Shown here: piece after piece, positions 1 to 64,000 of the stretch
Numbering within the stretch: the stretch's first letter is position 1
How the letters are laid out: each line of letters opens with the position of its first letter
Assembly: GCF_013387475.1 (NCBI RefSeq)
Contig: NZ_VWNB01000002.1
Location: 124,001-188,000, forward strand
Reading direction: 5' to 3'
From: Mariprofundus sp. KV
GTDB taxonomy: Bacteria > Pseudomonadota > Zetaproteobacteria > Mariprofundales > Mariprofundaceae
DNA: 64,000 bases
Made by a program: the position numbers and the translations under genes
The notes under the pieces: generated by a model
What the model was told of the DNA's origin: nothing
The model's input: the letters and a program-made list of their open reading frames with translations, nothing else
The model's database searches: none

Positions 1-549
1 TATATCGACAACGCAGTTATCATAAAAATATAGTCCGGTAATCGCCCAGTTACTTTTAGGGTTTTCCGGTTTCTCCTCAATTGAAACCGCTTTGCCCTGC
101 GGGTCGAATTCAACAACGCCATAATGTTTCGGGTCTTGAACGCGATAAGCGAAGACCGTTGCCCCGCATGCCTGATCTGCAGCAACGCGCAACTGCTGCA
201 CCATTCCCTGACCATAAAAAATGTTATCGCCAAGAATGAGGGCGACCGAATCATCACCAATAAACTCTCTACCAATCGTAAAAGCTTGAGCCAGACCATC
301 GGGTGAAGGCTGCTCAGCATAGGAAAATTCCAACCCCCACTGCCTGCCATCACCAAGCAAGCGCTCAAAATTTGGCAAATCAGCAGGTGTAGAGATAATA
401 AGAATTTCGCGCACACCAGCCAACATCAGGGTGGATAGAGGATAATAGATCATTGGTTTGTCATATACAGGCATCAGCTGTTTACTCACTGACAGGGTTA
501 GCGGATGCAAACGGGTGCCGGAACCTCCGGCCAGAATTATACCTTTCAT
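1..549 (-). CDS. rfbA: Glucose-1-phosphate thymidylyltransferase (partial, 3' end outside window)
   Basis: Transfers dTMP to glucose-1-phosphate to make dTDP-glucose, the entry to dTDP-rhamnose and other deoxysugars of surface polysaccharide. The N-terminus carries the nucleotidyltransferase signature [11 protein letters not shown], followed by [16 protein letters not shown] and later [10 protein letters not shown], all typical of RfbA/RmlA. About 183 residues are visible of an expected ~290; the rest lies left of position 1. The ATG at 549 overlaps the stop of the upstream epimerase gene (TGATG), so the two are translationally coupled and probably one polysaccharide operon with cysC. A UTP-specific relative is less likely because of the strong RmlA motif match. 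Confidence 0.88.
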
Positions 550-1556
550 CATTTATAGTACTCCAAGTACCAGTCGACAAAGTTTTTTACGCCTTGTTCA
601 ATAGAGGTGTCGGGCTTGAAGCCCACATCGCGCATCAGATCATCGACGTTTGCAGCTGTCGCTGGAACGTCACCAGGCTGCATGGGCAGGAAGTTTTTCT
701 TTGCCTCCACACCGAGCGCATTTTCAATAGCCCCTATAAAATCCATCAATGCAACAGGTGTAGAGTTGCCTATATTATAAACACGCCATGGAGCCCTACT
801 CGTTGCCGGATCTGGCTTCATACCATCCCAACCGGGATTCTCTTCAGCAACACAGTCAAGGGTGCGTACAACACCTTCAACAATATCATCAATATATGTA
901 AAATCCCGCTTCATCTCACCATGATTGAAGACATTGATCGGGTTGCCTTCCAGTATCGCCTTAGTGAACAGGATGGGGGCCATATCAGGCCTGCCCCATG
1001 GGCCATACACAGTAAAGAAGCGCAGCCCGGTGGTAGGGACCCTGTAGAGATGTGAATAGGTATGTGCCATCAGCTCGTTCGCTTTTTTACTGGCGGCATA
1101 GAGGGAGAGCGGATGATCGACATTGTCATGTACCGAGAACGGCATCGTTTCGTTAGCACCATAGACTGATGATGATGATGCATAAACCAGATGTTTCACC
1201 TTATTGTGGCGACAGCCTTCGAGAACATTGGTGAAGCCGACAATATTGCTGTCGATATAAGCATGGGGATTCTCAAGCGAATAACGAACACCAGCCTGCG
1301 CAGCAAGATTCACTACTTTGTCGAACTTCTCTTCGACAAATAGTGTTTCCATGCCTTCACGATCGGAGAGGTCCATCTTCACAAAACGGAAATTCACGTG
1401 ATCAGAAAAACGGGCCAGTCGCGCATCTTTCAGGCTAACCTCATAATAGTCGTTGAGGTTATCCAGCCCAACCACCTCATCGCCTCTTTCAAGCAGGCGA
1501 ACAGTCAGATATGACCCAATGAATCCGGCAGCACCTGTAACAAGAATTTTGGCCAC
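549..1556 (-). CDS. NAD-dependent epimerase, UDP-glucuronate 4-epimerase type
   Basis: Extended short-chain dehydrogenase of 335 residues, probably interconverting UDP-glucuronate and UDP-galacturonate for LPS or capsule. The NAD site GAAGFIGS is at residues 8-15, and [17 protein letters not shown] just after it is characteristic of the CapI/LspL (GAE) group. The catalytic motif is YAASKKANE near residue 150, preceded by the Ser-rich YASSSSVYG. Its stop overlaps the rfbA start, and cysC lies 13 bp upstream on the same strand. Family assignment is by motif; substrate is inferred. Confidence 0.85.
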
Positions 1557-1569
1557 GCTTACTCCTTTA

Positions 1570-2187
1570 TCATGCTATGATTTTCCTGCTCACCAGTTCG
1601 GCGATCACCTGATCCACACTGGCTTCCAGATCAAGGCTGCCGGTCTCAGCGACCACCTCTGGTGATTCAGGTTCCTCATAGGGTGATGAAATTCCGGTAA
1701 AGGCAGCAATCTCCCCCGCCCGCGCCTTGACATACAGCCCCTTCACATCGCGTGATTCACACACTTCCAGAGGCGTATTGCAGTAGACCTCAATGAAGTC
1801 ACCCTCTGCAAGCAGCGAACGCACTTTGGCACGGTCAGATCTGAATGGTGAGATAAAGGCTGTCAGCACGACCATGCCCGACTCGACAAACAGCTTGGCC
1901 ACCTCGCCGACGCGGCGAATATTCTCAACACGGTCTTCATCTGAAAAAGTGAGATCTCCACAGAGGCCATGGCGCACATTATCGCCATCAATCACAAAAG
2001 TTTTCACACCCATCTCATACAAACGCTCTTCTACAGCATGAGCCAGCGTAGATTTCCCAGAACCGGAGAGCCCGGTAAACCATAACAGGGCACTTTTATG
2101 GCCGTTGGCTATTTCACGCTTCTCTCTGGTTACTGCCGCCTGATGCCAGACCACATTGCTACTCTTCTTCTCACTCTGCGAACGCAT
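1570..2187 (-). CDS. cysC: Adenylylsulfate kinase
   Basis: Phosphorylates adenosine 5'-phosphosulfate to PAPS, the sulfate donor for assimilation or sulfation. The Walker A motif GLSGSGKS is at about residues 39-46, followed by [19 protein letters not shown] and the lid region [11 protein letters not shown], all diagnostic of CysC. I chose ATG at 2187 because AGAAGGTG lies just upstream at Shine-Dalgarno distance; a GTG at 2196 sits inside that motif. The linkage to rfbA and a uronic-acid epimerase instead of cysDN hints that PAPS may feed sulfation of a surface polysaccharide, but no sulfotransferase is visible here. Confidence 0.93.
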
Positions 2188-2438
2188 TGGACTCACCTTC
2201 TGATAGATACCTGCAAGCGAACTGTAACGATTTATCCGGCAATCGCCATCTGCAGGTTAACAAGCCATGCAACCTTTGTTTTAACATAAAGCCAGATACA
2301 ACCATATTTTCATCAATCCAATCAGGAACAACGAATATGCATACTGAGCGCACATGGGTTTCTCCTGACAAGCGAAGAGAACAAGGCAATAAATTTCACC
2401 GTTTCTACCCCGATAAGTAGCTGCTAGTGTGCGCCACC

Positions 2439-5400
2439 ATGAATCGAACCCTTCTCCTACAACAGCAGATGAAAAAACAGATCCTTATCCTGGACGGTGC
2501 CATGGGCACCATGATCCAGTCCTATGGGTTAGCCGAAGCCGACTATCGCGGCGAACGCTTTGCCGACTGGCCAAGTGAACTCAAAGGCAATAACGACCTG
2601 CTCTCACTGACGCAACCGCATATCATTCGCGAGATTCATACGAAATACCTTGAAGCCGGTTCAGATATTCTGGAGACCAACACCTTTAATGCCAATGCGG
2701 CATCGATGGCCGATTACGGTATGGAGTCACTGGTTTATGAGCTGAATGTTGCCGGTGCCAAGGTGGCACGTGAGGCGTGTGATGCCATGGCTACGGATGA
2801 GAAGCCACGCTTTGTTGCCGGAGTCTTAGGCCCGACATCGCGTACCTGCTCAATCTCGCCTGATGTCAATGATCCGGGCTACCGCAATGTCACCTTTGAT
2901 GAGCTTGTTGAAACCTACACCGATGCCACGCGCGGCCTGATTGATGGCGGTGCGGATATCCTGCTGATTGAGACGGTGTTTGACACACTCAATGCCAAAG
3001 CGGCCGTGTTCGCCGTGAAAAAGTATTTCGAAGATGCCGGTGTTGAGCTGCCGATTATGATCTCAGGCACCATCACCGACGCCTCAGGACGCACCCTCTC
3101 CGGCCAGACTGCCACCGCCTTCTACAACTCGCTGGCGCACGCCAACCCAATCTCCATCGGTCTGAATTGCGCCTTGGGTGCCGGTGAGTTACGCCAGTAT
3201 ATTGAAGAACTTTCCAATACTGTCTCCTGTGGCATTAATGCCCACCCCAACGCCGGCCTGCCCAATGCGATGGGCGGTTATGACGAGACACCGCAAGAGA
3301 TGGCTGCCGAGATCAGGGAGTGGGCCGAGTCCGGTTTCCTCAATGTCATCGGTGGCTGCTGTGGCACTGGCCCTGAGCATATCCGCGAGATGGCCAAAGC
3401 TGTGGCAGGCATTGACCCCCGCCCTGCCCCTGAGCGTGAAACGTTCTGCCGCCTCTCCGGCCTTGAGCCGCTGCATATCGACAGGAACTCCCTGTTTGTG
3501 AATGTCGGTGAGCGCGCCAATGTCACCGGCTCGGCCATCTTCAAACGGCTGATTCTTGAAGGTCAGTTTGAGAAGGCGCTGGATGTGTGCAGAGATCAGG
3601 TGGAGAACGGTGCCCAGATCATCGATATCAATATGGATGAGGCGATGCTCGATGGTAAGGCGGCGATGGTCACCTTCCTCAATCTGATCGCCTCTGAACC
3701 GGATATCTCACGTGTACCTGTAATGATCGACTCCTCCAAATGGGAGATTATCGAAGCGGGTCTGAAATGCATTCAGGGTAAAGGCATTGTTAACTCCATC
3801 TCGATGAAAGAGGGTAAATCGGCGTTTGTACATCATGCCAAACTGCTGGCCAAGTATGGTGCTGCAGTGGTGGTGATGGCCTTTGATGAAGAGGGTCAGG
3901 CCGACACCTTCGCCCGCAAGATTGAGATCTGTGAGAACTCCTACCGTATTCTGGTGGATGAGTGCGGCTTCCCGCCAGAAGACATTATCTTTGACCCCAA
4001 CATCTTCGCTATCGCTACCGGCATCGAAGAGCACAACAACTACGCCGTTGATTTCATCGAAGCGACCGGCTGGATCAAACAGAATCTACCGTATGCGATG
4101 ATCTCCGGCGGTGTCTCCAACGTATCCTTCTCCTTCCGTGGCAACAATCCGGTTCGTGAAGCGATTCACTCGGTGTTCCTCTATCACGCCATCAAACAGG
4201 GCATGGATATGGGCATCGTCAATGCCGGTATGTTGGAGGTCTATGAGGAGCTGCCCAAAGAGCTCAGAGATGCCGTAGAGGATGTGGTACTCAACCGTAA
4301 TCCTGATGCCACCGATCACCTGCTCTCAATTGCCGATAACTATCGCGGCGATGGCACCATTGCCAAAAAGGCTGATGAGGAGTGGCGCAAGCTGCCGGTG
4401 GCCAAGCGCCTTGAACATGCACTGGTTAAAGGCATTGATGCCTATGTGGATGAAGATACCGAAGAGGCGCGCCTTGCCTTTGATCGCCCGATTGAGGTGA
4501 TTGAGGGGCCATTGATGGATGGCATGAATGTGGTTGGCGACCTCTTTGGTGACGGTAAAATGTTCCTGCCGCAGGTGGTGAAATCAGCCCGTGTGATGAA
4601 AAAGGCTGTGGCCTGGCTGATGCCGCATATTGAGGCGGAAAAGGCTGAGGGTGTCTCCTCCTCCAACGGTAAAATACTCATGGCCACCGTGAAGGGTGAT
4701 GTGCACGATATCGGTAAAAACATTGTTGGTGTGGTACTGCAGTGCAATAACTTCGAAGTGATCGATATCGGTGTGATGGTACCTGCTGCCAAAATCCTTG
4801 AAGAGGCCAAGAAGCATGATGTTGATATCATCGGCCTCTCCGGCCTGATTACCCCCTCTCTTGATGAGATGGTGCATCTGGCCAAAGAGATGAAACGTCT
4901 CGGCTTCAATAAACCGATCATGCTCGGTGGCGCCACCACCTCCAAGGCCCATACAGCTGTGAAGATCATGCCTGAGTACGATGAGCCGGTTGTCTGGGTA
5001 AAAGACGCTTCACGCGCCGTTGGCGTGGCCCAGAACCTTATCTCTGATGCCTATCGCGCCGACTTTGTCAGCAAGCTGCGCACAGAGTATGAAGCGGTTC
5101 GAGATCGTTATCTGGGTCGTCAGAGCCAGACCGACTGGCTCTCGCTTGCTGATGCCCGCGCCAATCCTGCAGCGCTGACTGCAGCCACTGTTGCAGCTGC
5201 CCCGGCCAGCCTTGGCGTGCAGGTGCTGGAGAACATCTCTATTGCTGAGATTCGTGATTATATCGACTGGACACCGTTCTTCTCGGCATGGGAGCTCAAT
5301 GGTGCCTACCCGCGCATCCTCAATGATCCGCACAAAGGCAAAGAGGCGCAGAAGCTCTTCAATGAGGCACAGGTGTGGCTCGATCGCATCATTGCTGAGA

Positions 5401-6095
5401 ACTGGTTCACTGCCAAAGCGGTGTTCGGCCTCTTCCCTGCAGCCTCCACTGAGGATGACAGTGTCATTGTCTATGCAGATGCCTCACGCTCTGCTGAGGC
5501 TGCCCGCTTCCATTTCCTGCGCCAGCAGCTGGATAAGAAGGATGCCCGCGCCAACCTCTGCCTCTCAGATTACATTGCCAGAGAGAACGACCACCTTGGC
5601 GCCTTTGCAGTCGGTATCTTCGGTGCCGATGAGCAGGCCAAAATCCATGAATCGCAAAACGATGATTATGCCGCTATTATGATCAAGGTGCTGGCTGATC
5701 GTCTGGCTGAAGCGCTGGCTGAGATGCTGCACAGGGATGTCCGCTGCAAACATTGGGCCTATGCTGCAGATGAGTCGCTCAGCACAGAGGAACTGGCCAG
5801 AGAGAAATATCAGGGTATCCGCCCTGCTGCCGGTTACCCCGCCTGCCCTGAACACACTGAAAAAGGTACGCTGTGGCGTCTTCTCGATGTTGAAAACTGC
5901 ATCGGCATGCAGCTCACCGAATCATTCGCTATGATGCCTGCCGCTGCTGTTTCCGGCCTCTACTTTGCCAACCCTGAAGCCCACTACTTCACTGTTGGCA
6001 AGATCAACAAGGATCAGGTCGCTGATTATGCCAGGCGCAAAGGTTTAAGTATGGATGAGGCCGAGAAGTGGCTGGCGCCAAACCTCGGCTACTAA
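2439..6095 (+). CDS. metH: Cobalamin-dependent methionine synthase
   Basis: Transfers the methyl group of 5-methyltetrahydrofolate through cobalamin to homocysteine. All four modules are present in the usual order and the length (1218 aa) is normal: homocysteine domain (~1-320, zinc motif [10 protein letters not shown]), pterin domain (~350-610, [12 protein letters not shown]), cobalamin domain (~640-890, [10 protein letters not shown] with the cobalt-ligating His at about 756), and the AdoMet reactivation domain (~900-1218, ending in the [11 protein letters not shown] region). ATG 2439 is preferred over an in-frame GTG at 2427; neither has a strong ribosome site. It is transcribed divergently from cysC. 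No cobalamin riboswitch is recognisable in 2197-2438. Confidence 0.97.
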
Positions 6096-6099
6096 TTAG

Positions 6100-6252
6100 G
6101 GATGCTCTGAATTACTGCATCCGTGTAGCTACTCAGCACGCAAAGGAAAAAGTGTCATTGTTCCTTTGCTTACAACATCAAGCACTTAGCGTGCATGATG
6201 TTGGCAGGCCATCCATTGCCTGCTCGGATACTCTGACTTTTTCAGAGTATCC
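6100..6252. repeat. Block of five consecutive inverted repeats between metH and secB
   Basis: Five separate hairpins follow one another: 6100-6105/6117-6122 (6 bp), 6140-6148/6161-6169 (9 bp perfect), 6173-6185/6191-6203 (12 of 13 paired), 6204-6209/6218-6223 (6 bp perfect), 6226-6236/6242-6252 (11 bp perfect, loop CTTTT). Their sequences are unrelated. None is followed by a real T-tract, so they are not a simple intrinsic terminator. Confidence 0.8.
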
Positions 6253-6290
6253 TTAGATAAACTTATTAAAGAGATAACAAGGAGCAATTT

Positions 6291-6752
6291 ATGTCAGAGC
6301 ATGACAACACTGCAGCCAGCGAAGAGAGCACTCCGATTTTCAGCGTACAGAAGATCTATGTGAAGGACCTCTCCTTTGAGAATCCCAATGCACCGGAGAT
6401 GTTTGCCGCTCCTGCCTCACAACCGAAGATCGAGATGAATCTGGGTCTGGAGAACAGACAGATTGATGATGAACACTGGGAGGTATCCCTGAAAATCTCG
6501 GCAGTGGCACGCGACAGCGAGAGTGCGAAGGTGCTCTTTGATGTTGAAGTTGAACATGCAGGACTCTTCTATCTGAAGAATATCCCGGCAGAGCATCTGG
6601 AGATGATTCTCGGTATCGATTGCCCTACTGTCATCTTCCCGTATGCACGTCAGATGATCAGCACCATGACCGTCGACGGTGGTTTTATGCCGCTACTGCT
6701 GGAGCCGGTCAATTTCGGCGCGGCTTTCGCCAACAGCAAGCAGGCAAACTAA
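6291..6752 (+). CDS. secB: Protein-export chaperone SecB
   Basis: Cytoplasmic tetrameric chaperone that holds preproteins unfolded and delivers them to SecA. The 153-residue protein matches SecB throughout: FSVQKIYVKDLSFENPNAP near the N-terminus, the VALKI-like strand EVSLKISAVA, and the C-terminal segment CPTVIFPYARQMISTMTVDGGFMPLLLEPVNF. ATG 6291 is preceded by AAGGAG at good spacing. It stands alone, downstream of the metH hairpin block and followed by a clear terminator. Usual neighbours such as grxC or gpsA are absent. Confidence 0.97.
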   Translation: MSEHDNTAASEESTPIFSVQKIYVKDLSFENPNAPEMFAAPASQPKIEMNLGLENRQIDDEHWEVSLKISAVARDSESAKVLFDVEVEHAGLFYLKNIPAEHLEMILGIDCPTVIFPYARQMISTMTVDGGFMPLLLEPVNFGAAFANSKQAN

Positions 6753-6753
6753 A

Positions 6754-6790
6754 GAAGAGGGGTGGGATCATATCTCACCCCTCTTCTCTT
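6754..6790. terminator. Bidirectional terminator between secB and the ankyrin gene
   Basis: Perfect 11-bp stem GAAGAGGGGTG (6754-6764) / CACCCCTCTTC (6776-6786), followed by TCTTT on the plus strand and AAAG/TTT-type flanks on the minus strand. It sits between convergent secB and the ankyrin gene and can serve both. Confidence 0.8.
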
Positions 6791-6801
6791 TAATCCTGAC
6801 A

Positions 6802-7254
6802 CTACTTATCAAACAGCATCAAATTCGCACCATGCTTGATATATAACTCGGCAATCTCGCGAGGCATGGAGCCGTAAAAGGCATAATAGTAGGGGTAGTC
6901 GTAGTCAGCATCCTTCAGGTTCGGATCGGCTCCGGCTTCAAGTAGGATACGGATAGCGTCGATGTTTTTCTCTGTCAGGTGCAGCGGCGTGGAGAGCCTC
7001 TGATTGAGCGCATGCAGATCAGCCCCATGCTCAATAAGAAGACGCATAATAGTGAGATGCCCATGCTTGGTGGCATAATGCAGAGCGGTCGATGTTGTAG
7101 CATCGACTGCATTGACATCAATGCCCAGCTTCAGCATCTGCTCTATTGCTTTCTGATCACCGGCAACAGCTGCCTCAAACCAGCGTTTCTCATCATCTCT
7201 CTGCGCATCGTTGTTCACCGCTATCTCCTCCATCGCGTTTTTCAACCATTGCAT
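6802..7254 (-). CDS. Ankyrin repeat protein
   Basis: Cytoplasmic protein of 150 residues without signal peptide. About four ankyrin repeats are visible from residue ~25 on, with the recurring TALHYATKHGHLTIMRLLIEHGAD and LLEAGADPN patterns. The family binds other proteins; no partner can be named. It ends convergently with secB and lies back to back with icd, sharing the 7255-7386 intergenic region. The final repeat (residues ~120-150) is degenerate and Tyr-rich. Confidence 0.85.
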   Translation of the reverse strand: MQWLKNAMEEIAVNNDAQRDDEKRWFEAAVAGDQKAIEQMLKLGIDVNAVDATTSTALHYATKHGHLTIMRLLIEHGADLHALNQRLSTPLHLTEKNIDAIRILLEAGADPNLKDADYDYPYYYAFYGSMPREIAELYIKHGANLMLFDK

Positions 7255-7383
7255 GATGCAGTATCTTCACTTTCACAGCAATTTAAACAGACCGACCTTT
7301 TTAATATAGTCTATGCTGCTAAACTCGCGCACATCAAAATATTTGCCAGACCAAAATTCCGGCCTGCTGCAACGACAGGATAG

Positions 7384-9618
<2,235 letters not shown>

Positions 9619-9630
9619 AAAAGGGCCAAA

Positions 9631-10032
9631 ATGAACAGACATCTGAAAATATTTATGCGCGGCAAAGGGGTCTCAATGCTGCAGGAGCTACTGCAGCGCA
9701 TGGGATATCCGATGCAGGATCAACCCGGCCTGTTCGGGGTGGCAACACGTGCAGCAGTTAAAGATTTTCAGGCAAAAAAAGGGCTGAAAAGTACAGGTAT
9801 TGTCGATGAAGCGCTGCTTGATCTTATGCGGCAGAATTTTACTACTCCGACAGAGCGTAAGAAAAGCAAAGCCAAGTCCGCTCAGACGCCAGCGCCTCAT
9901 CCCGCAACCCAACAGCAGCTGGATACCATCACGCGCCTGCTGATCAAAAAAGGGATCTTTAGCGAAGAGGAGCTCGCTAAAGAGCTGTCGCGCCCACATC
10001 CTGTGCGCATCACGCAGCCACCACTAACCTGA
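9631..10032 (+). CDS. Peptidoglycan-binding domain protein
   Basis: Small 133-residue protein. Residues ~12-68 form a PG_binding_1-type domain: VSMLQELLQRMGYP, then GLFGVATRAAVKDFQAKKGLKSTGIVDEALLDLM, the canonical GxfGxxTxxAVkxFQ pattern. The remainder is a Lys/Pro-rich linker and a helix LDTITRLLIKKGIFSEEELAKEL. No signal peptide or transmembrane segment is evident. Its stop overlaps the start of the following P-loop-like gene (TGATG), so the two are coupled. In ExeA/GspA-type proteins an AAA ATPase and a peptidoglycan-binding domain are fused, so this may be a split or degenerate relative. Confidence 0.75.
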   Translation: MNRHLKIFMRGKGVSMLQELLQRMGYPMQDQPGLFGVATRAAVKDFQAKKGLKSTGIVDEALLDLMRQNFTTPTERKKSKAKSAQTPAPHPATQQQLDTITRLLIKKGIFSEEELAKELSRPHPVRITQPPLT

Positions 10033-10700
10033 TGGACTCCAAAAGAGCAGCCTGTTTACGGCCTGAGTTCACAGCCGCTCTGGCAGGATTTATATTATCA
10101 GGCGAATCGGTAAACCTCATCAGTCCACATGGTCAGGGGCGCAGGCGAACACTGGAAGATTTACACCAATTTATTCCGGGCTCAACCATGATCATCCAGC
10201 TTAACATGCTTCTCTATTGCCATGATCTTAAAGGCTTTTTAAAGGCCATCGCCAGCTACTTCAACCATCCGGAAACGAATGTAAATAGCCTTGGCGGGTT
10301 ATTCGATCAACTGGAGAAAGAGAATCAGAAAGTGCTGCTCATTCTGCATAATTTTGATCAGCTCTGGAACGGAAGTACCCTGAAAGATGGCTATAGCGGC
10401 TCATTCCTTGAAGATCTCAACCGATTAAGAGAGCGGGAGATCACCCTGCTCTGCGTCACCGAACATGCTGATCAACACGATCAGCTGCAGGCTGATGGCA
10501 CTCAACTTGATGCAATCCCTCTTCCCATTCCTGACATTACATCCGCGCAACTTATGATGGAGATCCTGCATCGCGATCTGCCTGTTGAGCAGGATGAGCT
10601 TGGCGGTCTTGCTGCATGGCTACTGCAGCAGAAGTCACCCTACTCCATACTAGATCAGTTAGAGCCTGCCTGGTTCAAACAGAAAAACTGGAAAGGATAA
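10032..10700 (+). CDS. P-loop ATPase-like protein with degenerate Walker A
   Basis: I do not recognise a named family. Residues 31-40 (SPHGQGRRRT) lie where a Walker A should be, after the strand ESVNLI, but the Lys is replaced by Arg. KVLLILHNFDQL (residues 100-111) looks like a Walker B with D109. This suggests an AAA/STAND-type fold that has lost or altered nucleotide binding. The 222-residue protein has no membrane segment. It overlaps by one base the peptidoglycan-binding gene before it, and it ends at the edge of a long repeat-rich, gene-free stretch. Confidence 0.55.
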   Translation: MDSKRAACLRPEFTAALAGFILSGESVNLISPHGQGRRRTLEDLHQFIPGSTMIIQLNMLLYCHDLKGFLKAIASYFNHPETNVNSLGGLFDQLEKENQKVLLILHNFDQLWNGSTLKDGYSGSFLEDLNRLREREITLLCVTEHADQHDQLQADGTQLDAIPLPIPDITSAQLMMEILHRDLPVEQDELGGLAAWLLQQKSPYSILDQLEPAWFKQKNWKG

Positions 10701-11376
10701 AAAAAGGTTCTTCGCGGAAGTCCGGGAAAACAGTCTTAGTAAATCAAAACTGGAGGCGTATCCTCTCCTGCTATAATGGTAGATTTATCTGTTCATTTCT
10801 TTTCCAGAAAAGAAACGAACCAAAGAAAGCTGCCCGGCAATCTGCTTCTCCCTGCGTATTTATCGTTCAATGGGGCGAAACTATTTTCGCCTCTTTCCAT
10901 TGAACAATAAATACTCCGGCGCATCTTGGAGCGGGATTAAAAGGCAACTCAATCTTGCGGCTGGAACAGTGTCGTTTGATCCCCCGTTAGCAGGCTGCCG
11001 AGACAAATATTCAAAATCGGAGAAGAGCGGCGGAGCCGTGGCCGATTTTTAATATGCAGGATCGGGAACCCGACAGGAGCAAGCGGCGCTGTCCCGCCGC
11101 GCGATAGGATTTTATCTGAAATAATGGGGTGGTTCTTTTTTGATTCAGGCCATCCATGGCCCTCACCCTGCGGGCGTGCTTTGCACGTCCCAATCGACAC
11201 TCCTGTCGATTGGTGCCATCAAAGAAAGGACAAGTGAATATATATTCACTTACATTGCCTTTGGTTTGAATGAAGCAACGCAGTTCCTATGAGGATCATT
11301 CCCGTAATTGCGCGATGAACCTAAAAAAAGGGCTGGATACATAGAGGCATCCAACCCTTTTACCCGCCTACACTGA
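10701..11376. repeat. Gene-free, inverted-repeat-rich region
   Basis: I see no credible gene in these 676 bases; the short open frames have no motifs. The region holds a long hairpin at 10856-10914 (18-nt arms with 17 matches plus an inner 7-bp GGCGAAA/TTTCGCC stem), a perfect 10-bp hairpin at 11190-11213 (CCAATCGACA/TGTCGATTGG), and a perfect 20-nt palindrome at 11232-11251. The segment TTTTCCAGAAAAGAAACGAA near 10800 resembles dispersed intergenic repeats known from many proteobacteria. I read it as a dispersed non-coding repeat element. Confidence 0.6.
11323..11362 (-). terminator. Intrinsic terminator of the AsmA-like gene
   Basis: Read on the minus strand, GGGTTGGAT and ATCCAGCCC form a 9-bp stem (one G-U pair) at 11357-11349/11338-11330, followed directly by seven T. 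It lies just downstream of the stop at 11377. Confidence 0.85.
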
Positions 11377-12165
11377 TTATTTACCAAACAGCCCTTTAAT
11401 CGCCTCCCCTGCGCCTCCGGCTGCACCACCAGCCGCACCACCGGCACCACCGATTTTTTCCAGAGCCTGAGCTTTGAAAGCATCCGCCGATTTTCCGATG
11501 TATTTATCAACACCAAGCTTGGCAACCGAGCCTTTCACATTGCCCAGCAGTTTGGATGAGAGTTGTTGTGCCACCTCTGCAGCAGTCGCACCACCACTCT
11601 TTTGGCCGATATCACGCATCACTATTTTAGGCAGCGATACGCTCTGTTGCTGATCGCCCAGTGCAGCAATGCGTACCTTGGCAGAGGTACCTTCAACAAC
11701 CAGACGCCGGATAATCATCTTCACCGCTTCGCCATCGCCATCAGCGGCAGAGGATGCGTTGCTCTCACCACCTGCACCAAGATTCTTTTTCAGCACATCC
11801 GCATTAGAAACACCTGATTTATTAATCTCATAGACCACCTTGGGCGCACTGATGATAATCTCATCAATGACAATAGGATTCTGGCGAATCGTGGATATAT
11901 CAATTTTTGTACTGATATTGCCCAGCTCAAAGATATTCGGGTCAGAAAAACCGGTCGGATTACCGATATTCAGGCCAGTGATGGAGGCCTCACCCGCTTC
12001 GAGTTTAATTTTCACATCACCTACAACCACCTGCGTTTTGGTTGCTTCCGACCCATAAACCTGGATCGCATCTTTTACAATGCCATCAAGATTTGAGAGC
12101 AGAAAGAAGACCGCTCCAACAACAATAACAGCCAGTGCGGCAACACCAATAAGCACCTTTTTCAT
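11377..12165 (-). CDS. AsmA-like membrane-anchored protein
   Basis: The 262-residue protein starts with an uncleaved signal anchor (KKVLIGVAALAVIVVGAVFFLLSNLDGIVKDAI), typical of AsmA-related proteins. It continues with beta-rich text such as VVVGDVKIKLEAGEASITGLNIGNPTGF and IDISTIRQNPIVIDEIIISAPKVVYE, which resembles the AsmA repeat. The bulk is probably periplasmic. The C-terminal ~25 residues are almost only Gly and Ala. AsmA-like proteins act in envelope lipid homeostasis, but this short form has no assigned role. It is divergent from the histidine kinase gene and has its own terminator. Confidence 0.65.
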   Translation of the reverse strand: MKKVLIGVAALAVIVVGAVFFLLSNLDGIVKDAIQVYGSEATKTQVVVGDVKIKLEAGEASITGLNIGNPTGFSDPNIFELGNISTKIDISTIRQNPIVIDEIIISAPKVVYEINKSGVSNADVLKKNLGAGGESNASSAADGDGEAVKMIIRRLVVEGTSAKVRIAALGDQQQSVSLPKIVMRDIGQKSGGATAAEVAQQLSSKLLGNVKGSVAKLGVDKYIGKSADAFKAQALEKIGGAGGAAGGAAGGAGEAIKGLFGK

Positions 12166-12291
12166 ACCAACCTCCTGTTTATGAGATAACGATAGGGAGA
12201 GTATAGCAGAAGATTGCTCCTAAAGTTCACATCATTTGAGCCGATAAATAGTTGGTTAAGTTACTATCTTGCAATGAAGGGACGGAGTTTC

Positions 12292-14052
12292 ATGGATCAG
12301 AAAAATTTCTTTTACCTTCATTGTGTCCTGCGTCTGGCCATCATCATTCTTGTTGCTGAGATATTGGCCATGCTGTTGTTTGATATTACAGGCATCACAG
12401 CATCGCTATCGCAACTGGCCGAGGCGGTGCTTGATGGCGTTCTTCTTGTTGTACTATCTGCCTACCCTCTCTACCTGTTTGTATATAAACCTATCCTGAA
12501 AAGCTTCAAGAGAGATCAGCAGCAGATCGAGATGCTTGCCGAGGCTCTGCAGGGAGCTGGTGAGAGCGTGATCATCACCCGCCCGAATGGAGAGATCATC
12601 TATGTCAATCAGGCCTTTTCAGATGTCACCGGTTATTCACAACAAGAGGCGATCGGCAACAATCCCAATATGCTGCAATCGGGCAAACAGGATCGCCACT
12701 TCTATGAACGTATGTGGGCATCGATCAACAACAAAGGGCAGTGGAAGGGCGAACTCTGGAACAGGCGCAAAAATGGTGAACTCTATCCCGAAGCTCTCGA
12801 CGTCCGCTCGATCCCCGGAGAAGATGGCAGCACCAAGTTCCTTGTTGGTGTTTTCTCTGATCTGACTGAACAGAAACGGGTGGAAAATGCTCTTTTACAG
12901 ACCCAGAAACTGGAGGCGGTAGGCACGCTCGTAGGTGGCGTTGCCCACAACTTTAACAACCTGCTGGCAGCCATTTCCGGGAAAGCCTACGTGGCTCAGG
13001 TCAAGGCAAAAAAAGCCAGTGCTCCTGAGGCTGTGATTGAGAACCTTGACGATATTCAAACCCTCTCATTTGATGCCTCACATCTGGTTAAACAGCTTCT
13101 CGCTTTTGCTCGCGAATCACAACACGACAAAGAAAAGGTCTCTCTGACAAGGGCAGTTCGCGAAGCTGTCACCACCGCGCAGATCGGCATCCCGGAGGAT
13201 GTCGAGGTCAAACTTGACCTCTCCAGCGAACCGATGACCATTTGGGCCGATCAGACCCACATCAAACAGGCCATCATCAATCTCATCAACAATGCACGTG
13301 ATGCAGTAAAAAATTGCCCGACCAAAGCCATTCATGTCCGTCTCTATCCAACAGCTTCAGAAAATTGTGGAAATAGCAATGCCTGTCACATCCATTGTAA
13401 AAATGTCGCAACACTGGAAATCAAGGATACTGGCACAGGCATCAACTCCTCCGATCTCGATAAAATCTTTGAACCCTTCTTCACCACCAAGGAGGTGGGT
13501 CAGGGAACAGGCCTGGGCCTCTCTACCGCACACGGTATCATCACCTCGCACAACGGCTCCATTCATGTCAGTAGCACCTTCTCAAGGGGAACCTCTTTTA
13601 AGATTTGCCTGCCACTGGTAGAGAGCAACAAGACAGAGCAATCACCCCCCCCAATCAAACCTGTCCCACTTCGACATTCAGGCACCATTCTTGTTGCTGA
13701 CGATGCTATGGAGGTGCGTAAAACTGTTGCATCGGTACTGGCGAGCTTTGGCCACAATGTCATCCAGGCCAACGATGGCATTGATGCCATTGAGAAGTTC
13801 TATGCCCACCAGCATGAGATATCACTGGTCATCAGTGATATCGTTATGCCCCGCATGGATGGCGTGGACAGTGTGCTTGAGATGCGTAAAAGCTATCCCG
13901 AACTGCCGGTAATCTTCATGACAGGCTACGACGCTCCCAAAGAGAAGACCCGGAAGGTTCTTGATAATGAAACCTCCATGCTGCTGAATAAACCGTTCAA
14001 GACTGATGAACTCAGTAAACTCGTGAACAAACTGATCAACAAAAATGGATAA
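12292..14052 (+). CDS. Hybrid sensor histidine kinase (PAS-HisKA-HATPase-REC)
   Basis: Membrane-bound two-component sensor of about 586 aa. Two hydrophobic segments at the N-terminus are followed by a PAS domain (~80-200, [24 protein letters not shown]), a HisKA domain with phosphoacceptor H219 in GGVAHNFNN, and an ATPase domain with N-box [18 protein letters not shown] and [12 protein letters not shown]-terminal receiver has D516 in [11 protein letters not shown] and the conserved LLNKPF. ATG 12292 follows CGGAG at the right distance. The H-box and linked receiver match the family in which the receiver tunes the kinase. No response regulator with an output domain lies nearby, so the target is unknown. 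Confidence 0.92.
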
Positions 14053-14154
14053 CATTTCAACGTCATAACAGCAGGACCATACAAGCACTAAAAGTGGCAT
14101 CAATCTTGATTACCCTTATAAGTTGAAACAGTATAAAACCTTCAGGAGAGACGT

Positions 14155-15060
14155 TTGGAATTTATCCAGTGCCCGTATTGTCAGAAGAAGTATGGCGTCA
14201 GCGACAAGCTGAGGCGCGCGACGGGCAAACGGATCAACTGCAAACACTGTCAGAAGACCTTTATCATCTTTATTCAGGAGAAGATAAGTCAGGCTCTTCA
14301 GCATAAGATCGATGAGCAGCAGCACGCCAAAGAGACACAGCAAAAGCAGCACGTTGAACCGGAGATCATAGAAAAATCGGCAGAGCCTCAAAAAGAGCCC
14401 GAGAGCGAACAGAAAAAACCAGCAACAGGCGGCAAAAAAAAGCGCCGAGTGACAAAAAAAAGTGCCAGGAAACCAATGAATATCCAGATGGTGATTCTGG
14501 TGATTCTGGGAACCCTGCTCATCGCAGGAGCATCAGGCGTTTACCTCTACTTCTATAATCATGAGCTTTTTGAACGTTTGGCAGAACAACCCCGAGCAGA
14601 ACCCGAATCAGACATCAAGCCGTTCGACCCGTTCGACAGACAGGAGAAACCAGACTCTGCAGCAGCGCCTCAAACCCCTCCTGCCGGAAGCGAAACAGAG
14701 CAACCGCAAACCAGCGCGCCTGCTGCTGCAAGCGTTGATGAGAAAACCGAACCAGAAGAGATCACTGATGACCCGCTCAACCCGTCTCAGGTGTGCCGGG
14801 ACGCTGCGGCAGACTACTGGATCCGCACCAATATGATTGCCAATGCCACACTCACCAACGAAGCATATATAAAATTGTTAAATCAGGGCATCAGCCTGAC
14901 CGACGAGGTACGCACCCGCTGCAAGGAGCGTGCTCTGGTCGGTCGTCTGGCCGAATCAGCCAGATCAGAAGAGGTGCCGGAGTGGATCAAAAAGGAGATC
15001 ATCGCCCGCACATCCGCCAAACCGGATAAGCGTAGCAAACCATCAACGCCTGGCTTTTAA
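14155..15060 (+). CDS. Zinc-ribbon (MJ0042-type) single-span membrane protein
   Basis: The 301-residue protein starts with an MJ0042-type zinc finger: C6-P-Y-C9 and C29-K-H-C32, with the [17 protein letters not shown] spacing. A charged Gln/Lys-rich stretch leads to a transmembrane helix at ~105-127 ([23 protein letters not shown]), then a Pro/Glu-rich linker and a helical C-terminal domain with [13 protein letters not shown]. Start is TTG at 14155, chosen because AGGAGAG lies just upstream. It follows the histidine kinase and could share its transcript. Its stop overlaps the convergent sucD stop by four bases. Function unknown. Confidence 0.75.
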
Positions 15061-15926
15061 GAGAGCAGCTCCAGCATACGCTTGCCTAATAGTGTCGGAT
15101 TTCGTTCTACGGTAACTCCTGCAGCTTCAAGCGCTGCGAATTTCGCCTCCGCTGTCCCCTTGCCACCGGAGATAATGGCACCGGCATGGCCCATGCGTTT
15201 TCCCTTTGGTGCTGTTGCACCGGCAATAAATGCGACGACCGGTTTTGTAACAGCCTGACGAATATATTCAGCAGCATGCTCCTCGTCGGCGCCACCAATC
15301 TCGCCAATCAGCACAATGCCTTCAGTCTGCGCATCGGCTTCAAAAAGCTTTAAGGCATCGATGAAATCCATGCCGTGAATGGGATCACCACCCATGCCGA
15401 TACAGGTGGACTGACCTAAGCCTGTCTGGGTTAACTGATCAACCGCCTCATAGGTCAGCGTGCCGGAGCGGGAGATTACACCTACGCGACCCGGCAGGTG
15501 GATATGTCCCGGCATAATACCGATTTTCGCCTCACCCGGCGTGATGATGCCCGGACAGTTAGGACCAATCAGCACACAACTTTTATCGCTAAGGCCCTCT
15601 TTCACCTTCAGCATATCGAGCACGGGAATTCCTTCTGTAATGCAGGCAATCAACTTTATACCAGCATCAGCAGCCTCGAGAATTGCATCGGCAGCAAAAC
15701 GGGGCGGCACAAAAATGACAGAGGCCTCTGCCCCCTCCTGCACGACCGCATCGGCTACTGTATTAAATACCGGACGCTCAAGATGCGTCTGACCACCTTT
15801 ACCCGGAGTCACTCCTCCGACAAAGCAGGTGCCGTACGCAATCATGGCACTGGAGTGGAATGTGCCCTGTTTGCCGGTATAACCCTGACAGATTACACGT
15901 GTGTTTTTATCTAGCAGTACCGACAT
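15057..15926 (-). CDS. sucD: Succinyl-CoA synthetase, alpha subunit
   Basis: With SucC, interconverts succinyl-CoA and succinate with substrate-level nucleotide phosphorylation. The 289-residue sequence shows the CoA-binding Rossmann region ([15 protein letters not shown]), [20 protein letters not shown], and the phosphorylated active-site His in GHAGA at residue 247. Its ATG overlaps the sucC stop (TAATG). It is the last gene of a mdh-sucC-sucD operon, and its 3' end overlaps the convergent zinc-ribbon gene by four bases. Confidence 0.97.
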
Positions 15927-17089
15927 TATTCTCCCCTTGCAGCAGCAACTGCATATTCAGCGGCCTGATCAAGATCTGCTGCCCAACGCACATCCAGCCC
16001 GGCATCTTTGACCAGTCTGCGCCCCTCTTCTTCATTGGTTCCCACCAGTCGCATCACCACCGGCACACGCATCGGATGGGTTTTAATCGCTTCAAGCAAG
16101 CCGTTGGCAATCACATCACAGCGCACGATGCCACCGAAAATATTCACCAGAACCGCTTTAACATGGTCATCACTGAACAGGAGCTTGAATGCCTCGCATA
16201 CCGAATCAACCGTCACACCACCACCGACATCAAGGAAGTTGGCAGGCTTGTCTCCCTTAAGCTGGATGATATCCATCGTCGCCATTGCCAGCCCTGCTCC
16301 GTTGACCATGCAGCCGATACGACCGTCCAGTGCGATATAGTTCAGTCCGAATTGCGACGCCTCAACTTCACGTGGATCCTCTTCATCCAGATCACGCAGC
16401 GCTACCAGCTCAGGATGGCGGTAGAGCGCATTGCTATCGGCAACAAACTTGGCATCGAGTGCCACCAGATTACCATCAGCAGTCAGGATCAGAGGGTTGA
16501 GTTCCAGCATGGAGCCATCTTTCTGGCAGAAGGCACGGTGCAGTTTTGTGAGCAGATCGGCACAGGCTGAAATCTGCGACCCCTGCAGTCCGAGGAATGC
16601 AGCTATGGTAGTGCATTCATACGCAGAGGGCTGATCCCCTGCAACCGACAAGGTGAGAATCTTTTCAGGTGATGATGCAGCCACCTCTTCGATCTCCATG
16701 CCACCGGCAGGACTGACCACAAAGGCAACCTTCTCTGTTTCACGATCAACCAGCAGGCTCAGATAAAATTCAGAGGCGATGTTCAACCCCTCCTCCACAT
16801 ACAAACGCTTCACCTCTTTACCCGCTTCACCAGTCTGCTTGGTCACCAGCACAGAACCCAGCAGCGCTTCCGCCGCACTCCTCACCTCACCCTTTGACCA
16901 GCAGAGACGAACACCACCGGCTTTGCCACGCCCACCGGCATGGATCTGAGCTTTTACGACCCAGATAGCTCCACCCAGCTCATCGGTAGCTGCCACGGCC
17001 TCATCAACAGTGAGCGCCAGCCTTCCACGCGGAACCGGTAGCGCAAATTCACTGAGCATGGCTTTGGCCTGATATTCATGAATATTCAA
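15926..17089 (-). CDS. sucC: Succinyl-CoA synthetase, beta subunit
   Basis: ATP-grasp subunit (387 aa) that binds nucleotide and works with SucD. Diagnostic segments are the start [61 protein letters not shown] and the C-terminal [13 protein letters not shown] and [15 protein letters not shown]. It overlaps sucD by one base and lies 86 bp after mdh. Sequence alone does not settle ADP versus GDP preference. Confidence 0.97.
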
Positions 17090-17175
17090 AGGAGTCTCCC
17101 TGACTAGCGTAAACAGCAGCTGATAGGTCGCAAATCAGCTACAGAGGCAAATGATGATGGGCAATCAACAAATCT

Positions 17176-18171
<996 letters not shown>

Positions 18172-18363
18172 TTACGATCTGTTGCCGCTTCCGACTCTAG
18201 CAAACAGATATCTTCATGACAGTGAAAAGGAAGTCCACTGTTATAAAGCCCTGATAAAGCATGGCTTGCACTGCATGACAGGTAACGTAACATCCAGCGC
18301 CTGAAGAAATTTGCTGATGTGACAACATAGTGATGCACGGCATGAAGGATGTAGAGAAACGAT

Positions 18364-18771
18364 ATGAGCAATGTAAAAGCATTTCCCGGCACATTTCCAC
18401 TGCACGAAGATCGCAACTTTCTGGCTGAAAGCGAATGGGTTATTTTCAAGCTGCTCTGCAGGCCTGTCGACTCTTTTGCAGAGGATGATCCTGAAGCACT
18501 CTCTGTTGCTACAGGTAATCAGGTAACCCCTACCCGTTGTGACGAGTTGATCCGCATTGTTCGCATCAACCAGCTAGCCGGCATCGGCTCATGGATCTCC
18601 CGTATTTTTGCTGAAGCGGGGCTGAATGATTCCGACATCAGAGAGCTACCGGCTGAGGAGATCACCGATCGCGTCAATGCCAAAGCCGGATACAGAATCT
18701 GCAATGAGGCCACCACACGCGCCCTAGCACTGCTGCAGCTGCAATGGAAAGGCGCAGAAGCCAATGGATAA
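18364..18771 (+). CDS. Small protein of unknown function, HhH-like segment
   Basis: I do not recognise this 135-residue protein. It is soluble and slightly acidic. RIVRINQLAGIGSWISRIFAEAGLNDSDIREL in the middle resembles a helix-hairpin-helix element (LAGIGSWISR) of the kind seen in DUF4332-like proteins, but this is a weak match. It lies 12 bp upstream of the hldD-like gene and is likely cotranscribed with it and bamE. Confidence 0.5.
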   Translation: MSNVKAFPGTFPLHEDRNFLAESEWVIFKLLCRPVDSFAEDDPEALSVATGNQVTPTRCDELIRIVRINQLAGIGSWISRIFAEAGLNDSDIRELPAEEITDRVNAKAGYRICNEATTRALALLQLQWKGAEANG

Positions 18772-18783
18772 CGGACGAATAGC

Positions 18784-19743
18784 ATGAGTGAACGAATTCT
18801 GGTCACCGGTGGAGCCGGTTATATTGGATCAAACATTACCGCAGCACTGTTGAAGCGACCTGCCACCGATGTCGTTGTTGTTGATGACTTCTCATCCGGT
18901 GACTGGCGCAATCTGATCCATGTCGACTGTGAAGTGCGCGCTACCGACTGTGATGATCCGTTTCTGCTTGAAGAGATTGCCGATGGTGGCTTTTCCGCCA
19001 TCTATCATCAGGCTGCGATTACCGACACAACCGTGATGGATCAGAGACTGATGGTCGAGGTCAACACCAATGCCTTCGCCTCTATTCTTGAAGCCAGCAG
19101 CATCTCCGGCACACGTGTCACCTACGCCTCTTCAGCCGGAACCTACGGCAACTCACCAGCTCCCAACCGCATAGGTTTCGGTGAAGATCCTGAAAATATT
19201 TACGGCTTCTCCAAACTGGCGATGGATCGCATTGCCTACCGCTGGCATGACCGCCATCCGGCCCCCATTATCGGCTTGCGTTATTTCAACGTCTTCGGTC
19301 CGGGAGAGACCCATAAGAATGAGCGTGATGGCAACAAAACCGCCTCGATGATTCTACAGCTTTATGAGCAGGTAAAAGCCAACAAACAGGTTCGCCTGTT
19401 CAAATTCGGTGAACAGAAACGCGATTTTGTTTATATCCGTGATGTGGTTTCGGCCAACCTTGCAGCCCTTGATGCACCGCGTTCGGGTGTATGCAATGTT
19501 GGATCCGGAGAGGCGCGCAGCTTTAATGATATTGTCTCTAATCTCTCTGAACTGCTCAACAAAAATCTGGAAGTCGAATATTTTGATAATCCATTTTCAT
19601 TCTACCAGGAACATACCGAAGCAGATCTCAGTGAGTCAGAACTTCTGCTCAACTGGAAGCCGGAGTGGACGCTGGAAAAAGGTATGAAAGACTATATTTC
19701 ACTTCTTGAAAATGGCCATCGCGGCCCTGCGGAGACAGCATGA
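18784..19743 (+). CDS. hldD: ADP-L-glycero-D-manno-heptose-6-epimerase-like
   Basis: Extended SDR of 319 residues with the NAD site GGAGYIGSN at ~9-17 and the catalytic YGFSK near residue 140. The segments GLRYFNVFGPGETHKN, LYEQVKANKQVRLFKFGEQKRDFVYIRDVV and FYQEHTEADLS are those of HldD, which makes the heptose donor for LPS inner core. Its 3' end overlaps the start of bamE by four bases. It is slightly diverged from E. coli HldD; no other heptose gene is in the window, so the assignment is by motif. Confidence 0.78.
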   Translation: MSERILVTGGAGYIGSNITAALLKRPATDVVVVDDFSSGDWRNLIHVDCEVRATDCDDPFLLEEIADGGFSAIYHQAAITDTTVMDQRLMVEVNTNAFASILEASSISGTRVTYASSAGTYGNSPAPNRIGFGEDPENIYGFSKLAMDRIAYRWHDRHPAPIIGLRYFNVFGPGETHKNERDGNKTASMILQLYEQVKANKQVRLFKFGEQKRDFVYIRDVVSANLAALDAPRSGVCNVGSGEARSFNDIVSNLSELLNKNLEVEYFDNPFSFYQEHTEADLSESELLLNWKPEWTLEKGMKDYISLLENGHRGPAETA

Positions 19744-20060
19744 TTAAACACCTCATTTTACCCTTTTCCATGATCGCCATGCTGCTTGGCGGCTGTGTGT
19801 ATGAACCGATCCATCAGGGCAATCGCCTGAAAATCGGTAAAATCATGCAGATTCAGGAGGGTGATACCAAATTCAGTGTTGAACAGGCACTGGGAACACC
19901 TGCACTGGACCATGTTTTGCAGGCCAATCGCGTTGTCTATTTTGAACAGTATGAAGATGAAGAGAGTGGCGACATGATTAAACGAGGCGTTGAAATCACC
20001 TATGACGATGCACTGCGCGTCAAAACGATTCATCGATTCGGGTTTGAAAACGAGGAGTAA
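19740..20060 (+). CDS. bamE: Outer-membrane assembly lipoprotein BamE
   Basis: The 106-residue lipoprotein has a signal peptide ending in the lipobox LGGC (Cys at ~19), followed by VYEPIHQGNRLKIGKIMQIQEGDTKFSVEQALGTPAL, the SmpA/OmlA domain pattern of BamE. BamE is a small subunit of the outer-membrane beta-barrel assembly machine. A BamB homologue occurs at 37027-38208. It overlaps the hldD-like gene by four bases. No terminator is visible in the following 192-bp intergenic region. Confidence 0.87.
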   Translation: MIKHLILPFSMIAMLLGGCVYEPIHQGNRLKIGKIMQIQEGDTKFSVEQALGTPALDHVLQANRVVYFEQYEDEESGDMIKRGVEITYDDALRVKTIHRFGFENEE

Positions 20061-20190
20061 CGCATGACCGTTTGAACTGAGGGTCTACCCGGCCTCTCAA
20101 TCATTCCGGCGCTCTGTGCGAACTTATTTATTGGGCATATTAAACTGCTCTATCCTGCCACATCGTCACATATAACTTTTTGCAGTTTTA

Positions 20191-20219
20191 TTGACACGTC
20201 ATATAGCTGCGCGTAAATT
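20191..20219 (+). promoter_or_regulatory. Sigma-70-type promoter before the first Roadblock gene
   Basis: TTGACA at 20191-20196, a 17-base spacer, then TAAATT at 20214-20219 (4 of 6 consensus). It lies about 34 bases before the proposed start at 20253. Confidence 0.6.
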
Positions 20220-20252
20220 CAGGTCAAATTGCATTATTTTACAGGGGTATAG

Positions 20253-20636
20253 ATCATTTCTCTTCATACTGAGCTTGAACAGCTTCGCCAGAGCAAGAAA
20301 CTTATTTTCATCACAGTAGCCAATGATGAAGGGTTGGTCATGGCTGAAAGCGGTGACTGCCCGGAAGAGGAGTTTGCCGCCTACTCATCAGCCATGATGG
20401 AACTGGCACAGAAGGTTGCGCAATCAGGCAACCTTGGCGAGCAGATCTGTAGCGCGCTGGTACTGAAAAGCGGCCGCATGCTGGTCATGCATGAAGCCAT
20501 CATCGATGATCACTCCATTTACTTATCGATTTTGTGTAGCAGAGTTCCCGCTGGCATGCAGAGTCTGATTAAGGATATTGTTAACTGCGTTGCCAAAACC
20601 CTGTTGGGGAATCGTTATCAGGAGCCTAACCGTTGA
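20253..20636 (+). CDS. Roadblock/LC7-domain protein 1 (AUC start proposed)
   Basis: Roadblock/LC7 proteins are small dimers that bind or regulate small GTPases such as MglA. The 127-residue product aligns with the Roadblock protein at 30232: ELEQLRQ...NDEGLVMAESGD...EEFAAYSSAMMELAQ and RMLVMHEA. The first ATG/GTG/TTG-type codon in frame is TTG 20334, which would delete the first helix and strand. An in-frame TAG at 20250 limits the start to ATC 20253, ATT 20256 or a later codon. AGGGG lies five bases before 20253, and AGGGGTATAG is shared with the leader of the Roadblock gene at 23284. A non-canonical AUC or AUU start is therefore inferred. The 3' end overlaps the next gene (TTGA). Confidence 0.75.
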   Translation: MISLHTELEQLRQSKKLIFITVANDEGLVMAESGDCPEEEFAAYSSAMMELAQKVAQSGNLGEQICSALVLKSGRMLVMHEAIIDDHSIYLSILCSRVPAGMQSLIKDIVNCVAKTLLGNRYQEPNR

Positions 20637-21115
20637 GTAATTATAAAGAAGCCTGCCGTCGTGAGCTTGAACAACTGGTTGAGCGGGAATATCACCTTGA
20701 TGCAGCACTGCTCTGCAGCTCTGACGGCCTTCCTGTTGCATATGCAGCATCACGCGACATTGAGGCAGATGCACTCTCTGCAATGTGCTCATCCATGCTC
20801 TCGCTCGGTGATGCGCTTGCCATTCAAGGCGATGATGATGGCTGCATTCAGGTGGTTACCCAGTCCAAGAATCAGACTGTGGCACTGATTCATGCCGGCA
20901 GTGATATGCTGCTGGCCCTCATCGGTGCCCGAGACCTTAAACTCGGCATGCTGCTCGGACATGCCCGCAAAGAGGTTGATATCATTCTTGAACTGATCAA
21001 CAAGCAGCAGCACGAAGAGAAGGTTCAGGAGCAGCAGAAAGCCCCTGAAGAGAGAAAACCGGCGATGCTGGAAGAGCTGGTCAAACGCGTGATGCAAGAA
21101 GCACAAAACAGATAA
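20633..21115 (+). CDS. Roadblock/LC7-domain protein 2
   Basis: This 160-residue protein carries a Roadblock domain in residues ~5-118 (REYHLDAALLCSSDGLPVAYAA, VTQSKNQTVALIHAGSDMLLALIGARD), followed by a charged Gln/Glu-rich tail of ~40 residues that probably forms a coiled coil. TTG 20633 overlaps the stop of the previous Roadblock gene, so translation is coupled. The charged tail is unusual for the family and may mediate a separate contact. Confidence 0.82.
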   Translation: MSNYKEACRRELEQLVEREYHLDAALLCSSDGLPVAYAASRDIEADALSAMCSSMLSLGDALAIQGDDDGCIQVVTQSKNQTVALIHAGSDMLLALIGARDLKLGMLLGHARKEVDIILELINKQQHEEKVQEQQKAPEERKPAMLEELVKRVMQEAQNR

Positions 21116-21127
21116 CAGGAAGTTACG

Positions 21128-21532
21128 ATGGATATGAATCAGACCCTTGAAAAACTGGTAGGTGAACTTGATGGTGCGCTTGCTGCAGCTGTAGTCGACC
21201 TCAATAACGGGCTGTTACTTGGTGCCCATCACAACGTCCCCTACTTTACACAGTCCTATGTTGATGCTGTTGGCGCTGCCGCTGTGGATATGTTCAGAGG
21301 CAAAACCATCACTGCCGTTGAAGCGATGATGGCAGCCCAGCGCGGCGAAGAGCTTAAATACCATATCAAAGAGATTCAAACGACGACTGACGGCACCTAC
21401 CATTTTATGGCGGTCGTACCGGAGAAACCGGACTACCTTCTCATTCTGGTGACCCGCACCACGATCAATCTCGGCTCCGGCTGGATGGCAACACGCGCAG
21501 CACTTGCTGAAGTTGCCCCCAAATGTCCTTAA
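21128..21532 (+). CDS. Roadblock/LC7-domain protein 3
   Basis: The 134-residue protein has the alpha-beta-beta-alpha-beta plan of the Roadblock fold: VGELDGALAAAVVDLNNGLLLGAHHN, then TYHFMAVVPEKPDYLLILVTRTTINLG. It is more diverged than its neighbours. It lies 12 bp after Roadblock gene 2 and is presumably in the same transcript. It converges on the kinase/phosphoesterase fusion gene at 21576. Confidence 0.78.
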   Translation: MDMNQTLEKLVGELDGALAAAVVDLNNGLLLGAHHNVPYFTQSYVDAVGAAAVDMFRGKTITAVEAMMAAQRGEELKYHIKEIQTTTDGTYHFMAVVPEKPDYLLILVTRTTINLGSGWMATRAALAEVAPKCP

Positions 21533-21575
21533 GCAAACACTGATTATTGCTACACTATAACCGACCTGTACCCGG

Positions 21576-23099
21576 TTAGCGTCCTGCCCTGAGGCGCTGC
21601 ACAATACGCTCAGGGAAGTTGCTCTTCTGCATGTCTGAGGCCACCTTTTCGATATCATAGGCAACGGTAAATAGCTCAATCCTCTTACTGTCAGGGTAAA
21701 AGATTGCGGCTTCAGCCCCCACCTGACCATCCCTTGGCTGCCCCACAGATCCGGGACAGATCAGGGATGCCGAAAACGGCTTGAGATTGATCTCTGCTGC
21801 GCAGATAAACGGCATCACCACCCGCCCCTGCATGGCATAGACACCCTGAATATGAGAGTGGCCGTGCAGGCAGATCGAAATGGATTTCTCCCTGAGAAAC
21901 TCGAGGTTTTTCTCAGCCGTCATATTATAGACGTAACCATTAAAAAAACTCTTGTCGATGGGTGAACCATGCACGGCTAACCAGTCACTCATAAGGTGAC
22001 GCACCGGCAGTGCTGCCAGCCACCCCTTCTCCTCATCATCCAGCTGCTCAATGGTCCAGTCCAGCGTCCACTGCGCGCTGCGACTGGCTGCCACTTTGAC
22101 ATCACCATGATGGGCCACATAGTGATCATGGTTGCCACGAATACAGAACAGTCCCCTCTCTCTGGCCAGACGAATACATTCAGCAGGTTGAGGCCCGTAA
22201 CCTACGATATCTCCCAGGTGCATAATCTGATGAATGCCCCTCTCGTCAAACAACCTCAGAACACGCTCAAAGGCCGGCAGATTAGCGTGAATATCGGCAA
22301 TCAAACCAATAGGCTCATCACTATGCTTCAGCACCACCGCAGCACTTTTAACCATGGCACAGGACTCAACGGATCGAAGCTCAGAGATCAATGCTTTTTT
22401 ATGTGGCTCAAAATGACCGACAAACTGATCAGTGAGCCCCTCATAGACCATATCGTCAGCCGAAGATGAATAGGTCCGCAACATCGGTTTAAGCATTTGA
22501 CCAAGCAGTTGCCACTGCCTCTCATCCATACCCATTGCCGATGACTTCCTTAACCAGTTTGCCAGCATCGCAGAGAAAGATGAAAAACTGTCCCAGGGGT
22601 AGATATCATCATCCAGGTAGTAGAGCTGATCATCAGCCAGCGCAAAATTGGAGAGCCCTTCATCCAGTCGCTTCTCGCTCTGAGCCGCAAAGCGGCAGTA
22701 GATAGCCAGCAGCTCGCTTAACAAGCCTAACCGCTGCTGCTCGGGCAAGGATGAAAAATCGAGTGCGTGCAGCGGCTGCATACGGGGAGTGACATTACCC
22801 ACTACCCATCCCCGCTCCTGAATCACAAACCAGCAGCGCTGAGGGTGATAAATTGCGTAAGAGCTCTCTTTATCAATCTGCAGGGCACACCACTTGTGAG
22901 CCACCTCTTCAGTAGAGAAGTTACGGCGCGCATCAATTTTTAATACCCATGATGAATCGACATGGAGTTGTGTCGAAGGTTTACCGGTAAAATCACCGCC
23001 ATGAGACATATTCAGCGGCGGCACCTTAAGCAGGGAGGATATCTCCTCAGCAGTAACACGGGCATGGCCGCTGAGCGCACCAATGATAGATACTGTCAT
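21576..23099 (-). CDS. Kinase-like domain fused to a metallophosphoesterase
   Basis: A 507-residue two-domain protein. Residues ~30-210 resemble a protein-kinase-like fold: WVLKIDA with a candidate Lys (K54), and D146-E-G-L-S-N151-F followed by L-D163-DD, which resembles the catalytic DxxxxN and the metal-binding Asp of small-molecule kinases. Residues ~262-490 are a calcineurin-type phosphoesterase: GLIADIH (D269, H271), HLGDIVGYG (D297), GNHDH (N323, H324), LHGHSH (H412, H414). The phosphoesterase half resembles YfcE/ApaH-like enzymes and looks active. It is on the opposite strand from the surrounding Roadblock genes. Substrates are unknown. Confidence 0.75.
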   Translation of the reverse strand: MTVSIIGALSGHARVTAEEISSLLKVPPLNMSHGGDFTGKPSTQLHVDSSWVLKIDARRNFSTEEVAHKWCALQIDKESSYAIYHPQRCWFVIQERGWVVGNVTPRMQPLHALDFSSLPEQQRLGLLSELLAIYCRFAAQSEKRLDEGLSNFALADDQLYYLDDDIYPWDSFSSFSAMLANWLRKSSAMGMDERQWQLLGQMLKPMLRTYSSSADDMVYEGLTDQFVGHFEPHKKALISELRSVESCAMVKSAAVVLKHSDEPIGLIADIHANLPAFERVLRLFDERGIHQIMHLGDIVGYGPQPAECIRLARERGLFCIRGNHDHYVAHHGDVKVAASRSAQWTLDWTIEQLDDEEKGWLAALPVRHLMSDWLAVHGSPIDKSFFNGYVYNMTAEKNLEFLREKSISICLHGHSHIQGVYAMQGRVVMPFICAAEINLKPFSASLICPGSVGQPRDGQVGAEAAIFYPDSKRIELFTVAYDIEKVASDMQKSNFPERIVQRLRAGR

Positions 23100-23210
23100 A
23101 TTCCTCCCCTTAAACCGGACTATAGATCAATACTCACCATGAATATATGCCGATAATCAATGATGATATACCATTGTATTCCATGTACCGTTGCACTCCT
23201 GAGGAAGAAG

Positions 23211-23248
23211 TTCCATGTTTTTTTATGGAATCCTTAACGAAATTAAGG
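23211..23248 (+). repeat. Two adjacent hairpins upstream of Roadblock gene 4
   Basis: TTCCAT (23211-23216) pairs with ATGGAA (23225-23230), and CCTTAA (23232-23237) with TTAAGG (23243-23248). Both are perfect 6-bp stems. They lie ~36 bp before the GTG start and could be operator-like or RNA structure. Confidence 0.5.
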
Positions 23249-23283
23249 TTAAATGTCGCTGCTGAATATGGGAGGGGGTATAG

Positions 23284-23673
23284 GTGGAAAACACATCGGA
23301 ACTGAAACTGGATGTGCGGTTACAGGCTATTCTCGAGGAGACTCGCCAGATGTACAACCTGCACTCTCTTCTGCTTGCCGATCAGAACGGCCTGCCAATT
23401 AGCCATGCCGGAAAAATTGCCCATGCAGGCATGGCGGCTATTGCACCGGAGTTGATCAGGGTTGGCGATCATGCTGTTCGTCTCGGGGAATACAACAGCA
23501 TCACATGTGTGGCGCTTGTGCTTGAAGACAGCCATCTGATGGTAATCAAGGATATCGAGATCAACAACAGCCCGTTTGTACTGGTGATGGACACAGCAAC
23601 CGTCCCCAGAGGTATTCGCAAAGTAATCAAAGAGTTGAGAGACCGCTTAGCCTTTGCCATGCATATGGAGTAG
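23284..23673 (+). CDS. Roadblock/LC7-domain protein 4
   Basis: The 129-residue protein carries a complete Roadblock domain: LEETRQMYNLHSLLLADQNGLPISHAG, then LVLEDSHLMVIKDIEINNSPFVLVMD. GTG 23284 is supported by a strong GGAGGG ribosome site. The leader GGGGTATAG immediately before the start is shared with Roadblock gene 1. It is the first gene of a second plus-strand run that continues with the ODP-like gene. Confidence 0.85.
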   Translation: MENTSELKLDVRLQAILEETRQMYNLHSLLLADQNGLPISHAGKIAHAGMAAIAPELIRVGDHAVRLGEYNSITCVALVLEDSHLMVIKDIEINNSPFVLVMDTATVPRGIRKVIKELRDRLAFAMHME

Positions 23674-23722
23674 GACAATCTCACGCTAACATAAGGATAT
23701 AACTAAAATACGGAGGAACCGA

Positions 23723-24472
23723 ATGGCTGATATATTATTCGAAAATGAAGAGCACAGATGTGTCTTTTTCGAGGACTTCACTGAGGGCGAGATGGTATCG
23801 TCCAATCAGCATCTGATAATCCACAAAGGTAAAGGCATGCTGCTTGATCCCGGTGGTCACAAGGTTTATTCAAAAATCTTCTCTGCCATGCCTGAGCATC
23901 TGCCACCATCGATGCTGAAATACCTTTTTCTCTCCCATCAGGATCCCGACATCGTCGCATCCGTTAACGGCTGGCTGATGATCACCGATGCTGATGCCTA
24001 CATGTCAGCGATCTGGCGTCGTTTTGTCGCCCACTTCGGTGTTGATGGCAGCGTCATGGATCGTATGAAAGAGATACCCGATCAGGGCATGAAACTTGAT
24101 CTGGAAGGGTGCGAGCTGATGATCCTGCCCGCTCACTTCCTGCACTCATCGGGAAATTTCCATGTTTACGACCCGGTATCAAAAATCCTCTACTCCGGCG
24201 ACCTGGGCGCAGCCATTGTCGACTACCGTTTTGTTGAAGATTTCAATACCCATGTAAGCCATATGGAGGGCTTCCATAAACGTTATATGCCTACCAGTAC
24301 CGCATGCAAAGCGTGGGCAGCCATGGTTCGCGACCTGGACATTGAGATTATTGCACCACAGCACGGTGCCATGTTTGTAGGCAAAGAGCTCTGCAATCAG
24401 TTTATCGACTGGATTGACGGCCTTGAAGTGGGTGCTGAGACCATGAAAGATATCTACAAATTACCTGCGTAA
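23723..24472 (+). CDS. ODP-type metallo-beta-lactamase-fold protein
   Basis: The 249-residue protein has an MBL-fold diiron site: SHQDPDI (H72, D74, D76, with Gln in place of the usual Glu), H138 or H141, D160 in SGDLGAA, and H214 in PQHGAM. This pattern matches the oxygen-binding diiron (ODP) proteins, which resemble the MBL half of flavodiiron proteins but lack the flavin domain and can act as O2 sensors. It lies between two Roadblock genes. An O2-sensing role is inferred from family and context, not shown. Confidence 0.8.
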   Translation: MADILFENEEHRCVFFEDFTEGEMVSSNQHLIIHKGKGMLLDPGGHKVYSKIFSAMPEHLPPSMLKYLFLSHQDPDIVASVNGWLMITDADAYMSAIWRRFVAHFGVDGSVMDRMKEIPDQGMKLDLEGCELMILPAHFLHSSGNFHVYDPVSKILYSGDLGAAIVDYRFVEDFNTHVSHMEGFHKRYMPTSTACKAWAAMVRDLDIEIIAPQHGAMFVGKELCNQFIDWIDGLEVGAETMKDIYKLPA

Positions 24473-24506
24473 ACCCATAACTATAAATTATTGAGAGGAG
24501 AGAGAG

Positions 24507-24872
24507 ATGGCAACAAAACAGGATAGAATCAACAGCGTTCTTGATGAACTGAAAATGGCCACATCGGATATTCAGGGTGCAGGTGTACTCAGTCCGGATG
24601 GCATGATGATTGCGGATAAACTTGGTGGTACTCAGGGCGATGCAGCTGCCGCCATGGGTGCAGCCCTTGCCAGCCTTGCCAAACGCGTAACCGACACACT
24701 CAAGGTTGGCGACTTTCAGGAGGTCAACATTCGCGGCTCCAATGCAGGCATTCTGCTGTTCGATATTGAACATCGTGCATCACTGATTGTGACTGTGACA
24801 CAGGGAGCAAACCTTGGCCTGGTCTTCCTTGAAGCAAGACAGGCACAGCGCCAGCTGGGAGATATTCTCTAA
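24507..24872 (+). CDS. Roadblock/LC7-domain protein 5
   Basis: The 121-residue protein has a Roadblock domain: LDELKMATSDIQGAGVLSPDGMMIADKLGG, then ILLFDIEHRASLIVTVTQGANLGLVFLEARQA. ATG 24507 follows GAGGAGAG. It is 34 bp after the ODP-like gene and is followed by a strong terminator, so it closes the 23284-24872 run. Of the Roadblock set here it looks most like MglB-type proteins, but this is a judgement by eye. Confidence 0.85.
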   Translation: MATKQDRINSVLDELKMATSDIQGAGVLSPDGMMIADKLGGTQGDAAAAMGAALASLAKRVTDTLKVGDFQEVNIRGSNAGILLFDIEHRASLIVTVTQGANLGLVFLEARQAQRQLGDIL

Positions 24873-24881
24873 CAACTCATC

Positions 24882-24909
24882 AGAGCCCCCGTTTCGGGGG
24901 CTCTTTTTT
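24882..24909 (+). terminator. Intrinsic terminator after Roadblock gene 5
   Basis: Perfect 10-bp GC-rich stem AGAGCCCCCG / CGGGGGCTCT with a TTT loop, followed by TTTTT. Confidence 0.95.
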
Positions 24910-25056
24910 ATCTCAACTGATCATCGAGCCTCTACTGCAACCCGAAACTATGGTGAAAGTTGTGCGCGCTTACTGACCATCAATTTAACTTTCCGTTTGC
25001 GGCAGGCGGATCAGTCTGTATATTTCAAAAATTATCAGCCTGAAGAGGATACAATA

Positions 25057-25692
25057 ATGAATTCACTCGTTTACCTCCGCCGTATGATAGTCAGCCAAAA
25101 GCCAGCCAGGGTTGATTATACGGTCGGATCAACCACGAAAAGCATCTATTATGAGCGCGCCGGTTTTGAGGGCACCCATGATGAAGTATCCAGGAAACTC
25201 AGAGAGATTTTTGAATCCCGCTCAGTTGAGGTCATCACCAGCAGCGACTTTAACCCCATGAGCAACAAACGCGTATTTGCCCCGCAGGCAATCGCCTCAG
25301 CTCTGGCCGGTTATACATTTAATGCAGAGATGCGCGCCTCCCTGCTCAGTTTTGCCATGCGCCTGCCACCACTGATTGTTCGGCTCTACCCTATGCAGCG
25401 CTACGCCTTTCAGGATAACTCCACCTATATGAAGATGCATATGATGTATCAGCATAATGGTTCACTCCGAATGCAGAGCTTTATCTCTCAGGCTGAAAAC
25501 ACACGCGATGAGATGGTTCGTCTGCGGGTGTTGATGGCGACCTATATTCTCGGTCTGATCGCACCGCTTAACTCAACAGGAGGCAACAGCCACACTGCAA
25601 CCAGAGAGATGCGTGCCCATAATCCTGATGCCAGACGCGGCAAAAAAGTCTCTATTTTAAGCCGAATCATCAACAGAATCAGGGGTCTATAA
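25057..25692 (+). CDS. Unknown protein paired with the MglA-like GTPase
   Basis: I do not recognise this 211-residue protein. ATG 25057 is chosen because GAGGA lies seven bases upstream and a longer frame would run back through the terminator. It has no signal peptide or clear membrane helix. The N-terminal part is mixed alpha/beta (VDYTVGSTTKSIYYERAGF), the middle is rich in Met, and the last 30 residues are strongly basic (RRGKKVSILSRIINRIRGL). Its stop overlaps the GTPase start (TAATG), so the two are tightly coupled. It may be an effector or regulator of that GTPase. Confidence 0.7.
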   Translation: MNSLVYLRRMIVSQKPARVDYTVGSTTKSIYYERAGFEGTHDEVSRKLREIFESRSVEVITSSDFNPMSNKRVFAPQAIASALAGYTFNAEMRASLLSFAMRLPPLIVRLYPMQRYAFQDNSTYMKMHMMYQHNGSLRMQSFISQAENTRDEMVRLRVLMATYILGLIAPLNSTGGNSHTATREMRAHNPDARRGKKVSILSRIINRIRGL

Positions 25693-26276
25693 TGGAAGAA
25701 AAACAGGTTGTAAAACTTGTCATCACCGGCCCGGTCAATGCCGGCAAAACCACGATGGTTCAGAACCTCAGTGACTCGCAAATCGCAGCCACCGATGTTG
25801 CCCCCTCCGATCAGGTTGCTCAGCTCAAAAGCATGACCACAGTCGGACTGGACTTCGGCATTCTTAAAATCGATGAACACCTTGAACTGCACCTGTTCGG
25901 CACACCGGGTCAGTCACGGTTCAACTTCATGTGGAACATCCTCTCCAAGGGCGCCATCGGTGCGATTTTCCTTGTCGACAGTACCAGTGAAGAGTCACTG
26001 ATCGAGATGAGAAAGATGTATGACTACTATGAAGAGCATGTCGGTCTTCCGGTACTTGTTGGTGCAACCAAGCAGGATCTGCCCGGTGCCAAGGATGTCG
26101 ATGAGATCGCAGCCATCCTGAATCTTGGCGATGTCATGGTAGTACCCGTTGATGCCCGTGAGAAAGAGGGCAGCAAAATGCTCGCCCTCACCCTGCTTGG
26201 CAATGCGCTGGTACAGGCCAGCGCTGAAGCTGGAGAAGATGACTTTGATGATGGCGATTATGATGATCTCTTTTAG
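25692..26276 (+). CDS. MglA-like small GTPase
   Basis: The 194-residue protein is a Ras-like GTPase of the bacterial MglA/Arf-like type. G1 is GPVNAGKT (13-20), the switch I Thr lies in TTVGLDFG (T49/T50), G3 is TPGQ (71-74, replacing DxxG as in MglA relatives), and G4 is TKQD (126-129). The C-terminal ~25 residues are a strongly acidic tail (DDFDDGDYDDLF). MglA homologues control cell polarity and motility, with Roadblock partners as regulators. The six Roadblock genes nearby make such regulation likely. It lies 15 bp before mltD. Confidence 0.87.
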   Translation: MEEKQVVKLVITGPVNAGKTTMVQNLSDSQIAATDVAPSDQVAQLKSMTTVGLDFGILKIDEHLELHLFGTPGQSRFNFMWNILSKGAIGAIFLVDSTSEESLIEMRKMYDYYEEHVGLPVLVGATKQDLPGAKDVDEIAAILNLGDVMVVPVDAREKEGSKMLALTLLGNALVQASAEAGEDDFDDGDYDDLF

Positions 26277-26321
26277 CCTCCATGCCAGCTGGTGATTGCC
26301 GCTATTTTCGCTAAACAGTTC

Positions 26322-27659
26322 ATGCACAGCAGGTGTAAACAGAGGGTTCTCTTTCACTGCCTTGTCATCACGGCGGGTGCACTACTGTTCTCAGCTCCCT
26401 CCTCTGCCGAGGAGCAGCTGCAAAGCGCTGATCCTGACCCGAGGCTGGTGAACTACCATGGCAGTCGCCTGCAGCACGCCGCTAACACGGCATCTCACCA
26501 GCTTAAACTCTCGCACACACTGGTGGAGCCACAACACCGTAAAGCGGAACCGCTGCTGGCAGGCATCAATGAAAGCGACATTATCACGGTAAAAGAGATC
26601 GCCAGAAAACGTTTCAGCAAACGCTGGGATCTGGTTTCAGAGCGATCCCGTTTTGTTCGCCATCGTCTTGTTGGCAATCTTGAAAAAATATCTGCCCCGC
26701 TCTCTCTGCAGGTTATCCCGGTGGTGGAGTCGACCTACAGCCCCTATGCCCTATCCCATGCCGGTGCCGCAGGCCTCTGGCAACTGATGCCCGGCACAGC
26801 CAAAGTTCTTGGCATTCAGCCGGATAAAAAGATTGATGGCAGACGTGACATCGAAAGGTCGACACAGGCTGCAGCTACCTATCTTATGCAACAGCATGAT
26901 CGCTTCGACAACTGGCCACTGGCTATTGCCGCCTACAATCTCGGCCCCTATGCCGTTTCAAAACGCCTGAAAAATTCACCCTGGGATATGGCCGATGGTC
27001 TGGATGCCATGCCAGTACCGCTTGAGACCAGAAATTATGTTAAACACATTATCGGTCTTGTTGCCCTCCTTGATGAGGGTACTCTTCAATTCCCCTCTCC
27101 TATCAAAACCCGGACAGTTCAGCTGAACCCGCCAGTCGATATCCAGCTGCTCGCTCAGCTCAGCGGCATGGAGAAGGATGAAATTTTCCTGTTTAATCCC
27201 TCACTGAATCAGGCGCAGTATCTGACCCGGCCTGTGACCATCCACGTGCCTGAAGCTGCGCATCCCAGGGTAGAGGAAAATATTATCCACTCAGGCCCGA
27301 AATTTGTTTCAGTCACGGTCAGAGAAGGCAACTCGATGTGGAGTATTGCCAGAGCCAATGGCACCGATGTAAAGACAGTGAAGCAGCTTAATCCCGGCAT
27401 CAGCAATGTGCTACGAATTGGCCAGAAATTGAAGGTGCCTGCCAATCAGCTGGCCAAGGCAAGTGCCAACATCAATCCCCTGCTACCATCGAAAAATCGG
27501 GTTCGCTACAAGGTTCGTTCTGGTGATTCACTATGGAGGATCGCCAACCGCTTTGGCACTACAGTCAAAGCGCTATCCAGGGTGAACAGTCTTTCGAAAA
27601 AATCAGTTATTCGTGCCGGTGATATTTTATGGGTTCTGGCCCGCGTTCGTCCAAGCTGA
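26322..27659 (+). CDS. mltD: Lytic murein transglycosylase D-type with LysM domains
   Basis: Periplasmic or anchored enzyme that cleaves the MurNAc-GlcNAc bond of peptidoglycan. The catalytic Glu lies in VIPVVESTYSPYALSHAGAAGLWQLMPGT, with AAYNLGPYAV later in the SLT domain. Two LysM modules follow at the C-terminus (VREGNSMWSIARANGTDVKTV and VRSGDSLWRIANRFGTT). ATG 26322 gives a good signal peptide ending at SAPSSA; a GTG at 26292 is an alternative start. It lies just after the GTPase and overlaps the next gene by 31 bp. Confidence 0.92.
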   Translation: MHSRCKQRVLFHCLVITAGALLFSAPSSAEEQLQSADPDPRLVNYHGSRLQHAANTASHQLKLSHTLVEPQHRKAEPLLAGINESDIITVKEIARKRFSKRWDLVSERSRFVRHRLVGNLEKISAPLSLQVIPVVESTYSPYALSHAGAAGLWQLMPGTAKVLGIQPDKKIDGRRDIERSTQAAATYLMQQHDRFDNWPLAIAAYNLGPYAVSKRLKNSPWDMADGLDAMPVPLETRNYVKHIIGLVALLDEGTLQFPSPIKTRTVQLNPPVDIQLLAQLSGMEKDEIFLFNPSLNQAQYLTRPVTIHVPEAAHPRVEENIIHSGPKFVSVTVREGNSMWSIARANGTDVKTVKQLNPGISNVLRIGQKLKVPANQLAKASANINPLLPSKNRVRYKVRSGDSLWRIANRFGTTVKALSRVNSLSKKSVIRAGDILWVLARVRPS

Positions 27660-29317
27660 TCTCCATCAGAGCTCTACCTCTTGTCTGTCTGCTGCTGCTT
27701 ATCGGATGCAGCAACGCCAATGCGCCTGCAGAGACGCATGAGACGGCTGTTAACACTGCTTATGAAGATATCCCTGCCCGTGGTGACCGGCTGGTTGAAG
27801 CATCCATTGGTGATGCCACCAATCTGATTCCGATGATTGCCGGTGATGCATCGAGTCACGCTGTCGCAGGTCAGCTCTACCTCTCGCTGCTCAAGTATGA
27901 CAAAAATCTCGATCTGACCGGCCAGCTGGCAAAATCGTGGGAGATCTCAGCTGACAATCTGACCATCACCTTTCATCTGCGCCCGGATCTGCGCTGGAGT
28001 GATGGTAAACCTCTCACCTCAGCCGACTGTCTGTTCACCCTCAGACTGATGCAGGATGAGGGCACCCAGAGCGCTTATAAAGCTGATTACATCATCGTCA
28101 AACATGCGGAAGCACCCGACCCACTCACCTTTGTGGTGCATTATGATGAGCCGTTTTCACCGGCACTCTCCTCCTGGTCCTCTTTAGCCATCCTTCCTAA
28201 ACATGTGTTTGAAAAAGAGAATATCATGGACACACGTCTGTCGCGTGAACCCAAAGCGAGCATAGGCCCCTACAAGCTGACGCAGTGGCAATCCCAGCAA
28301 TCGATTCTGATGAGCGCCAATGAGGATTACTTTGATGGCCCTGTCTGGATTAAGGAGCGCCTTACCCGCATTATCCCGGATCGCGCCACCCAGTTCCTCG
28401 AGCTCTCAGCCGGCAGGCTCGATTCGGTCGGCTTGAGCCCGATGCAGTACTCACGCCTGTTTGAAACCCGTGATGAGTTGAAACGCAATTTTAATCGCTA
28501 TAAATATCTTGATTTCGTCTACACCTATCTCGGCTTCAATCTCAAACGTAAACCGTTTGATGATATTCTTGTTCGCAGCGCGATCGCTTATGCCATCGAC
28601 CGACAGGAGATTCTCGATGGTGTACAGCTTGGATTGGGTGAAACCATCGCCAGCCCCTACAAACCCGGCACCTTCTGGGTTAATGAGAAGCTTAAACCAC
28701 GCCCCTATGATCCAGAAAAAGCGAAAGCACTGCTAGCTCAGGCCGGCTGGAAGGATTCCGATGGTGACGGCATAGTCGACAAGGATGGCAAACCGCTCTC
28801 ATTCATCGTACTCACCAATAACGGCAACAAACAGCGTGCCGATGCCGCCACCATCATGCAGCAACGGCTGAAGAAGGTTGGCATTGAGATCAAGGTGCGG
28901 CTGGTTGAGTGGTCAGCTTTTATTCAGAACTTCATCAACAAACGAAACTTTGATGCGGTGATTCTCGGCTGGTCCCTCTCGCCTGATCCCGATCAGTACA
29001 CCATCTGGCACTCATCCCAGACCGGCCCGCGCCAATTCAATTTCCTCTCCTATAATAACGCCAATGTGGATGCGGCGCTGGATAACGCACGCAGAGTCTT
29101 TGATAGAGATGAACGCAAAGCGCAGTACGATCTTATGCAGGAGGAGATTCATCATGATGTGCCGATGGTATTCCTCTTTGCCCCCTACTCGCTGCCGGTG
29201 ATGCACAAACGCTTTCACGGCATCAAACCCGCCCCTGCCGGCATCGGCTACAATAGTGAACACTGGTATGTTCCGCAGGAACTGCAGAAGTACAGCGTCA
29301 CCTCTGTCGCTCCCTGA
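27629..29317 (+). CDS. Peptide-type ABC transporter substrate-binding lipoprotein
   Basis: The 562-residue lipoprotein (lipobox IGCS) belongs to the SBP_bac_5 (DppA/OppA) family: DNLTITFHLRPDLRWSDGKPLTSAD near residue 110, SIGPYKLTQW, and RSAIAYAIDRQEILDGV in the second lobe. It captures small peptides or other solutes in the periplasm. No cognate permease or ATPase gene is adjacent. It starts within mltD (ATG 27629, 31-bp overlap), so it is coupled to a transglycosylase and could take up muropeptides, which is speculative. The insertion DSDGDGIVDKDG is common in this subfamily. Confidence 0.9.
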   Translation: MGSGPRSSKLISIRALPLVCLLLLIGCSNANAPAETHETAVNTAYEDIPARGDRLVEASIGDATNLIPMIAGDASSHAVAGQLYLSLLKYDKNLDLTGQLAKSWEISADNLTITFHLRPDLRWSDGKPLTSADCLFTLRLMQDEGTQSAYKADYIIVKHAEAPDPLTFVVHYDEPFSPALSSWSSLAILPKHVFEKENIMDTRLSREPKASIGPYKLTQWQSQQSILMSANEDYFDGPVWIKERLTRIIPDRATQFLELSAGRLDSVGLSPMQYSRLFETRDELKRNFNRYKYLDFVYTYLGFNLKRKPFDDILVRSAIAYAIDRQEILDGVQLGLGETIASPYKPGTFWVNEKLKPRPYDPEKAKALLAQAGWKDSDGDGIVDKDGKPLSFIVLTNNGNKQRADAATIMQQRLKKVGIEIKVRLVEWSAFIQNFINKRNFDAVILGWSLSPDPDQYTIWHSSQTGPRQFNFLSYNNANVDAALDNARRVFDRDERKAQYDLMQEEIHHDVPMVFLFAPYSLPVMHKRFHGIKPAPAGIGYNSEHWYVPQELQKYSVTSVAP

Positions 29318-29407
29318 TCCGGGCTTCAGCAGCCACAGATTTGTGACCGGGATCGTAGTTTAAATATCAATAGCGAACTAACCTCCAATACACGGAGGCG
29401 CATGAAG

Positions 29408-29932
29408 ATGAGCGAATATCGCAGGCTCTCATTAACAGGCAGTAACAGCTTTCATTTTCAAGATGAAGGGTTTGATCTTGAGCTCTGTTATCACCCGCTC
29501 TCAGGTAGAGAGACAGTCACATTCAATACCGTGAAAATTTCCGAAGAGCGCATTGCCAGCATTGGCTTTAGCTACAATCTTGATTTCAATGGCAACAGAT
29601 ATTCGCTGATTCACGACCGCCCCGAAGACCGTAGCTGCAACTACTATTTCCAACTCAGCAGGAACAGCGAACCGATTCAGCGTTACGAGATCGTACCAAC
29701 ACGCAAAACAGCGCCAGCCTTCTACCTTGTAGCACTCTGTGCGGTGATTGCTTTGCCGGTGGCCGCAGGTGAGCTCTCCGAGCAATTTATGGGCATCTCA
29801 GCCCTGGAGTGGAGCGCAGGCGTAAAACTTGCCGTCATTGCCACAGCAGCCCTCAGCGCCATCGCCATTCACCTGGCCCTGTACGGCCGCCTGCTCATCA
29901 AAAACCTCACAGGCCCCGACCTAAAGGGCTAG
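29408..29932 (+). CDS. Unknown membrane protein
   Basis: I do not recognise this ~174-residue protein. The N-terminal ~110 residues look like a beta-rich soluble domain, and two transmembrane segments follow (AFYLVALCAVIALPVAAG and LAVIATAALSAIAIHLALYG). No cleavable signal peptide is evident. ATG 29408 is preferred because GGAGG lies nine bases upstream; ATG 29402 would be only three bases away. It stands alone between the substrate-binding protein and a hairpin block. Confidence 0.6.
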   Translation: MSEYRRLSLTGSNSFHFQDEGFDLELCYHPLSGRETVTFNTVKISEERIASIGFSYNLDFNGNRYSLIHDRPEDRSCNYYFQLSRNSEPIQRYEIVPTRKTAPAFYLVALCAVIALPVAAGELSEQFMGISALEWSAGVKLAVIATAALSAIAIHLALYGRLLIKNLTGPDLKG

Positions 29933-29958
29933 AGACCTTCACCTAAAATTATGCATGC

Positions 29959-30083
29959 GATCGTACTCGATCATCATATGCTTTACTGAAACGGCTGTAT
30001 GCCCCCCAAATGGGGGACAAAATGGCAGGATTGTCATTTTGCACGCACTAGCGCCCAAAGGGTGCCATACAGGATGTATGGCA
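29959..30083. repeat. Block of four consecutive inverted repeats before Roadblock gene 6
   Basis: Stems: 29959-29963/29968-29972 (5 bp), 30003-30008/30011-30016 (CCCCCA/TGGGGG), 30018-30027/30032-30041 (10 bp with one mismatch), and 30063-30070/30076-30083 (TGCCATAC/GTATGGCA, perfect). No T-tract follows. It is the same style of hairpin string as after metH. Confidence 0.7.
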
Positions 30084-30231
30084 TGACAAGTCCACAGGTA
30101 TTGATGCGCTTGGTGCGGCAAATATGAGCGCACAGAAAAATGAGGCGCTTGAACTTATGGGCAGGAATAGTGATACTGCTTCCTCTTGTGGCTGACACAG
30201 GAAAATATGATGCAGGTTGGAGGGATGGCTT

Positions 30232-30588
30232 ATCTCTATTCAACAGGAACTTGAACAGATTCGGCAGGAGCATGATCTCTCCTGTGTTATCGTTATTGAT
30301 GGTGAAGGCGCTCTGATCGCTCAGGTTGGCGATCACCCTGAAGGGGAAGAGTTTGCGCTCTACTCACCTATGGTGATGGAGACCATCCGCACCATGTCAC
30401 AGGTTGGTGGCTTTGGTGAGCCGATCTGCAACGGAGTCATTCTCAAAAAAGGAAGAATCCTCATCACCCATCAGGATGTTGTGAAGGGTGAAGTGATCTA
30501 CTCCTCACTGCTGTGTCAGAAAAAGGTGCCAGCCGGTCTTCTGGAACTGCTCAACAAGATCACCAAACTGGTAGAAAAAGCGATCTGA
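30232..30588 (+). CDS. Roadblock/LC7-domain protein 6 (AUC start proposed)
   Basis: Paralogue of Roadblock protein 1, matching in QELEQIRQEHDLSCVIVIDGEGALIAQVGD...EEFALYSPMVMETI and RILITHQD. GGAGGG at 30219-30224 is an excellent ribosome site; the in-frame codon at Shine-Dalgarno distance is ATC 30232 (CTT just before it). The only canonical codon is TTG 30217, which lies before and inside the Shine-Dalgarno region. I therefore propose an AUC start, homologous in position to that of Roadblock gene 1. It is separated from the main cluster by mltD, the substrate-binding gene and the unknown membrane protein gene. Confidence 0.72.
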   Translation: MSIQQELEQIRQEHDLSCVIVIDGEGALIAQVGDHPEGEEFALYSPMVMETIRTMSQVGGFGEPICNGVILKKGRILITHQDVVKGEVIYSSLLCQKKVPAGLLELLNKITKLVEKAI

Positions 30589-30613
30589 CTCAGCCTGCCG
30601 GGCTGTTTACGCC

Positions 30614-31711
30614 CTATTTATCTGCCAGTGCAGCTCTGACACCTTTGTGAACAATCTTTCCGTCTCTGATATTAATACCGGGCTTTAACGAGGGATCTAG
30701 CTCCATCGCCATCTCAAGCCCCATATCAGCGATTCTCTGCACATAGGGCAGCGTGGCATGGGTAAGTGCCGCAGTGCTGCTCTGAGGGACCGCTGATGGC
30801 AGATTGGGCAGACAGCAGTGAATCACCCCCTCCTCCAGATAAACGGGCTCAGCAAAGCTTGTCGGACGACTGGTTTCACTCATGCCGCCCTGATCAATCG
30901 CCACATCTACAAACACACTGCCCTGTCTCATGCGAGCGATATCTGCGCGCCTGAGAAGCATCGGTGCATGCTTGCCCGGAATTAGTGCTGCACCGATAAG
31001 GATGTCACAAGCAGGCAGCAGTTGAAGCAGGTTGGCATGGGTATAGTGAACGACCCTGATATTCTCTTGCGTTCTCTTGTTAAGCGCATCGATACGCTGA
31101 GCATCAGCTTCAAGCAACATGACTTCAGCGCCCAGCCCGGCAAGTGCATCTGCAGCATTACTGCCAACATTGCCTGCCCCGAGAACAACCACATGTGCTG
31201 CAGCCTGACTGCCCATCGCTCCGGGAAGACGCCCGATGCCTGGAATGCATGTGCCGTTCTCCTTCTGCAGGTATTGCACCGCCAGTTGCGCAGCGACCCT
31301 GCCAGCCACCTGACTCATCGGTGACAACAGCGGCAGCCTTCCGGATGGCAGCTGCACTGTTTCATAACCAATTGCACACACGCCGGAACTCATTAGCGCT
31401 TTTGCCAGCGCCGGCACTGCAGCCAGATGCAGATAGGTAAAGAGCATCAAACCCGGCCTGAAATAGTGGTACTCTGAAGCCAGAGGCTCTTTCACCTTTA
31501 CAACCAGATCACAGGCCCATGCCCGGTCTGCAGAATCAACGATTTCCGCTCCTGCATCCAGGTAGGACTGATCCGCAAATGAGCTATCCAGACCGGCTGA
31601 GACCTCAACAAAGAGCTGATGGCCGCTAGCAACCAGTGCTCTCACCCCATCCGGTGTCATGGCCACACGATGCTCTCGGTTCTTTATCTCTTTAGGAACA
31701 CCAATACGCAT
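30614..31711 (-). CDS. ald: Alanine dehydrogenase
   Basis: NAD-dependent reversible deamination of L-alanine to pyruvate. The 365-residue sequence starts MRIGVPKEIKNREHRVAMTP, with KVKEP and YLHLA supplying the conserved active-site Lys and His, and GAGNVGSNAA as the NAD site. Length and motifs fit Ald closely. It stands alone, convergent with Roadblock gene 6. The same N-terminal region occurs in transhydrogenase PntA, but the length excludes that. Confidence 0.94.
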   Translation of the reverse strand: MRIGVPKEIKNREHRVAMTPDGVRALVASGHQLFVEVSAGLDSSFADQSYLDAGAEIVDSADRAWACDLVVKVKEPLASEYHYFRPGLMLFTYLHLAAVPALAKALMSSGVCAIGYETVQLPSGRLPLLSPMSQVAGRVAAQLAVQYLQKENGTCIPGIGRLPGAMGSQAAAHVVVLGAGNVGSNAADALAGLGAEVMLLEADAQRIDALNKRTQENIRVVHYTHANLLQLLPACDILIGAALIPGKHAPMLLRRADIARMRQGSVFVDVAIDQGGMSETSRPTSFAEPVYLEEGVIHCCLPNLPSAVPQSSTAALTHATLPYVQRIADMGLEMAMELDPSLKPGINIRDGKIVHKGVRAALADK

Positions 31712-31890
31712 GAACAGACCTCACTGTGAACTTATCTATCCATACTGTTCAGATTTAATTACAAACATCATCAGCATGGATGACGTAATCTTAATTCCCG
31801 GTATGATTAGGTGTTAAATCATGACGGCATTCTCTATGCAATGCCATCGATGATTATATCGGCAGCAGCCGGCCAGAGGGAGCCCATCAC

Positions 31891-32496
31891 GTGAGTAATG
31901 CTGGCAATGATGCACAGGAAGCACTGGTTGCCCTTGTCGGCGCTCTGGAGGCCCGGGACAGCTTCGCCAATGATCACTCAAGACGGGTCAGCCAGATTGC
32001 CGTGCGATTGGCGAAGATATTCAAGCTCGATGCTGAAACAGTGAAAAAGATCGGCAATGCAGGTCTGCTACACGATATCGGCATGGTCAGTGTTCCTGAT
32101 GCCATTCTTCTCAAACCCGGCAGTTTTACAGAGGCTGAACGCACCGTGATTCGTGAAGCCCCTAACGTTGCAGGAAAAATCCTTGAACCGATCAAATCAC
32201 TCAGGGATGAACGCCTTATGGTACTGCATCATGGTGAGCGCTGGGATGGTTCAGGTTACCCGGATGGACTCAAAGAAGAGGCCATTCCTATTGGAGCCCG
32301 CTTTATCGCTATCGCAGAAGCGATTGATGCGATGACCCAAAACCGGGTCTACCGCCGGGCCAGACCTCTCTCATTCTGTCTGGAGCAGCTGGAAGAGAAC
32401 GCAGGCAGCCAGTTTGACCCTAAAATTGCAAAAGTAGCTATAGCGGCACTGGCCAAGGGGCTGGTTAGAGCCAGACCCGATAAAACAGGGAATTAA
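31891..32496 (+). CDS. HD-GYP-type domain protein with altered motif
   Basis: The 201-residue protein is essentially one HD-GYP domain, the fold of cyclic di-GMP phosphodiesterases. It has LLHDIG (H61, D62) and HHGERWDGSGYPDGL (113-127). However, the usual Lys of HDxGK is Met (HDIGM, residue 65), and the conserved metal-ligand His before PxxG appears to be Ala (REAPNVAGKIL, residue 90). The catalytic state is therefore uncertain. It has no sensory domain, so it may act as a stand-alone enzyme or an inactive binder. Start GTG 31891 follows AGAGGGAG. Confidence 0.85.
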   Translation: MSNAGNDAQEALVALVGALEARDSFANDHSRRVSQIAVRLAKIFKLDAETVKKIGNAGLLHDIGMVSVPDAILLKPGSFTEAERTVIREAPNVAGKILEPIKSLRDERLMVLHHGERWDGSGYPDGLKEEAIPIGARFIAIAEAIDAMTQNRVYRRARPLSFCLEQLEENAGSQFDPKIAKVAIAALAKGLVRARPDKTGN

Positions 32497-32523
32497 TGGC
32501 GTATCCAGCCAGCTTTTTCAGGC

Positions 32524-33132
32524 TTACAGCTGTTTGAACTGTTGAACATCACTGGTTATTGCGCGCACCTGCTCATCCGGCGAGAGATCCAGATAGACCT
32601 TTTTGATAATACCTGCCTCATCAACAAGATAACTCATATTCTTGGTCATATGCGTCATCGAGGTGTGAGCTGCATACTCCTGGATAACATCGCCCTCAGG
32701 ATCGGAAAGCAGAGGGTGTGTGATCCCCAGCTTCTCGGCAAATTCATGATGCGAAGACACTGAATCGTAACTGATACCGATCAGCTGCAAATCCAGTGAA
32801 CGGAAAGCATTATAGTTGTCTCTCAATCGCCGGGCCTGAATCAACCCCTCCGCACGGGACTCATTATAAAAATAGACCAGGCACCAGTGACCCTTGAAAT
32901 CACTGACAGAGACATTTGTATTATCCTGATTCCGCAGCACAAATTCAGGAACAGGTTTACCCGGCTCAATGGGTTTACCGTTATTGACAATGATGCTGAT
33001 CATCACAATTGCTGGCGCCACTGCTACCATAATCATCCCAACCACTATCTTCACGATAGCGCGTTGCACCTGTTGCGCCTGTTCGTGGTTGGCTGGTAAT
33101 GGTCTCTGATTCATGTTCGAGTTCTGCCACAC
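32524..33132 (-). CDS. Membrane-anchored redoxin-like protein without peroxidatic Cys
   Basis: The 202-residue protein has an N-terminal membrane anchor (IVVGMIMVAVAPAIVMISIIV) and a thioredoxin-fold/AhpC-TSA-like domain: PVPEFVLRNQDNTNVSVSDFKGHWCLVYFYNESRAEG, then LIGISYDSVSSHHEFAEKLGITHPLLSDPEGDVIQEY. In Bcp-type peroxiredoxins the peroxidatic Cys is in YFYPKxxTPGCT; here that position is NESRAEG with no Cys. The only Cys nearby is in HWC, a different position. It therefore may not be a peroxiredoxin. An internal ATG at 33114 is an alternative start. It converges on the HD-GYP gene. Confidence 0.72.
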   Translation of the reverse strand: MWQNSNMNQRPLPANHEQAQQVQRAIVKIVVGMIMVAVAPAIVMISIIVNNGKPIEPGKPVPEFVLRNQDNTNVSVSDFKGHWCLVYFYNESRAEGLIQARRLRDNYNAFRSLDLQLIGISYDSVSSHHEFAEKLGITHPLLSDPEGDVIQEYAAHTSMTHMTKNMSYLVDEAGIIKKVYLDLSPDEQVRAITSDVQQFKQL

Positions 33133-33280
33133 CTTGTCTAATAAGTAAAGTCTAATATACGCATGTCTTGCACATCAAGCTTGTGAAATCGAGAAGGAAA
33201 GAAAGAGAGCAACATAAACCGAGCAGGCCAGATGAACACAATTAAGCAACTGCGCAGACATCCGAAAATTAAACCAACAC

Positions 33281-33309
33281 TTGACAAAACTGCCATAACC
33301 TATTGATAT
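33281..33309 (+). promoter_or_regulatory. Weak promoter candidate before the MinD-like gene
   Basis: TTGACA at 33281-33286, 17-base spacer, then TGATAT at 33304-33309 (3 of 6 consensus). The perfect -35 and position before GGAGG and ATG 33342 support it; the -10 is poor. Confidence 0.35.
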
Positions 33310-33341
33310 GTATCCCCTTACAGGACACGGAGGCCTTGACC

Positions 33342-34295
33342 ATGTTAAAAGTGGTAACGTCCCCCACCGCTCCCGCCAGCGCAGGAGCCACTGAAAACAG
33401 ACCACAGATATGGGCTGTAGCCAGCGGCAAGGGTGGTGTTGGAAAAAGCTTTATCGCTTCTAATCTGGGCCTAGCACTTGCCCAGAGTGGCAGACGTACT
33501 ATTGTCGTAGATCTTGATCTTGGCGGTGCTAATCTGCACACCCATCTCGGCATCAGCCGTCCCAAACACTCGCTCTCTCATTTCATCAATGGCAAAAATG
33601 GTGATCTTAAAGAGATGATCGAATCACTACCCGGTACAACACTGGGCATCATCTCAGGCGCATCGGACCATCTTGAGGTGGCTAACCTCAAACATTTCCA
33701 GAAACTGAAACTCATTCGCCATCTTTTAAAGCTTCCGGCCGATTACGTTATTCTCGATCTGGGAGCCGGAACCACCTACAACACCCTCGATTTCTTCAAC
33801 CTGGCTGATCAGGGCATCCTCTCTGTTATTCCGGAACCCACCGCGATTGAAAACAGCCACCGTTTCCTGAAATCGGCAATGTACCGCAAACTTCGTGATG
33901 TTCCTGCGGATACCAAGAGCATGGTTAAAGAGATCCTTGGCACACCATCTGAACAGACCCGCAGCTTAAACACGCTGAATAAGATCATCGACTCGATCCA
34001 TCAACAATCACCGAAACATGGTAAAATTCTCAGGCGGAGAATTGACTCTGCAGGCCTGCACCTGATTGTTAACCAGATCAGGGAACCCGCCGACTTTCAA
34101 CTGGGTTATTCCATGGCACTGATCTGGAAACAGTATTACGGAAAAAAACCGGACTCTCTCTCTTTCCTCAACCATGATGACTCAATTATCAAAGCGCTCT
34201 GTGAGCATCACCCCTACCTGCATGAGCATCCGCACTCTCGCAATGCGATCCAGCTGAAACATCTGGTCAAGACCATCATAAACAAGAAAAAATGA
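33342..34295 (+). CDS. MinD/ParA-family ATPase
   Basis: The 317-residue P-loop protein has the deviant Walker A KGGVGKS (~30-36) and VDLDLGGANLHTHLG at the Walker A' and switch region. It resembles FlhG/MinD-family proteins, but the C-terminal part (ADFQLGYSMALIWKQYYGKKP) departs from FlhG. ATG 33342 has GGAGG upstream. Its 3' end overlaps the J-like/HTH gene by four bases. No flagellar or division gene is adjacent, so the cargo is unknown. Confidence 0.85.
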   Translation: MLKVVTSPTAPASAGATENRPQIWAVASGKGGVGKSFIASNLGLALAQSGRRTIVVDLDLGGANLHTHLGISRPKHSLSHFINGKNGDLKEMIESLPGTTLGIISGASDHLEVANLKHFQKLKLIRHLLKLPADYVILDLGAGTTYNTLDFFNLADQGILSVIPEPTAIENSHRFLKSAMYRKLRDVPADTKSMVKEILGTPSEQTRSLNTLNKIIDSIHQQSPKHGKILRRRIDSAGLHLIVNQIREPADFQLGYSMALIWKQYYGKKPDSLSFLNHDDSIIKALCEHHPYLHEHPHSRNAIQLKHLVKTIINKKK

Positions 34296-34855
34296 GGCTC
34301 CCTGATTATTACGACCTTCTGGATATCCCCAGATCAGCGTCAGCCGCAGATATCATTCAGGCCTATCGACTGGCAACCAGAACCTATGTCAACGGATCTC
34401 AGGCCACCTACTCCATGTTTGATGAGGATCAGCTAGTGGAGATTCGCCGTGACATTGAAGAGGCCTATAATACATTAAGCCATACTGAAAGGCGTAAGCT
34501 CTACGACACGATGCTGGCACAGCAACAAGCTGGTACAACAAGCCGAAACGCTATAGATGAGCGTGAAAAAAATGTCTTTTATCTTAAACAGCCGGCTGAG
34601 ATCCCGGCAGCAACCGGCATTAAATTTACCGGTGATCAACTGAAGCGTATCCGCAAAAGCAGAGGCATATCCCTTGCGAAGCTTGCTGACGCGACAGGTA
34701 TACAACAGCGCCTGCTGCAAGCCATAGAGGAAGAGGATCTTACCCTGTTCAGAGATAAATCCGAGCTCAACACGACCCTTTCATGCTACTCGAAGGAGAC
34801 AGGTCTAGACCCGCAAGAGGTTAGAAGCAGCTACCCGCTGACAGATCAGGCATAA
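34292..34855 (+). CDS. J-domain-like plus helix-turn-helix protein
   Basis: The 187-residue protein combines two modules. Residues ~3-72 resemble a DnaJ J-domain (DYYDLLDIPRSASAADIIQAYRL, then EEAYNTLSHTERRKLYD), but the HPD tripeptide is absent; that stretch reads TRTYVNGSQ. Residues ~112-175 form a HTH_25/RodZ-type helix-turn-helix (LKRIRKSRGISLAKLADATGI). Without HPD it cannot be a standard Hsp70 co-chaperone. It overlaps the MinD-like ATPase gene and probably works with it, perhaps linking it to DNA. Confidence 0.75.
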   Translation: MRLPDYYDLLDIPRSASAADIIQAYRLATRTYVNGSQATYSMFDEDQLVEIRRDIEEAYNTLSHTERRKLYDTMLAQQQAGTTSRNAIDEREKNVFYLKQPAEIPAATGIKFTGDQLKRIRKSRGISLAKLADATGIQQRLLQAIEEEDLTLFRDKSELNTTLSCYSKETGLDPQEVRSSYPLTDQA

Positions 34856-34879
34856 CCGGGCAAGACAATCGCCGGACGA

Positions 34880-35197
34880 TCAGCTCTCTGCGTCTGCACC
34901 TTCTACACGCGCCTTTTTGGCACGGATACGCTCTTTTTTGTCATCAGCACCATGAGCACTGCGCGGCTTGCGCGGCAGTGAACGGTAGATCTCCACACGA
35001 TCCCCCTCACAAAGCTCCTGACTCCCCTTGATCAGTTTCGCATAGATACCGAGCTGATGCACAGCAAGGTCGATTTCAGGGCACCTCTCCATCAGACCGC
35101 TGGTACGAACCGCCTCTTCAGCCGTTGTCCCCGCAGCCACATCCAGCTCTTCGATAAACTGTTCATGTGCCAGTGCATAGACGACAGTAACGTGCAT
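34880..35197 (-). CDS. rnfH: RnfH family protein (RatB-like)
   Basis: Small 105-residue ubiquitin-like protein with the RnfH/UPF0125 signature: VVYALAHEQFIEELDVAAGTTAEEAVRTSGL, then DLAVHQLGIYAKL and GDRVEIYRSLPRKPR. The C-terminus is charged. RnfH is usually next to ratA, as here: the ratA stop and this start are adjacent. The cellular role is not established; despite the name it is not an Rnf complex subunit. Confidence 0.88.
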   Translation of the reverse strand: MHVTVVYALAHEQFIEELDVAAGTTAEEAVRTSGLMERCPEIDLAVHQLGIYAKLIKGSQELCEGDRVEIYRSLPRKPRSAHGADDKKERIRAKKARVEGADAES

Positions 35198-35632
35198 TCA
35201 GCTCCCCTTCAGGGTCAGAGCCCGCTGTTCAAAGGCCTGGACCATCGATTTGCATGCTGTTGCGAAGATTGGAGAAGCCACCATGTCCAGCATCATGCTG
35301 CGAAATTCAAACTCAATCGAAAAATGTACCCTGCAGGTCTCATCATCCACAGCCTCAAAGGTCCAGATACTCTCGAGAAAGCGGAACGGCCCGTCGAGCA
35401 GCCTGATCTCGATCAACTTGTCTGAAACATAGCGATCAATAGTTTTAAAGCTGTGCCTGGAGCCAGCCAGATCGGCAACAAGCTCTGCAGTCAGCTCTCC
35501 CTGCTGCTCTGTTAATATCGTTGCATCAGCAACCCAGGGCAGAAACTGCGGGTAGGCTTCAATATCCATCACAACATCAAACATTCTGCCTGCAGAACTG
35601 GCGATCACCCTGGTCTCTTCGAAACTACGCAT
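35198..35632 (-). CDS. ratA: RatA/CoQ-binding START-domain protein
   Basis: A 144-residue START-fold protein: SSAGRMFDVVMDIEAYPQFLPWVADATIL, then VHFSIEFEFRSMMLDMVASPIF. E. coli RatA has been described as a ribosome-association toxin, and the family also includes COQ10 proteins that bind ubiquinone. Both roles are possible. It precedes rnfH directly, the classical order, and lies 3 bp after der, so the three probably form one transcript. Confidence 0.88.
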   Translation of the reverse strand: MRSFEETRVIASSAGRMFDVVMDIEAYPQFLPWVADATILTEQQGELTAELVADLAGSRHSFKTIDRYVSDKLIEIRLLDGPFRFLESIWTFEAVDDETCRVHFSIEFEFRSMMLDMVASPIFATACKSMVQAFEQRALTLKGS

Positions 35633-35635
35633 GGA

Positions 35636-37003
35636 TCAGCGTCTTTTCTCCGGGGCATAGGGGTTGTCACCGCCCCCTGTGAAGGTAAAGCGGACAGTGA
35701 CACCGGTAAGATTAAATGTCTTACGGAATGACTGCTCCAGATAGCGGCGATAACTGGTCTTCAGCGCCTGCGGACGATTACAGAATACTTTGATACTTGG
35801 CGGAGAGGTACCGATCTGCGATGCATATTTCAGCTTTACAGCGGCACCGCGATCACTGGGTGGATGCTGCGCCTCCTGAGCCGCCTGCATCCAGCGATTC
35901 AGCTCACCGGTTCCGATCTCAAAGCGGTTACGCTTGGCTGCCCTGACCGCCTCATCAAGAAGCTTTTTCACACCTTTGCTGCTCTTGGCAGTAATGCGGA
36001 AAATCTGAATGTCCGCCAGACCACGCATGCGGAAGTTGAGGCGCTCAGCGAAATAGTTCCACTCATCCTCACTCAGCAGGTCAAGCTTGTTCACTGCCAC
36101 CAGCAGCGCACACCCTTCATCCTGAGCCAGCTGCATCAGCCGCATATCCTGCTCTACAACACCTTCTGAGCCATCAAGTACCATGACAGCCGTATCAGCA
36201 CGCGCAAATGCCTGTACAGCCTTCACACGCGCCACAAACTCGATGATATCACTGATTCTACCATGCTTACGCTGGCCTGCCGTATCCACCAGACGCACAA
36301 CACCATCGCGATATGGAAGATCACTATCAATCGCATCTCTGGTGGTGCCGGCCACATCACTGACCACCATCCGCTGCTTGCCAAGCCAGGCGTTGATCAG
36401 GGTTGATTTGCCGACATTGGGACGGCCAATGACAGCAATACTGGCCAGCGGCGGCTGCTCATCCTCTGTTGAGGCAACCAGTTCCGGCAGCATCTTTTCC
36501 AGATGAACGACAAAATCACGGATACCGTCACCATGCGCCGCAGAAACAGCAATAGGGTCACCCATGCCGAGCTTGAAAAATTCCAGTTCACTATTGGGCT
36601 TTTCGGCTTTGTTCACCACAATCGCCACAGGAATGTGATGGCGACGCAGCTTATGGGCAATAGCAGCATCTACAGGTGTCACACCAACCTGACCATCACC
36701 GATAAACAGAACAACATCGGCAATTTCCAGCGCCGCCTCAACCTGCGCATCAATAGCAGGCTGCATCACATCATGTGTGCCCTCACCAATGCCACCGGTA
36801 TCAACCAGAACACATTCACGTGCGCCGATCAGGCATTCACTCTCAAGGCGATCTACGGTTACACCCGGTCGGTCGCCAACAATGGCCTTGCGCTTACCAA
36901 GCAGCCGGTTGAACAGGGTAGATTTACCGACGTTGGGGCGGCCAACAATAGCGATAACCGGCAAGCGAGCGGATAACTTCTGATAATGGGGTTTCTGATT
37001 CAA
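35636..37003 (-). CDS. der: Ribosome-assembly GTPase Der
   Basis: Essential tandem-GTPase for 50S maturation. The 455-residue protein has two G domains: the first with GRPNVGKST near residue 21 and NKAEKP, the second with GRPNVGKST near residue 194 and NKLD, followed by a KH-like domain (TFNLTGVTVRFTF). It follows bamB on the minus strand by 23 bp. The yfgM-bamB-der order is a conserved proteobacterial arrangement. Confidence 0.97.
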   Translation of the reverse strand: MNQKPHYQKLSARLPVIAIVGRPNVGKSTLFNRLLGKRKAIVGDRPGVTVDRLESECLIGARECVLVDTGGIGEGTHDVMQPAIDAQVEAALEIADVVLFIGDGQVGVTPVDAAIAHKLRRHHIPVAIVVNKAEKPNSELEFFKLGMGDPIAVSAAHGDGIRDFVVHLEKMLPELVASTEDEQPPLASIAVIGRPNVGKSTLINAWLGKQRMVVSDVAGTTRDAIDSDLPYRDGVVRLVDTAGQRKHGRISDIIEFVARVKAVQAFARADTAVMVLDGSEGVVEQDMRLMQLAQDEGCALLVAVNKLDLLSEDEWNYFAERLNFRMRGLADIQIFRITAKSSKGVKKLLDEAVRAAKRNRFEIGTGELNRWMQAAQEAQHPPSDRGAAVKLKYASQIGTSPPSIKVFCNRPQALKTSYRRYLEQSFRKTFNLTGVTVRFTFTGGGDNPYAPEKRR

Positions 37004-37026
37004 AGGGGTAACCTGTTTTGGCGCAC

Positions 37027-38208
37027 TCAGCGCAGTTTAAACAGAGTTCCAAGGTTATTTCTAACCAGCACCCCGTCAGAAGAGGCAACAGGAGTCAGGT
37101 CAATACGTCCACCCAGTTCCACCGTTGCAAGTAGCTTTCCATCAAGATTGAGGCGGAAAACTTTACCGGACTCATCTGCCAGCCATAGCATCTGATTCCA
37201 GAATATCGGTCCGGTCAGCTCAACATCGGAGAGTTTCTGTTTCCAGAGCGTCTCTCCACCGGCTGCATCAAGCATACTCAGCGCTCCCTGAGCATCGGCC
37301 ACATAGACCCTATTACCGATCAGCAGAGGTGACCCTTTTGAGGAGATCGCACGACTCATCAATGTACTGCCATCCTGTAGTGAGAGGAAAAACAGCTCGC
37401 CCTGAAATACCGGCACAGCCAGCATATCCTCATGTTTACCAGACTGCTCAGCCGGGATAAGCAGCGGCGTTGCCACAGGCACCTTCAGATCTCTCAACAC
37501 AGCAGCATCACTGTTAATCAACAGCTGGCGCTGCCACAAAAAGCTGCCACTTTCAGCTTTCAACGCCACAACATCACCATTGCGCATGGCGACATAAACC
37601 TGATCCCGGAAGACCACAGGAGAAGGCAACAGCTGCATACCCAGACCAGCCGGTGGGCCGGAGTAACTCCAGACCTTTTCGCCACGCTGGGAGAAACGGA
37701 ACACCTGATTGGTTTCAGTTTGAATAATAAAATCACTACCAATAAGAACAGGTCTGCTTAACAGTGACGAAGAGAGTTGAATGGACCAGGCCACACGACC
37801 TTCGTTGATATCAATGCCGAACACTTTACCGCCCACATCACCAACAACGACAAGACCATTGGCCAGCTGCAGGCCACCGGACTCACCGGCAGCACTCAGT
37901 GCTACGCGATGAATTTCACGACCTGAACTGTTGAGTATCCTGACACGTTTGTCCTGGGCACCGGCAACAATCACTTCACCCGCTTCACTCGTGGCAATAG
38001 CCGGATTACTCATGCCTGCACTGGAGGCTGGCTGGCGCTGATCGAGATCACTGCGCCAGACAATTGATATATCTGAAGTAGTCTCAACCACCGGCTTCTG
38101 CTCGCCCTCCTGAGAAGCGAAAGGGTTCATCGAACAGCCACACAACAGTGCCAGCAAAGCGGCAAACAGCGGTAGTCTCAACTGCGCTATCATTACAGGT
38201 CTCATCAT
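37027..38208 (-). CDS. bamB: Outer-membrane assembly lipoprotein BamB
   Basis: The 393-residue lipoprotein (lipobox CGCS) is a PQQ-like beta-propeller: repeated GKVFGIDINEGRVAWSIQL- and VALKAESGSFLWQRQL-type blades. BamB supports BAM-dependent insertion of outer-membrane proteins. It overlaps yfgM by four bases and is followed by der, the standard context. The N-terminal MMRPVM offers two possible Met starts, 38208 or nearby. Confidence 0.93.
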   Translation of the reverse strand: MMRPVMIAQLRLPLFAALLALLCGCSMNPFASQEGEQKPVVETTSDISIVWRSDLDQRQPASSAGMSNPAIATSEAGEVIVAGAQDKRVRILNSSGREIHRVALSAAGESGGLQLANGLVVVGDVGGKVFGIDINEGRVAWSIQLSSSLLSRPVLIGSDFIIQTETNQVFRFSQRGEKVWSYSGPPAGLGMQLLPSPVVFRDQVYVAMRNGDVVALKAESGSFLWQRQLLINSDAAVLRDLKVPVATPLLIPAEQSGKHEDMLAVPVFQGELFFLSLQDGSTLMSRAISSKGSPLLIGNRVYVADAQGALSMLDAAGGETLWKQKLSDVELTGPIFWNQMLWLADESGKVFRLNLDGKLLATVELGGRIDLTPVASSDGVLVRNNLGTLFKLR

Positions 38209-38843
38209 GAGGTTTTCTTGTTCATCTGAGACTCAATCTTCTCTTTAAGCCCGGCATCAACACCGGCTGCATCAAGAGCCTTCTGCAGATACGCCTGCTT
38301 CTGCGTCTCATCTGTAGCGATCTGAGCCAGCAGGAAGTAGCGAATCTGCTGGTACTGGTTGCCCACCTTCTGATCAAGCAGTGCCTGCGCTGCGGCATGA
38401 TCTCCGGCAGCAATCTTCATCTCAGCCAGATCAATTCTGGCCTGCCATACCCACTCCGGCATCGCTTTCGCATGCGCAATCAGAGCATTCAGATGCACCT
38501 CAGCATTGGCCGTATCAACGCCTGCCAGCTGCATCAGCGCCAGTGCACCATAACTGCTGGATGAGAAATCCCTGCTGACATTCTGCAGCAGCAACTGCTT
38601 CTTGCTGACATCGGCTTCACTAACAGCCTGCTGGTAAACAGTTGCAGCGGTAGCACTGTGAGCACGATCCTGTTCAATCCAGAATCCGGCCGCCAGCAGT
38701 ACAACCAGCAGCGCGGCAGCCGCACCCATCAGCAGCTTCTGATTGGCCTCTACCCAATTCGTCCATTGGGCAGAACGCATTTCGCGTTTAAGTTCCTCAA
38801 TGTCGGAATCTTTTACTGGTATATCGTCACTCATCTCATTCAT
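38205..38843 (-). CDS. yfgM: YfgM family protein (Sec ancillary subunit)
   Basis: The 212-residue protein has a single N-in transmembrane helix (~38-58, LLMGAAAALLVVLLAAGFWI) and a periplasmic TPR-like region, with QLLLQNVSRDFSSSSYGALALMQLA. YfgM interacts with SecYEG and PpiD in E. coli. Its end overlaps bamB. It is acidic before the helix, as in the family. Confidence 0.9.
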   Translation of the reverse strand: MNEMSDDIPVKDSDIEELKREMRSAQWTNWVEANQKLLMGAAAALLVVLLAAGFWIEQDRAHSATAATVYQQAVSEADVSKKQLLLQNVSRDFSSSSYGALALMQLAGVDTANAEVHLNALIAHAKAMPEWVWQARIDLAEMKIAAGDHAAAQALLDQKVGNQYQQIRYFLLAQIATDETQKQAYLQKALDAAGVDAGLKEKIESQMNKKTS

Positions 38844-38936
38844 CCTCGTTCATATTCATGAACAACCGGCATTGCAGGTAAAAAACCGATTATATAAAGC
38901 TGCTGCACCCTAAAAGGCACCCATCCAGTGTCAATG

Positions 38937-40007
38937 TCAGTTTTCATCCGCAGCGAATTCATGGCGACGCTCCAGCACAATGGATACCACACTTTTCACC
39001 AGCGCTGCCATCGGTATGGCAATGACCACACCGACAATACCCCACAAGCTGCCAAACACCAGTATGGCCACAATAATCGCAATAGGATGCAGATTAACAA
39101 TCTCAGAGAAGAGCCAGGGCACAATCACATTGGCATCGATCGCCTGTACCACCGCATATGCAAGGACACTGTAGGCCATGGTATCGGTCCAGCCCCACTG
39201 GAAGAAGGAGAGCAGGATCACCGGCACAGTAACCACGGCAGCACCAACAAAGGGAATCCACACCGAGATACCGGTAAGCACACCCAGCAGCAGTGCATAT
39301 TCATGCCCCATCCACCAGAACACCAGCCACATCGCCAAGCCGACAATAAATGCCTCCCAGAATTTACCCCGGATATAGTTGCCAATCTGAATATCCAGCT
39401 CAGCCCATACGCGCTGCAGCAGTGAGCGTTCGGTAGGCAGAAACTGCTGTGTCCAGCTGATAATCAGGTTTTTATCCTTGAGGAAGAAGAAGACCATCAC
39501 CGGCACCAGTACGGCATAGACCAGTAGCGTGATCATGCCCGGAATTGAGGCGATCGAGAAGGTGAGCAGTGCTCCGCCCCACTCCTGCAATTTCAGGGCG
39601 ATCGCGGCAACCACCTTCTGCAGGAAGGCCGGATTCATCCACTCGGCATGGTTGGCCTGCAGCTGTAGCAGCATCTCCCTGATCGACTGCACATATTGCG
39701 GTGCATTCATCACCAACCGTCCCACCTGCTCGGTTAACAGTGGCAGCACTGCCAGCAGCGCAAACATGATCAACAGCAGCGCACCACCACCGGCAACCGC
39801 GATAGCCAAAAGGCGCGGCACCTTGCAGTGTTGCAGAAGATCAATGACACCATCAAGCACATAGGCCAGGGCAATAGCCAGAAGAACCGGTGCCAGAATC
39901 GGCCCCAGCAGGAAGAGCAGAAGGAATATAACCAGCAGCGAGGAGAGCAGCATCACCAGTTCGGTGTCTGCCATACGCTTCTTCAGCCAGTCAGTCAGGA
40001 CGAACAT
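38937..40007 (-). CDS. AI-2E family transporter (PerM-like)
   Basis: A ~356-residue polytopic membrane protein. Signature segments are LLIMFALLAVLPLLTEQ near residue 85, VLVPVMVFFFLKD, and the C-terminal VGVVIAIPMAALVKSVVSIVLERR. The family includes TqsA and PerM; substrate is unknown. The start is inferred at ATG 40007: CGGAG is just upstream, and a GTG start at 40097 would overlap the DUF4149 gene far more. It overlaps the DUF4149 gene by 13 bp. Confidence 0.88.
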   Translation of the reverse strand: MFVLTDWLKKRMADTELVMLLSSLLVIFLLLFLLGPILAPVLLAIALAYVLDGVIDLLQHCKVPRLLAIAVAGGGALLLIMFALLAVLPLLTEQVGRLVMNAPQYVQSIREMLLQLQANHAEWMNPAFLQKVVAAIALKLQEWGGALLTFSIASIPGMITLLVYAVLVPVMVFFFLKDKNLIISWTQQFLPTERSLLQRVWAELDIQIGNYIRGKFWEAFIVGLAMWLVFWWMGHEYALLLGVLTGISVWIPFVGAAVVTVPVILLSFFQWGWTDTMAYSVLAYAVVQAIDANVIVPWLFSEIVNLHPIAIIVAILVFGSLWGIVGVVIAIPMAALVKSVVSIVLERRHEFAADEN

Positions 40008-40489
40008 GCCGCTCCGGGTTTGGTCGGCCCTAAAGCCACCAGTGCAGCAGCCGCGATGGCTGCAATCAGGTGAACTGTGGCGCTTACCCCGTGCCACATG
40101 CCAAACTGCTTGCGAAGCGGATGCTCAGCAGCCACAACATCCATCGAACCGATCTGCACTTTCAACTCCGCCAGAATCGGTGAAATAGTATACTCATTGG
40201 TCACTATCAGCAGCACAAGCAGTGCCAGAAAACCCCAACGCAGGCGGCCGATCTGCATGCCAGCACTGCGCATGCGCAGCCAGAAGACAATCACCGCAGC
40301 AGAGAGCAGCATCAGTCCCAAATTGGCAATATGGAAGATCTCTCCGGCCAGTGCTCCGGCCAGAGATAGTGAACCGGCTTTATCAAAGAGAACCGGAGCC
40401 ACAACAAAGCCGGGCACCACAAGCAGCCCCAGCATCAGTGCCAGAGTGAGTCGAACCGAACCGATGCGAATACACTCAACTCTCAACAT
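39995..40489 (-). CDS. DUF4149-type membrane protein
   Basis: A 164-residue protein with about four transmembrane segments: LTLALMLGLLVVPGFVVAPVLF, then NLGLMLLSAAVIVFW, RWGFLALLVLLIVTNEYTISPIL and TVHLIAAIAAAALV. FVVAPVLF and NEYTISPIL fit the DUF4149/TMEM205-like family. Its tail overlaps the transporter start, so translation is coupled. Function unknown. Confidence 0.75.
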   Translation of the reverse strand: MLRVECIRIGSVRLTLALMLGLLVVPGFVVAPVLFDKAGSLSLAGALAGEIFHIANLGLMLLSAAVIVFWLRMRSAGMQIGRLRWGFLALLVLLIVTNEYTISPILAELKVQIGSMDVVAAEHPLRKQFGMWHGVSATVHLIAAIAAAALVALGPTKPGAACSS

Positions 40490-40519
40490 GGACTCCTGTA
40501 ACGATCAACCTGCATCTAC

Positions 40520-40611
40520 CCGCACATGGATGTGCGGCGGGCGAAGCCCGTAAGCTCAGCAAAACCACGTTTTTGCTGAGTGGCCAAGCAAAACTCATGG
40601 ACGAGTTTTGC
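40520..40611. repeat. Block of four consecutive perfect hairpins between greA and the DUF4149 gene
   Basis: Stems: 40520-40527/40530-40537 (CCGCACAT, 8 bp), 40538-40542/40546-40550 (CGGGC, 5 bp), 40555-40564/40571-40580 (CTCAGCAAAA, 10 bp), 40588-40596/40603-40611 (GCAAAACTC, 9 bp). All perfect and almost touching. No T-tract. Same style as the blocks at 6100 and 29959. Confidence 0.8.
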
Positions 40612-40623
40612 GAATCAATCAAA

Positions 40624-41097
40624 CTACACGTAGCTGATCTCCTGAACCTCATACTCGCGCTCACCACTTGGCGCCTGCACGACAATCACATCGCCCTGCT
40701 CTTTACCGATCATGGCGCGTGCAATCGGAGAGGTGATGGAAACTTTACCCGCCTCGATATTGGCCTCATCAACACCAACCACCTGATAGGTCACCTCTGT
40801 GCCCTCATCAAGATCGATCAACTCTACAGTAGCTCCGAAAACAATCTTCTCGGCTGTGATGGTGGCCGGGTCAATAACGTGGGCGCGGGCCAGCGTATCC
40901 TCAATCTGAGAGATGCGTCCCTCATTCATACCCTGCTCCTCTTTGGCAGCATGGTATTCGGCATTCTCGGAGAGATCACCGTGCGCTCGCGCCTCTTCAA
41001 TCGTTCTCACGATCCTGTGGCGATTCTCCCCCTTCAGATATGCGAGGGTTTCACGCAGTGCTTCAGCACCCTGTTTGGTCATCGGTACACGTTCCAA
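40624..41097 (-). CDS. greA: Transcription elongation factor GreA
   Basis: The 157-residue protein rescues backtracked RNA polymerase. The N-terminal coiled coil with [22 protein letters not shown] (the DLSENAEY tip, with the catalytic acidic residues) and the C-terminal FKBP-like domain ([20 protein letters not shown]) are both clear. It lies 31 bp after carB on the minus strand, a common arrangement in proteobacteria (carAB-greA). Confidence 0.97.
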
Positions 41098-41128
41098 ATA
41101 CTTCTCCTGATCCCTAACGATTTACGCC

Positions 41129-44100
41129 TTACTGACGATGATATTCCTGAATACTTTTTACTACGGTTACATCCGAGTGACCGGCAATGGCCTGGGCAGC
41201 TGCAAGGCCGCCAGCCATGGTTGTGTAGTAGGCGATGCCACGATCCAGTGTTGCCTCACGAATTGATTTGGAGTCCCTGATCGCCTGTTCACCCTCAGTG
41301 GTATTGATAATCAGATTCACCTCATCGTTAAGCAGGCGGTCAACAACATGCGGACGCACACCATCGGTCACCTTGGCAACCATCTCGGAAGCCACACCGG
41401 CAGCAGCCAGTGCCTGATGGGTACCGCTGGTAGCCAGCAGCTCAAATCCGGCACCGGTTAATACCCTGCCAATCTCAACGGCATGCGCCTTATCACACTC
41501 ACGTACCGAGATAAATGCACGTCCGGATTCAGGCAGTCGCACACCACCGCCAAGCTGTGCCTTGGAGAAGGCAGCAGTAAAGGTGGTGGCAATACCCATC
41601 ACCTCACCTGTCGACTTCATCTCTGGCGAGAGCAGCGGATCAACACCACGGAACTTCACAAACGGGAAGACCGCCTCTTTCACTGCCTTGAAATCTTTCG
41701 GCTGCGGAATCTCAGTAATACCCTGCTCATCAAGTGACTGACCGGCCATAATTCGCGCGGCAATCTTGGCCAGCGGTTTGCCGGTTGCCTTGGAGACAAA
41801 CGGAACCGTACGTGAGGCACGAGGATTAACCTCCAGCACATAGATCGTCTCGCCCTGAATGGCGAACTGGATATTGAGCAGACCCTTGACGTTGAGTGCC
41901 AGCCCCAGCGCCTCAGTCTGACGAATCACCTCACTGATAATCTCGTCAGAGATCGAGTGCGGCGGCAGGCAGCAGGCTGAATCGCCCGAGTGTACTCCGG
42001 CCTCTTCGATATGCTCCATAATGCCACCGATCACAACCCGCTTGCCATCAGCCAGCGCATCGACATCAAGCTCAATTGCCTGATTCAGGAAGCGATCGAG
42101 CAGAACCGGATGATCAGGTGATGCCTGTACAGCCTCACGCATATAACGCAGCAGACCCTTCTCATTATGTACGATCTGCATCGCGCGGCCACCAAGCACA
42201 TAGGATGGACGCACCACAACCGGATAACCGATCTCATTGGCCACAGCAACCGCCTCTTCAGTGGAGCGGGCAGTACCATTCTCTGGCTGCTTCAGCTTCA
42301 GTTCATGCAGCAACTGCTGGAAACGTTCACGATCCTCTGCCAGATCGATCATATCAGGCGAGGTGCCGATAATCGGCACACCGGCTGCCTCCAGTGATTC
42401 GGCCAGCTTCAGTGGTGTCTGACCACCGAACTGCACGATCACGCCATACGGCTTCTCCACATCAACAATAGCCATCACATCTTCATAGGTCAGCGGCTCA
42501 AAGTAAAGGCGATCAGAGGTGTCATAATCGGTCGATACGGTTTCGGGGTTACAGTTGACCATGATCGTCTCATAACCATCTTCCGAGAGTGCAAAGGCGG
42601 CATGTACGCAGCAGTAGTCAAACTCAATACCCTGACCGATACGGTTGGGGCCACCACCAAGCACCATGATCTTTCTGGCGTCGGTCGGGCGTGCTTCACA
42701 CTCATCTTCATAGGCTGAGTAGAGGTATGGCGTATGCGCTTCAAACTCTGCAGCACAGGTATCCACACGTTTAAACACCGGATTCATACCTGCTGCCTGA
42801 CGTGTTTTGCGTACAGTCAACTCATCACTGCCAAACAGCTGAGCCAGACGCATATCAGAGATACCTTCGCGTTTGGCCTGACGCCACTCATCCAGACTCA
42901 GTGAGGCCACATCGCGGCCTGCAAGGCTAATCTCAAGCTGAATCACTGCCGCAATCTCACGGATAAACCACGGATCGATATGGGTGACATCAAACACCCG
43001 CGCTTCACTCCAGCCGGCGCGCAGTGCTTCGCCGATCCACCAGAGACGCTCTGCCCTTGGTACAGCCAGTTTATCCTGCAGGAAACGATCCTCATCAACA
43101 TCATCGGGGATGGTGAAATCAAAACCACAGGAGCCGGTCTCAAGGCCACGCATCGCTTTACCAAGACTCTCAGTAAAGCTGCGACCAATGGCCATCACCT
43201 CACCCACAGACTTCATCTGTGTGGTCAGACGCGTATCGGCACCCTGAAATTTCTCAAAGGCAAAGCGAGGCAGCTTGGTGACCACATAATCGATGGTCGG
43301 TTCAAAGGCAGCCCAGGTTTCGCCGGTAATATCATTGCGGATCTCATCAAGGGTGTAACCGACAGCGAGCTTGGCTGCGATCTTGGCGATCGGGAAGCCC
43401 GTCGCTTTTGAAGCCAGCGCTGAGGAGCGCGATACACGCGGATTCATCTCGATAACAATCAGACGGCCATCTTTCGGATTGACGGCGAACTGAACATTGG
43501 AACCGCCTGTCTCCACACCGATCTCGCGCAGAATGGCGATCGAAGCGTCACGCATCTTCTGATACTCTTTATCGGTCAGTGTCTGGGCAGGTGCCACGGT
43601 AATCGAGTCACCGGTATGCACACCCATAGCATCGAAATTCTCGATTGAGCAGATAATCACGCAGTTATCAGCATGATCGCGCATCACCTCCATCTCATAC
43701 TCTTTCCAGCCGATAATCGACTCTTCAACAAGAATCTCATCGGTTGGTGAAGCATCAAGACCGGAGGCTGCAATCTGTTCCAGCTCTTCCGGGTTATAAG
43801 CGATACCACCGCCGGAACCACCGAGGGTAAAAGATGGACGGATAATGATCGGGTAACCGATCTCGGCGGCCAGAACTCGCGTCTCTTCCATCGAGTGGGC
43901 AAAACCGCCACGTGCCATCTCCAGACCGATATGGTCCATCGCATGCTTAAAGCGTTCGCGATCCTCAGCTTTATCGATCGCATCGGGCTGGGCACCGATC
44001 AGTTTCACATTGAATTTTTCAAGGATGCCGTGCTTGTTCAGCGAGAGTGCACAGTTGAGCGCCGTCTGACCGCCCATCGTGGGCAGAATTGCGTCAGGGC

Positions 44101-44344
44101 GCTCCTTCTCAATAATCTTGGCAACAACCTCCCAGGTTACCGGCTCAATATAGGTAGCGTCGGCAAACTCGGGGTCGGTCATAATCGTGGCGGGATTGGA
44201 GTTAACCAGAATAACCCGGAACCCCTCCTCTTTCAGCGCCTTACAGGCCTGAACACCTGAATAGTCGAACTCACAGGCCTGACCGATAACAATCGGACCT
44301 GCTCCCAGAATCATAATGGATTGAATATCTTTACAGCGTGGCAT
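41129..44344 (-). CDS. carB: Carbamoyl-phosphate synthase, large subunit
   Basis: Makes carbamoyl phosphate for pyrimidines and arginine, with ammonia delivered by CarA. The ~1071-residue protein has two ATP-grasp halves (first with [13 protein letters not shown]-type [13 protein letters not shown], second with [18 protein letters not shown]), an oligomerisation region, and a C-terminal allosteric MGS-like domain. ATG 44344 ([10 protein letters not shown]) is preferred over a longer form because AAGGAG is upstream. carA is not next to it; the genes upstream encode a GGDEF/EAL protein, so carA must lie outside this window. Confidence 0.97.
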
Positions 44345-44513
44345 CGGCGTGGCTTCTCCTTGATCGGAACCTTGAGTTCCAGACACAGAAAACGGGCAAG
44401 TTCATGACTCACCCGCCAATTCGCCAACCCTAGCGTGACTGGGCTATCGGGAAAAGGTGCAAGGTGAATTATTTCAGATGATTGCCCGTGGCAATGGCTC
44501 GGCTTTGCGCCTG

Positions 44514-45809
44514 CTAATCAGACACTGTTGTCTGATGCCAGCCAAGCAGCTCATCACCAGCCAGCGGCTCACAGATATAATAACCCTGTGCAATATCGCA
44601 GCCGAATTGATGCAGCAGCTCAAGTTCCTCAACCCTTTCAACGCCTTCGGCCACTACTTTCATGCCGAATTCATGGGCAAGCGCAACCACAGCCTTGACC
44701 AGCTTCTGGTTGCCAGGTTGCCCTGCCAGGCCGGTAACAAAGCTCTGATCGATCTTTAACTCACTGGCAGGCAGATCCTTCAGATAGGCCAGGGATGAAT
44801 AACCTGTGCCGAAATCATCAATCGAGATACCAAAACCTCGCTGGCGTAATCGACCCAGCGCTTTAATAGCCAGCCGGGCATGTTCCATTACAGAGCTTTC
44901 AGTCACCTCAATCACCAGTGGATAACCCTCTAGTTCATAGGCATCCACCCACCGCTCAATATCGCTGATCAGATTCGGACTCAACAGATCCCTGACCGAG
45001 ACATTCATCGAGAGCGGAAAAATATGCCCTGCCGCCTTCCACTCAGCCGCCTGAGCCAGGCTCTTCTCCAACATCCAGCGGGTAAGATCACGGATCAAGC
45101 CGGTCGCTTCAGCAACAGGGATAAAGCGGCCTGGCGAGATATGCATCTCTTGCCAGCGTGAGAGCACCTCCAGCCCCACCAGTTTACCACTCTCAATATT
45201 TACCTGCGGCTGATAATTGAGATTCAATGTTCCCTTTCGAATAGCCCGGCGCAGTTCACCGAAAAGTTTCAGATTCTCACCTGCCTGCCTGGCCATGCTG
45301 CCCTGAAAGATAAAGGTGGTCTCTTTTCTCTTTTTTGCCTCATTGGCGGCCACCATCGCGCCCCGCATCAGATCACTGGCAGATGCACAGTGCATAGGAA
45401 AGATCGATATGCCCATATTCAGCCCCAGAAACAGCGACTCACCGCCAATATCAAACGGCTCTTCAAACCACCTGCTGAGCTTGTGGCAGACGTTGAGCAC
45501 ACCCTCATGCTCCGCCTCGGGAAGCAGCAGTGCAAACTCGTCACCCGTCAGGCGTGCAGGGGTATCCACCTTACGCACCACCGATTTTAAGCGCTCGGCA
45601 AACTGCACCAGCAGGGCATCACCCACGGCAAAACCGAGCGCCGAATTAATTTCAGAGAATGGAAACGGATCGATATGGATCAGAGCAAGGGAGGTGGTAT
45701 GGCGCTTTGCCAGATCGATTTCATGCGCGATGCGCTCTTCCAGAAGCGTGCGGTTAGCCAGCCCCGTCAGGCGATCATAAAGAGCCACTGTATTATCGCT
45801 ATCGGTCAT
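44514..45809 (-). CDS. GGDEF/EAL cyclic di-GMP protein
   Basis: A 431-residue protein with a GGDEF domain (~10-165) and an EAL domain (~180-425), no membrane segment and no sensory domain. The GGDEF motif is degenerate (LTGDEFALL, first Gly replaced), so cyclase activity is doubtful. The EAL part is well preserved: GLEVLSRW, NVSVRDL, EVTESS, DDFGTGYSS, KIDQSFV, VAEGVE, QGYY. It is therefore most likely a phosphodiesterase. ATG 45809 has AGGGGAG upstream. Confidence 0.92.
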   Translation of the reverse strand: MTDSDNTVALYDRLTGLANRTLLEERIAHEIDLAKRHTTSLALIHIDPFPFSEINSALGFAVGDALLVQFAERLKSVVRKVDTPARLTGDEFALLLPEAEHEGVLNVCHKLSRWFEEPFDIGGESLFLGLNMGISIFPMHCASASDLMRGAMVAANEAKKRKETTFIFQGSMARQAGENLKLFGELRRAIRKGTLNLNYQPQVNIESGKLVGLEVLSRWQEMHISPGRFIPVAEATGLIRDLTRWMLEKSLAQAAEWKAAGHIFPLSMNVSVRDLLSPNLISDIERWVDAYELEGYPLVIEVTESSVMEHARLAIKALGRLRQRGFGISIDDFGTGYSSLAYLKDLPASELKIDQSFVTGLAGQPGNQKLVKAVVALAHEFGMKVVAEGVERVEELELLHQFGCDIAQGYYICEPLAGDELLGWHQTTVSD

Positions 45810-45849
45810 ATCACTCCCCTGGAGCAAGTTCTCTGCCTAAATTACTCTA

Positions 45850-46458
45850 TCATGAAACCCTATGCCAGCCCGATGCTTCAGCGCGCACAAGATCAGCTGC
45901 AAGATCAACATCAAAACTGACATCTAACAGCCTTATTGAACAGTGCAATGCTTCAGCCTTCTGCAGCGATTGAGCCAGCACCTGCGCTGTTGACCACGAT
46001 ATCTCATCAAACAGTGGATAGGCAGCATTTATCGCCAGAAGGTCATATCCGCCATCTTCAACAGGGCCAATCACCACATCGTGATCAAGTACTGCTCTGG
46101 CAGCTTCAAGCAGTCGCTGCTCACTCATGTGTGGTGAGTCCGTCCCCAACAGCATCACACTGCCAGCGCCATCGTCAAAGAGACGATTCACCTGCCGCTG
46201 CATACGATCTCCGAGACTTCCCTCTCCCTGAGCAATTACAGGCAATGCGAATGGAGTGAAAAACGGGTGCTTCGGGTCATCTGCTGCGATCACGACAGAT
46301 GCAAACAACCGCTTTGCCCGCTTAATCACCGTTGTTGCCATAGCCGCATGCAATGCTGCAGCCCGGTCGGCAGAGAATTCAGGCATCAGCCGAGTCTTAA
46401 CCCGCCCCACCACAGGTGCCTTACACATAATGATAACTGTCATGTTTGAAATTTTCAT
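45850..46458 (-). CDS. TIGR04282-type arsenosugar biosynthesis glycosyltransferase
   Basis: The 202-residue protein belongs to the DUF2064/TIGR04282 nucleotidyltransferase-like family: MCKAPVVGRVKTRLMP, then VMLLGTDSPHMSEQRLLEAARAVLDHDVVIGPVEDGGYDLLAI. It overlaps the TIGR04283-type gene by one base. In the described cases the two occur together near arsenosugar biosynthesis genes, but no arsM or arsS is visible here, so the arsenic link is uncertain. Confidence 0.8.
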   Translation of the reverse strand: MKISNMTVIIMCKAPVVGRVKTRLMPEFSADRAAALHAAMATTVIKRAKRLFASVVIAADDPKHPFFTPFALPVIAQGEGSLGDRMQRQVNRLFDDGAGSVMLLGTDSPHMSEQRLLEAARAVLDHDVVIGPVEDGGYDLLAINAAYPLFDEISWSTAQVLAQSLQKAEALHCSIRLLDVSFDVDLAADLVRAEASGWHRVS

Positions 46459-47147
46459 CAGCGTGCCTGCCTGTAGATCAGCGCAAGCTGATCAGCTGGC
46501 CAACCCAGCCAGAAGAGCAGCCGGAGTTTCCACATCAGCAGAACAGTCCTGAGAATGCCTGAGCGCTCCCAGCGCCGGGAGCTGGTGATCACCTTCTGCC
46601 TCAGACAGGCGATCTTCCCTTCTCGTTTAAGTACCCTGGAGAGCGCGACATCCTCCATCAACGGCAGATCAGCAAAACCGCCGATCTTCTCAAACGACTT
46701 GCGGCGTACAAACTGACACTGATCACCTGTACTGATGCGACTCAAACGGGAGCGCAGATTGATCATCCAGCCGATCAGGGCAAAGGCGGGATGCGTGCCA
46801 GAGAGCCTGACATCAAAACGTCCTCCTACATATTCTGGAGAAACCATAACCTCTTTTACGGCTAACACATGAGTTGAAGAGATAATCGTATCTGCGTGCA
46901 TAAAAAAGAGAATATCACTTTCACACTGTTCGGCACCGGCATTCATCTGCCGGGCCCGCCCAGCCTCTGAAGAGATCCAGCGCAACCCTGATTGCTGCAG
47001 CAACTCAAGCGTACCATCGTCTGAACCTCCATCGACAACAATCAACTCATCGGCGCCAAGCTGCTGCAACTGTTTGATCATCTGCGGCAGAATCCGATAT
47101 TCATTGAAGAGCGGAACAATGACCGCGACAGTGAGATCAACCTTCAA
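46458..47147 (-). CDS. TIGR04283-type arsenosugar biosynthesis glycosyltransferase
   Basis: GT2-type glycosyltransferase of 229 residues: VAVIVPLFNEYRILPQMI, LIVVDGGSDDGTLELL, SSEAGRARQMNAGAEQ and ILFFMHADT match the TIGR04283 family, with the C-terminal ITSSRRWERSGILRTVLLMW. It overlaps the downstream TIGR04282-type gene by one base and the upstream ATP-grasp-like gene by 11 bp, so the three form an operon. Confidence 0.85.
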   Translation of the reverse strand: MKVDLTVAVIVPLFNEYRILPQMIKQLQQLGADELIVVDGGSDDGTLELLQQSGLRWISSEAGRARQMNAGAEQCESDILFFMHADTIISSTHVLAVKEVMVSPEYVGGRFDVRLSGTHPAFALIGWMINLRSRLSRISTGDQCQFVRRKSFEKIGGFADLPLMEDVALSRVLKREGKIACLRQKVITSSRRWERSGILRTVLLMWKLRLLFWLGWPADQLALIYRQAR

Positions 47148-48204
47148 TATTCAGTGCTACCCAGCCACTTCCCGGCTCACGAAAATTGGTCACCTGGCCG
47201 TTCCAGACACGCCCGGCCAGGGCAATCAGCTTCTCACCGTGCATATAGAGGCGGATATCAAGCTTCATCTGCTTCCCCTCCACCTCGACCATGGATGCAG
47301 GAACCAGCTGTTGTACGATTGTCTCTTCACGATCCAGCGCTTCAAATCGAACACGACTTATACCCTTACCGAGCACCACACCCTTACCACCATGGCGTGC
47401 TGAAGGCTTAAACACCCAATGTTTGCGATCACGCCAAACCTGCTCCGGATCGATCTCGGCCAGCTGCACGGTTTGCGGGGTTACCGCACGAATCCTCTCA
47501 ACAGTATCCGCAGCAGTACACTGCTCCAGCAATCCTTCGCGCCACCAGTCCACCATACGCGATTTATCACCGATCAGTGCATAACTGCGCGGATGTGGAT
47601 TCAGCACCACCTGCCCTCTCTCATAAGCCGTGCGCACATGTGCGACATCCGCCGTTTCAAGGTAGAAATCGGTATGGCGATTGTAGATCGCATCAATCTT
47701 CACATCTTTAACATAGAGCCCGTCACTGTGCAGCTGAATATCTTCAGGGCTTACCACCACCACATGTCGACCATCCTGCTCAAAAAGTCCGGCGTAGGCC
47801 TGCATCTCCGGATACATAAACTGATTCGTTACATCCTCATCCATAATGGCGATGGTCGCCCAGTCGCCATGAAACATTTTAGTCAATCGCATTTCCAGTG
47901 ATCCGGACAGCTCAGTCATAGCGGGCTGCGGCAGCCAGCGCTCATCACCAATATAGAGGCCACCGGCATTGTTATTAATCTCTATCAGCTTCGGGCCATC
48001 CGCGGTAAGATGGAAATCAAAACCCATCAACACACTTGGCCACTGCGTCTTTATCTTTGCCGTCTCAGGCAGACAGGCCTCCAGCAACCTGAGATAAGCC
48101 GGATTATCCTTCAATGCAAAGACACTACGTGAAAAGTCGAGCATGGTTCTGAAATCATGCCGTGGAATAGATACAGGGGTTTCGCTTGCCAGTGAGGTTG
48201 TCAT
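47137..48204 (-). CDS. ATP-grasp-like ligase of unknown substrate
   Basis: The 355-residue protein shows an ATP-grasp-like pattern: KHWVFKPSARHGGKGVV (glycine-rich nucleotide loop), EETIVQQLVPASMVEVEG, KLDIRLYMHGEKLIALAGRV, and earlier KLIEINNNAGGLYIGDE. Such proteins form amide or thioester bonds using ATP. I do not recognise the exact family. It is the first gene of the operon with the two glycosyltransferases. Its ATG lies 37 bp from the proposed divergent rlmN start. Confidence 0.65.
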   Translation of the reverse strand: MTTSLASETPVSIPRHDFRTMLDFSRSVFALKDNPAYLRLLEACLPETAKIKTQWPSVLMGFDFHLTADGPKLIEINNNAGGLYIGDERWLPQPAMTELSGSLEMRLTKMFHGDWATIAIMDEDVTNQFMYPEMQAYAGLFEQDGRHVVVVSPEDIQLHSDGLYVKDVKIDAIYNRHTDFYLETADVAHVRTAYERGQVVLNPHPRSYALIGDKSRMVDWWREGLLEQCTAADTVERIRAVTPQTVQLAEIDPEQVWRDRKHWVFKPSARHGGKGVVLGKGISRVRFEALDREETIVQQLVPASMVEVEGKQMKLDIRLYMHGEKLIALAGRVWNGQVTNFREPGSGWVALNIEG

Positions 48205-48241
48205 GGCGCAAGACTATCTCAGAAACACGCACTCTGTCACA

Positions 48242-49345
48242 ATGCGGCGCATGCCAAACTCATCATCGACACCCAACAACAACGACAAACCACAACTGCC
48301 TGTCATCTCCCAGAGTGAACTGCAGGATCTGATGAAGAAACACGGACAACCCGCCTTTCGTGCCAAACAGGTGATCGATTGGCGCAATAAGGGGGTACTC
48401 AACCCTGATGCGATGAAAAATATTCCGGGCGAACTGCGCCATATTCTCAATGCAGAGCTGATCTGTGAACCGTTGCGTCTTGTGCGCCGCGAATGCTCTG
48501 TTGACGGAACACGCAAGTATGTTTTTGCGCTGAATCGGCCACGTTTCTCCGGCAAGATGGTTGAGAGCGTACTGATCCCTGAACAGAGCCGAGGCACCGT
48601 ATGCATCTCATCACAGGTGGGCTGCGTACTCGACTGCCCCTTCTGTCATACCGGCACACAGGGCTTTGAAGCCAACCTGACCGCTGGTGAAATCGTTGCC
48701 CAGGTGCTGATGATCAAGGCAGACCTGCACAATGAACCACTGGCCGGGGACCTGCACAATGAGGTCACGCATATTGTTTACATGGGCATGGGAGAACCGC
48801 TGGCCAATGAGACAGGGCTTCACGACAGCCTGATAGCGCTACTCTCGGATGACGGATTGAAACTCTCGCGCCGCAGGATCACAGTATCAACCTCAGGCCT
48901 TGTTCCCCAGATCAACCGTCTTGGCGAAGCCTTCAATGTTAACCTGGCCATCTCGCTGCACTCGGCCATCGACTCACTTCGCGACACCCTCGTGCCGATC
49001 AATAAAAAGCACCCGCTCAAACAACTGCGCGACTGCCTGAACCGGTACTCTCTGGGCAAACAGCGCCATATCACACTGGAGTATGTGCTACTCAAAGAGA
49101 CCAACGACAGAGAAGAGGATATCCGGGCACTGATCGATTTTGTTAACCCTGAGCGTGAGCGGGTCAATCTCATCCAGTTCAACCCCTATCCCGGCAGCCC
49201 CTACGATGGAAGTTCGAAGGAACACATGAGCAAATTTGCGCAACAGTTGATTTCAAAAGGAATTCGTGCCACTGTAAGGCGATCGCGAGGACAGGATATC
49301 ATGGCTGCCTGCGGACAGCTGAAAGCGGAGACCTCGAAAGAGTGA
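48242..49345 (+). CDS. rlmN: Dual-specificity RNA methyltransferase RlmN
   Basis: Radical-SAM enzyme that methylates A2503 of 23S rRNA and A37 of some tRNAs. The CxxxCxxC cluster motif is VGCVLDCPFCHTG (~Cys 128, 132, 135), followed by GEIVAQVLMI and YMGMGEPLAN. The C-terminal Cys in RGQDIMAACGQL is the catalytic one. The start is uncertain: ATG 48242, 48251 and 48203 are in frame with no clear ribosome site. It begins the rlmN-mtnP-pilW-rodZ series. Confidence 0.95.
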   Translation: MRRMPNSSSTPNNNDKPQLPVISQSELQDLMKKHGQPAFRAKQVIDWRNKGVLNPDAMKNIPGELRHILNAELICEPLRLVRRECSVDGTRKYVFALNRPRFSGKMVESVLIPEQSRGTVCISSQVGCVLDCPFCHTGTQGFEANLTAGEIVAQVLMIKADLHNEPLAGDLHNEVTHIVYMGMGEPLANETGLHDSLIALLSDDGLKLSRRRITVSTSGLVPQINRLGEAFNVNLAISLHSAIDSLRDTLVPINKKHPLKQLRDCLNRYSLGKQRHITLEYVLLKETNDREEDIRALIDFVNPERERVNLIQFNPYPGSPYDGSSKEHMSKFAQQLISKGIRATVRRSRGQDIMAACGQLKAETSKE

Positions 49346-49356
49346 TGGGAGAACAG

Positions 49357-50220
49357 ATGCAAGCGCGCACGGGCATTATTGGCGGCAGCGGATTATATGA
49401 CATTCAGGGCATCGAGGTGATCGACTCACTTGATATCGATACGCCCTACGGAAAACCTTCAGATGAACTGCTACTGGCCAGAATAGATGGCCATGAAGTG
49501 GTGTTCCTGCCCCGCCATGGCCGCAATCACGCCACTCCACCCCATAAGATCAACTACCGCGCCAACATCTATGCCATGAAACTGGCAGGTGTGAAACGCA
49601 TTATCTCCATCTCTGCAGTCGGCTCATTGAGAGAGGAGATTGTACCCGGCCATTTTGTGCTTGTTGATCAATTTGTCGATCGCACCCACAGCAGAGAGGG
49701 GACCTTTTTTGATGGTCCGGTTGTTGCCCATGTCTCCATGGCTGATCCGGTATGCAACTGCCTGAAATCATCGCTGCTGAAAGCCTGCACCAGCGCCGGG
49801 ATCACCACGCATGAAAACGGCAGCTACCTGGTGATGCAGGGACCTCAATTCTCCACACGTGCTGAATCAGAACTCTATCGCAGCTGGGGCATGGATGTGA
49901 TCGGCATGACCAACATGCCGGAGGCCAAGCTCGCCCGTGAAGCTGAGATCTGTTACGCCACAGTGGCCATGAGTACCGATTACGACTGCTGGCATGAAGA
50001 GGAGGAGGATGTCTCGGTACAGTCGATCCTTGATATCATGCGTGGTAACGGCATGAAAGCACAGGCGATGCTGCAAAGCTATTTCAGCAACCTGTCGAAA
50101 GATGAGAGATGCAGCTGCGGCTGCCCCACTGCTCTGGAGCACGGTATTTTTGCTGACCTGAAAGCCCAGAGTGATTCGGCGATAAGGCCTGTCCATGCAC
50201 TGGTGGAGAGATTCTTATGA
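49357..50220 (+). CDS. mtnP: S-methyl-5'-thioadenosine phosphorylase
   Basis: Cleaves methylthioadenosine to adenine and methylthioribose-1-phosphate, the entry of the methionine salvage route. The 287-residue protein has IIGGSGLYDI, FLPRHGRNHATPPHKINYRANIYA, VMQGPQFSTRAES and the substrate-loop MGMTNMPEA-type VIGMTNMPEAKLA. ATG 49357 has GGGAG just upstream; GTG 49342 is less likely. Its stop overlaps the pilW start (ATGA). Its presence inside the rlmN-pilW block is unusual. Confidence 0.95.
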   Translation: MQARTGIIGGSGLYDIQGIEVIDSLDIDTPYGKPSDELLLARIDGHEVVFLPRHGRNHATPPHKINYRANIYAMKLAGVKRIISISAVGSLREEIVPGHFVLVDQFVDRTHSREGTFFDGPVVAHVSMADPVCNCLKSSLLKACTSAGITTHENGSYLVMQGPQFSTRAESELYRSWGMDVIGMTNMPEAKLAREAEICYATVAMSTDYDCWHEEEEDVSVQSILDIMRGNGMKAQAMLQSYFSNLSKDERCSCGCPTALEHGIFADLKAQSDSAIRPVHALVERFL

Positions 50221-50999
50221 TCAGACCACAGATGATGACCGGCAGGCAACTTACGACAGCCCTGCTGATGCTCATTGCCATTGCAGTAACTGGCTGCGCA
50301 GGTAATCCCAAGCAGAGTGAGCAGAACCAGAAGCTGGCTGAAACCCATTACAAACTGGGACTGGATGCACTCAGTAAAGAGGGCATGCTGCCCAAAGCCT
50401 TTGAAGAGCTGATGAAGTCTGATGCCCTGCGCCCGAATCAACCCGAGGTCCTCGATGCACTGGCCTATGCCTGGCTGCTGCGTGGAAACTTCGCTAATGC
50501 GGAAGCCTACTATAAGCGCGCCATGCGCCATGACGCTGGCTCAGCGACAAAGAACAACTATGCCAACCTGCTCAATCGAAGCGGTCGCTTTAAGGAGGCT
50601 GAGGTGATGGCGCGCGCTGCGCTGGATGATCCGCGCTACCCTAATCAGGATTTTGCCTTTATTAATCTTGGTGATGCCCTGCTCGGCCAGAAGCGGATCG
50701 CTGAAGCCGTCAAAGCTTACAATCAGGCTCAGACATTCAGTCCTGAGAGCCTGCTCCCTAAGATCAAGACAGCCAATGCCTATGCTGAGGATAACCGGCT
50801 GAATGAGGCACGCCTGCTCTATCAGGCCCTATATAATAATAACAAAAGCAATCGCAGCATTGTCGAAGGTCTTCTTACCATCCTGAAAAAACAGGGATCC
50901 AAATCTCAGGCACGACAGATACTCGAGGATTTCAACCAGAATGCTGCCTCCGTGATGGATCAGGCTTGGGCACTGGATGAGATGGAACGGCTGTATTAA
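50217..50999 (+). CDS. pilW: Type IV pilus biogenesis lipoprotein PilW/PilF
   Basis: The 260-residue lipoprotein (lipobox VTGC) consists of TPR repeats: AETHYKLGLDALSKEGMLPKAFEELMKSDALRPNQPEVLDALAYAWLL. It acts in outer-membrane assembly of the PilQ secretin. It follows mtnP (4-base overlap) and precedes rodZ; the rlmN-pilW-rodZ order is a classical proteobacterial arrangement, which supports the assignment. Confidence 0.88.
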   Translation: MIRPQMMTGRQLTTALLMLIAIAVTGCAGNPKQSEQNQKLAETHYKLGLDALSKEGMLPKAFEELMKSDALRPNQPEVLDALAYAWLLRGNFANAEAYYKRAMRHDAGSATKNNYANLLNRSGRFKEAEVMARAALDDPRYPNQDFAFINLGDALLGQKRIAEAVKAYNQAQTFSPESLLPKIKTANAYAEDNRLNEARLLYQALYNNNKSNRSIVEGLLTILKKQGSKSQARQILEDFNQNAASVMDQAWALDEMERLY

Positions 51000-51001
51000 C
51001 C

Positions 51002-51913
51002 ATGAACAATGAGGCCACGATGATACCTGAAGAGCAGAGCTCACCACGTCAGGCACTGCTGATTGAGATCGGCAGAAAACTCAACGAAGCAAGAGAGCGA
51101 CGTGGTGAGAGCATTGACGCACCGGCTCGCCTGCTAAAACTCAGCAGATCCAATCTTGCCTCTCTGGAGTCGGGAGACTGGGCCGATCTTCCCGATGAAG
51201 TTTACGCGCTCGGTTTCCTGCGTCAGTACAGCAGGTATCTGCAGCTTGATATCACGCATGAGCTGGAGCTGCTTAAGAACGATCAGTACCAGCTGACCAA
51301 GCCACTCACCTTCCCCGACCCTGCTGTTGCACCCTCAAGAAAATGGGCCTGGATCGCAGGCATTGCGTTTGTCGTTTTTTTCATCCTGTTCAATATCCTT
51401 AACAGCAGCAATAGCGAGATCGAAACGCCCGATGCAGAGGTCGAATTTGCGCCGGCCATGCAGACAGAGGTGGAGACAGCAGTAGTCGATGAAACTGAAC
51501 CTGCCAGTGATGAACAGACACCGGCCGTCGAAGCCGATACCTCCGCTGTTGCCGACAGGCCAACAGAAAGCGCTGCAACAACAACAGCAGCAGAAGAAAC
51601 CACACAAAAGGCAGCTCCCGCCAGCGCGCAGCAACACCTCTACCGTTTCGAAGCGGTTGATGGTGATGTCTGGCTACAGATATTCCTGCCTGATGAGGGT
51701 GGTATTAAAAGAGCCAAACCGCATCGTGAGGCGCTATTAAAGCAGGGTTATCACGTCGATGTCAGCAGCAGCTCAGAGAAGCTGTGGATCACCTGTGGCA
51801 ATGCACTCAGCCTGCGTATCAAAGTAGATGGAAAAATCGCAGCTGATACGGGCAGCTTGAGCAACAACAGAAAGATTCTGCGTGATCACCTGTTCAGCAT
51901 AGGAAAACCTTAA
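51002..51913 (+). CDS. rodZ: Cytoskeleton protein RodZ
   Basis: Anchors MreB and supports rod shape. The 303-residue protein has an N-terminal HTH_25 domain (~19-85, LIEIGRKLNEARERRGESIDAPARLL), a transmembrane helix at 115-133, an Ala/Thr/Glu-rich periplasmic linker, and a C-terminal DUF4115 domain (WLQIFLPDEGGIKRAKPHREALLKQGYHVDV). It is adjacent to pilW, as in the classical cluster. Confidence 0.94.
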   Translation: MNNEATMIPEEQSSPRQALLIEIGRKLNEARERRGESIDAPARLLKLSRSNLASLESGDWADLPDEVYALGFLRQYSRYLQLDITHELELLKNDQYQLTKPLTFPDPAVAPSRKWAWIAGIAFVVFFILFNILNSSNSEIETPDAEVEFAPAMQTEVETAVVDETEPASDEQTPAVEADTSAVADRPTESAATTTAAEETTQKAAPASAQQHLYRFEAVDGDVWLQIFLPDEGGIKRAKPHREALLKQGYHVDVSSSSEKLWITCGNALSLRIKVDGKIAADTGSLSNNRKILRDHLFSIGKP

Positions 51914-51993
51914 ACCGGCAAAACAGCCTTGCCATTTCCAACCATCTGCTGCATATTGCTGAGCCTTGATAAACGCTTACGAGGGGAGCTTTT

Positions 51994-52671
51994 ATGACCG
52001 CCACAGACTTTCAATCCGCACGACGCAACATGGTCGAGTACCAGATTCGCTGCTGCAAAGTACTGGATCCAACAACACTTGATCTGATTGAGTCGATGCC
52101 TCGTGAGAATTTCCTGCCTGAACATCTGCGCAGCCTTGCCTATATGGAGGGCCACGTGCCACTCCCCGCCAATCAGGAGATGCTCTCACCGCTGCAGGAG
52201 GCGATGATTCTGCAGTGTCTGATGCTTGAGGGTCATGAGCGTGTGCTTGAGATTGGCACGGGCACAGGTTTCCTGACTACCATGCTGGCCATGCAGGCTG
52301 CTGAAGTGGTCGGCTGTGAGATCCATGCCACCCTTGCCGATCTCTCCCGCGATAACATCAGCAACCACGGCGTCAACAATGCCAAGGTACTACAGGTCAA
52401 TGCCATGGATGCTGATGCGATGGCTGCACTCTCAGAGATGCAGCAACCCTTTGATGTAATTGTTCTTGGTGCATCAGTGAAAGAGGTTCCCGCCCATATC
52501 AACGCCCTGCTGGCAGAGAATGGCCAGATGATGGCCTTTATCGGCTCCAATCCTGTGGTTTCACTGATTCACCGTCGCAAAGTCGGCGCCAGCAGTCAGG
52601 ACGTGGGCATGTTTGAAACCCTGCTGCAGGATATGGAAGGCGTTCCGGAGTGCCGCGAATTCGTCTTCTAG
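51994..52671 (+). CDS. pcm: Protein-L-isoaspartate O-methyltransferase
   Basis: Methylates isoaspartyl residues for protein repair. The 225-residue protein has the SAM motif VLEIGTGTGF (84-93) and N-terminal RRNMVEYQIRCCKVLDPTTLDLIESMPRENFLPE, typical of PCMT. Start ATG 51994 has GGGGAG upstream. It sits between rodZ and an unknown lipoprotein gene. Confidence 0.9.
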   Translation: MTATDFQSARRNMVEYQIRCCKVLDPTTLDLIESMPRENFLPEHLRSLAYMEGHVPLPANQEMLSPLQEAMILQCLMLEGHERVLEIGTGTGFLTTMLAMQAAEVVGCEIHATLADLSRDNISNHGVNNAKVLQVNAMDADAMAALSEMQQPFDVIVLGASVKEVPAHINALLAENGQMMAFIGSNPVVSLIHRRKVGASSQDVGMFETLLQDMEGVPECREFVF

Positions 52672-52695
52672 GGCTACAAACATCTTCAAACTGTT

Positions 52696-53277
52696 GTGCC
52701 ATCCGGCTCAATTAATACTGTTTTGCAACTGACACGCAGAGCCCCGGCTCTTCTCATGCTGCTATTGCTGGCAGCCTGCAGTGGTGAGGAGAAGCAAGCT
52801 GACGAGCCATGGCAGCAGAACCAGACAACCTACTTCTTTGCTGCAACCAGCATAGAACCAGAACAGCCACAGCATCGCATCCGTTTTGCACGCTCCCTGC
52901 TGCCAACTGAAGGTAGCGCAACGACATGGCAATTCAGCAGCTATGCTATCCCCGGCTATCGTGATACAGGCCTGCACCTGCAGCATCATCTGAAGATTAC
53001 AACCCAGGCCGGTATTGAGGTGCATCCTGATCAGACATTTACCCTCCATTCACCTGCCATTGCCTATCCACTTGCTCTGACAGCACCAACGCGGGCGCTC
53101 TGGTTGCTGATCTCACCCGGCTCAGCAACTGCCAACGTATGGATGGCTCCGGCCTTCCTGCCTGATATTGCCGAGCAGGCTCAACGCGAGACACTTGAGC
53201 GTGCCAGACTTACTGAAAGCATGGCTGATGACGCCTACTATTTCGGTTACTCCAGCAATGATGATGCGCTTGAATAA
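52696..53277 (+). CDS. Putative lipoprotein of unknown function
   Basis: The 193-residue protein has a lipoprotein signal (LLMLLLLAAC; Cys at ~28) and no motif I can place. The mature part is rich in Ala, Thr and Gln. The start is uncertain: GTG 52696 or TTG 52723, neither with a ribosome site. It lies between pcm and mltB; 53278-53372 holds no gene. Confidence 0.6.
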   Translation: MPSGSINTVLQLTRRAPALLMLLLLAACSGEEKQADEPWQQNQTTYFFAATSIEPEQPQHRIRFARSLLPTEGSATTWQFSSYAIPGYRDTGLHLQHHLKITTQAGIEVHPDQTFTLHSPAIAYPLALTAPTRALWLLISPGSATANVWMAPAFLPDIAEQAQRETLERARLTESMADDAYYFGYSSNDDALE

Positions 53278-53372
53278 ACTAATACGACTCATCACCTTTT
53301 CCACCCCGGAGAGATGAATAATCCCCCTTTTTGGCACTATCTGAAAGCTTCATTCGCCGCTAAGGTTCGCAG

Positions 53373-54434
53373 ATGATTTCTTCCTATAGCTCCATCTATC
53401 ACTTCAACACTGTTGTACATACAACACTGCTGCTGCTCGCGCTTTTAATCTCAGCACCTCAGGCATCACAAGCCGCCGGCAAGGCGCCTGATGGCACGCA
53501 ACATGTAAGCCGTGAAGAGCTTGTCACCCTGCTTGCCAGTGAAACCGGACTTCCTGCTAATGCCTTAACTGAAATCATTAAGGATGCGGTATTTAAACCC
53601 GGCATCATCGAAAGCATGAACAAACAGTGGGAAGCACAGCCCTACGCCAAATATCGACCACTGTTTATCAAGCAGAGCATGTCGGATAAGGGCAAGGCAT
53701 TCCTTAAAGAGAACCGTTCAACATTCGCATCGGCTGAGCAGAAGTATCAGGTGGACAGCGCCATTATTGCCGGCATTCTGGGCATTGAAACACGCTTTGG
53801 TGAATCTCATGGCAGCAAACCCATTCTTGATTCACTCTATACGCTCTCTACAGGTTTCCCCAGACGGGCAAAGTTTTTCCGCAGCCAGCTTGCTGCCATC
53901 ATTCAGATCTCTCTTCAGGATAAACTTAAACTCAATGAACTCAAAGGTTCATATGCCGGTGCCTTCGGTGCCATTCAGTTTATCCCCACCTCCTTCCGCG
54001 ATTTTGCTGTGGATGATGATGGTGATGGCATTCGCGATGTGTTCAACTCCAAAGCGGACATTATCGGCAGTGTTGCCAACTATTTTCAGAAACATGGATG
54101 GCAGCACGGCAGGCCTGTTGCGCACTGGTTGCCGCCACGCACCAAGTTGAATAAAGCCTGGAAAGAAAATATTAAAGATAGCAAACCAAAACATTGGGTC
54201 ACGCTGGCTGAGCTACGTCGTGAGATGCCAAAGGTTTTCAACAAGATTCCACTGCCATGGTTAGAAAGTGATAAAGTCAGCATCATTGAGATGCAGACGA
54301 AAAAAGGTAATCAGCTGGCGCTGGTACACTATAACTTCCGGGTCATCATGAGTTATAATCCATCGTTTAACTATGCCATGGCAGTTACTGAAATTGCAGC
54401 CATGTGGGAGAGTGAAAAATTCGCTGTCGACTAA
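53373..54434 (+). CDS. mltB: Lytic murein transglycosylase B-type
   Basis: The 353-residue protein has a cleavable signal sequence and the MltB catalytic region: VDSAIIAGILGIETRFGES (catalytic Glu in IETRFG), SYAGAFGAIQFIPTSFRDFAVD, DDDGDGIRDVFN and IGSVANYFQKHGW. No lipobox is evident, so it may be periplasmic and not anchored. Its 3' end overlaps the proposed AUU start of rlpA. Confidence 0.93.
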   Translation: MISSYSSIYHFNTVVHTTLLLLALLISAPQASQAAGKAPDGTQHVSREELVTLLASETGLPANALTEIIKDAVFKPGIIESMNKQWEAQPYAKYRPLFIKQSMSDKGKAFLKENRSTFASAEQKYQVDSAIIAGILGIETRFGESHGSKPILDSLYTLSTGFPRRAKFFRSQLAAIIQISLQDKLKLNELKGSYAGAFGAIQFIPTSFRDFAVDDDGDGIRDVFNSKADIIGSVANYFQKHGWQHGRPVAHWLPPRTKLNKAWKENIKDSKPKHWVTLAELRREMPKVFNKIPLPWLESDKVSIIEMQTKKGNQLALVHYNFRVIMSYNPSFNYAMAVTEIAAMWESEKFAVD

Positions 54435-55252
54435 TTACCCTAACCCTGATTACCCTCTTCTCGATCGCTACATTGACAGGCTGCAACCATCAGAAAAGCA
54501 GCCAAACAGGAACGCCTCAGGGCAAACCCGGCAGTGTAGCCAAGTTACCTGATGGCAAAGGCGGCACCTACAAAACCGGCAACCCCTACATGGTAGCCGG
54601 GCGCTGGTATACGCCGATGCAACAGCTCACCTCATATGATCAGAGTGGCATCGCCTCATGGTATGGCGATGATTTTCACGGCAAGCTGACCGCCAACGGT
54701 GAGTCCTATGATATGTATAGTCTCTCAGCTGCGCATAAGACTCTGCCGCTGCCTACCCTTGTCCGGGTCACCAATCTGGAGAACGGACGCAGCGTGGTTG
54801 TACGCGTCAATGATCGCGGCCCTTTTGTCAAAGATCGCCTGATCGATCTCTCTTATGCTGCCGCCAATGCACTGGGCTTTATGGACAAGGGCACCACACA
54901 TGTACGTGTGCAGACACTGGATCAGAAACCGGATCTTCAGGCCAAACCGGCAACCACCACTGTACCTGATGCCATTGCAGCACCTGTTCCTGCCCCTGCC
55001 GTTATAACAAGCGCAAAAGAGGCGGGTATTTTCGTGCAGCTGGGTGCCTTCGGATCTGAAGCCAATGCCAATCGTCTGCAGCAGTCACTGCACCCCCTCT
55101 ATCCGACAGTTCGGCTGCATCCGAAGCTGGTGGTGGATCGAACCATCTACCGTGTACGTATCGGCCCGTTTGAAAGCATGCAGAAGGTGGAGGAGACAGT
55201 GATTTCACTACAGAAAAACGGCTATAATCAGACCGTTGTGGTGATTGAGTAA
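54419..55252 (+). CDS. rlpA: Septal-ring lytic transglycosylase RlpA with SPOR domain (AUU start proposed)
   Basis: Lipoprotein with an RlpA double-psi barrel (ASWYGDDFHGKLTANGESYDMYSLSAAHKTLPLPT) and a C-terminal SPOR domain (FVQLGAFGSEANANRL). The first canonical start in frame is TTG 54473, which would give a product with Cys at position 4 and no signal peptide. The frame is open further upstream: from ATT 54419 it encodes RCRLITLTLITLFSIATLTGC, a full lipoprotein signal with lipobox LTGC at Cys 22. GGGAG lies eight bases before ATT. An AUU start is therefore inferred; it overlaps mltB by 16 bp. Confidence 0.8.
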   Translation: MRCRLITLTLITLFSIATLTGCNHQKSSQTGTPQGKPGSVAKLPDGKGGTYKTGNPYMVAGRWYTPMQQLTSYDQSGIASWYGDDFHGKLTANGESYDMYSLSAAHKTLPLPTLVRVTNLENGRSVVVRVNDRGPFVKDRLIDLSYAAANALGFMDKGTTHVRVQTLDQKPDLQAKPATTTVPDAIAAPVPAPAVITSAKEAGIFVQLGAFGSEANANRLQQSLHPLYPTVRLHPKLVVDRTIYRVRIGPFESMQKVEETVISLQKNGYNQTVVVIE

Positions 55253-55253
55253 G

Positions 55254-55787
55254 ATGGGCACTCGTCCTCGCCTGACCGCTTTCGGCTCATCCAGGCTCGG
55301 CCCGGACAACCCTGAGTATGCGGATGTATTTTCACTCTCCAGGGCCATTGCCGAGCAGGGTTGGGATGGCATGACCGGAGGACATCAGGGCATGATGGCC
55401 GCCTTCTCTGAAGGTATTCACGCCGGTGGTGGTCAGATTCGCGGCATTACCCTTGAGCGCTTCCCTACTCCACCCGACAACAGCCTCAGTGAAGAGATTC
55501 GTTCACGAAATTTCTTTGATCGCATGGGCACCCTGATTGAGGAGGCACAGGCCTGGCTGGTGCTGCCCGGTGGTCTTGGCACACTGGCTGAAGTGGCCAT
55601 GACCTGGGATCTGCTGGCTATACGGGTACTGGAGCCAAGGCCTCTGCTTCTCTATGGGCAGATGTGGGAGCCTATTGTTGAAATACTCTCCTCAGAGCTG
55701 GTGTTATCTGCTGATAAAGCCTTCGATTCGATTCAGATCTGCCATAGCCATGAGGATGTACTCTCAGCCCTCAAGCCGTTTCGCTGA
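55254..55787 (+). CDS. LOG family nucleotide 5'-phosphate ribohydrolase
   Basis: The ~177-residue protein has the LOG signature: TGGHQGMMAAFSEG and PGGLGTLAE (104-112), the PGGxGTxxE motif. LOG proteins release free bases from nucleoside 5'-monophosphates and were long misannotated as lysine decarboxylases. The start is ATG 55254 or TTG 55245. It overlaps the pseudouridine synthase gene by one base. Confidence 0.88.
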   Translation: MGTRPRLTAFGSSRLGPDNPEYADVFSLSRAIAEQGWDGMTGGHQGMMAAFSEGIHAGGGQIRGITLERFPTPPDNSLSEEIRSRNFFDRMGTLIEEAQAWLVLPGGLGTLAEVAMTWDLLAIRVLEPRPLLLYGQMWEPIVEILSSELVLSADKAFDSIQICHSHEDVLSALKPFR

Positions 55788-56665
55788 TGAGTAGCAGTCA
55801 AAACGATTACCAGGATATCAATGTCACCGTTGCCGCTGAACATGCAGGCAACCGGTTGGATCAGGCTCTGGCATCCTGTTTTTCCCTCTCCCGACGCAGG
55901 GCACGCAAAGCTATTGATGAGGGTGGTGTCTATCTTAACCGTAAACGCTGCCGCACAGCAGGCAGGACACTTAAAGCCGGGGATAAACTGCGCCTTGTCA
56001 TCCTTGAAAATGAGACACTGACACCATTTGATCCGGCGCAGTTGGTGTGGCAACAGCCACCGCTCTATCTGATCAACAAGCGCAGTGGCCAGTATGCGCA
56101 GGAGGCGCTGCACCGCAGTCGCGGCACACTGCCCGATGAGATTGCCCGCCACCTTCAACTGCATCCGAAAGATGCCGAGAATCTAAGACCTGTACACCGA
56201 CTTGATAAAGGCACCTCCGGATTGATGCTCTTCGCATCCGATCCCCGCGTGCTTAATCATATTCAGAGTCTGTGGAAAACGTCGGCTTTTAAACGTTATC
56301 TGGCGGTCACTGAACCGGCTCCGGAGTGGGACGAACAGCGCATCACCCTGGCCATCGGTAAAAACCGCGATAGCAGAGGCTGCTACCATGTCTCGGAGGC
56401 CGGACGTGCATGTGACAGTGAGGCGCGGATTGTTGAGCGGCGCGGCAATCGGGCGCTGATTGAATTGATCCCGCATAGCGGCAGAACTCACCAATTGCGT
56501 GTCCATCTTTCCGCATTAGGGTGTCCCATTCTTGGTGATGCGCGCTACGGTGGTAAATCGTATGGCCGCCTGATGCTGCACGCCCAACAGTTACGTTTGG
56601 ATCCCCCTGCACTGACAACCAGTCAGACGTGGGAAGCCCAACCTGAGGAGAATTGGCAATGGTAA
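55787..56665 (+). CDS. RluA-family pseudouridine synthase
   Basis: The 292-residue protein has an N-terminal S4 RNA-binding domain (~18-70) and an RluA-type catalytic domain with HRLDKGTSG, catalytic D140, followed by RTHQLRVHLSALGCPILGDARYGG. It isomerises uridine in rRNA or tRNA; RluC/RluD-type is likely but the position cannot be told. Its 3' end overlaps the dacA-type gene. Confidence 0.92.
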   Translation: MSSSQNDYQDINVTVAAEHAGNRLDQALASCFSLSRRRARKAIDEGGVYLNRKRCRTAGRTLKAGDKLRLVILENETLTPFDPAQLVWQQPPLYLINKRSGQYAQEALHRSRGTLPDEIARHLQLHPKDAENLRPVHRLDKGTSGLMLFASDPRVLNHIQSLWKTSAFKRYLAVTEPAPEWDEQRITLAIGKNRDSRGCYHVSEAGRACDSEARIVERRGNRALIELIPHSGRTHQLRVHLSALGCPILGDARYGGKSYGRLMLHAQQLRLDPPALTTSQTWEAQPEENWQW

Positions 56666-57876
56666 ACAGTGAAATGATTCGCAGCACAGGAGTGCGCGCT
56701 CTACTTGGATTATTGGCAGCCGCCCTTCTGATGATCTCACCGGCTCAGGCCACAGGTGTCTCATGGCCGAAAGCGCCACAGGTTGATGCCAGTTCATGGG
56801 CTGTGATCGATGCCCGTTCAGGACAGGTTGTCTCCGCCAATGATGCCGACAAACAGCTGCCGATGGCCAGTCTGACAAAAATGATGACCCTCTACCTCGC
56901 TTTTGAAGAGATCAAACTGGGGCGACTGGACACCAATGCCCGCGTATCGGTGAGTAAAAAGGCGTGGAAAATCGGTGGCAGCACCATGTTCCTTGAGCCA
57001 CGCATGCAACCAACCGTAAAAGAGCTGCTGCACGGTATCGCCACCCTCTCCGGCAATGATGCCTGTATTGTGCTGGCTGAACATATTGACGGCTCTGAAG
57101 AGGGGTTTGCCCAGCGCATGAATGAGAAGGCCAAACAGCTGGGTATGCGCAACTCACACTTCCTCAACGCAACCGGTTTTCCGCAAGAGGGGCACTACAG
57201 TTCAGCGATGGATATGGCCATCCTTGGCGCAGCACTGTGGCGTGATTTCCCAGATATGTATGAGATCTTTGGTGAAAAGGGTTATACCTTCGATGGCCGC
57301 CACCAGCCCAACCGCAACCGCCTGCTCTGGAGCTATCCTGAAGCAGATGGCATCAAAACCGGCCACACCGAAGAGGCCGGATACTGTCTGGTAGGTTCAG
57401 CTGAGATGAACTCAACCCGCTTTGTCGCAGCTGTATTCGGCACTGATTCAGATCGCTCTCGTGCCCAGCAGACCAAAACCCTGCTGCAGTTCAGCTTCCG
57501 TAACTTTGTAACCGTGCGCCCTAGCGAGCGTGAAATCCGCCGTCAGGTTGAGGTGTTTGAAGGTACTGAGTCGCAGCTATGGCTGAAGCCGGCCGATCCA
57601 ATCTGGGTTACTGTTCCAAAAGGTAATGAGGCCTCTCTCTCCTTCCGTCTGCGTTACGATGCACCGCTGAAAGCACCGATCAGTGAAGCCCAGAAACTGG
57701 GTACGATTGATGCCGTTTTCGGTGATCAGCGGGATAATGGACAAGTGCTTAAATCGGTCGATATGATCGCCACGCGCGCAGTGGAACGCGCCTCATGGGT
57801 CAGCCGTCAGTGGGATGGTCTGCGCCTATGGTGGCGTGACAGTAGCGATGAAGTGGCTGCAGAAGGTATCGAATAA
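56659..57876 (+). CDS. dacA: D-alanyl-D-alanine carboxypeptidase (PBP5/6 type)
   Basis: Removes the terminal D-Ala of peptidoglycan stem peptides. The 405-residue protein has a signal peptide, SxxK (S71-L-T-K74), SGN in LSGNDAC, KTG in IKTGHTEEAG, a PBP5_C-type domain and a C-terminal amphipathic helix. ATG 56659 has GAGGAG upstream at ideal distance. Next gene is dat, two steps of D-alanine metabolism in tandem. Confidence 0.93.
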   Translation: MVNSEMIRSTGVRALLGLLAAALLMISPAQATGVSWPKAPQVDASSWAVIDARSGQVVSANDADKQLPMASLTKMMTLYLAFEEIKLGRLDTNARVSVSKKAWKIGGSTMFLEPRMQPTVKELLHGIATLSGNDACIVLAEHIDGSEEGFAQRMNEKAKQLGMRNSHFLNATGFPQEGHYSSAMDMAILGAALWRDFPDMYEIFGEKGYTFDGRHQPNRNRLLWSYPEADGIKTGHTEEAGYCLVGSAEMNSTRFVAAVFGTDSDRSRAQQTKTLLQFSFRNFVTVRPSEREIRRQVEVFEGTESQLWLKPADPIWVTVPKGNEASLSFRLRYDAPLKAPISEAQKLGTIDAVFGDQRDNGQVLKSVDMIATRAVERASWVSRQWDGLRLWWRDSSDEVAAEGIE

Positions 57877-57878
57877 GT

Positions 57879-58730
57879 ATGACACTAACGGCCTGGGTTA
57901 ATGGCCGCTTTCTGCCACTGGATGAGGCAACCATCCACATTGAGGATCGCGGTTTTCAGTTTGCCGATGGTGTCTATGAGGTGATTGCCTGCTTTGGCGG
58001 CAATTTCCTTGAACTTGACGCGCACATTGATCGTCTTCAGCGCTCGTGTGAAGGGATCGGCATCAGACTACTGAAATCCCGTACTGAGTTGATCGAACTG
58101 ATTCATGAAACCTACCGGCGCAACCCCTTTGATCATGCCATGATCTATGTGCAGGCCACCCGTGGTGTAGCCCCGCGCAGCCACCTGATAATGCAGGAGA
58201 TTGAACCGACACTGGTGATCACTTCCCGTGAACTCCCCTTCCCCTCATCGGAGAAACTCAGTGCCGGAGCCTCGGCGATCACACTGCCGGATATCCGCTG
58301 GAAACGGTGTGATATCAAATCCATCGCACTGCTGGCCAGTGTGATCGGCAAACAGGAGGCCGCACGGCAAAACGTTGATGAAGCATTCTGGCTTGATGAT
58401 GAGGGACACCTTCTTGAGGGGTGTGCGACCAACTGCTTTGCTGTCATTAACGGTGAGATTGTCACCCACCCGCTTGATCATCAGGTACTTGGTGGCATCA
58501 CCCGTTATCTGGCTCTGAAGGTGGCGCGTGAACATGGTATCAAAGTAGTAGAACGTCCCTGGAAACTGGATGAGAAAGGCTTAACAGAGTGTATGATGAG
58601 TAGCACCACCAACGCTGTGGTTGCAGTCAGTCATGTTGATGGCATCACCATCGGTGATGGCACAGCTGGCCCGGTATCAATAAAACTGCGGCAGTGGATG
58701 CTCGATGCGTTTGAGGCGATGAGACAGTGA
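57879..58730 (+). CDS. dat: D-amino-acid transaminase
   Basis: PLP fold-type IV aminotransferase of 283 residues: NGRFLPLDEATIHIEDRGFQFADGVYEV, the PLP Lys in RCDIKSIALLAS, and EGCATNCFAVINGEI. It probably makes D-Glu or D-Ala for peptidoglycan, fitting its position right after the carboxypeptidase gene. Fold-type IV also includes IlvE and PabC, but the N-terminal motif favours Dat. Its 3' end overlaps the HAD gene by four bases. Confidence 0.88.
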   Translation: MTLTAWVNGRFLPLDEATIHIEDRGFQFADGVYEVIACFGGNFLELDAHIDRLQRSCEGIGIRLLKSRTELIELIHETYRRNPFDHAMIYVQATRGVAPRSHLIMQEIEPTLVITSRELPFPSSEKLSAGASAITLPDIRWKRCDIKSIALLASVIGKQEAARQNVDEAFWLDDEGHLLEGCATNCFAVINGEIVTHPLDHQVLGGITRYLALKVAREHGIKVVERPWKLDEKGLTECMMSSTTNAVVAVSHVDGITIGDGTAGPVSIKLRQWMLDAFEAMRQ

Positions 58731-59368
58731 GCAACGTAAAAGCGGTACTACTGGACATGGATGGCACCATCGTTGATGCCTTCCCCCCCATTATTCGCGC
58801 CCTGAACCAGACCTTTGTTGAGTATGGTCTGCCACAGATGAGTGCAAAAGAGGTTAAACGGCACACTGGCCGTGGTGACTGCAGTATGATCTCACTCTTT
58901 GGTGATCGCCGTGAAGAGGCAGGCAAGCGCTTTCTTGAAATCCACGATGAGGATTACCTTGAGCATATCAATCCACTACCCGGTGCCGAAAACCTCTTTG
59001 AGTGGCTTAAAGAGAAGGCTATTCCGTGTGCCATTGTAACCAGTAAGAGTCAGTCACGTGCTGAGGCGCAGTTTGCTGCGCTGGGCTGGAACCATCATGT
59101 TGCGGCGATTATCGGTAAAATTGACGGACGCCCTGAGAAACCTGATCCAACCCCGGTTCTGCTGGCCTGTGAAGCCCTCCAGGTTCAACCCGAATCCACG
59201 GTGATGATCGGTGATGGCATTGCCGATATGAAAGCGGCATCGCGTGCAGGAAGTCGTGGCCTGGGATTGTGTGACGCCTTCTCCACTGCGGAGTTGAGTG
59301 AAGCAGGTGCCAGCCACTGCTTTGATTCACTGGCTGAAATCCAGAACTGGTTAACAAGAGAGATATGA
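58727..59368 (+). CDS. HAD-family phosphatase (phosphoglycolate-phosphatase-like)
   Basis: The 213-residue protein has the HAD motif LLDMDGTIVD (D10, D12), a helical cap, KSQSRAEAQF near residue 105, and MIGDGIADMKAASRAGSRGLGLC as motif IV. It resembles Gph/PGP-type phosphatases. Start is GTG 58727, overlapping the dat stop. It overlaps hslO by four bases. Substrate unknown. Confidence 0.85.
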   Translation: MSNVKAVLLDMDGTIVDAFPPIIRALNQTFVEYGLPQMSAKEVKRHTGRGDCSMISLFGDRREEAGKRFLEIHDEDYLEHINPLPGAENLFEWLKEKAIPCAIVTSKSQSRAEAQFAALGWNHHVAAIIGKIDGRPEKPDPTPVLLACEALQVQPESTVMIGDGIADMKAASRAGSRGLGLCDAFSTAELSEAGASHCFDSLAEIQNWLTREI

Positions 59369-60210
59369 CAACATCAGCTACAGCACCAGACACTCTAACC
59401 CGTTTTCTGCTTCCAGATGCATCGACTCGTGGCGCCATCATTCGCGGCAGTGGCATCATCGCTGAGGCCAAGCGCCTTCACGGCCTTAATGGCCCGGTTG
59501 CCGAACTGTTCGGGCAGACACTGCTTGCCTCCATTCTTCTTCTCAGCATCAGTAAAAGCGGTGTACGGCAGGTGCTGCAGATCGATGCAGCAAACGCATC
59601 ATCTGCCCCGCTTCAGCGCCTGCTCTCTGAAGCACGCGGAGGGGCTGTGCGCGGCCTGGTCAGCTGGCAGGAGGAGCAGACCGCCCTGCGCTACGAACAG
59701 CACGAAGGTTTAAGCAGCTGGATGGGTAACCCGATTCGCCTCTCTACTGTACGAGATATGGGGGTCGGTCAACCCTATATCTCCACCATTGAACACCACT
59801 CCGATTTTCTTGCTGACCATATCATTCACTACCTGCATCAGTCGGTACAGATCAGAGCCGATGTTATCCTCACGGGCGATCTGGCCATCCTGATCGAAGC
59901 GATGCCCGGCTGCGATGAGGAGAAGTGGTTCAAGGCTGTGGAGGCGATGGCAAAGATTCCTGACACCCTGCTTGAAAACGGTTCCACTGAATCGATCCTG
60001 AGCTACTTCTCTTCTCTGAACTGCAAAACCGTCGGTAGTGATGCCTATGCCTATCGCTGTGACTGCACACAGGAGAAGATGAAGCTGGCACTGCAGGGCA
60101 TTTCAGATGAGCAGTTGCGCGAACTTGCAGATGAGCATGGTAAAGTCATCCTCTCCTGCCAGTACTGCGATAACAGTTACGCGCTGGATATTGGTGAAGC
60201 TACAGCGTGA
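59365..60210 (+). CDS. hslO: Redox-regulated chaperone Hsp33
   Basis: Holdase activated by oxidation. The 281-residue protein has the zinc-binding cysteines CDC (232, 234) and CQYC (265, 268) at its C-terminus, and the N-terminal body with GPVAELFGQTLLASILL and YISTIEHHSDFLADHI. It overlaps the next gene by 17 bp. Confidence 0.93.
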   Translation: MTTSATAPDTLTRFLLPDASTRGAIIRGSGIIAEAKRLHGLNGPVAELFGQTLLASILLLSISKSGVRQVLQIDAANASSAPLQRLLSEARGGAVRGLVSWQEEQTALRYEQHEGLSSWMGNPIRLSTVRDMGVGQPYISTIEHHSDFLADHIIHYLHQSVQIRADVILTGDLAILIEAMPGCDEEKWFKAVEAMAKIPDTLLENGSTESILSYFSSLNCKTVGSDAYAYRCDCTQEKMKLALQGISDEQLRELADEHGKVILSCQYCDNSYALDIGEATA

Positions 60211-60913
60211 GCTAACGGATCACGGGTTCTCCTATAACCTGATCCGCAGTGCGAAGAGAAAAACCCTGAGCATCATCATTCGCGCCAACAGTGATGTCGA
60301 TGTGCTCGTGCCAACCAGAACCCCTATCGCATTTGTCGAGCAGTTTGTCAGCAGCAAGTCAGCATGGATCAAGAAAAAACTTCATTTTAACAGCGAGATA
60401 CGGCCTAGCGTTAAACTGAAAACATTCACCCGGGATGAACCGTTTCTGTTCAAGGGTAATACAGTAAATCTTGATATTCAAACTGGCCGAAGAGCTGTTG
60501 CTATCGTCGAAAACAAACTGACTGTTACCCTACCCGCCTCCACCGCTGTCGAGAAAAAAACAGCGCTCATCAGACGCGTGATTGAAAAGTGGTATCGCCA
60601 GCAGGCTGAAATCCATCTCAAGCAACGAACCGAGCAACTGGCTAAAGTGCTGGGTAAAAGCCCCACCCATGTCGGTGTAAAAGGTTACAGAAGCCGCTGG
60701 GGAAGTTGTCATCTTGATGGCCGTATCTATTTTAACTGGCGTCTGATCATGGCTCCTGAATGGGTTATCGATTATGTGATTCTACATGAACTCTGCCACC
60801 TGATTCACCACAACCATTCAAAAAATTACTGGGCTCTGGTGGAGTCTGTTATGCCCGACTATCGCCATGCCAAAGTGTGGTTAAAAACCAATTGCAACAC
60901 ACTTGATCTATAA
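60194..60913 (+). CDS. YgjP-like metal-dependent hydrolase (M48 family)
   Basis: The ~239-residue protein carries the YgjP/DUF45 core: VKGYRSRWGSCHLDGRIYFNWRL, then LHELCHLIHHNHSKNYW with HELCH at 198-202 and a likely third ligand at H208. The fold is that of a WLM-type metallopeptidase; activity on proteins is inferred. Start is GTG 60194 (TTG 60191 is an alternative), inside hslO. It ends a nearly continuous plus-strand run from mltB. Confidence 0.85.
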   Translation: MKLQRELTDHGFSYNLIRSAKRKTLSIIIRANSDVDVLVPTRTPIAFVEQFVSSKSAWIKKKLHFNSEIRPSVKLKTFTRDEPFLFKGNTVNLDIQTGRRAVAIVENKLTVTLPASTAVEKKTALIRRVIEKWYRQQAEIHLKQRTEQLAKVLGKSPTHVGVKGYRSRWGSCHLDGRIYFNWRLIMAPEWVIDYVILHELCHLIHHNHSKNYWALVESVMPDYRHAKVWLKTNCNTLDL

Positions 60914-61003
60914 ACAGCTGACGTCGAAAACTCAACTCTGGCTCAATATATGCGATAGATATCTGTGTGAGGTGAGATGAAATAAAAAATGCGAGGTAGT
61001 GAC

Positions 61004-61321
61004 ATGAGGACTATGAATCTATCAGAACTGACCGACAGGCAGCATCGCTATTTCTCTGAGAACAGAGTCCACCATCAAGCCCAGAACGATTGGCATATTG
61101 ATGTGTATGATGCCCCTTTCGATTTCATCCATATCTCCACAGCCTCCAAAGCGATCACCGAAGTGAGTTCCATCGATAAAATTGCCGAGCGTTTTATTGA
61201 AGGAGGTGGTGATATTGTCCGCTCAAAACTGGAGATTCCGGGCATTGGCACCCTGATTACCTGTGCCGACACCATCGGTCAGCGCTTCTCATTTATCGAA
61301 ACAGAATCCGAACAGGCGTAA
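61004..61321 (+). CDS. Small VOC/glyoxalase-like protein
   Basis: The ~105-residue protein looks like a single half of a VOC module: HIDVYDAPFDFIHISTASKAITEVSSIDKIAERFIEGGGDIV, then KLEIPGIGTLITCADTIGQRFSFIETE, which fits the glyoxalase C-terminal beta-alpha-beta-beta-beta unit. A usual VOC domain needs two such units, so this may dimerise. ATG 61004 has GAGG upstream. Function unknown. Confidence 0.6.
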   Translation: MRTMNLSELTDRQHRYFSENRVHHQAQNDWHIDVYDAPFDFIHISTASKAITEVSSIDKIAERFIEGGGDIVRSKLEIPGIGTLITCADTIGQRFSFIETESEQA

Positions 61322-61333
61322 TCGCCCCCTGCT

Positions 61334-61933
61334 TCAACGTCTCATATAGATGGTGAAATCATTAGCAAGATAGTCGTCATGCAACTCGCAATTGGGGCAG
61401 AGTGTTTTGCAGTACGCCAGCATCTCAAGTGGATCAACACTCTGCAGGTCATGTGCCCTGAGATGGCGAGCATCAAGCATATTAAAGGCAACACCCTTGC
61501 GGCACAGGGCATACATGCGGGCGATCTGTCTGCGCGCATACTCCCCCTCATCATGAAGCTGCTCATTCATCGCACCGGATAGAACCACCCAGTCAAATGC
61601 ACCATTCTCAAGTTCAAAATCGCTCAACTCACCACACAACAGTTCACACTCAGGATGCCGCTCGCGTGCCGTATAGATCAGATCGGGAGAGATATCGACA
61701 CCGGTAAAGTGAACAGGCACTCCCTGCCCCTCTATCCAGGATTTGAAATCAGCGAAGCCGCAACCGACATCAAGCACAGAATCACCACAACCGATGCCGA
61801 TATCGGCCAGCACCCTGAAACGGATCTCCTGAATCTCACGGCTCGACCAGTAGAGCGCATTGGGGTGATAGCCATGCCTTGTAAGGCTATCACGATGTTT
61901 GTCGACGATGCGTTTACGCTGCTCTTCTTTCAT
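61334..61933 (-). CDS. Class I SAM-dependent methyltransferase
   Basis: The 199-residue protein has the SAM motif VLDVGCGFADFKSW, then VHFTGVDISPDLIYTARERHPECELLCGELSDF and ALCRKGVAFNML. It is a Rossmann-type methyltransferase; substrate unknown. It is convergent with the VOC-like gene and divergent from the spermidine-synthase-like gene. Confidence 0.8.
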   Translation of the reverse strand: MKEEQRKRIVDKHRDSLTRHGYHPNALYWSSREIQEIRFRVLADIGIGCGDSVLDVGCGFADFKSWIEGQGVPVHFTGVDISPDLIYTARERHPECELLCGELSDFELENGAFDWVVLSGAMNEQLHDEGEYARRQIARMYALCRKGVAFNMLDARHLRAHDLQSVDPLEMLAYCKTLCPNCELHDDYLANDFTIYMRR

Positions 61934-62131
61934 TGCGGAAAAGTATCACAAAGCTTTGTTCTCCGGATAATGAAACTTACGGATTCCCCGATTGTACGAC
62001 AACAGGGACATCGGGGTCAGGTCTACTATTGTACCGCCACATAGCTGTTATTTTGTTTTACTGATTCTACGGGCAGTGTTCTCGATATAAATATATTCAG
62101 CAGATTTAAGGCTGACGAAAGGAAGTTAGCT
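61934..62131. other. Intergenic stretch with possible repeat remnant
   Basis: No gene is seen here. The segment GGGGTCAGGTCTACTATTGT near 62012-62031 resembles end sequences that flank REP-associated transposase genes in many proteobacteria. No transposase is present. Confidence 0.3.
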
Positions 62132-62806
62132 ATGATCCCGTTTAGACTGATTGATGAAGCCACTGAACACGGTACAACCATGCGCCTCTATAAACGTGGT
62201 ATCGACTATTCGATTCGTGTGGACAAAGCCGGAGACCTGATGAACAGCCGACTGCACTACTCCGAAGATGTGCTGGCAGAGCTGGCCTGCAAAGCAATCA
62301 GCGGACGCAAAAAGCCGCATCTGTTGGTGGGCGGTCTTGGCATGGGATATACGCTGGCTGCGGTACTTGCCAACACAACCGATTGCGCACGGGTTACCGT
62401 CTCTGAACTGATGTCAGCAGTGGTTCGCTGGAATCGGGAGTATCTGGGGATTCTGGCCGGCTGCCCGATTGAAGATGAGCGCGTTCATATTCTGGAGCAG
62501 GATGTCGGCAAGGTGATGTTTGAGAACAAAAACAGTTTTGATGCCATTATGCTCGATGTCGATAATGGCCCGGATGGCTTTACCCGTGATGACAATGATG
62601 CGCTGTACGGCCTGCGTGGACTGAACAACGCCTATGATGCACTTAAACCCGGTGGTGTACTCACTGTCTGGTCGGCCTCCAAAGATCAGGCATTTACCCA
62701 GCGCATGATGAAGGTCGGTTTCAAGGTGGATCAGAAACAGGTGCGCTCGCTCTCCCCCACACATGGCGTGCACCACACCATCTGGATTGGCATCCGTCCG
62801 GGTTAA
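62132..62806 (+). CDS. Spermidine-synthase-like protein
   Basis: The 224-residue protein has the methyltransferase/aminopropyltransferase fold: PHLLVGGLGMGYTLAAVLANTTDCARVTVSELMSAVVRWNREYL, then FDAIMLDVDNGPDGFTRDDN and LKPGGVLTVWSASKDQAFTQRM. It lacks the N-terminal beta domain of true SpeE, so spermidine synthesis is not established. Start ATG 62132 has AAGGAAG upstream. Confidence 0.75.
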   Translation: MIPFRLIDEATEHGTTMRLYKRGIDYSIRVDKAGDLMNSRLHYSEDVLAELACKAISGRKKPHLLVGGLGMGYTLAAVLANTTDCARVTVSELMSAVVRWNREYLGILAGCPIEDERVHILEQDVGKVMFENKNSFDAIMLDVDNGPDGFTRDDNDALYGLRGLNNAYDALKPGGVLTVWSASKDQAFTQRMMKVGFKVDQKQVRSLSPTHGVHHTIWIGIRPG

Positions 62807-62930
62807 GTGAGGTGAATCCCCTCCAGCCTGTGGCATTACGAGACTTAAACCTGTTTGTTCGTATACTTCCCATCCTATTCCACGCATCCGCAAATAATGG
62901 TAACGATCATCAGAGGAGAGAGCCCGGTTT

Positions 62931-63200
62931 ATGAATGAACAGCCCAACAACCCACTGCATGGCATGACCCTGGAGAAGATTCTCAATGCACTGGTTGAGC
63001 ACTATGGCTGGGGTGAACTGGGTATCTACGTCAGAATCAAATGCTTTAACAACGACCCATCAGTAAAATCCAGTCTGAAATTTCTGCGCAGAAATCCGTG
63101 GGCAAGAAGCAAAGTGGAGAACCTCTATCTCGATATGCTTAAAGAGATAGAGGATAAAAACAGACCCCGCTGGCCTTACACAAACAGCGTCGAAAAGTAG
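62931..63200 (+). CDS. VF530-family (DUF2132) DNA-binding protein
   Basis: The 89-residue protein matches the VF530 family: [52 protein letters not shown]. The family fold has been described as DNA-binding; no role is established. ATG 62931 follows AGAGGAGAG. It is followed by a 254-bp gap with hairpins and no gene. Confidence 0.88.
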
Positions 63201-63454
63201 CCTCTTTCTCTTCCTCAATGCAGGCCTAATTGCGGGCTGCAGGCTGTGAGAAGCGTTGCAGTATTTAGCCCCAATCGCCCACCTCTTCGGGACACTTTAC
63301 AAATGCAGAATCTTACCCCATAAACGGCCTGCCCAGCTTCACAAAGCTGGCATATTAGTTAAAGAGATGTGGTAGTATCTGCAATCGCTGATGGAGACCA
63401 TCGGACAAAAGATAGACAAAATCTCTTATGAATCACGAATAGTGGGTGTGCTCA
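63201..63454. other. Gene-free stretch with one clear hairpin
   Basis: No gene is seen. CCAGCTT (63333-63339) pairs with AAGCTGG (63344-63350), a perfect 7-bp stem with a CACA loop; no T-tract follows. Confidence 0.5.
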
Positions 63455-64000
63455 ATGAATGAGACTGTATCATCAAACGACAATGACAAGCATGCGGCTC
63501 CTCCGCATGTATGGCATCAGCATATCAATCTCAAGCTGGCCGCATTGGGTCAGCCGACCTGCAAACTGGAAGGTGGTGACCACTCCTATCTGACCATCGC
63601 TGACAGCCTGCTTAAACACTACGCACGCCAGCGCCGTCTGCTATCGGCTTATCGCTGCCCTGCCGATCAGCGCATTCAGAACTTTCTCAACGCCTATCTG
63701 CGTGAGAACGGCGTAGAGCAGCAGGTGGAACTGCCCGGCACGACCTTCATTCTTGATCGTCCTGGCATGGCCCGTGAAGTATCTCTGCCGCTCAACGGCA
63801 CCCATTTCCACTCCGACCTGGTTGACTCCTACCGTCTGCTGCAGGGCGTGCTGCACAATCCGAAAAGCGACCGCCGCACTACCAAGGGTGTGTTCCATAT
63901 TGCTGCCGGCGGTCTGCCTGTGCCGGCCGACAAACTTGAGGTGCCGGTTGCCACCTTCGGCGCTCTGCTCAAAGAGGCGCTTGATCCCCCCCGCTCTCTG
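63455..64000 (+). CDS. Large unknown protein (5' part only)
   Basis: Open to the right window edge, 182 codons visible from ATG 63455. There is no signal peptide. The sequence HVWHQHINLKLAALGQPTCKLEGGDHSYLTIADSLLKHY is followed by FLNAYLRENG, LPLNGTHFHSDLVDSYRLLQGVLHNPKSDRRTTKGVFHIAAGGLPVPADKLEVP. I do not recognise the family with confidence. The visible part is soluble and looks like a large enzyme; some text is reminiscent of a nucleotide- or phosphate-handling protein, but I assign no function. Confidence 0.7.
   Translation, partial: MNETVSSNDNDKHAAPPHVWHQHINLKLAALGQPTCKLEGGDHSYLTIADSLLKHYARQRRLLSAYRCPADQRIQNFLNAYLRENGVEQQVELPGTTFILDRPGMAREVSLPLNGTHFHSDLVDSYRLLQGVLHNPKSDRRTTKGVFHIAAGGLPVPADKLEVPVATFGALLKEALDPPRSL

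Follow-up and report, generated by a model that had tools for sequence, protein, structure and literature searches.

An AUU codon conserved among Mariprofundus orthologues as the likely start of a roadblock gene, and its candidate role as a weak start

The roadblock proteins are small proteins of the MglB/LC7 fold that assist GTPases, and the genes considered here raise the question of where translation begins when no canonical start codon is at hand. The first of two adjoining roadblock genes (gene 1 and gene 2) in Mariprofundus sp. KV, a marine, iron-oxidising bacterium, lies in a stretch of 64,000 nucleotides, the whole of which was analysed and is referred to as the window. A sequence-only reading of this DNA had claimed that gene 1 has no canonical start upstream of its domain, and had proposed a start at AUC or AUU instead. 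The 5' end of the gene reads as it had been described, with AGGGG at 20243-20247, the bases TA, an in-frame TAG at 20250-20252, and then ATC at 20253 and ATT at 20256. The spacing given for AGGGG, five bases to ATC and eight to ATT, is confirmed, and TTG 20334 is indeed the earliest in-frame ATG, GTG or TTG downstream of the ATT.

The start region of roadblock gene 1

The promoter, the signals around the start and the two genes are located as follows.

20191-20219, + strand: sigma-70-type promoter of roadblock gene 1 (TTGACA 20191-20196, 17 nt, TAAATT 20214-20219)
20243-20247, + strand: Shine-Dalgarno element AGGGG of gene 1, 8 nt before ATT, of the AGGRGG type in orthologues
20250-20252, + strand: in-frame UAG before gene 1, invariant in 12 of 12 orthologues
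20253-20255, + strand: ATC beside the gene 1 start, not itself the start; seven codons occupy the place among 12 orthologues
20256-20258, + strand: probable AUU start codon of gene 1, ATT in 12 of 12 orthologues, ATG or TTG in distant relatives
20256-20636 including the stop, + strand: roadblock gene 1, 126 aa, with an MglB/LC7 fold (predicted model, Foldseek)
20633-21115, + strand: roadblock gene 2 (Robl_LC7, Pfam E 2.4e-12), with a TTG start that overlaps the gene 1 stop (TTGA)

The gene 1 protein was searched against 78 genomes of the class, giving matches in 18 at E <= 1e-8, and gene 1 was told apart from a paralogue at 30232 by gene order, by the clade that the paralogues form and by the context of the start. 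The genus group is Mariprofundus, encompassing M. ferrooxydans PV-1, M. micogutta ET2, M. erugo P3, strain EBB-1 and metagenome-assembled genomes. Gene 1 is found in 12 of the 23 genus genomes (G000, G047, G049-G054, G056, G058, G063 and G064) and the paralogue in 14, while at the thresholds used neither is found in eight, including the single-contig G046. All 12 orthologues share a common layout, which consists of TTGACA, about 17 nt, a TAA-rich -10 (TAAA), a short leader, TACAGGRGATAG, a variable codon and ATT-TCN-CTT. The AGGRGG-type element lies some 7-8 nt before the ATT in the alignment, which is a usable spacing.

The start codon is ATT in all 12 orthologues, each of which has TAG two codons before it, and an ATG, GTG or TTG between TAG and ATT is absent from every one. 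The observation that would speak against the proposal, a conventional start further upstream in orthologues, is found in none of them, and the invariant UAG excludes any in-frame upstream start. As the TAG, the ATT and the missing canonical start are shared throughout, they reflect neither chance nor sequencing error. The place of the ATC, in contrast, is occupied by GTC in four orthologues, AAT in two, GCC in two, and ATC, AGC, AGT and GAC in one each. The proposed AUC/AUU start therefore stands for AUU 20256 and falls for AUC 20253, and this comparison of sequences brings the assignment to AUU close to proof. The four bases ATAG ahead of the AUU are invariant in all 12 orthologues, yet the codon after the UAG is free.

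The promoter matches 10 of 12 consensus positions, with one such site found against 0.6 expected in shuffled sequences, and its TTGACA and TAA are unchanged in the 12 orthologues. From its position, the mRNA is predicted to carry a 5' leader of about 30 nt. As a candidate RNA-structure switch, this leader gave a consensus energy of only -0.83 kcal/mol and no pair changed on both sides.

The codons that follow the ATT evolve as protein. For gene 1, pN/pS is 0.41 over codons 2-13, 0.31 over codons 2-28 and 0.27 over codons 29-118, values which indicate that residues 2-28 are under purifying, protein-level selection. Residues S2, L3, L7 and L10 are invariant, with L10 encoded by four different codons, and E8 is encoded by either GAA or GAG. 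Of the invariant residues, 36 could be encoded by more than one codon, and a single codon is used in all 12 orthologues only at I1 (ATT), L3, L7 and F18. The other four invariant isoleucines are encoded by ATT in 33, ATC in 11 and ATA in 4 of 48 codons, so the rarity of ATT argues little by itself; judged by codon count alone, the fixed ATT at I1 is mildly notable, at about 1% by a naive product that ignores relatedness. Leucine codons 3 (20262-20264) and 7 (20274-20276) are CTT in 12 of 12, which hints at nucleotide-level constraint at the beginning of the gene.

An AlphaFold2 model of the gene 1 protein, based on 28 sequences (pLDDT 84.4, pTM 0.77), opens with a predicted helix at residues 3-13 and a predicted strand at 16-23. 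Its top Foldseek matches are the archaeal Roadblock3 (9jue_A, E 4.0e-6) and MglB of M. xanthus (6hjm_B, E 4.3e-6). The Pfam profiles score under their curated cut-offs (Robl_LC7 with 16.0 bits against 23, LAMTOR5 with 20.1 against 27), and thus the family name rests on the fold, for which a confident model predicts a roadblock (MglB-like) protein. It had been suggested that a start at TTG 20334 would remove a first helix and strand kept in the paralogue at 30232; the model agrees, as does the paralogue, which aligns with gene 1 over its full length, helix 1 and strand 1 included.

Other points of entry into this frame can be considered against the same evidence. Gene callers restricted to ATG, GTG and TTG are forced to choose a downstream codon, be it TTG 20334, ATG 20340 or an ATG at codon 14, and the ATG at codon 29 is invariant in the 12 orthologues with a GA(A/G)GG-like sequence ahead of it. 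Such a start is nevertheless very unlikely, given that codons 2-28 evolve as protein and that a beginning at codon 27 deletes the first helix and strand from the predicted fold. The ATG at codon 14, present in 10 of 12 orthologues, gives way to AAG in G054 and in the window's own genome, and the canonical codon nearest 3' of the ATT varies in place from residue 10 to residue 27. The downstream start was rejected on codon-level selection and the predicted fold, and the ATGs at codons 14 and 29 make shorter products possible besides the AUU-started one. For ATC 20253, its near-cognate nature and its distance of 5 nt from AGGGG are outweighed by the lack of conservation of its place in the other 11 orthologues, and a start there was rejected as extremely improbable. 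Entry from upstream, through read-through of the UAG or a frameshift, would find some encouragement in the invariance of the UAG and in a TTG at 20229, in frame ahead of it in the window. It too has only the slightest probability, since some leaders (L007 and L013, for example) have no in-frame ATG, GTG or TTG, the promoter allows a leader of only about 30 nt, and the orthologue alignment holds no conserved upstream peptide; the absence of a conserved upstream frame led to its rejection.

The paralogue, rlpA and infC

The paralogue of gene 1 and an rlpA-like gene extend the comparison within the window.

30219-30224, + strand: Shine-Dalgarno element GGAGGG of the paralogue, 7 nt before ATC
30232-30588, + strand: paralogue of gene 1, with ATC at 30232-30234 as its start
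54419-55252, + strand: rlpA-like lipoprotein gene with an ATT start at 54419-54421 (TIGR00413 rlpA, 161.9 bits, over the cut-off)

Among 13 genomes, the start of the paralogue is ATC in seven, ATT in three and ATG in three. In the window, an alternative in-frame TTG lies at 30217, touching the Shine-Dalgarno element, and four ATC paralogues (L021, L026, L027 and L029) have no canonical codon from the upstream stop to the ATC. In the tree, a 100/100 branch separates all genus sequences from the rest, the 13 paralogues are grouped at 100/100, and the gene 1 rows are all ATT. The aligned start in the five relatives from outside the genus is ATG in four and TTG in one. This distribution suggests that in the roadblock family the canonical start is probably older, that AUU/AUC appeared no later than the duplication, and that ATG came afterwards in one paralogue clade; with a root placed at the midpoint, this order of start-codon changes is an interpretation of the tree.

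Alignment A1 and the tree omit L003, which is window gene 23284, as well as L017/L047, the G048 paralogue, whose start could not be placed. Of the more distant loci, L051 and L053 were put into the tree, whereas L052 (out of frame) and L056 were not used. The G048 paralogue comes from a complete genome; no start is evident where the others align, and an ATG lies 21-22 codons upstream. L052 is a distant homologue from G035 with its 5' part in another frame, the result of a frameshift or an assembly error.

The rlpA-like gene appears to be a second AUU-start family in the window, unrelated to the roadblock genes. Its beginning reads ATT-CGC in all 20 of the genus genomes (of 23) whose contig has the 5' end. 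In 18 of 19 scored genomes there is no canonical codon from the stop to the ATT, G050 having a GTG, and the twentieth genome was checked for ATT alone. The lipoprotein cysteine is found about 20-22 residues past the ATT in most genomes, a distance that suits a signal peptide. Outside the genus, ATG or GTG candidates lie near the corresponding place, and by eye the GTG-CGC-CGT of G002 resembles the ATT-CGC-CGT of the genus. The gene infC, which encodes IF3, was found in 20 of the 23 genus genomes (L031 and L126-L144) and starts with ATT in all 20.

The rlpA case emerged from a survey for similar starts. An initial filter was dropped, as it flagged 64 of 143 ORFs, mostly owing to the likeness of close relatives upstream as well. 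When more distant genomes served as the comparison instead, a second filter picked out 18 of the 97 conserved ORFs on the contig that includes the window, most of which proved on reading to be neighbour overlaps, antisense shadows or single-target cases. On this comparative evidence roadblock gene 1 and rlpA appear to be the convincing cases, with one further weak case at 32527-33174 on the minus strand of the window; the paralogue at 30232, which has a TTG close by, was missed. A scan that combined codon usage with Shine-Dalgarno elements flagged none of 202 genes, and as it misses even gene 1 it is uninformative.

Initiation at the AUU and its regulation

Our preferred reading, to which we give a probability of roughly 0.8, is that the AUU of gene 1 acts as a start that is weak and sensitive to IF3, that selection has kept so, and that limits the roadblock operon. 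With a short, open leader and a strong Shine-Dalgarno element ahead of it, AUU 20256 would be the codon at which ribosomes begin. A search with an initiator tRNA pattern that left an anticodon base free returned one site, with anticodon CAT, so reading of the AUU would involve a mismatch at the third position. A special initiator tRNA matching AUU was accordingly set aside, the sole pattern match being an ordinary one, with the proviso that initiators departing from the pattern would escape such a search. Pairing with the ordinary initiator tRNA through one mismatch would be discriminated against by IF3, and initiation on gene 1 would be weak and track the level of IF3.

The start of gene 2 lies between -8 and +12 nt from the gene 1 stop in all 12 genomes, and with this adjoining or overlapping layout a weak AUU should cap both roadblock proteins. 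Selection may be what keeps the start weak, the ATT of gene 1 being fixed and the start of the paralogue being mostly ATC or ATT. What is apparent from sequence comparison is a conserved AUU start with a strong Shine-Dalgarno element and a coupled layout, and from these we infer a low rate of initiation, control by IF3 and a benefit of low dose. The retention of ATT in every relative in which the gene was found points to what may be a deliberate brake on output of the gene 1 protein. Gene 1 is absent from 11 of the 23 genus genomes, so the genus as a whole does not depend on its dose. Neither the invariance of the UAG nor the fixation of CTT at codons 3 and 7 of gene 1 is accounted for by a weak AUU start.

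The AUU could also be real but neutral, with a strong Shine-Dalgarno element sufficing for translation and ATT kept by descent. All three families have strong Shine-Dalgarno elements and rlpA, a cell-wall gene, shows the same trait; we consider this account rather improbable. Against it, the synonymous sites of gene 1 are near saturation (pS 0.74) and ATG is one change away, yet ATT persists in 12 of 12. In the same 12 genomes gene 2 exchanges its start codon freely (TTG in seven, ATG in five), and saturation together with this exchange argues that the fixed ATT is not neutral. The switch of the paralogue to ATG in one clade shows, moreover, that the path from ATT or ATC to ATG is open. A related account, which we regard as doubtful, is that Mariprofundus is more tolerant of AUU/AUC starts than other bacteria are, as a genus-wide habit. 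It draws on the occurrence of three families besides infC within one 64 kb window, on the detection of rlpA when 97 conserved ORFs of one contig were scanned without preselection, and on the canonical starts of out-of-genus relatives in both the roadblock and the rlpA family; the survey, on the other hand, covers one 261 kb contig with a crude filter. As rlpA has no evident regulatory role and the same AUU trait, it fits a looser choice of start as well as it fits regulation. It is unlikely, though conceivable, that these genes make up an AUU/AUC-start regulon of several families, each read through a weak, IF3-gated start retained throughout the genus, in which the level of IF3 or looser initiation would jointly set roadblock-GTPase signalling and cell-wall remodelling.

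For the preferred reading of a weak, IF3-sensitive start, the classic parallel is infC, the AUU-start gene for IF3 in E. coli and many bacteria. Its conserved, rare AUU and Shine-Dalgarno element resemble those of gene 1, and in Mariprofundus it has ATT as well. In contrast to infC, gene 1 encodes a roadblock protein rather than IF3, and hence lacks a self-feedback loop; only the dependence on IF3 could be shared. Binns and Masters in 2002 reportedly found an AUU start in E. coli pcnB, with output held low. Like gene 1, pcnB is a non-infC gene with an AUU, but the proteins are unrelated, and the AUU of gene 1 is conserved over 12 genus genomes.

Autoregulation of infC is described in PMC5472188, as is Streptomyces sigR, whose GTC start is under IF3 repression. 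The sigR gene encodes a regulator and, like gene 1, has a strong Shine-Dalgarno element and a non-canonical start, both conserved, with a coupled downstream gene; its start is GTC with IF3 dependence shown, whereas that of gene 1 is AUU with IF3 dependence inferred. In S. aureus, cvfC1 (AUU) and ccpN (AUA) have conserved non-canonical starts with a strong Shine-Dalgarno element, and reporters with an AUU or AUA start reached about 10% of the AUG level in poor medium (PMC13009471). The cvfC1 gene heads its operon, and gene 1 likewise appears to be first. In these Firmicutes genes the Shine-Dalgarno pairing is extended (PMC13009471), whereas the Mariprofundus leader has no match beyond AGGRGG. 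The AUU-type starts of these accounts are weak and IF3-sensitive (PMC13009471, PMC5472188), and by analogy IF3 sensitivity of the gene 1 AUU is plausible. For pncA (bbe22) of Borrelia burgdorferi, experiment confirmed that translation really begins further upstream, at an AUU, and the truncated database protein was at odds with the fold (PMC13398362). The case of gene 1 is similar, though its AUU comes from comparison and a model only. A known AUU start is also recorded for RcsD-Hpt of Yersinia (PMC10191623).

Well-supported AUU starts beyond infC are few in bacteria, and Mariprofundus adds three families with a comparative record. As no mention of the AUU starts of gene 1, the paralogue and rlpA was found in the open-licence literature, they appear, within that literature, as new additions to the known AUU-type starts. 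What is unusual is that one genus should have three such families in addition to infC, and that an invariant UAG lies two codons before the AUU. The paralogue offers starts that switch naturally between ATC/ATT and ATG, and cultured hosts exist; together with the comparative record, this makes selection on a weak start, and IF3 control beyond infC, testable. Gene callers limited to ATG, GTG and TTG must shorten or overlook these proteins.

The roadblock-GTPase cluster

Genes 1 and 2 belong to a larger cluster, with additional roadblock-type genes at 23284 and 24507 and a small GTPase.

25692-26276, + strand: small Ras/Arf-type GTPase of the same cluster (Pfam Arf 1.5e-12, Ras 5.1e-8)

The GTPase is a possible partner of the roadblock proteins and, going by family only, the setting of gene 1 is likely to be a roadblock-GTPase module for signalling or polarity. 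A mobile or viral origin of gene 1 was considered and rejected, as no relative turned up in the collections of viral contigs and plasmids that were searched. An ODP-type protein of the metallo-beta-lactamase fold is encoded at 23723-24472, among the roadblock genes.

Follow-up and report, generated by a model that had tools for sequence, protein, structure and literature searches.

We identify in Mariprofundus, a genus of Zetaproteobacteria, a single-chain protein that joins a kinase-like domain to a calcineurin-type phosphoesterase and that is almost always inherited with a small, putatively roadblock-like partner, R21128. This protein, here called KP, is best read as an unrecognised and optional component of a Ras-like (Group 3-type MglA) GTPase system, occurring in a subset of such systems. 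We have high confidence in the assignment of its domains and in its genomic association with R21128 and the GTPase. The inputs to bacterial MglA-type GTPase systems are little known outside Myxococcus, Thermus and the actinobacterial conservons. In being gained and lost together, KP and R21128 offer a specific, testable candidate input for one MglA subset. Judged from its sequence, KP has both sites complete, one kinase-like and one phosphatase-type. Should these activities prove to oppose one another, a single bifunctional enzyme would couple a Ras-like bacterial switch to the reversible modification of proteins.

The window, meaning the whole 64,000-nucleotide stretch of Mariprofundus sp. 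KV DNA that was analysed, encodes KP in an intact reading frame, with an ATG start and no internal stop in its ORF list and translation (Table 1). An earlier note on this DNA had claimed a fusion of a kinase-like region with a phosphoesterase. This is borne out by the open reading frame, by Pfam matches over the C-terminal half, and by an N-domain model that draws kinases. The note also correctly placed D146, N151 and D163, which lie within RLDEGLSNF and YLDDDIYPWD, and correctly credited the phosphoesterase with a full set of metal ligands (D269, H271, D297, N323, H377, H414 and H416). Its placing of KP opposite Roadblock genes is equally accurate, as KP lies antisense between two plus-strand stretches with roadblock genes, R21128 on one side and a second roadblock group on the other, with the GTPase further down.

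Table 1. Features of the KP locus, in positions of the window.
Feature	Position	Strand	Description
R20334	20334..20636	+	Small protein upstream of Rob20633; no Pfam match; roadblock-like at best
Rob20633	20633..21115	+	Roadblock/LC7 (MglB-type); PF03259 E 2e-12; beside R21128 in most KP loci
R21128	21128..21532	+	134-aa roadblock-like partner (putative); co-occurs with KP; no Pfam family
KP	21576..23099	-	507 aa; kinase-like N-domain (residues 1-250) and calcineurin-type phosphoesterase (residues 263-507)
Metallophosphoesterase C-domain	21576..22313	-	D269-x-H271, D297, N323-H324, H377, H414-x-H416
Kinase-like N-domain	22350..23099	-	K54, E78, D146, N151, D163-D165
Rob23284	23284..23673	+	Diverged Roadblock; PF03259 E 0.0018, below curated cut-off; conserved in Mariprofundus loci
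ODP-family metallo-beta-lactamase-fold protein	23723..24472	+	PF19583 E 3e-73
Rob24507	24507..24872	+	Roadblock/LC7; PF03259 E 6e-11
g24949	24949..25692	+	Directly upstream of GTPase; assigned by position and synteny
MglA-family small GTPase	25692..26276	+	PF00025/PF00071; GTPGQ and DAR motifs

Conservation was counted over 41 aligned KP orthologues. Genomes were sampled in two sets: 398 spread over the phylum, and 274 belonging to the class of genome G396, which is taken as Gammaproteobacteria by gene content (hereafter gamma). Across both sets, a profile of the N-domain found KP in 43 genomes. Every match lay in a frame that could hold both halves, except for contig-end fragments in G009 and G032 and a spurious match in G351, suggesting that the two halves need each other or work together. 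The nearest named genomes with orthologues are Mariprofundus and other Zetaproteobacteria. Full-length orthologues also occur in other genera, families and classes, and this, with the invariance of the named residues in all 41 aligned sequences, indicates that the fusion is more than chance. Of the two domains, the N-domain is the faster to evolve, with 27-52% identity against 42-69% for the C-domain. A model of full-length KP (pTM 0.59) does not fix the relative arrangement of the two domains.

The inheritance of KP with R21128 is near-obligate, and this is well supported. All 12 gamma genomes with KP have R21128 (E below 1e-40; 274 genomes searched), and KP is found in 12 of the 14 gamma genomes with R21128, the exceptions being G564 (72% complete) and G624 (99% complete). 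The hypergeometric p for this co-occurrence, uncorrected for phylogeny, is about 3e-19; the 12 genomes span ten families, so that relatedness explains only part of the pattern. Among the 398 genomes of the phylum sample, KP occurs in 32 and a close R21128 in 30. G009, G032, G203 and G266 carry KP alone, and G252 and G278 carry R21128 alone; all six of these genomes are incomplete, contaminated, or cut by a contig end near the locus. Both genes are kept in G426, G563 and G122, though on different contigs, and both are absent from G008 and G015, where the GTPase, g24949 and MglB are kept. Consequently, KP and R21128 behave like a single add-on to a GTPase core. The earlier note had proposed profiling KP against the GTPase gene; a GTPase of this type occurs in every KP genome examined, an association stronger than its reader could have known.

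R21128 is better conserved than KP, and its consensus keeps the segments HnvPYFTQsY.DAV, FRGk and EiQMttd.TyHFM. From its sequence we infer that R21128 is roadblock-like; its HMM-HMM match to the adjacent roadblock family is marginal (P 1.7e-4, probability 49%). Beside R21128 in two KP-less genomes, KP is replaced by a conserved protein of about 533 residues with no Pfam match (L182:6823-8424 and L183:9757-11355). The same protein adjoins KP in a third genome (L155:9895-11541).

Eight gamma loci (L148 to L155) share a compact arrangement of X, GTPase, MglB, R21128 and KP, where X is a conserved protein of about 335 residues encoded before the GTPase. Contig ends interrupt two further loci (L156 and L146), while L147 and G396 have their GTPase elsewhere. 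Roadblock genes are present in all intact loci. KP mostly points towards R21128, but L149 and G396 have it after R21128 on the same strand. Given this varying orientation, the association of the two genes has survived rearrangement. In G396, G564 and G624 (L086, L182 and L183), of which only G396 has KP, the R21128 locus has chemosensory genes as neighbours (CheW, CheB, MCP, response regulator, CheA-like). Such neighbours suggest a tie to pilus-type chemosensing, and are consistent with surface motility.

The Mariprofundus locus has several features of its own. Its g24949 is possibly the counterpart of gamma protein X, to which it has a weak C-terminal HMM-HMM match (E 0.0057, probability 6.5%). 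At their C-termini, g24949 and the X proteins have similar tails, basic and amphipathic, which are possibly a shared contact with the membrane or a partner. R20334 has a marginal HMM match to Rob20633. Its family recurs further downstream, at 30313-30585, with a second member (42% identity) that also has a counterpart at the same relative place in Mariprofundus loci L042, L043, L100 and L101. In G002 (L049:4843-7537), three equally similar copies of Rob24507 point to recent local amplification or an assembly effect. The ODP-family gene adjoins KP only in Mariprofundus loci, and its product may, by family, be an oxygen sensor. An oxygen theme is also hinted at by a Crp/FNR-type regulator next to KP in L148 and by a protein with two globin domains next to KP in L149.

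We tentatively propose, with somewhat less than even confidence in the mechanism as a whole, that KP is a two-domain signalling enzyme of this Group 3-type MglA subset, which would reversibly phosphorylate a protein of the module and thereby gate the GTPase. The N-domain would transfer phosphate from ATP to a module protein; R21128, whose gains and losses coincide with those of KP, is the first candidate. The C-domain would then remove the phosphate put on by the N-domain. The phosphorylation state of R21128 would alter roadblock action on the GTPase and hence GTPase output, which might be type IV pilus function or surface behaviour. Those steps that have support draw it from an intact phosphoesterase, the full set of canonical kinase positions, and co-inheritance with R21128 and the GTPase, that is, from sequence, structure models and genomic context. 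The co-inheritance of such a fusion suggests a GTPase switch controlled by opposing chemical marks. Counting against the mechanism are the lack of detectable kinase homology in sequence, the modest fold scores, the nucleotide hydrolases among relatives of the C-domain, and G624, which at 99% completeness has R21128, with KP not detected. The boldest form of the proposal is a single-chain family of opposing kinase and phosphatase, with no detectable kinship to kinases in sequence, which sets a Ras-like GTPase through reversible modification of a dedicated adaptor, R21128. This we regard as doubtful; were it true, a bacterial Ras switch would be wired to phosphorylation without a histidine kinase.

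The C-domain is very probably a working phosphoesterase on the evidence of its conserved residues and family matches. It matches PF00149 (E 3e-15; 57.5 bits against a curated cut-off of 21.5) and PF12850 (E 1e-13), and its metal-ligand motifs DxH, GD, GNH[DE], H and GHxH are all present. All seven ligand residues are invariant in 41 of 41 orthologues, and D325 is conserved in 40. Among solved structures, the Sphaerobacter metallophosphoesterase 3rqz is the nearest (E 2e-33 by sequence, E 3e-18 by fold). Two archaeal proteins come next in the fold ranking, ahead of SapH, a streptococcal asymmetric Ap4A hydrolase/phosphodiesterase, below which rank PP1, PP2A and calcineurin. Likeness to 3rqz and SapH extends over the whole C-domain by both sequence and fold, at 34% and 20% identity, respectively. 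These two are stand-alone proteins, whereas KP has the additional N-terminal kinase-like domain. As the superfamily holds both nucleotide hydrolases and protein phosphatases, a preference for protein or nucleotide cannot be read from the C-domain.

The position of SapH near the head of this ranking favours a different reading, in which KP works as a nucleotide-signal device. Its kinase-like domain would bind ATP as a sensor, its C-domain would hydrolyse a nucleotide such as Ap4A, and the GTPase module would respond to this signal and not to phosphorylation of a protein. KP also has sub-threshold NCBIfam matches to the YfcE phosphodiesterase and ApaH-type enzymes. We consider this reading unlikely, since the invariant phosphotransfer positions Asp146 and Asn151 would be needless in a pure sensor, and the C-domain fold matches the protein phosphatases as well.

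Phosphorylation by KP, as we propose it, depends on the N-domain, which likely has a kinase fold. The evidence for this is a predicted model together with residue conservation, not sequence profiles. An AlphaFold (AF2) model of residues 1-250, built from nine aligned sequences, has a pLDDT of 87.9 and a pTM of 0.82. Searched against the PDB with Foldseek, it returned kinases in 49 of the top 50 matches, led by PknG (E 3.4e-4, probability 0.99), with low TM-scores of about 0.3. All 50 rows returned by VIA were kinases or pseudokinases, the best being PRPK at Z 8.1, a score that, as the tool itself warns, hardly exceeds what models lacking clear relatives commonly reach. Because these absolute scores are modest, the comparison strongly suggests a kinase fold rather than proving one, and the weight of the argument falls on how consistently different kinase families are matched. 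The predicted elements also come in an order that fits a kinase: strands 43-47 and 51-61, with K54 inside the latter, are followed by helix 64-81 with E78, strands 89-94 and 98-105, helix 120-140, D146 to N151, a two-strand hairpin, and D163. All 41 orthologues keep K54, D146, N151, D163 and D164, and 40 of them keep E78. Further, the D-5-N-12-D spacing is the same as in SrkA/YihE-like kinases of the same phylum.

In sequence, the N-domain stands apart from known kinases. Pfam and NCBIfam profiles contain no kinase family that matches residues 1-250, profile searches of the PDB returned no kinase homology, and HMM-HMM comparison with 30 APH-family proteins detected no homology (P 0.23). Membership of the APH kinase family (PF01636) was rejected on this comparison and the lack of a Pfam match. 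A match to DUF4279 (E 0.002) was dismissed as weak and confined to one KP orthologue. Thus, KP has the predicted fold, secondary-structure order and Lys/Glu/Asp/Asn/Asp positions of the PknG, Bud32-PRPK and SrkA(YihE)-APH superfamily, but differs in its undetectable sequence homology and low TM-scores. The earlier note had staked its reading on structure prediction finding a kinase fold in the N-terminal half, and the model matches almost only kinases. It was also right that this half has diverged, as the lack of a Pfam kinase match attests. Its suggestion of a pseudokinase fares less well: with the canonical catalytic positions conserved, nothing in the sequence supports it.

The range of kinases matched by the N-domain fold, which includes glucosamine kinase, APH, WaaP, maltokinase and amicoumacin kinase, is compatible with a small-molecule kinase (of the aminoglycoside, maltokinase or WaaP type) carrying its own phosphatase, with a purely regulatory link to the GTPase. 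We think this quite improbable, as no metabolic gene is consistently linked to KP and its conserved neighbours are signalling genes. Kinase folds can also AMPylate, as SelO does, and the relatives of the C-domain include phosphodiesterases, so that the N-domain could attach AMP and the C-domain remove it. Nothing specific favours such AMPylation and SelO is absent among the N-domain fold matches listed, leaving it with little probability. The notion of a dead, kinase-shaped scaffold beside a phosphoesterase that works alone, which draws on the N-domain's distance from known kinases and its faster evolution, is similarly improbable given positions kept across lineages that pseudokinases usually lose in part.

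Kinase and metallophosphoesterase also share one chain in the bacterial polynucleotide kinase-phosphatase Pnkp. Pnkp has a P-loop kinase and a ligase domain, and KP scores 12 bits against a Pnkp cut-off of 750. A role in anti-phage defence was rejected, there being no PADLOC match and only an NCBIfam anti-phage phosphoesterase match far below cut-off. PHROGs matches cover the phosphoesterase half only, no viral contig matched the KP pattern, and on plasmids the phosphoesterase half alone matches, at about 30-35% identity. A literature search returned no paper linking a kinase-metallophosphoesterase fusion to MglA or roadblock proteins, although absence there is not proof.

Actinobacterial conservons (CvnA-CvnD) resemble the KP system in placing a small GTPase, a roadblock protein and a kinase in a conserved locus. 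However, conservons use a membrane histidine kinase, whereas the kinase-like domain of KP is of another fold, is fused to a phosphoesterase, and lacks a receptor part. A conservon was rejected for the Mariprofundus locus, as no histidine kinase CvnA is found among the genes from 20334 to 26276.

The layout of the gamma KP loci resembles that of Group 3 MglA systems, which comprise an unknown protein with REC-like and wHTH-like parts, MglA, and one or two MglB proteins (Wuichet and Sogaard-Andersen 2014, PMC4316618). These systems are almost confined to beta- and gamma-Proteobacteria, with GTPGQ as the G3 motif, DAR as G5, and a G4 motif of [NT]KxD that often lacks the Lys (PMC4316618). The main text of that paper does not mention a phosphatase or phosphoesterase and does not describe KP. 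In Snodgrassella, which bears a Group 3 system, mutation of an mglB altered colony behaviour in a manner read as pilus-dependent (PMC11112851). The gamma loci fit this group, with an MglA-type GTPase and MglB in one locus and protein X as candidate for the REC/wHTH-like member. GTPGQ is present in the window and gamma GTPases. The window GTPase also has DAR, as do most of the gamma GTPases compared, two of them having DVR. In G4, the gamma GTPases have TR instead of TK, whereas TKQD is retained in the window. R21128 is not a member of Pfam Robl_LC7, and the Mariprofundus locus differs further in its TKxD G4 motif, its ODP gene and its additional roadblock genes.
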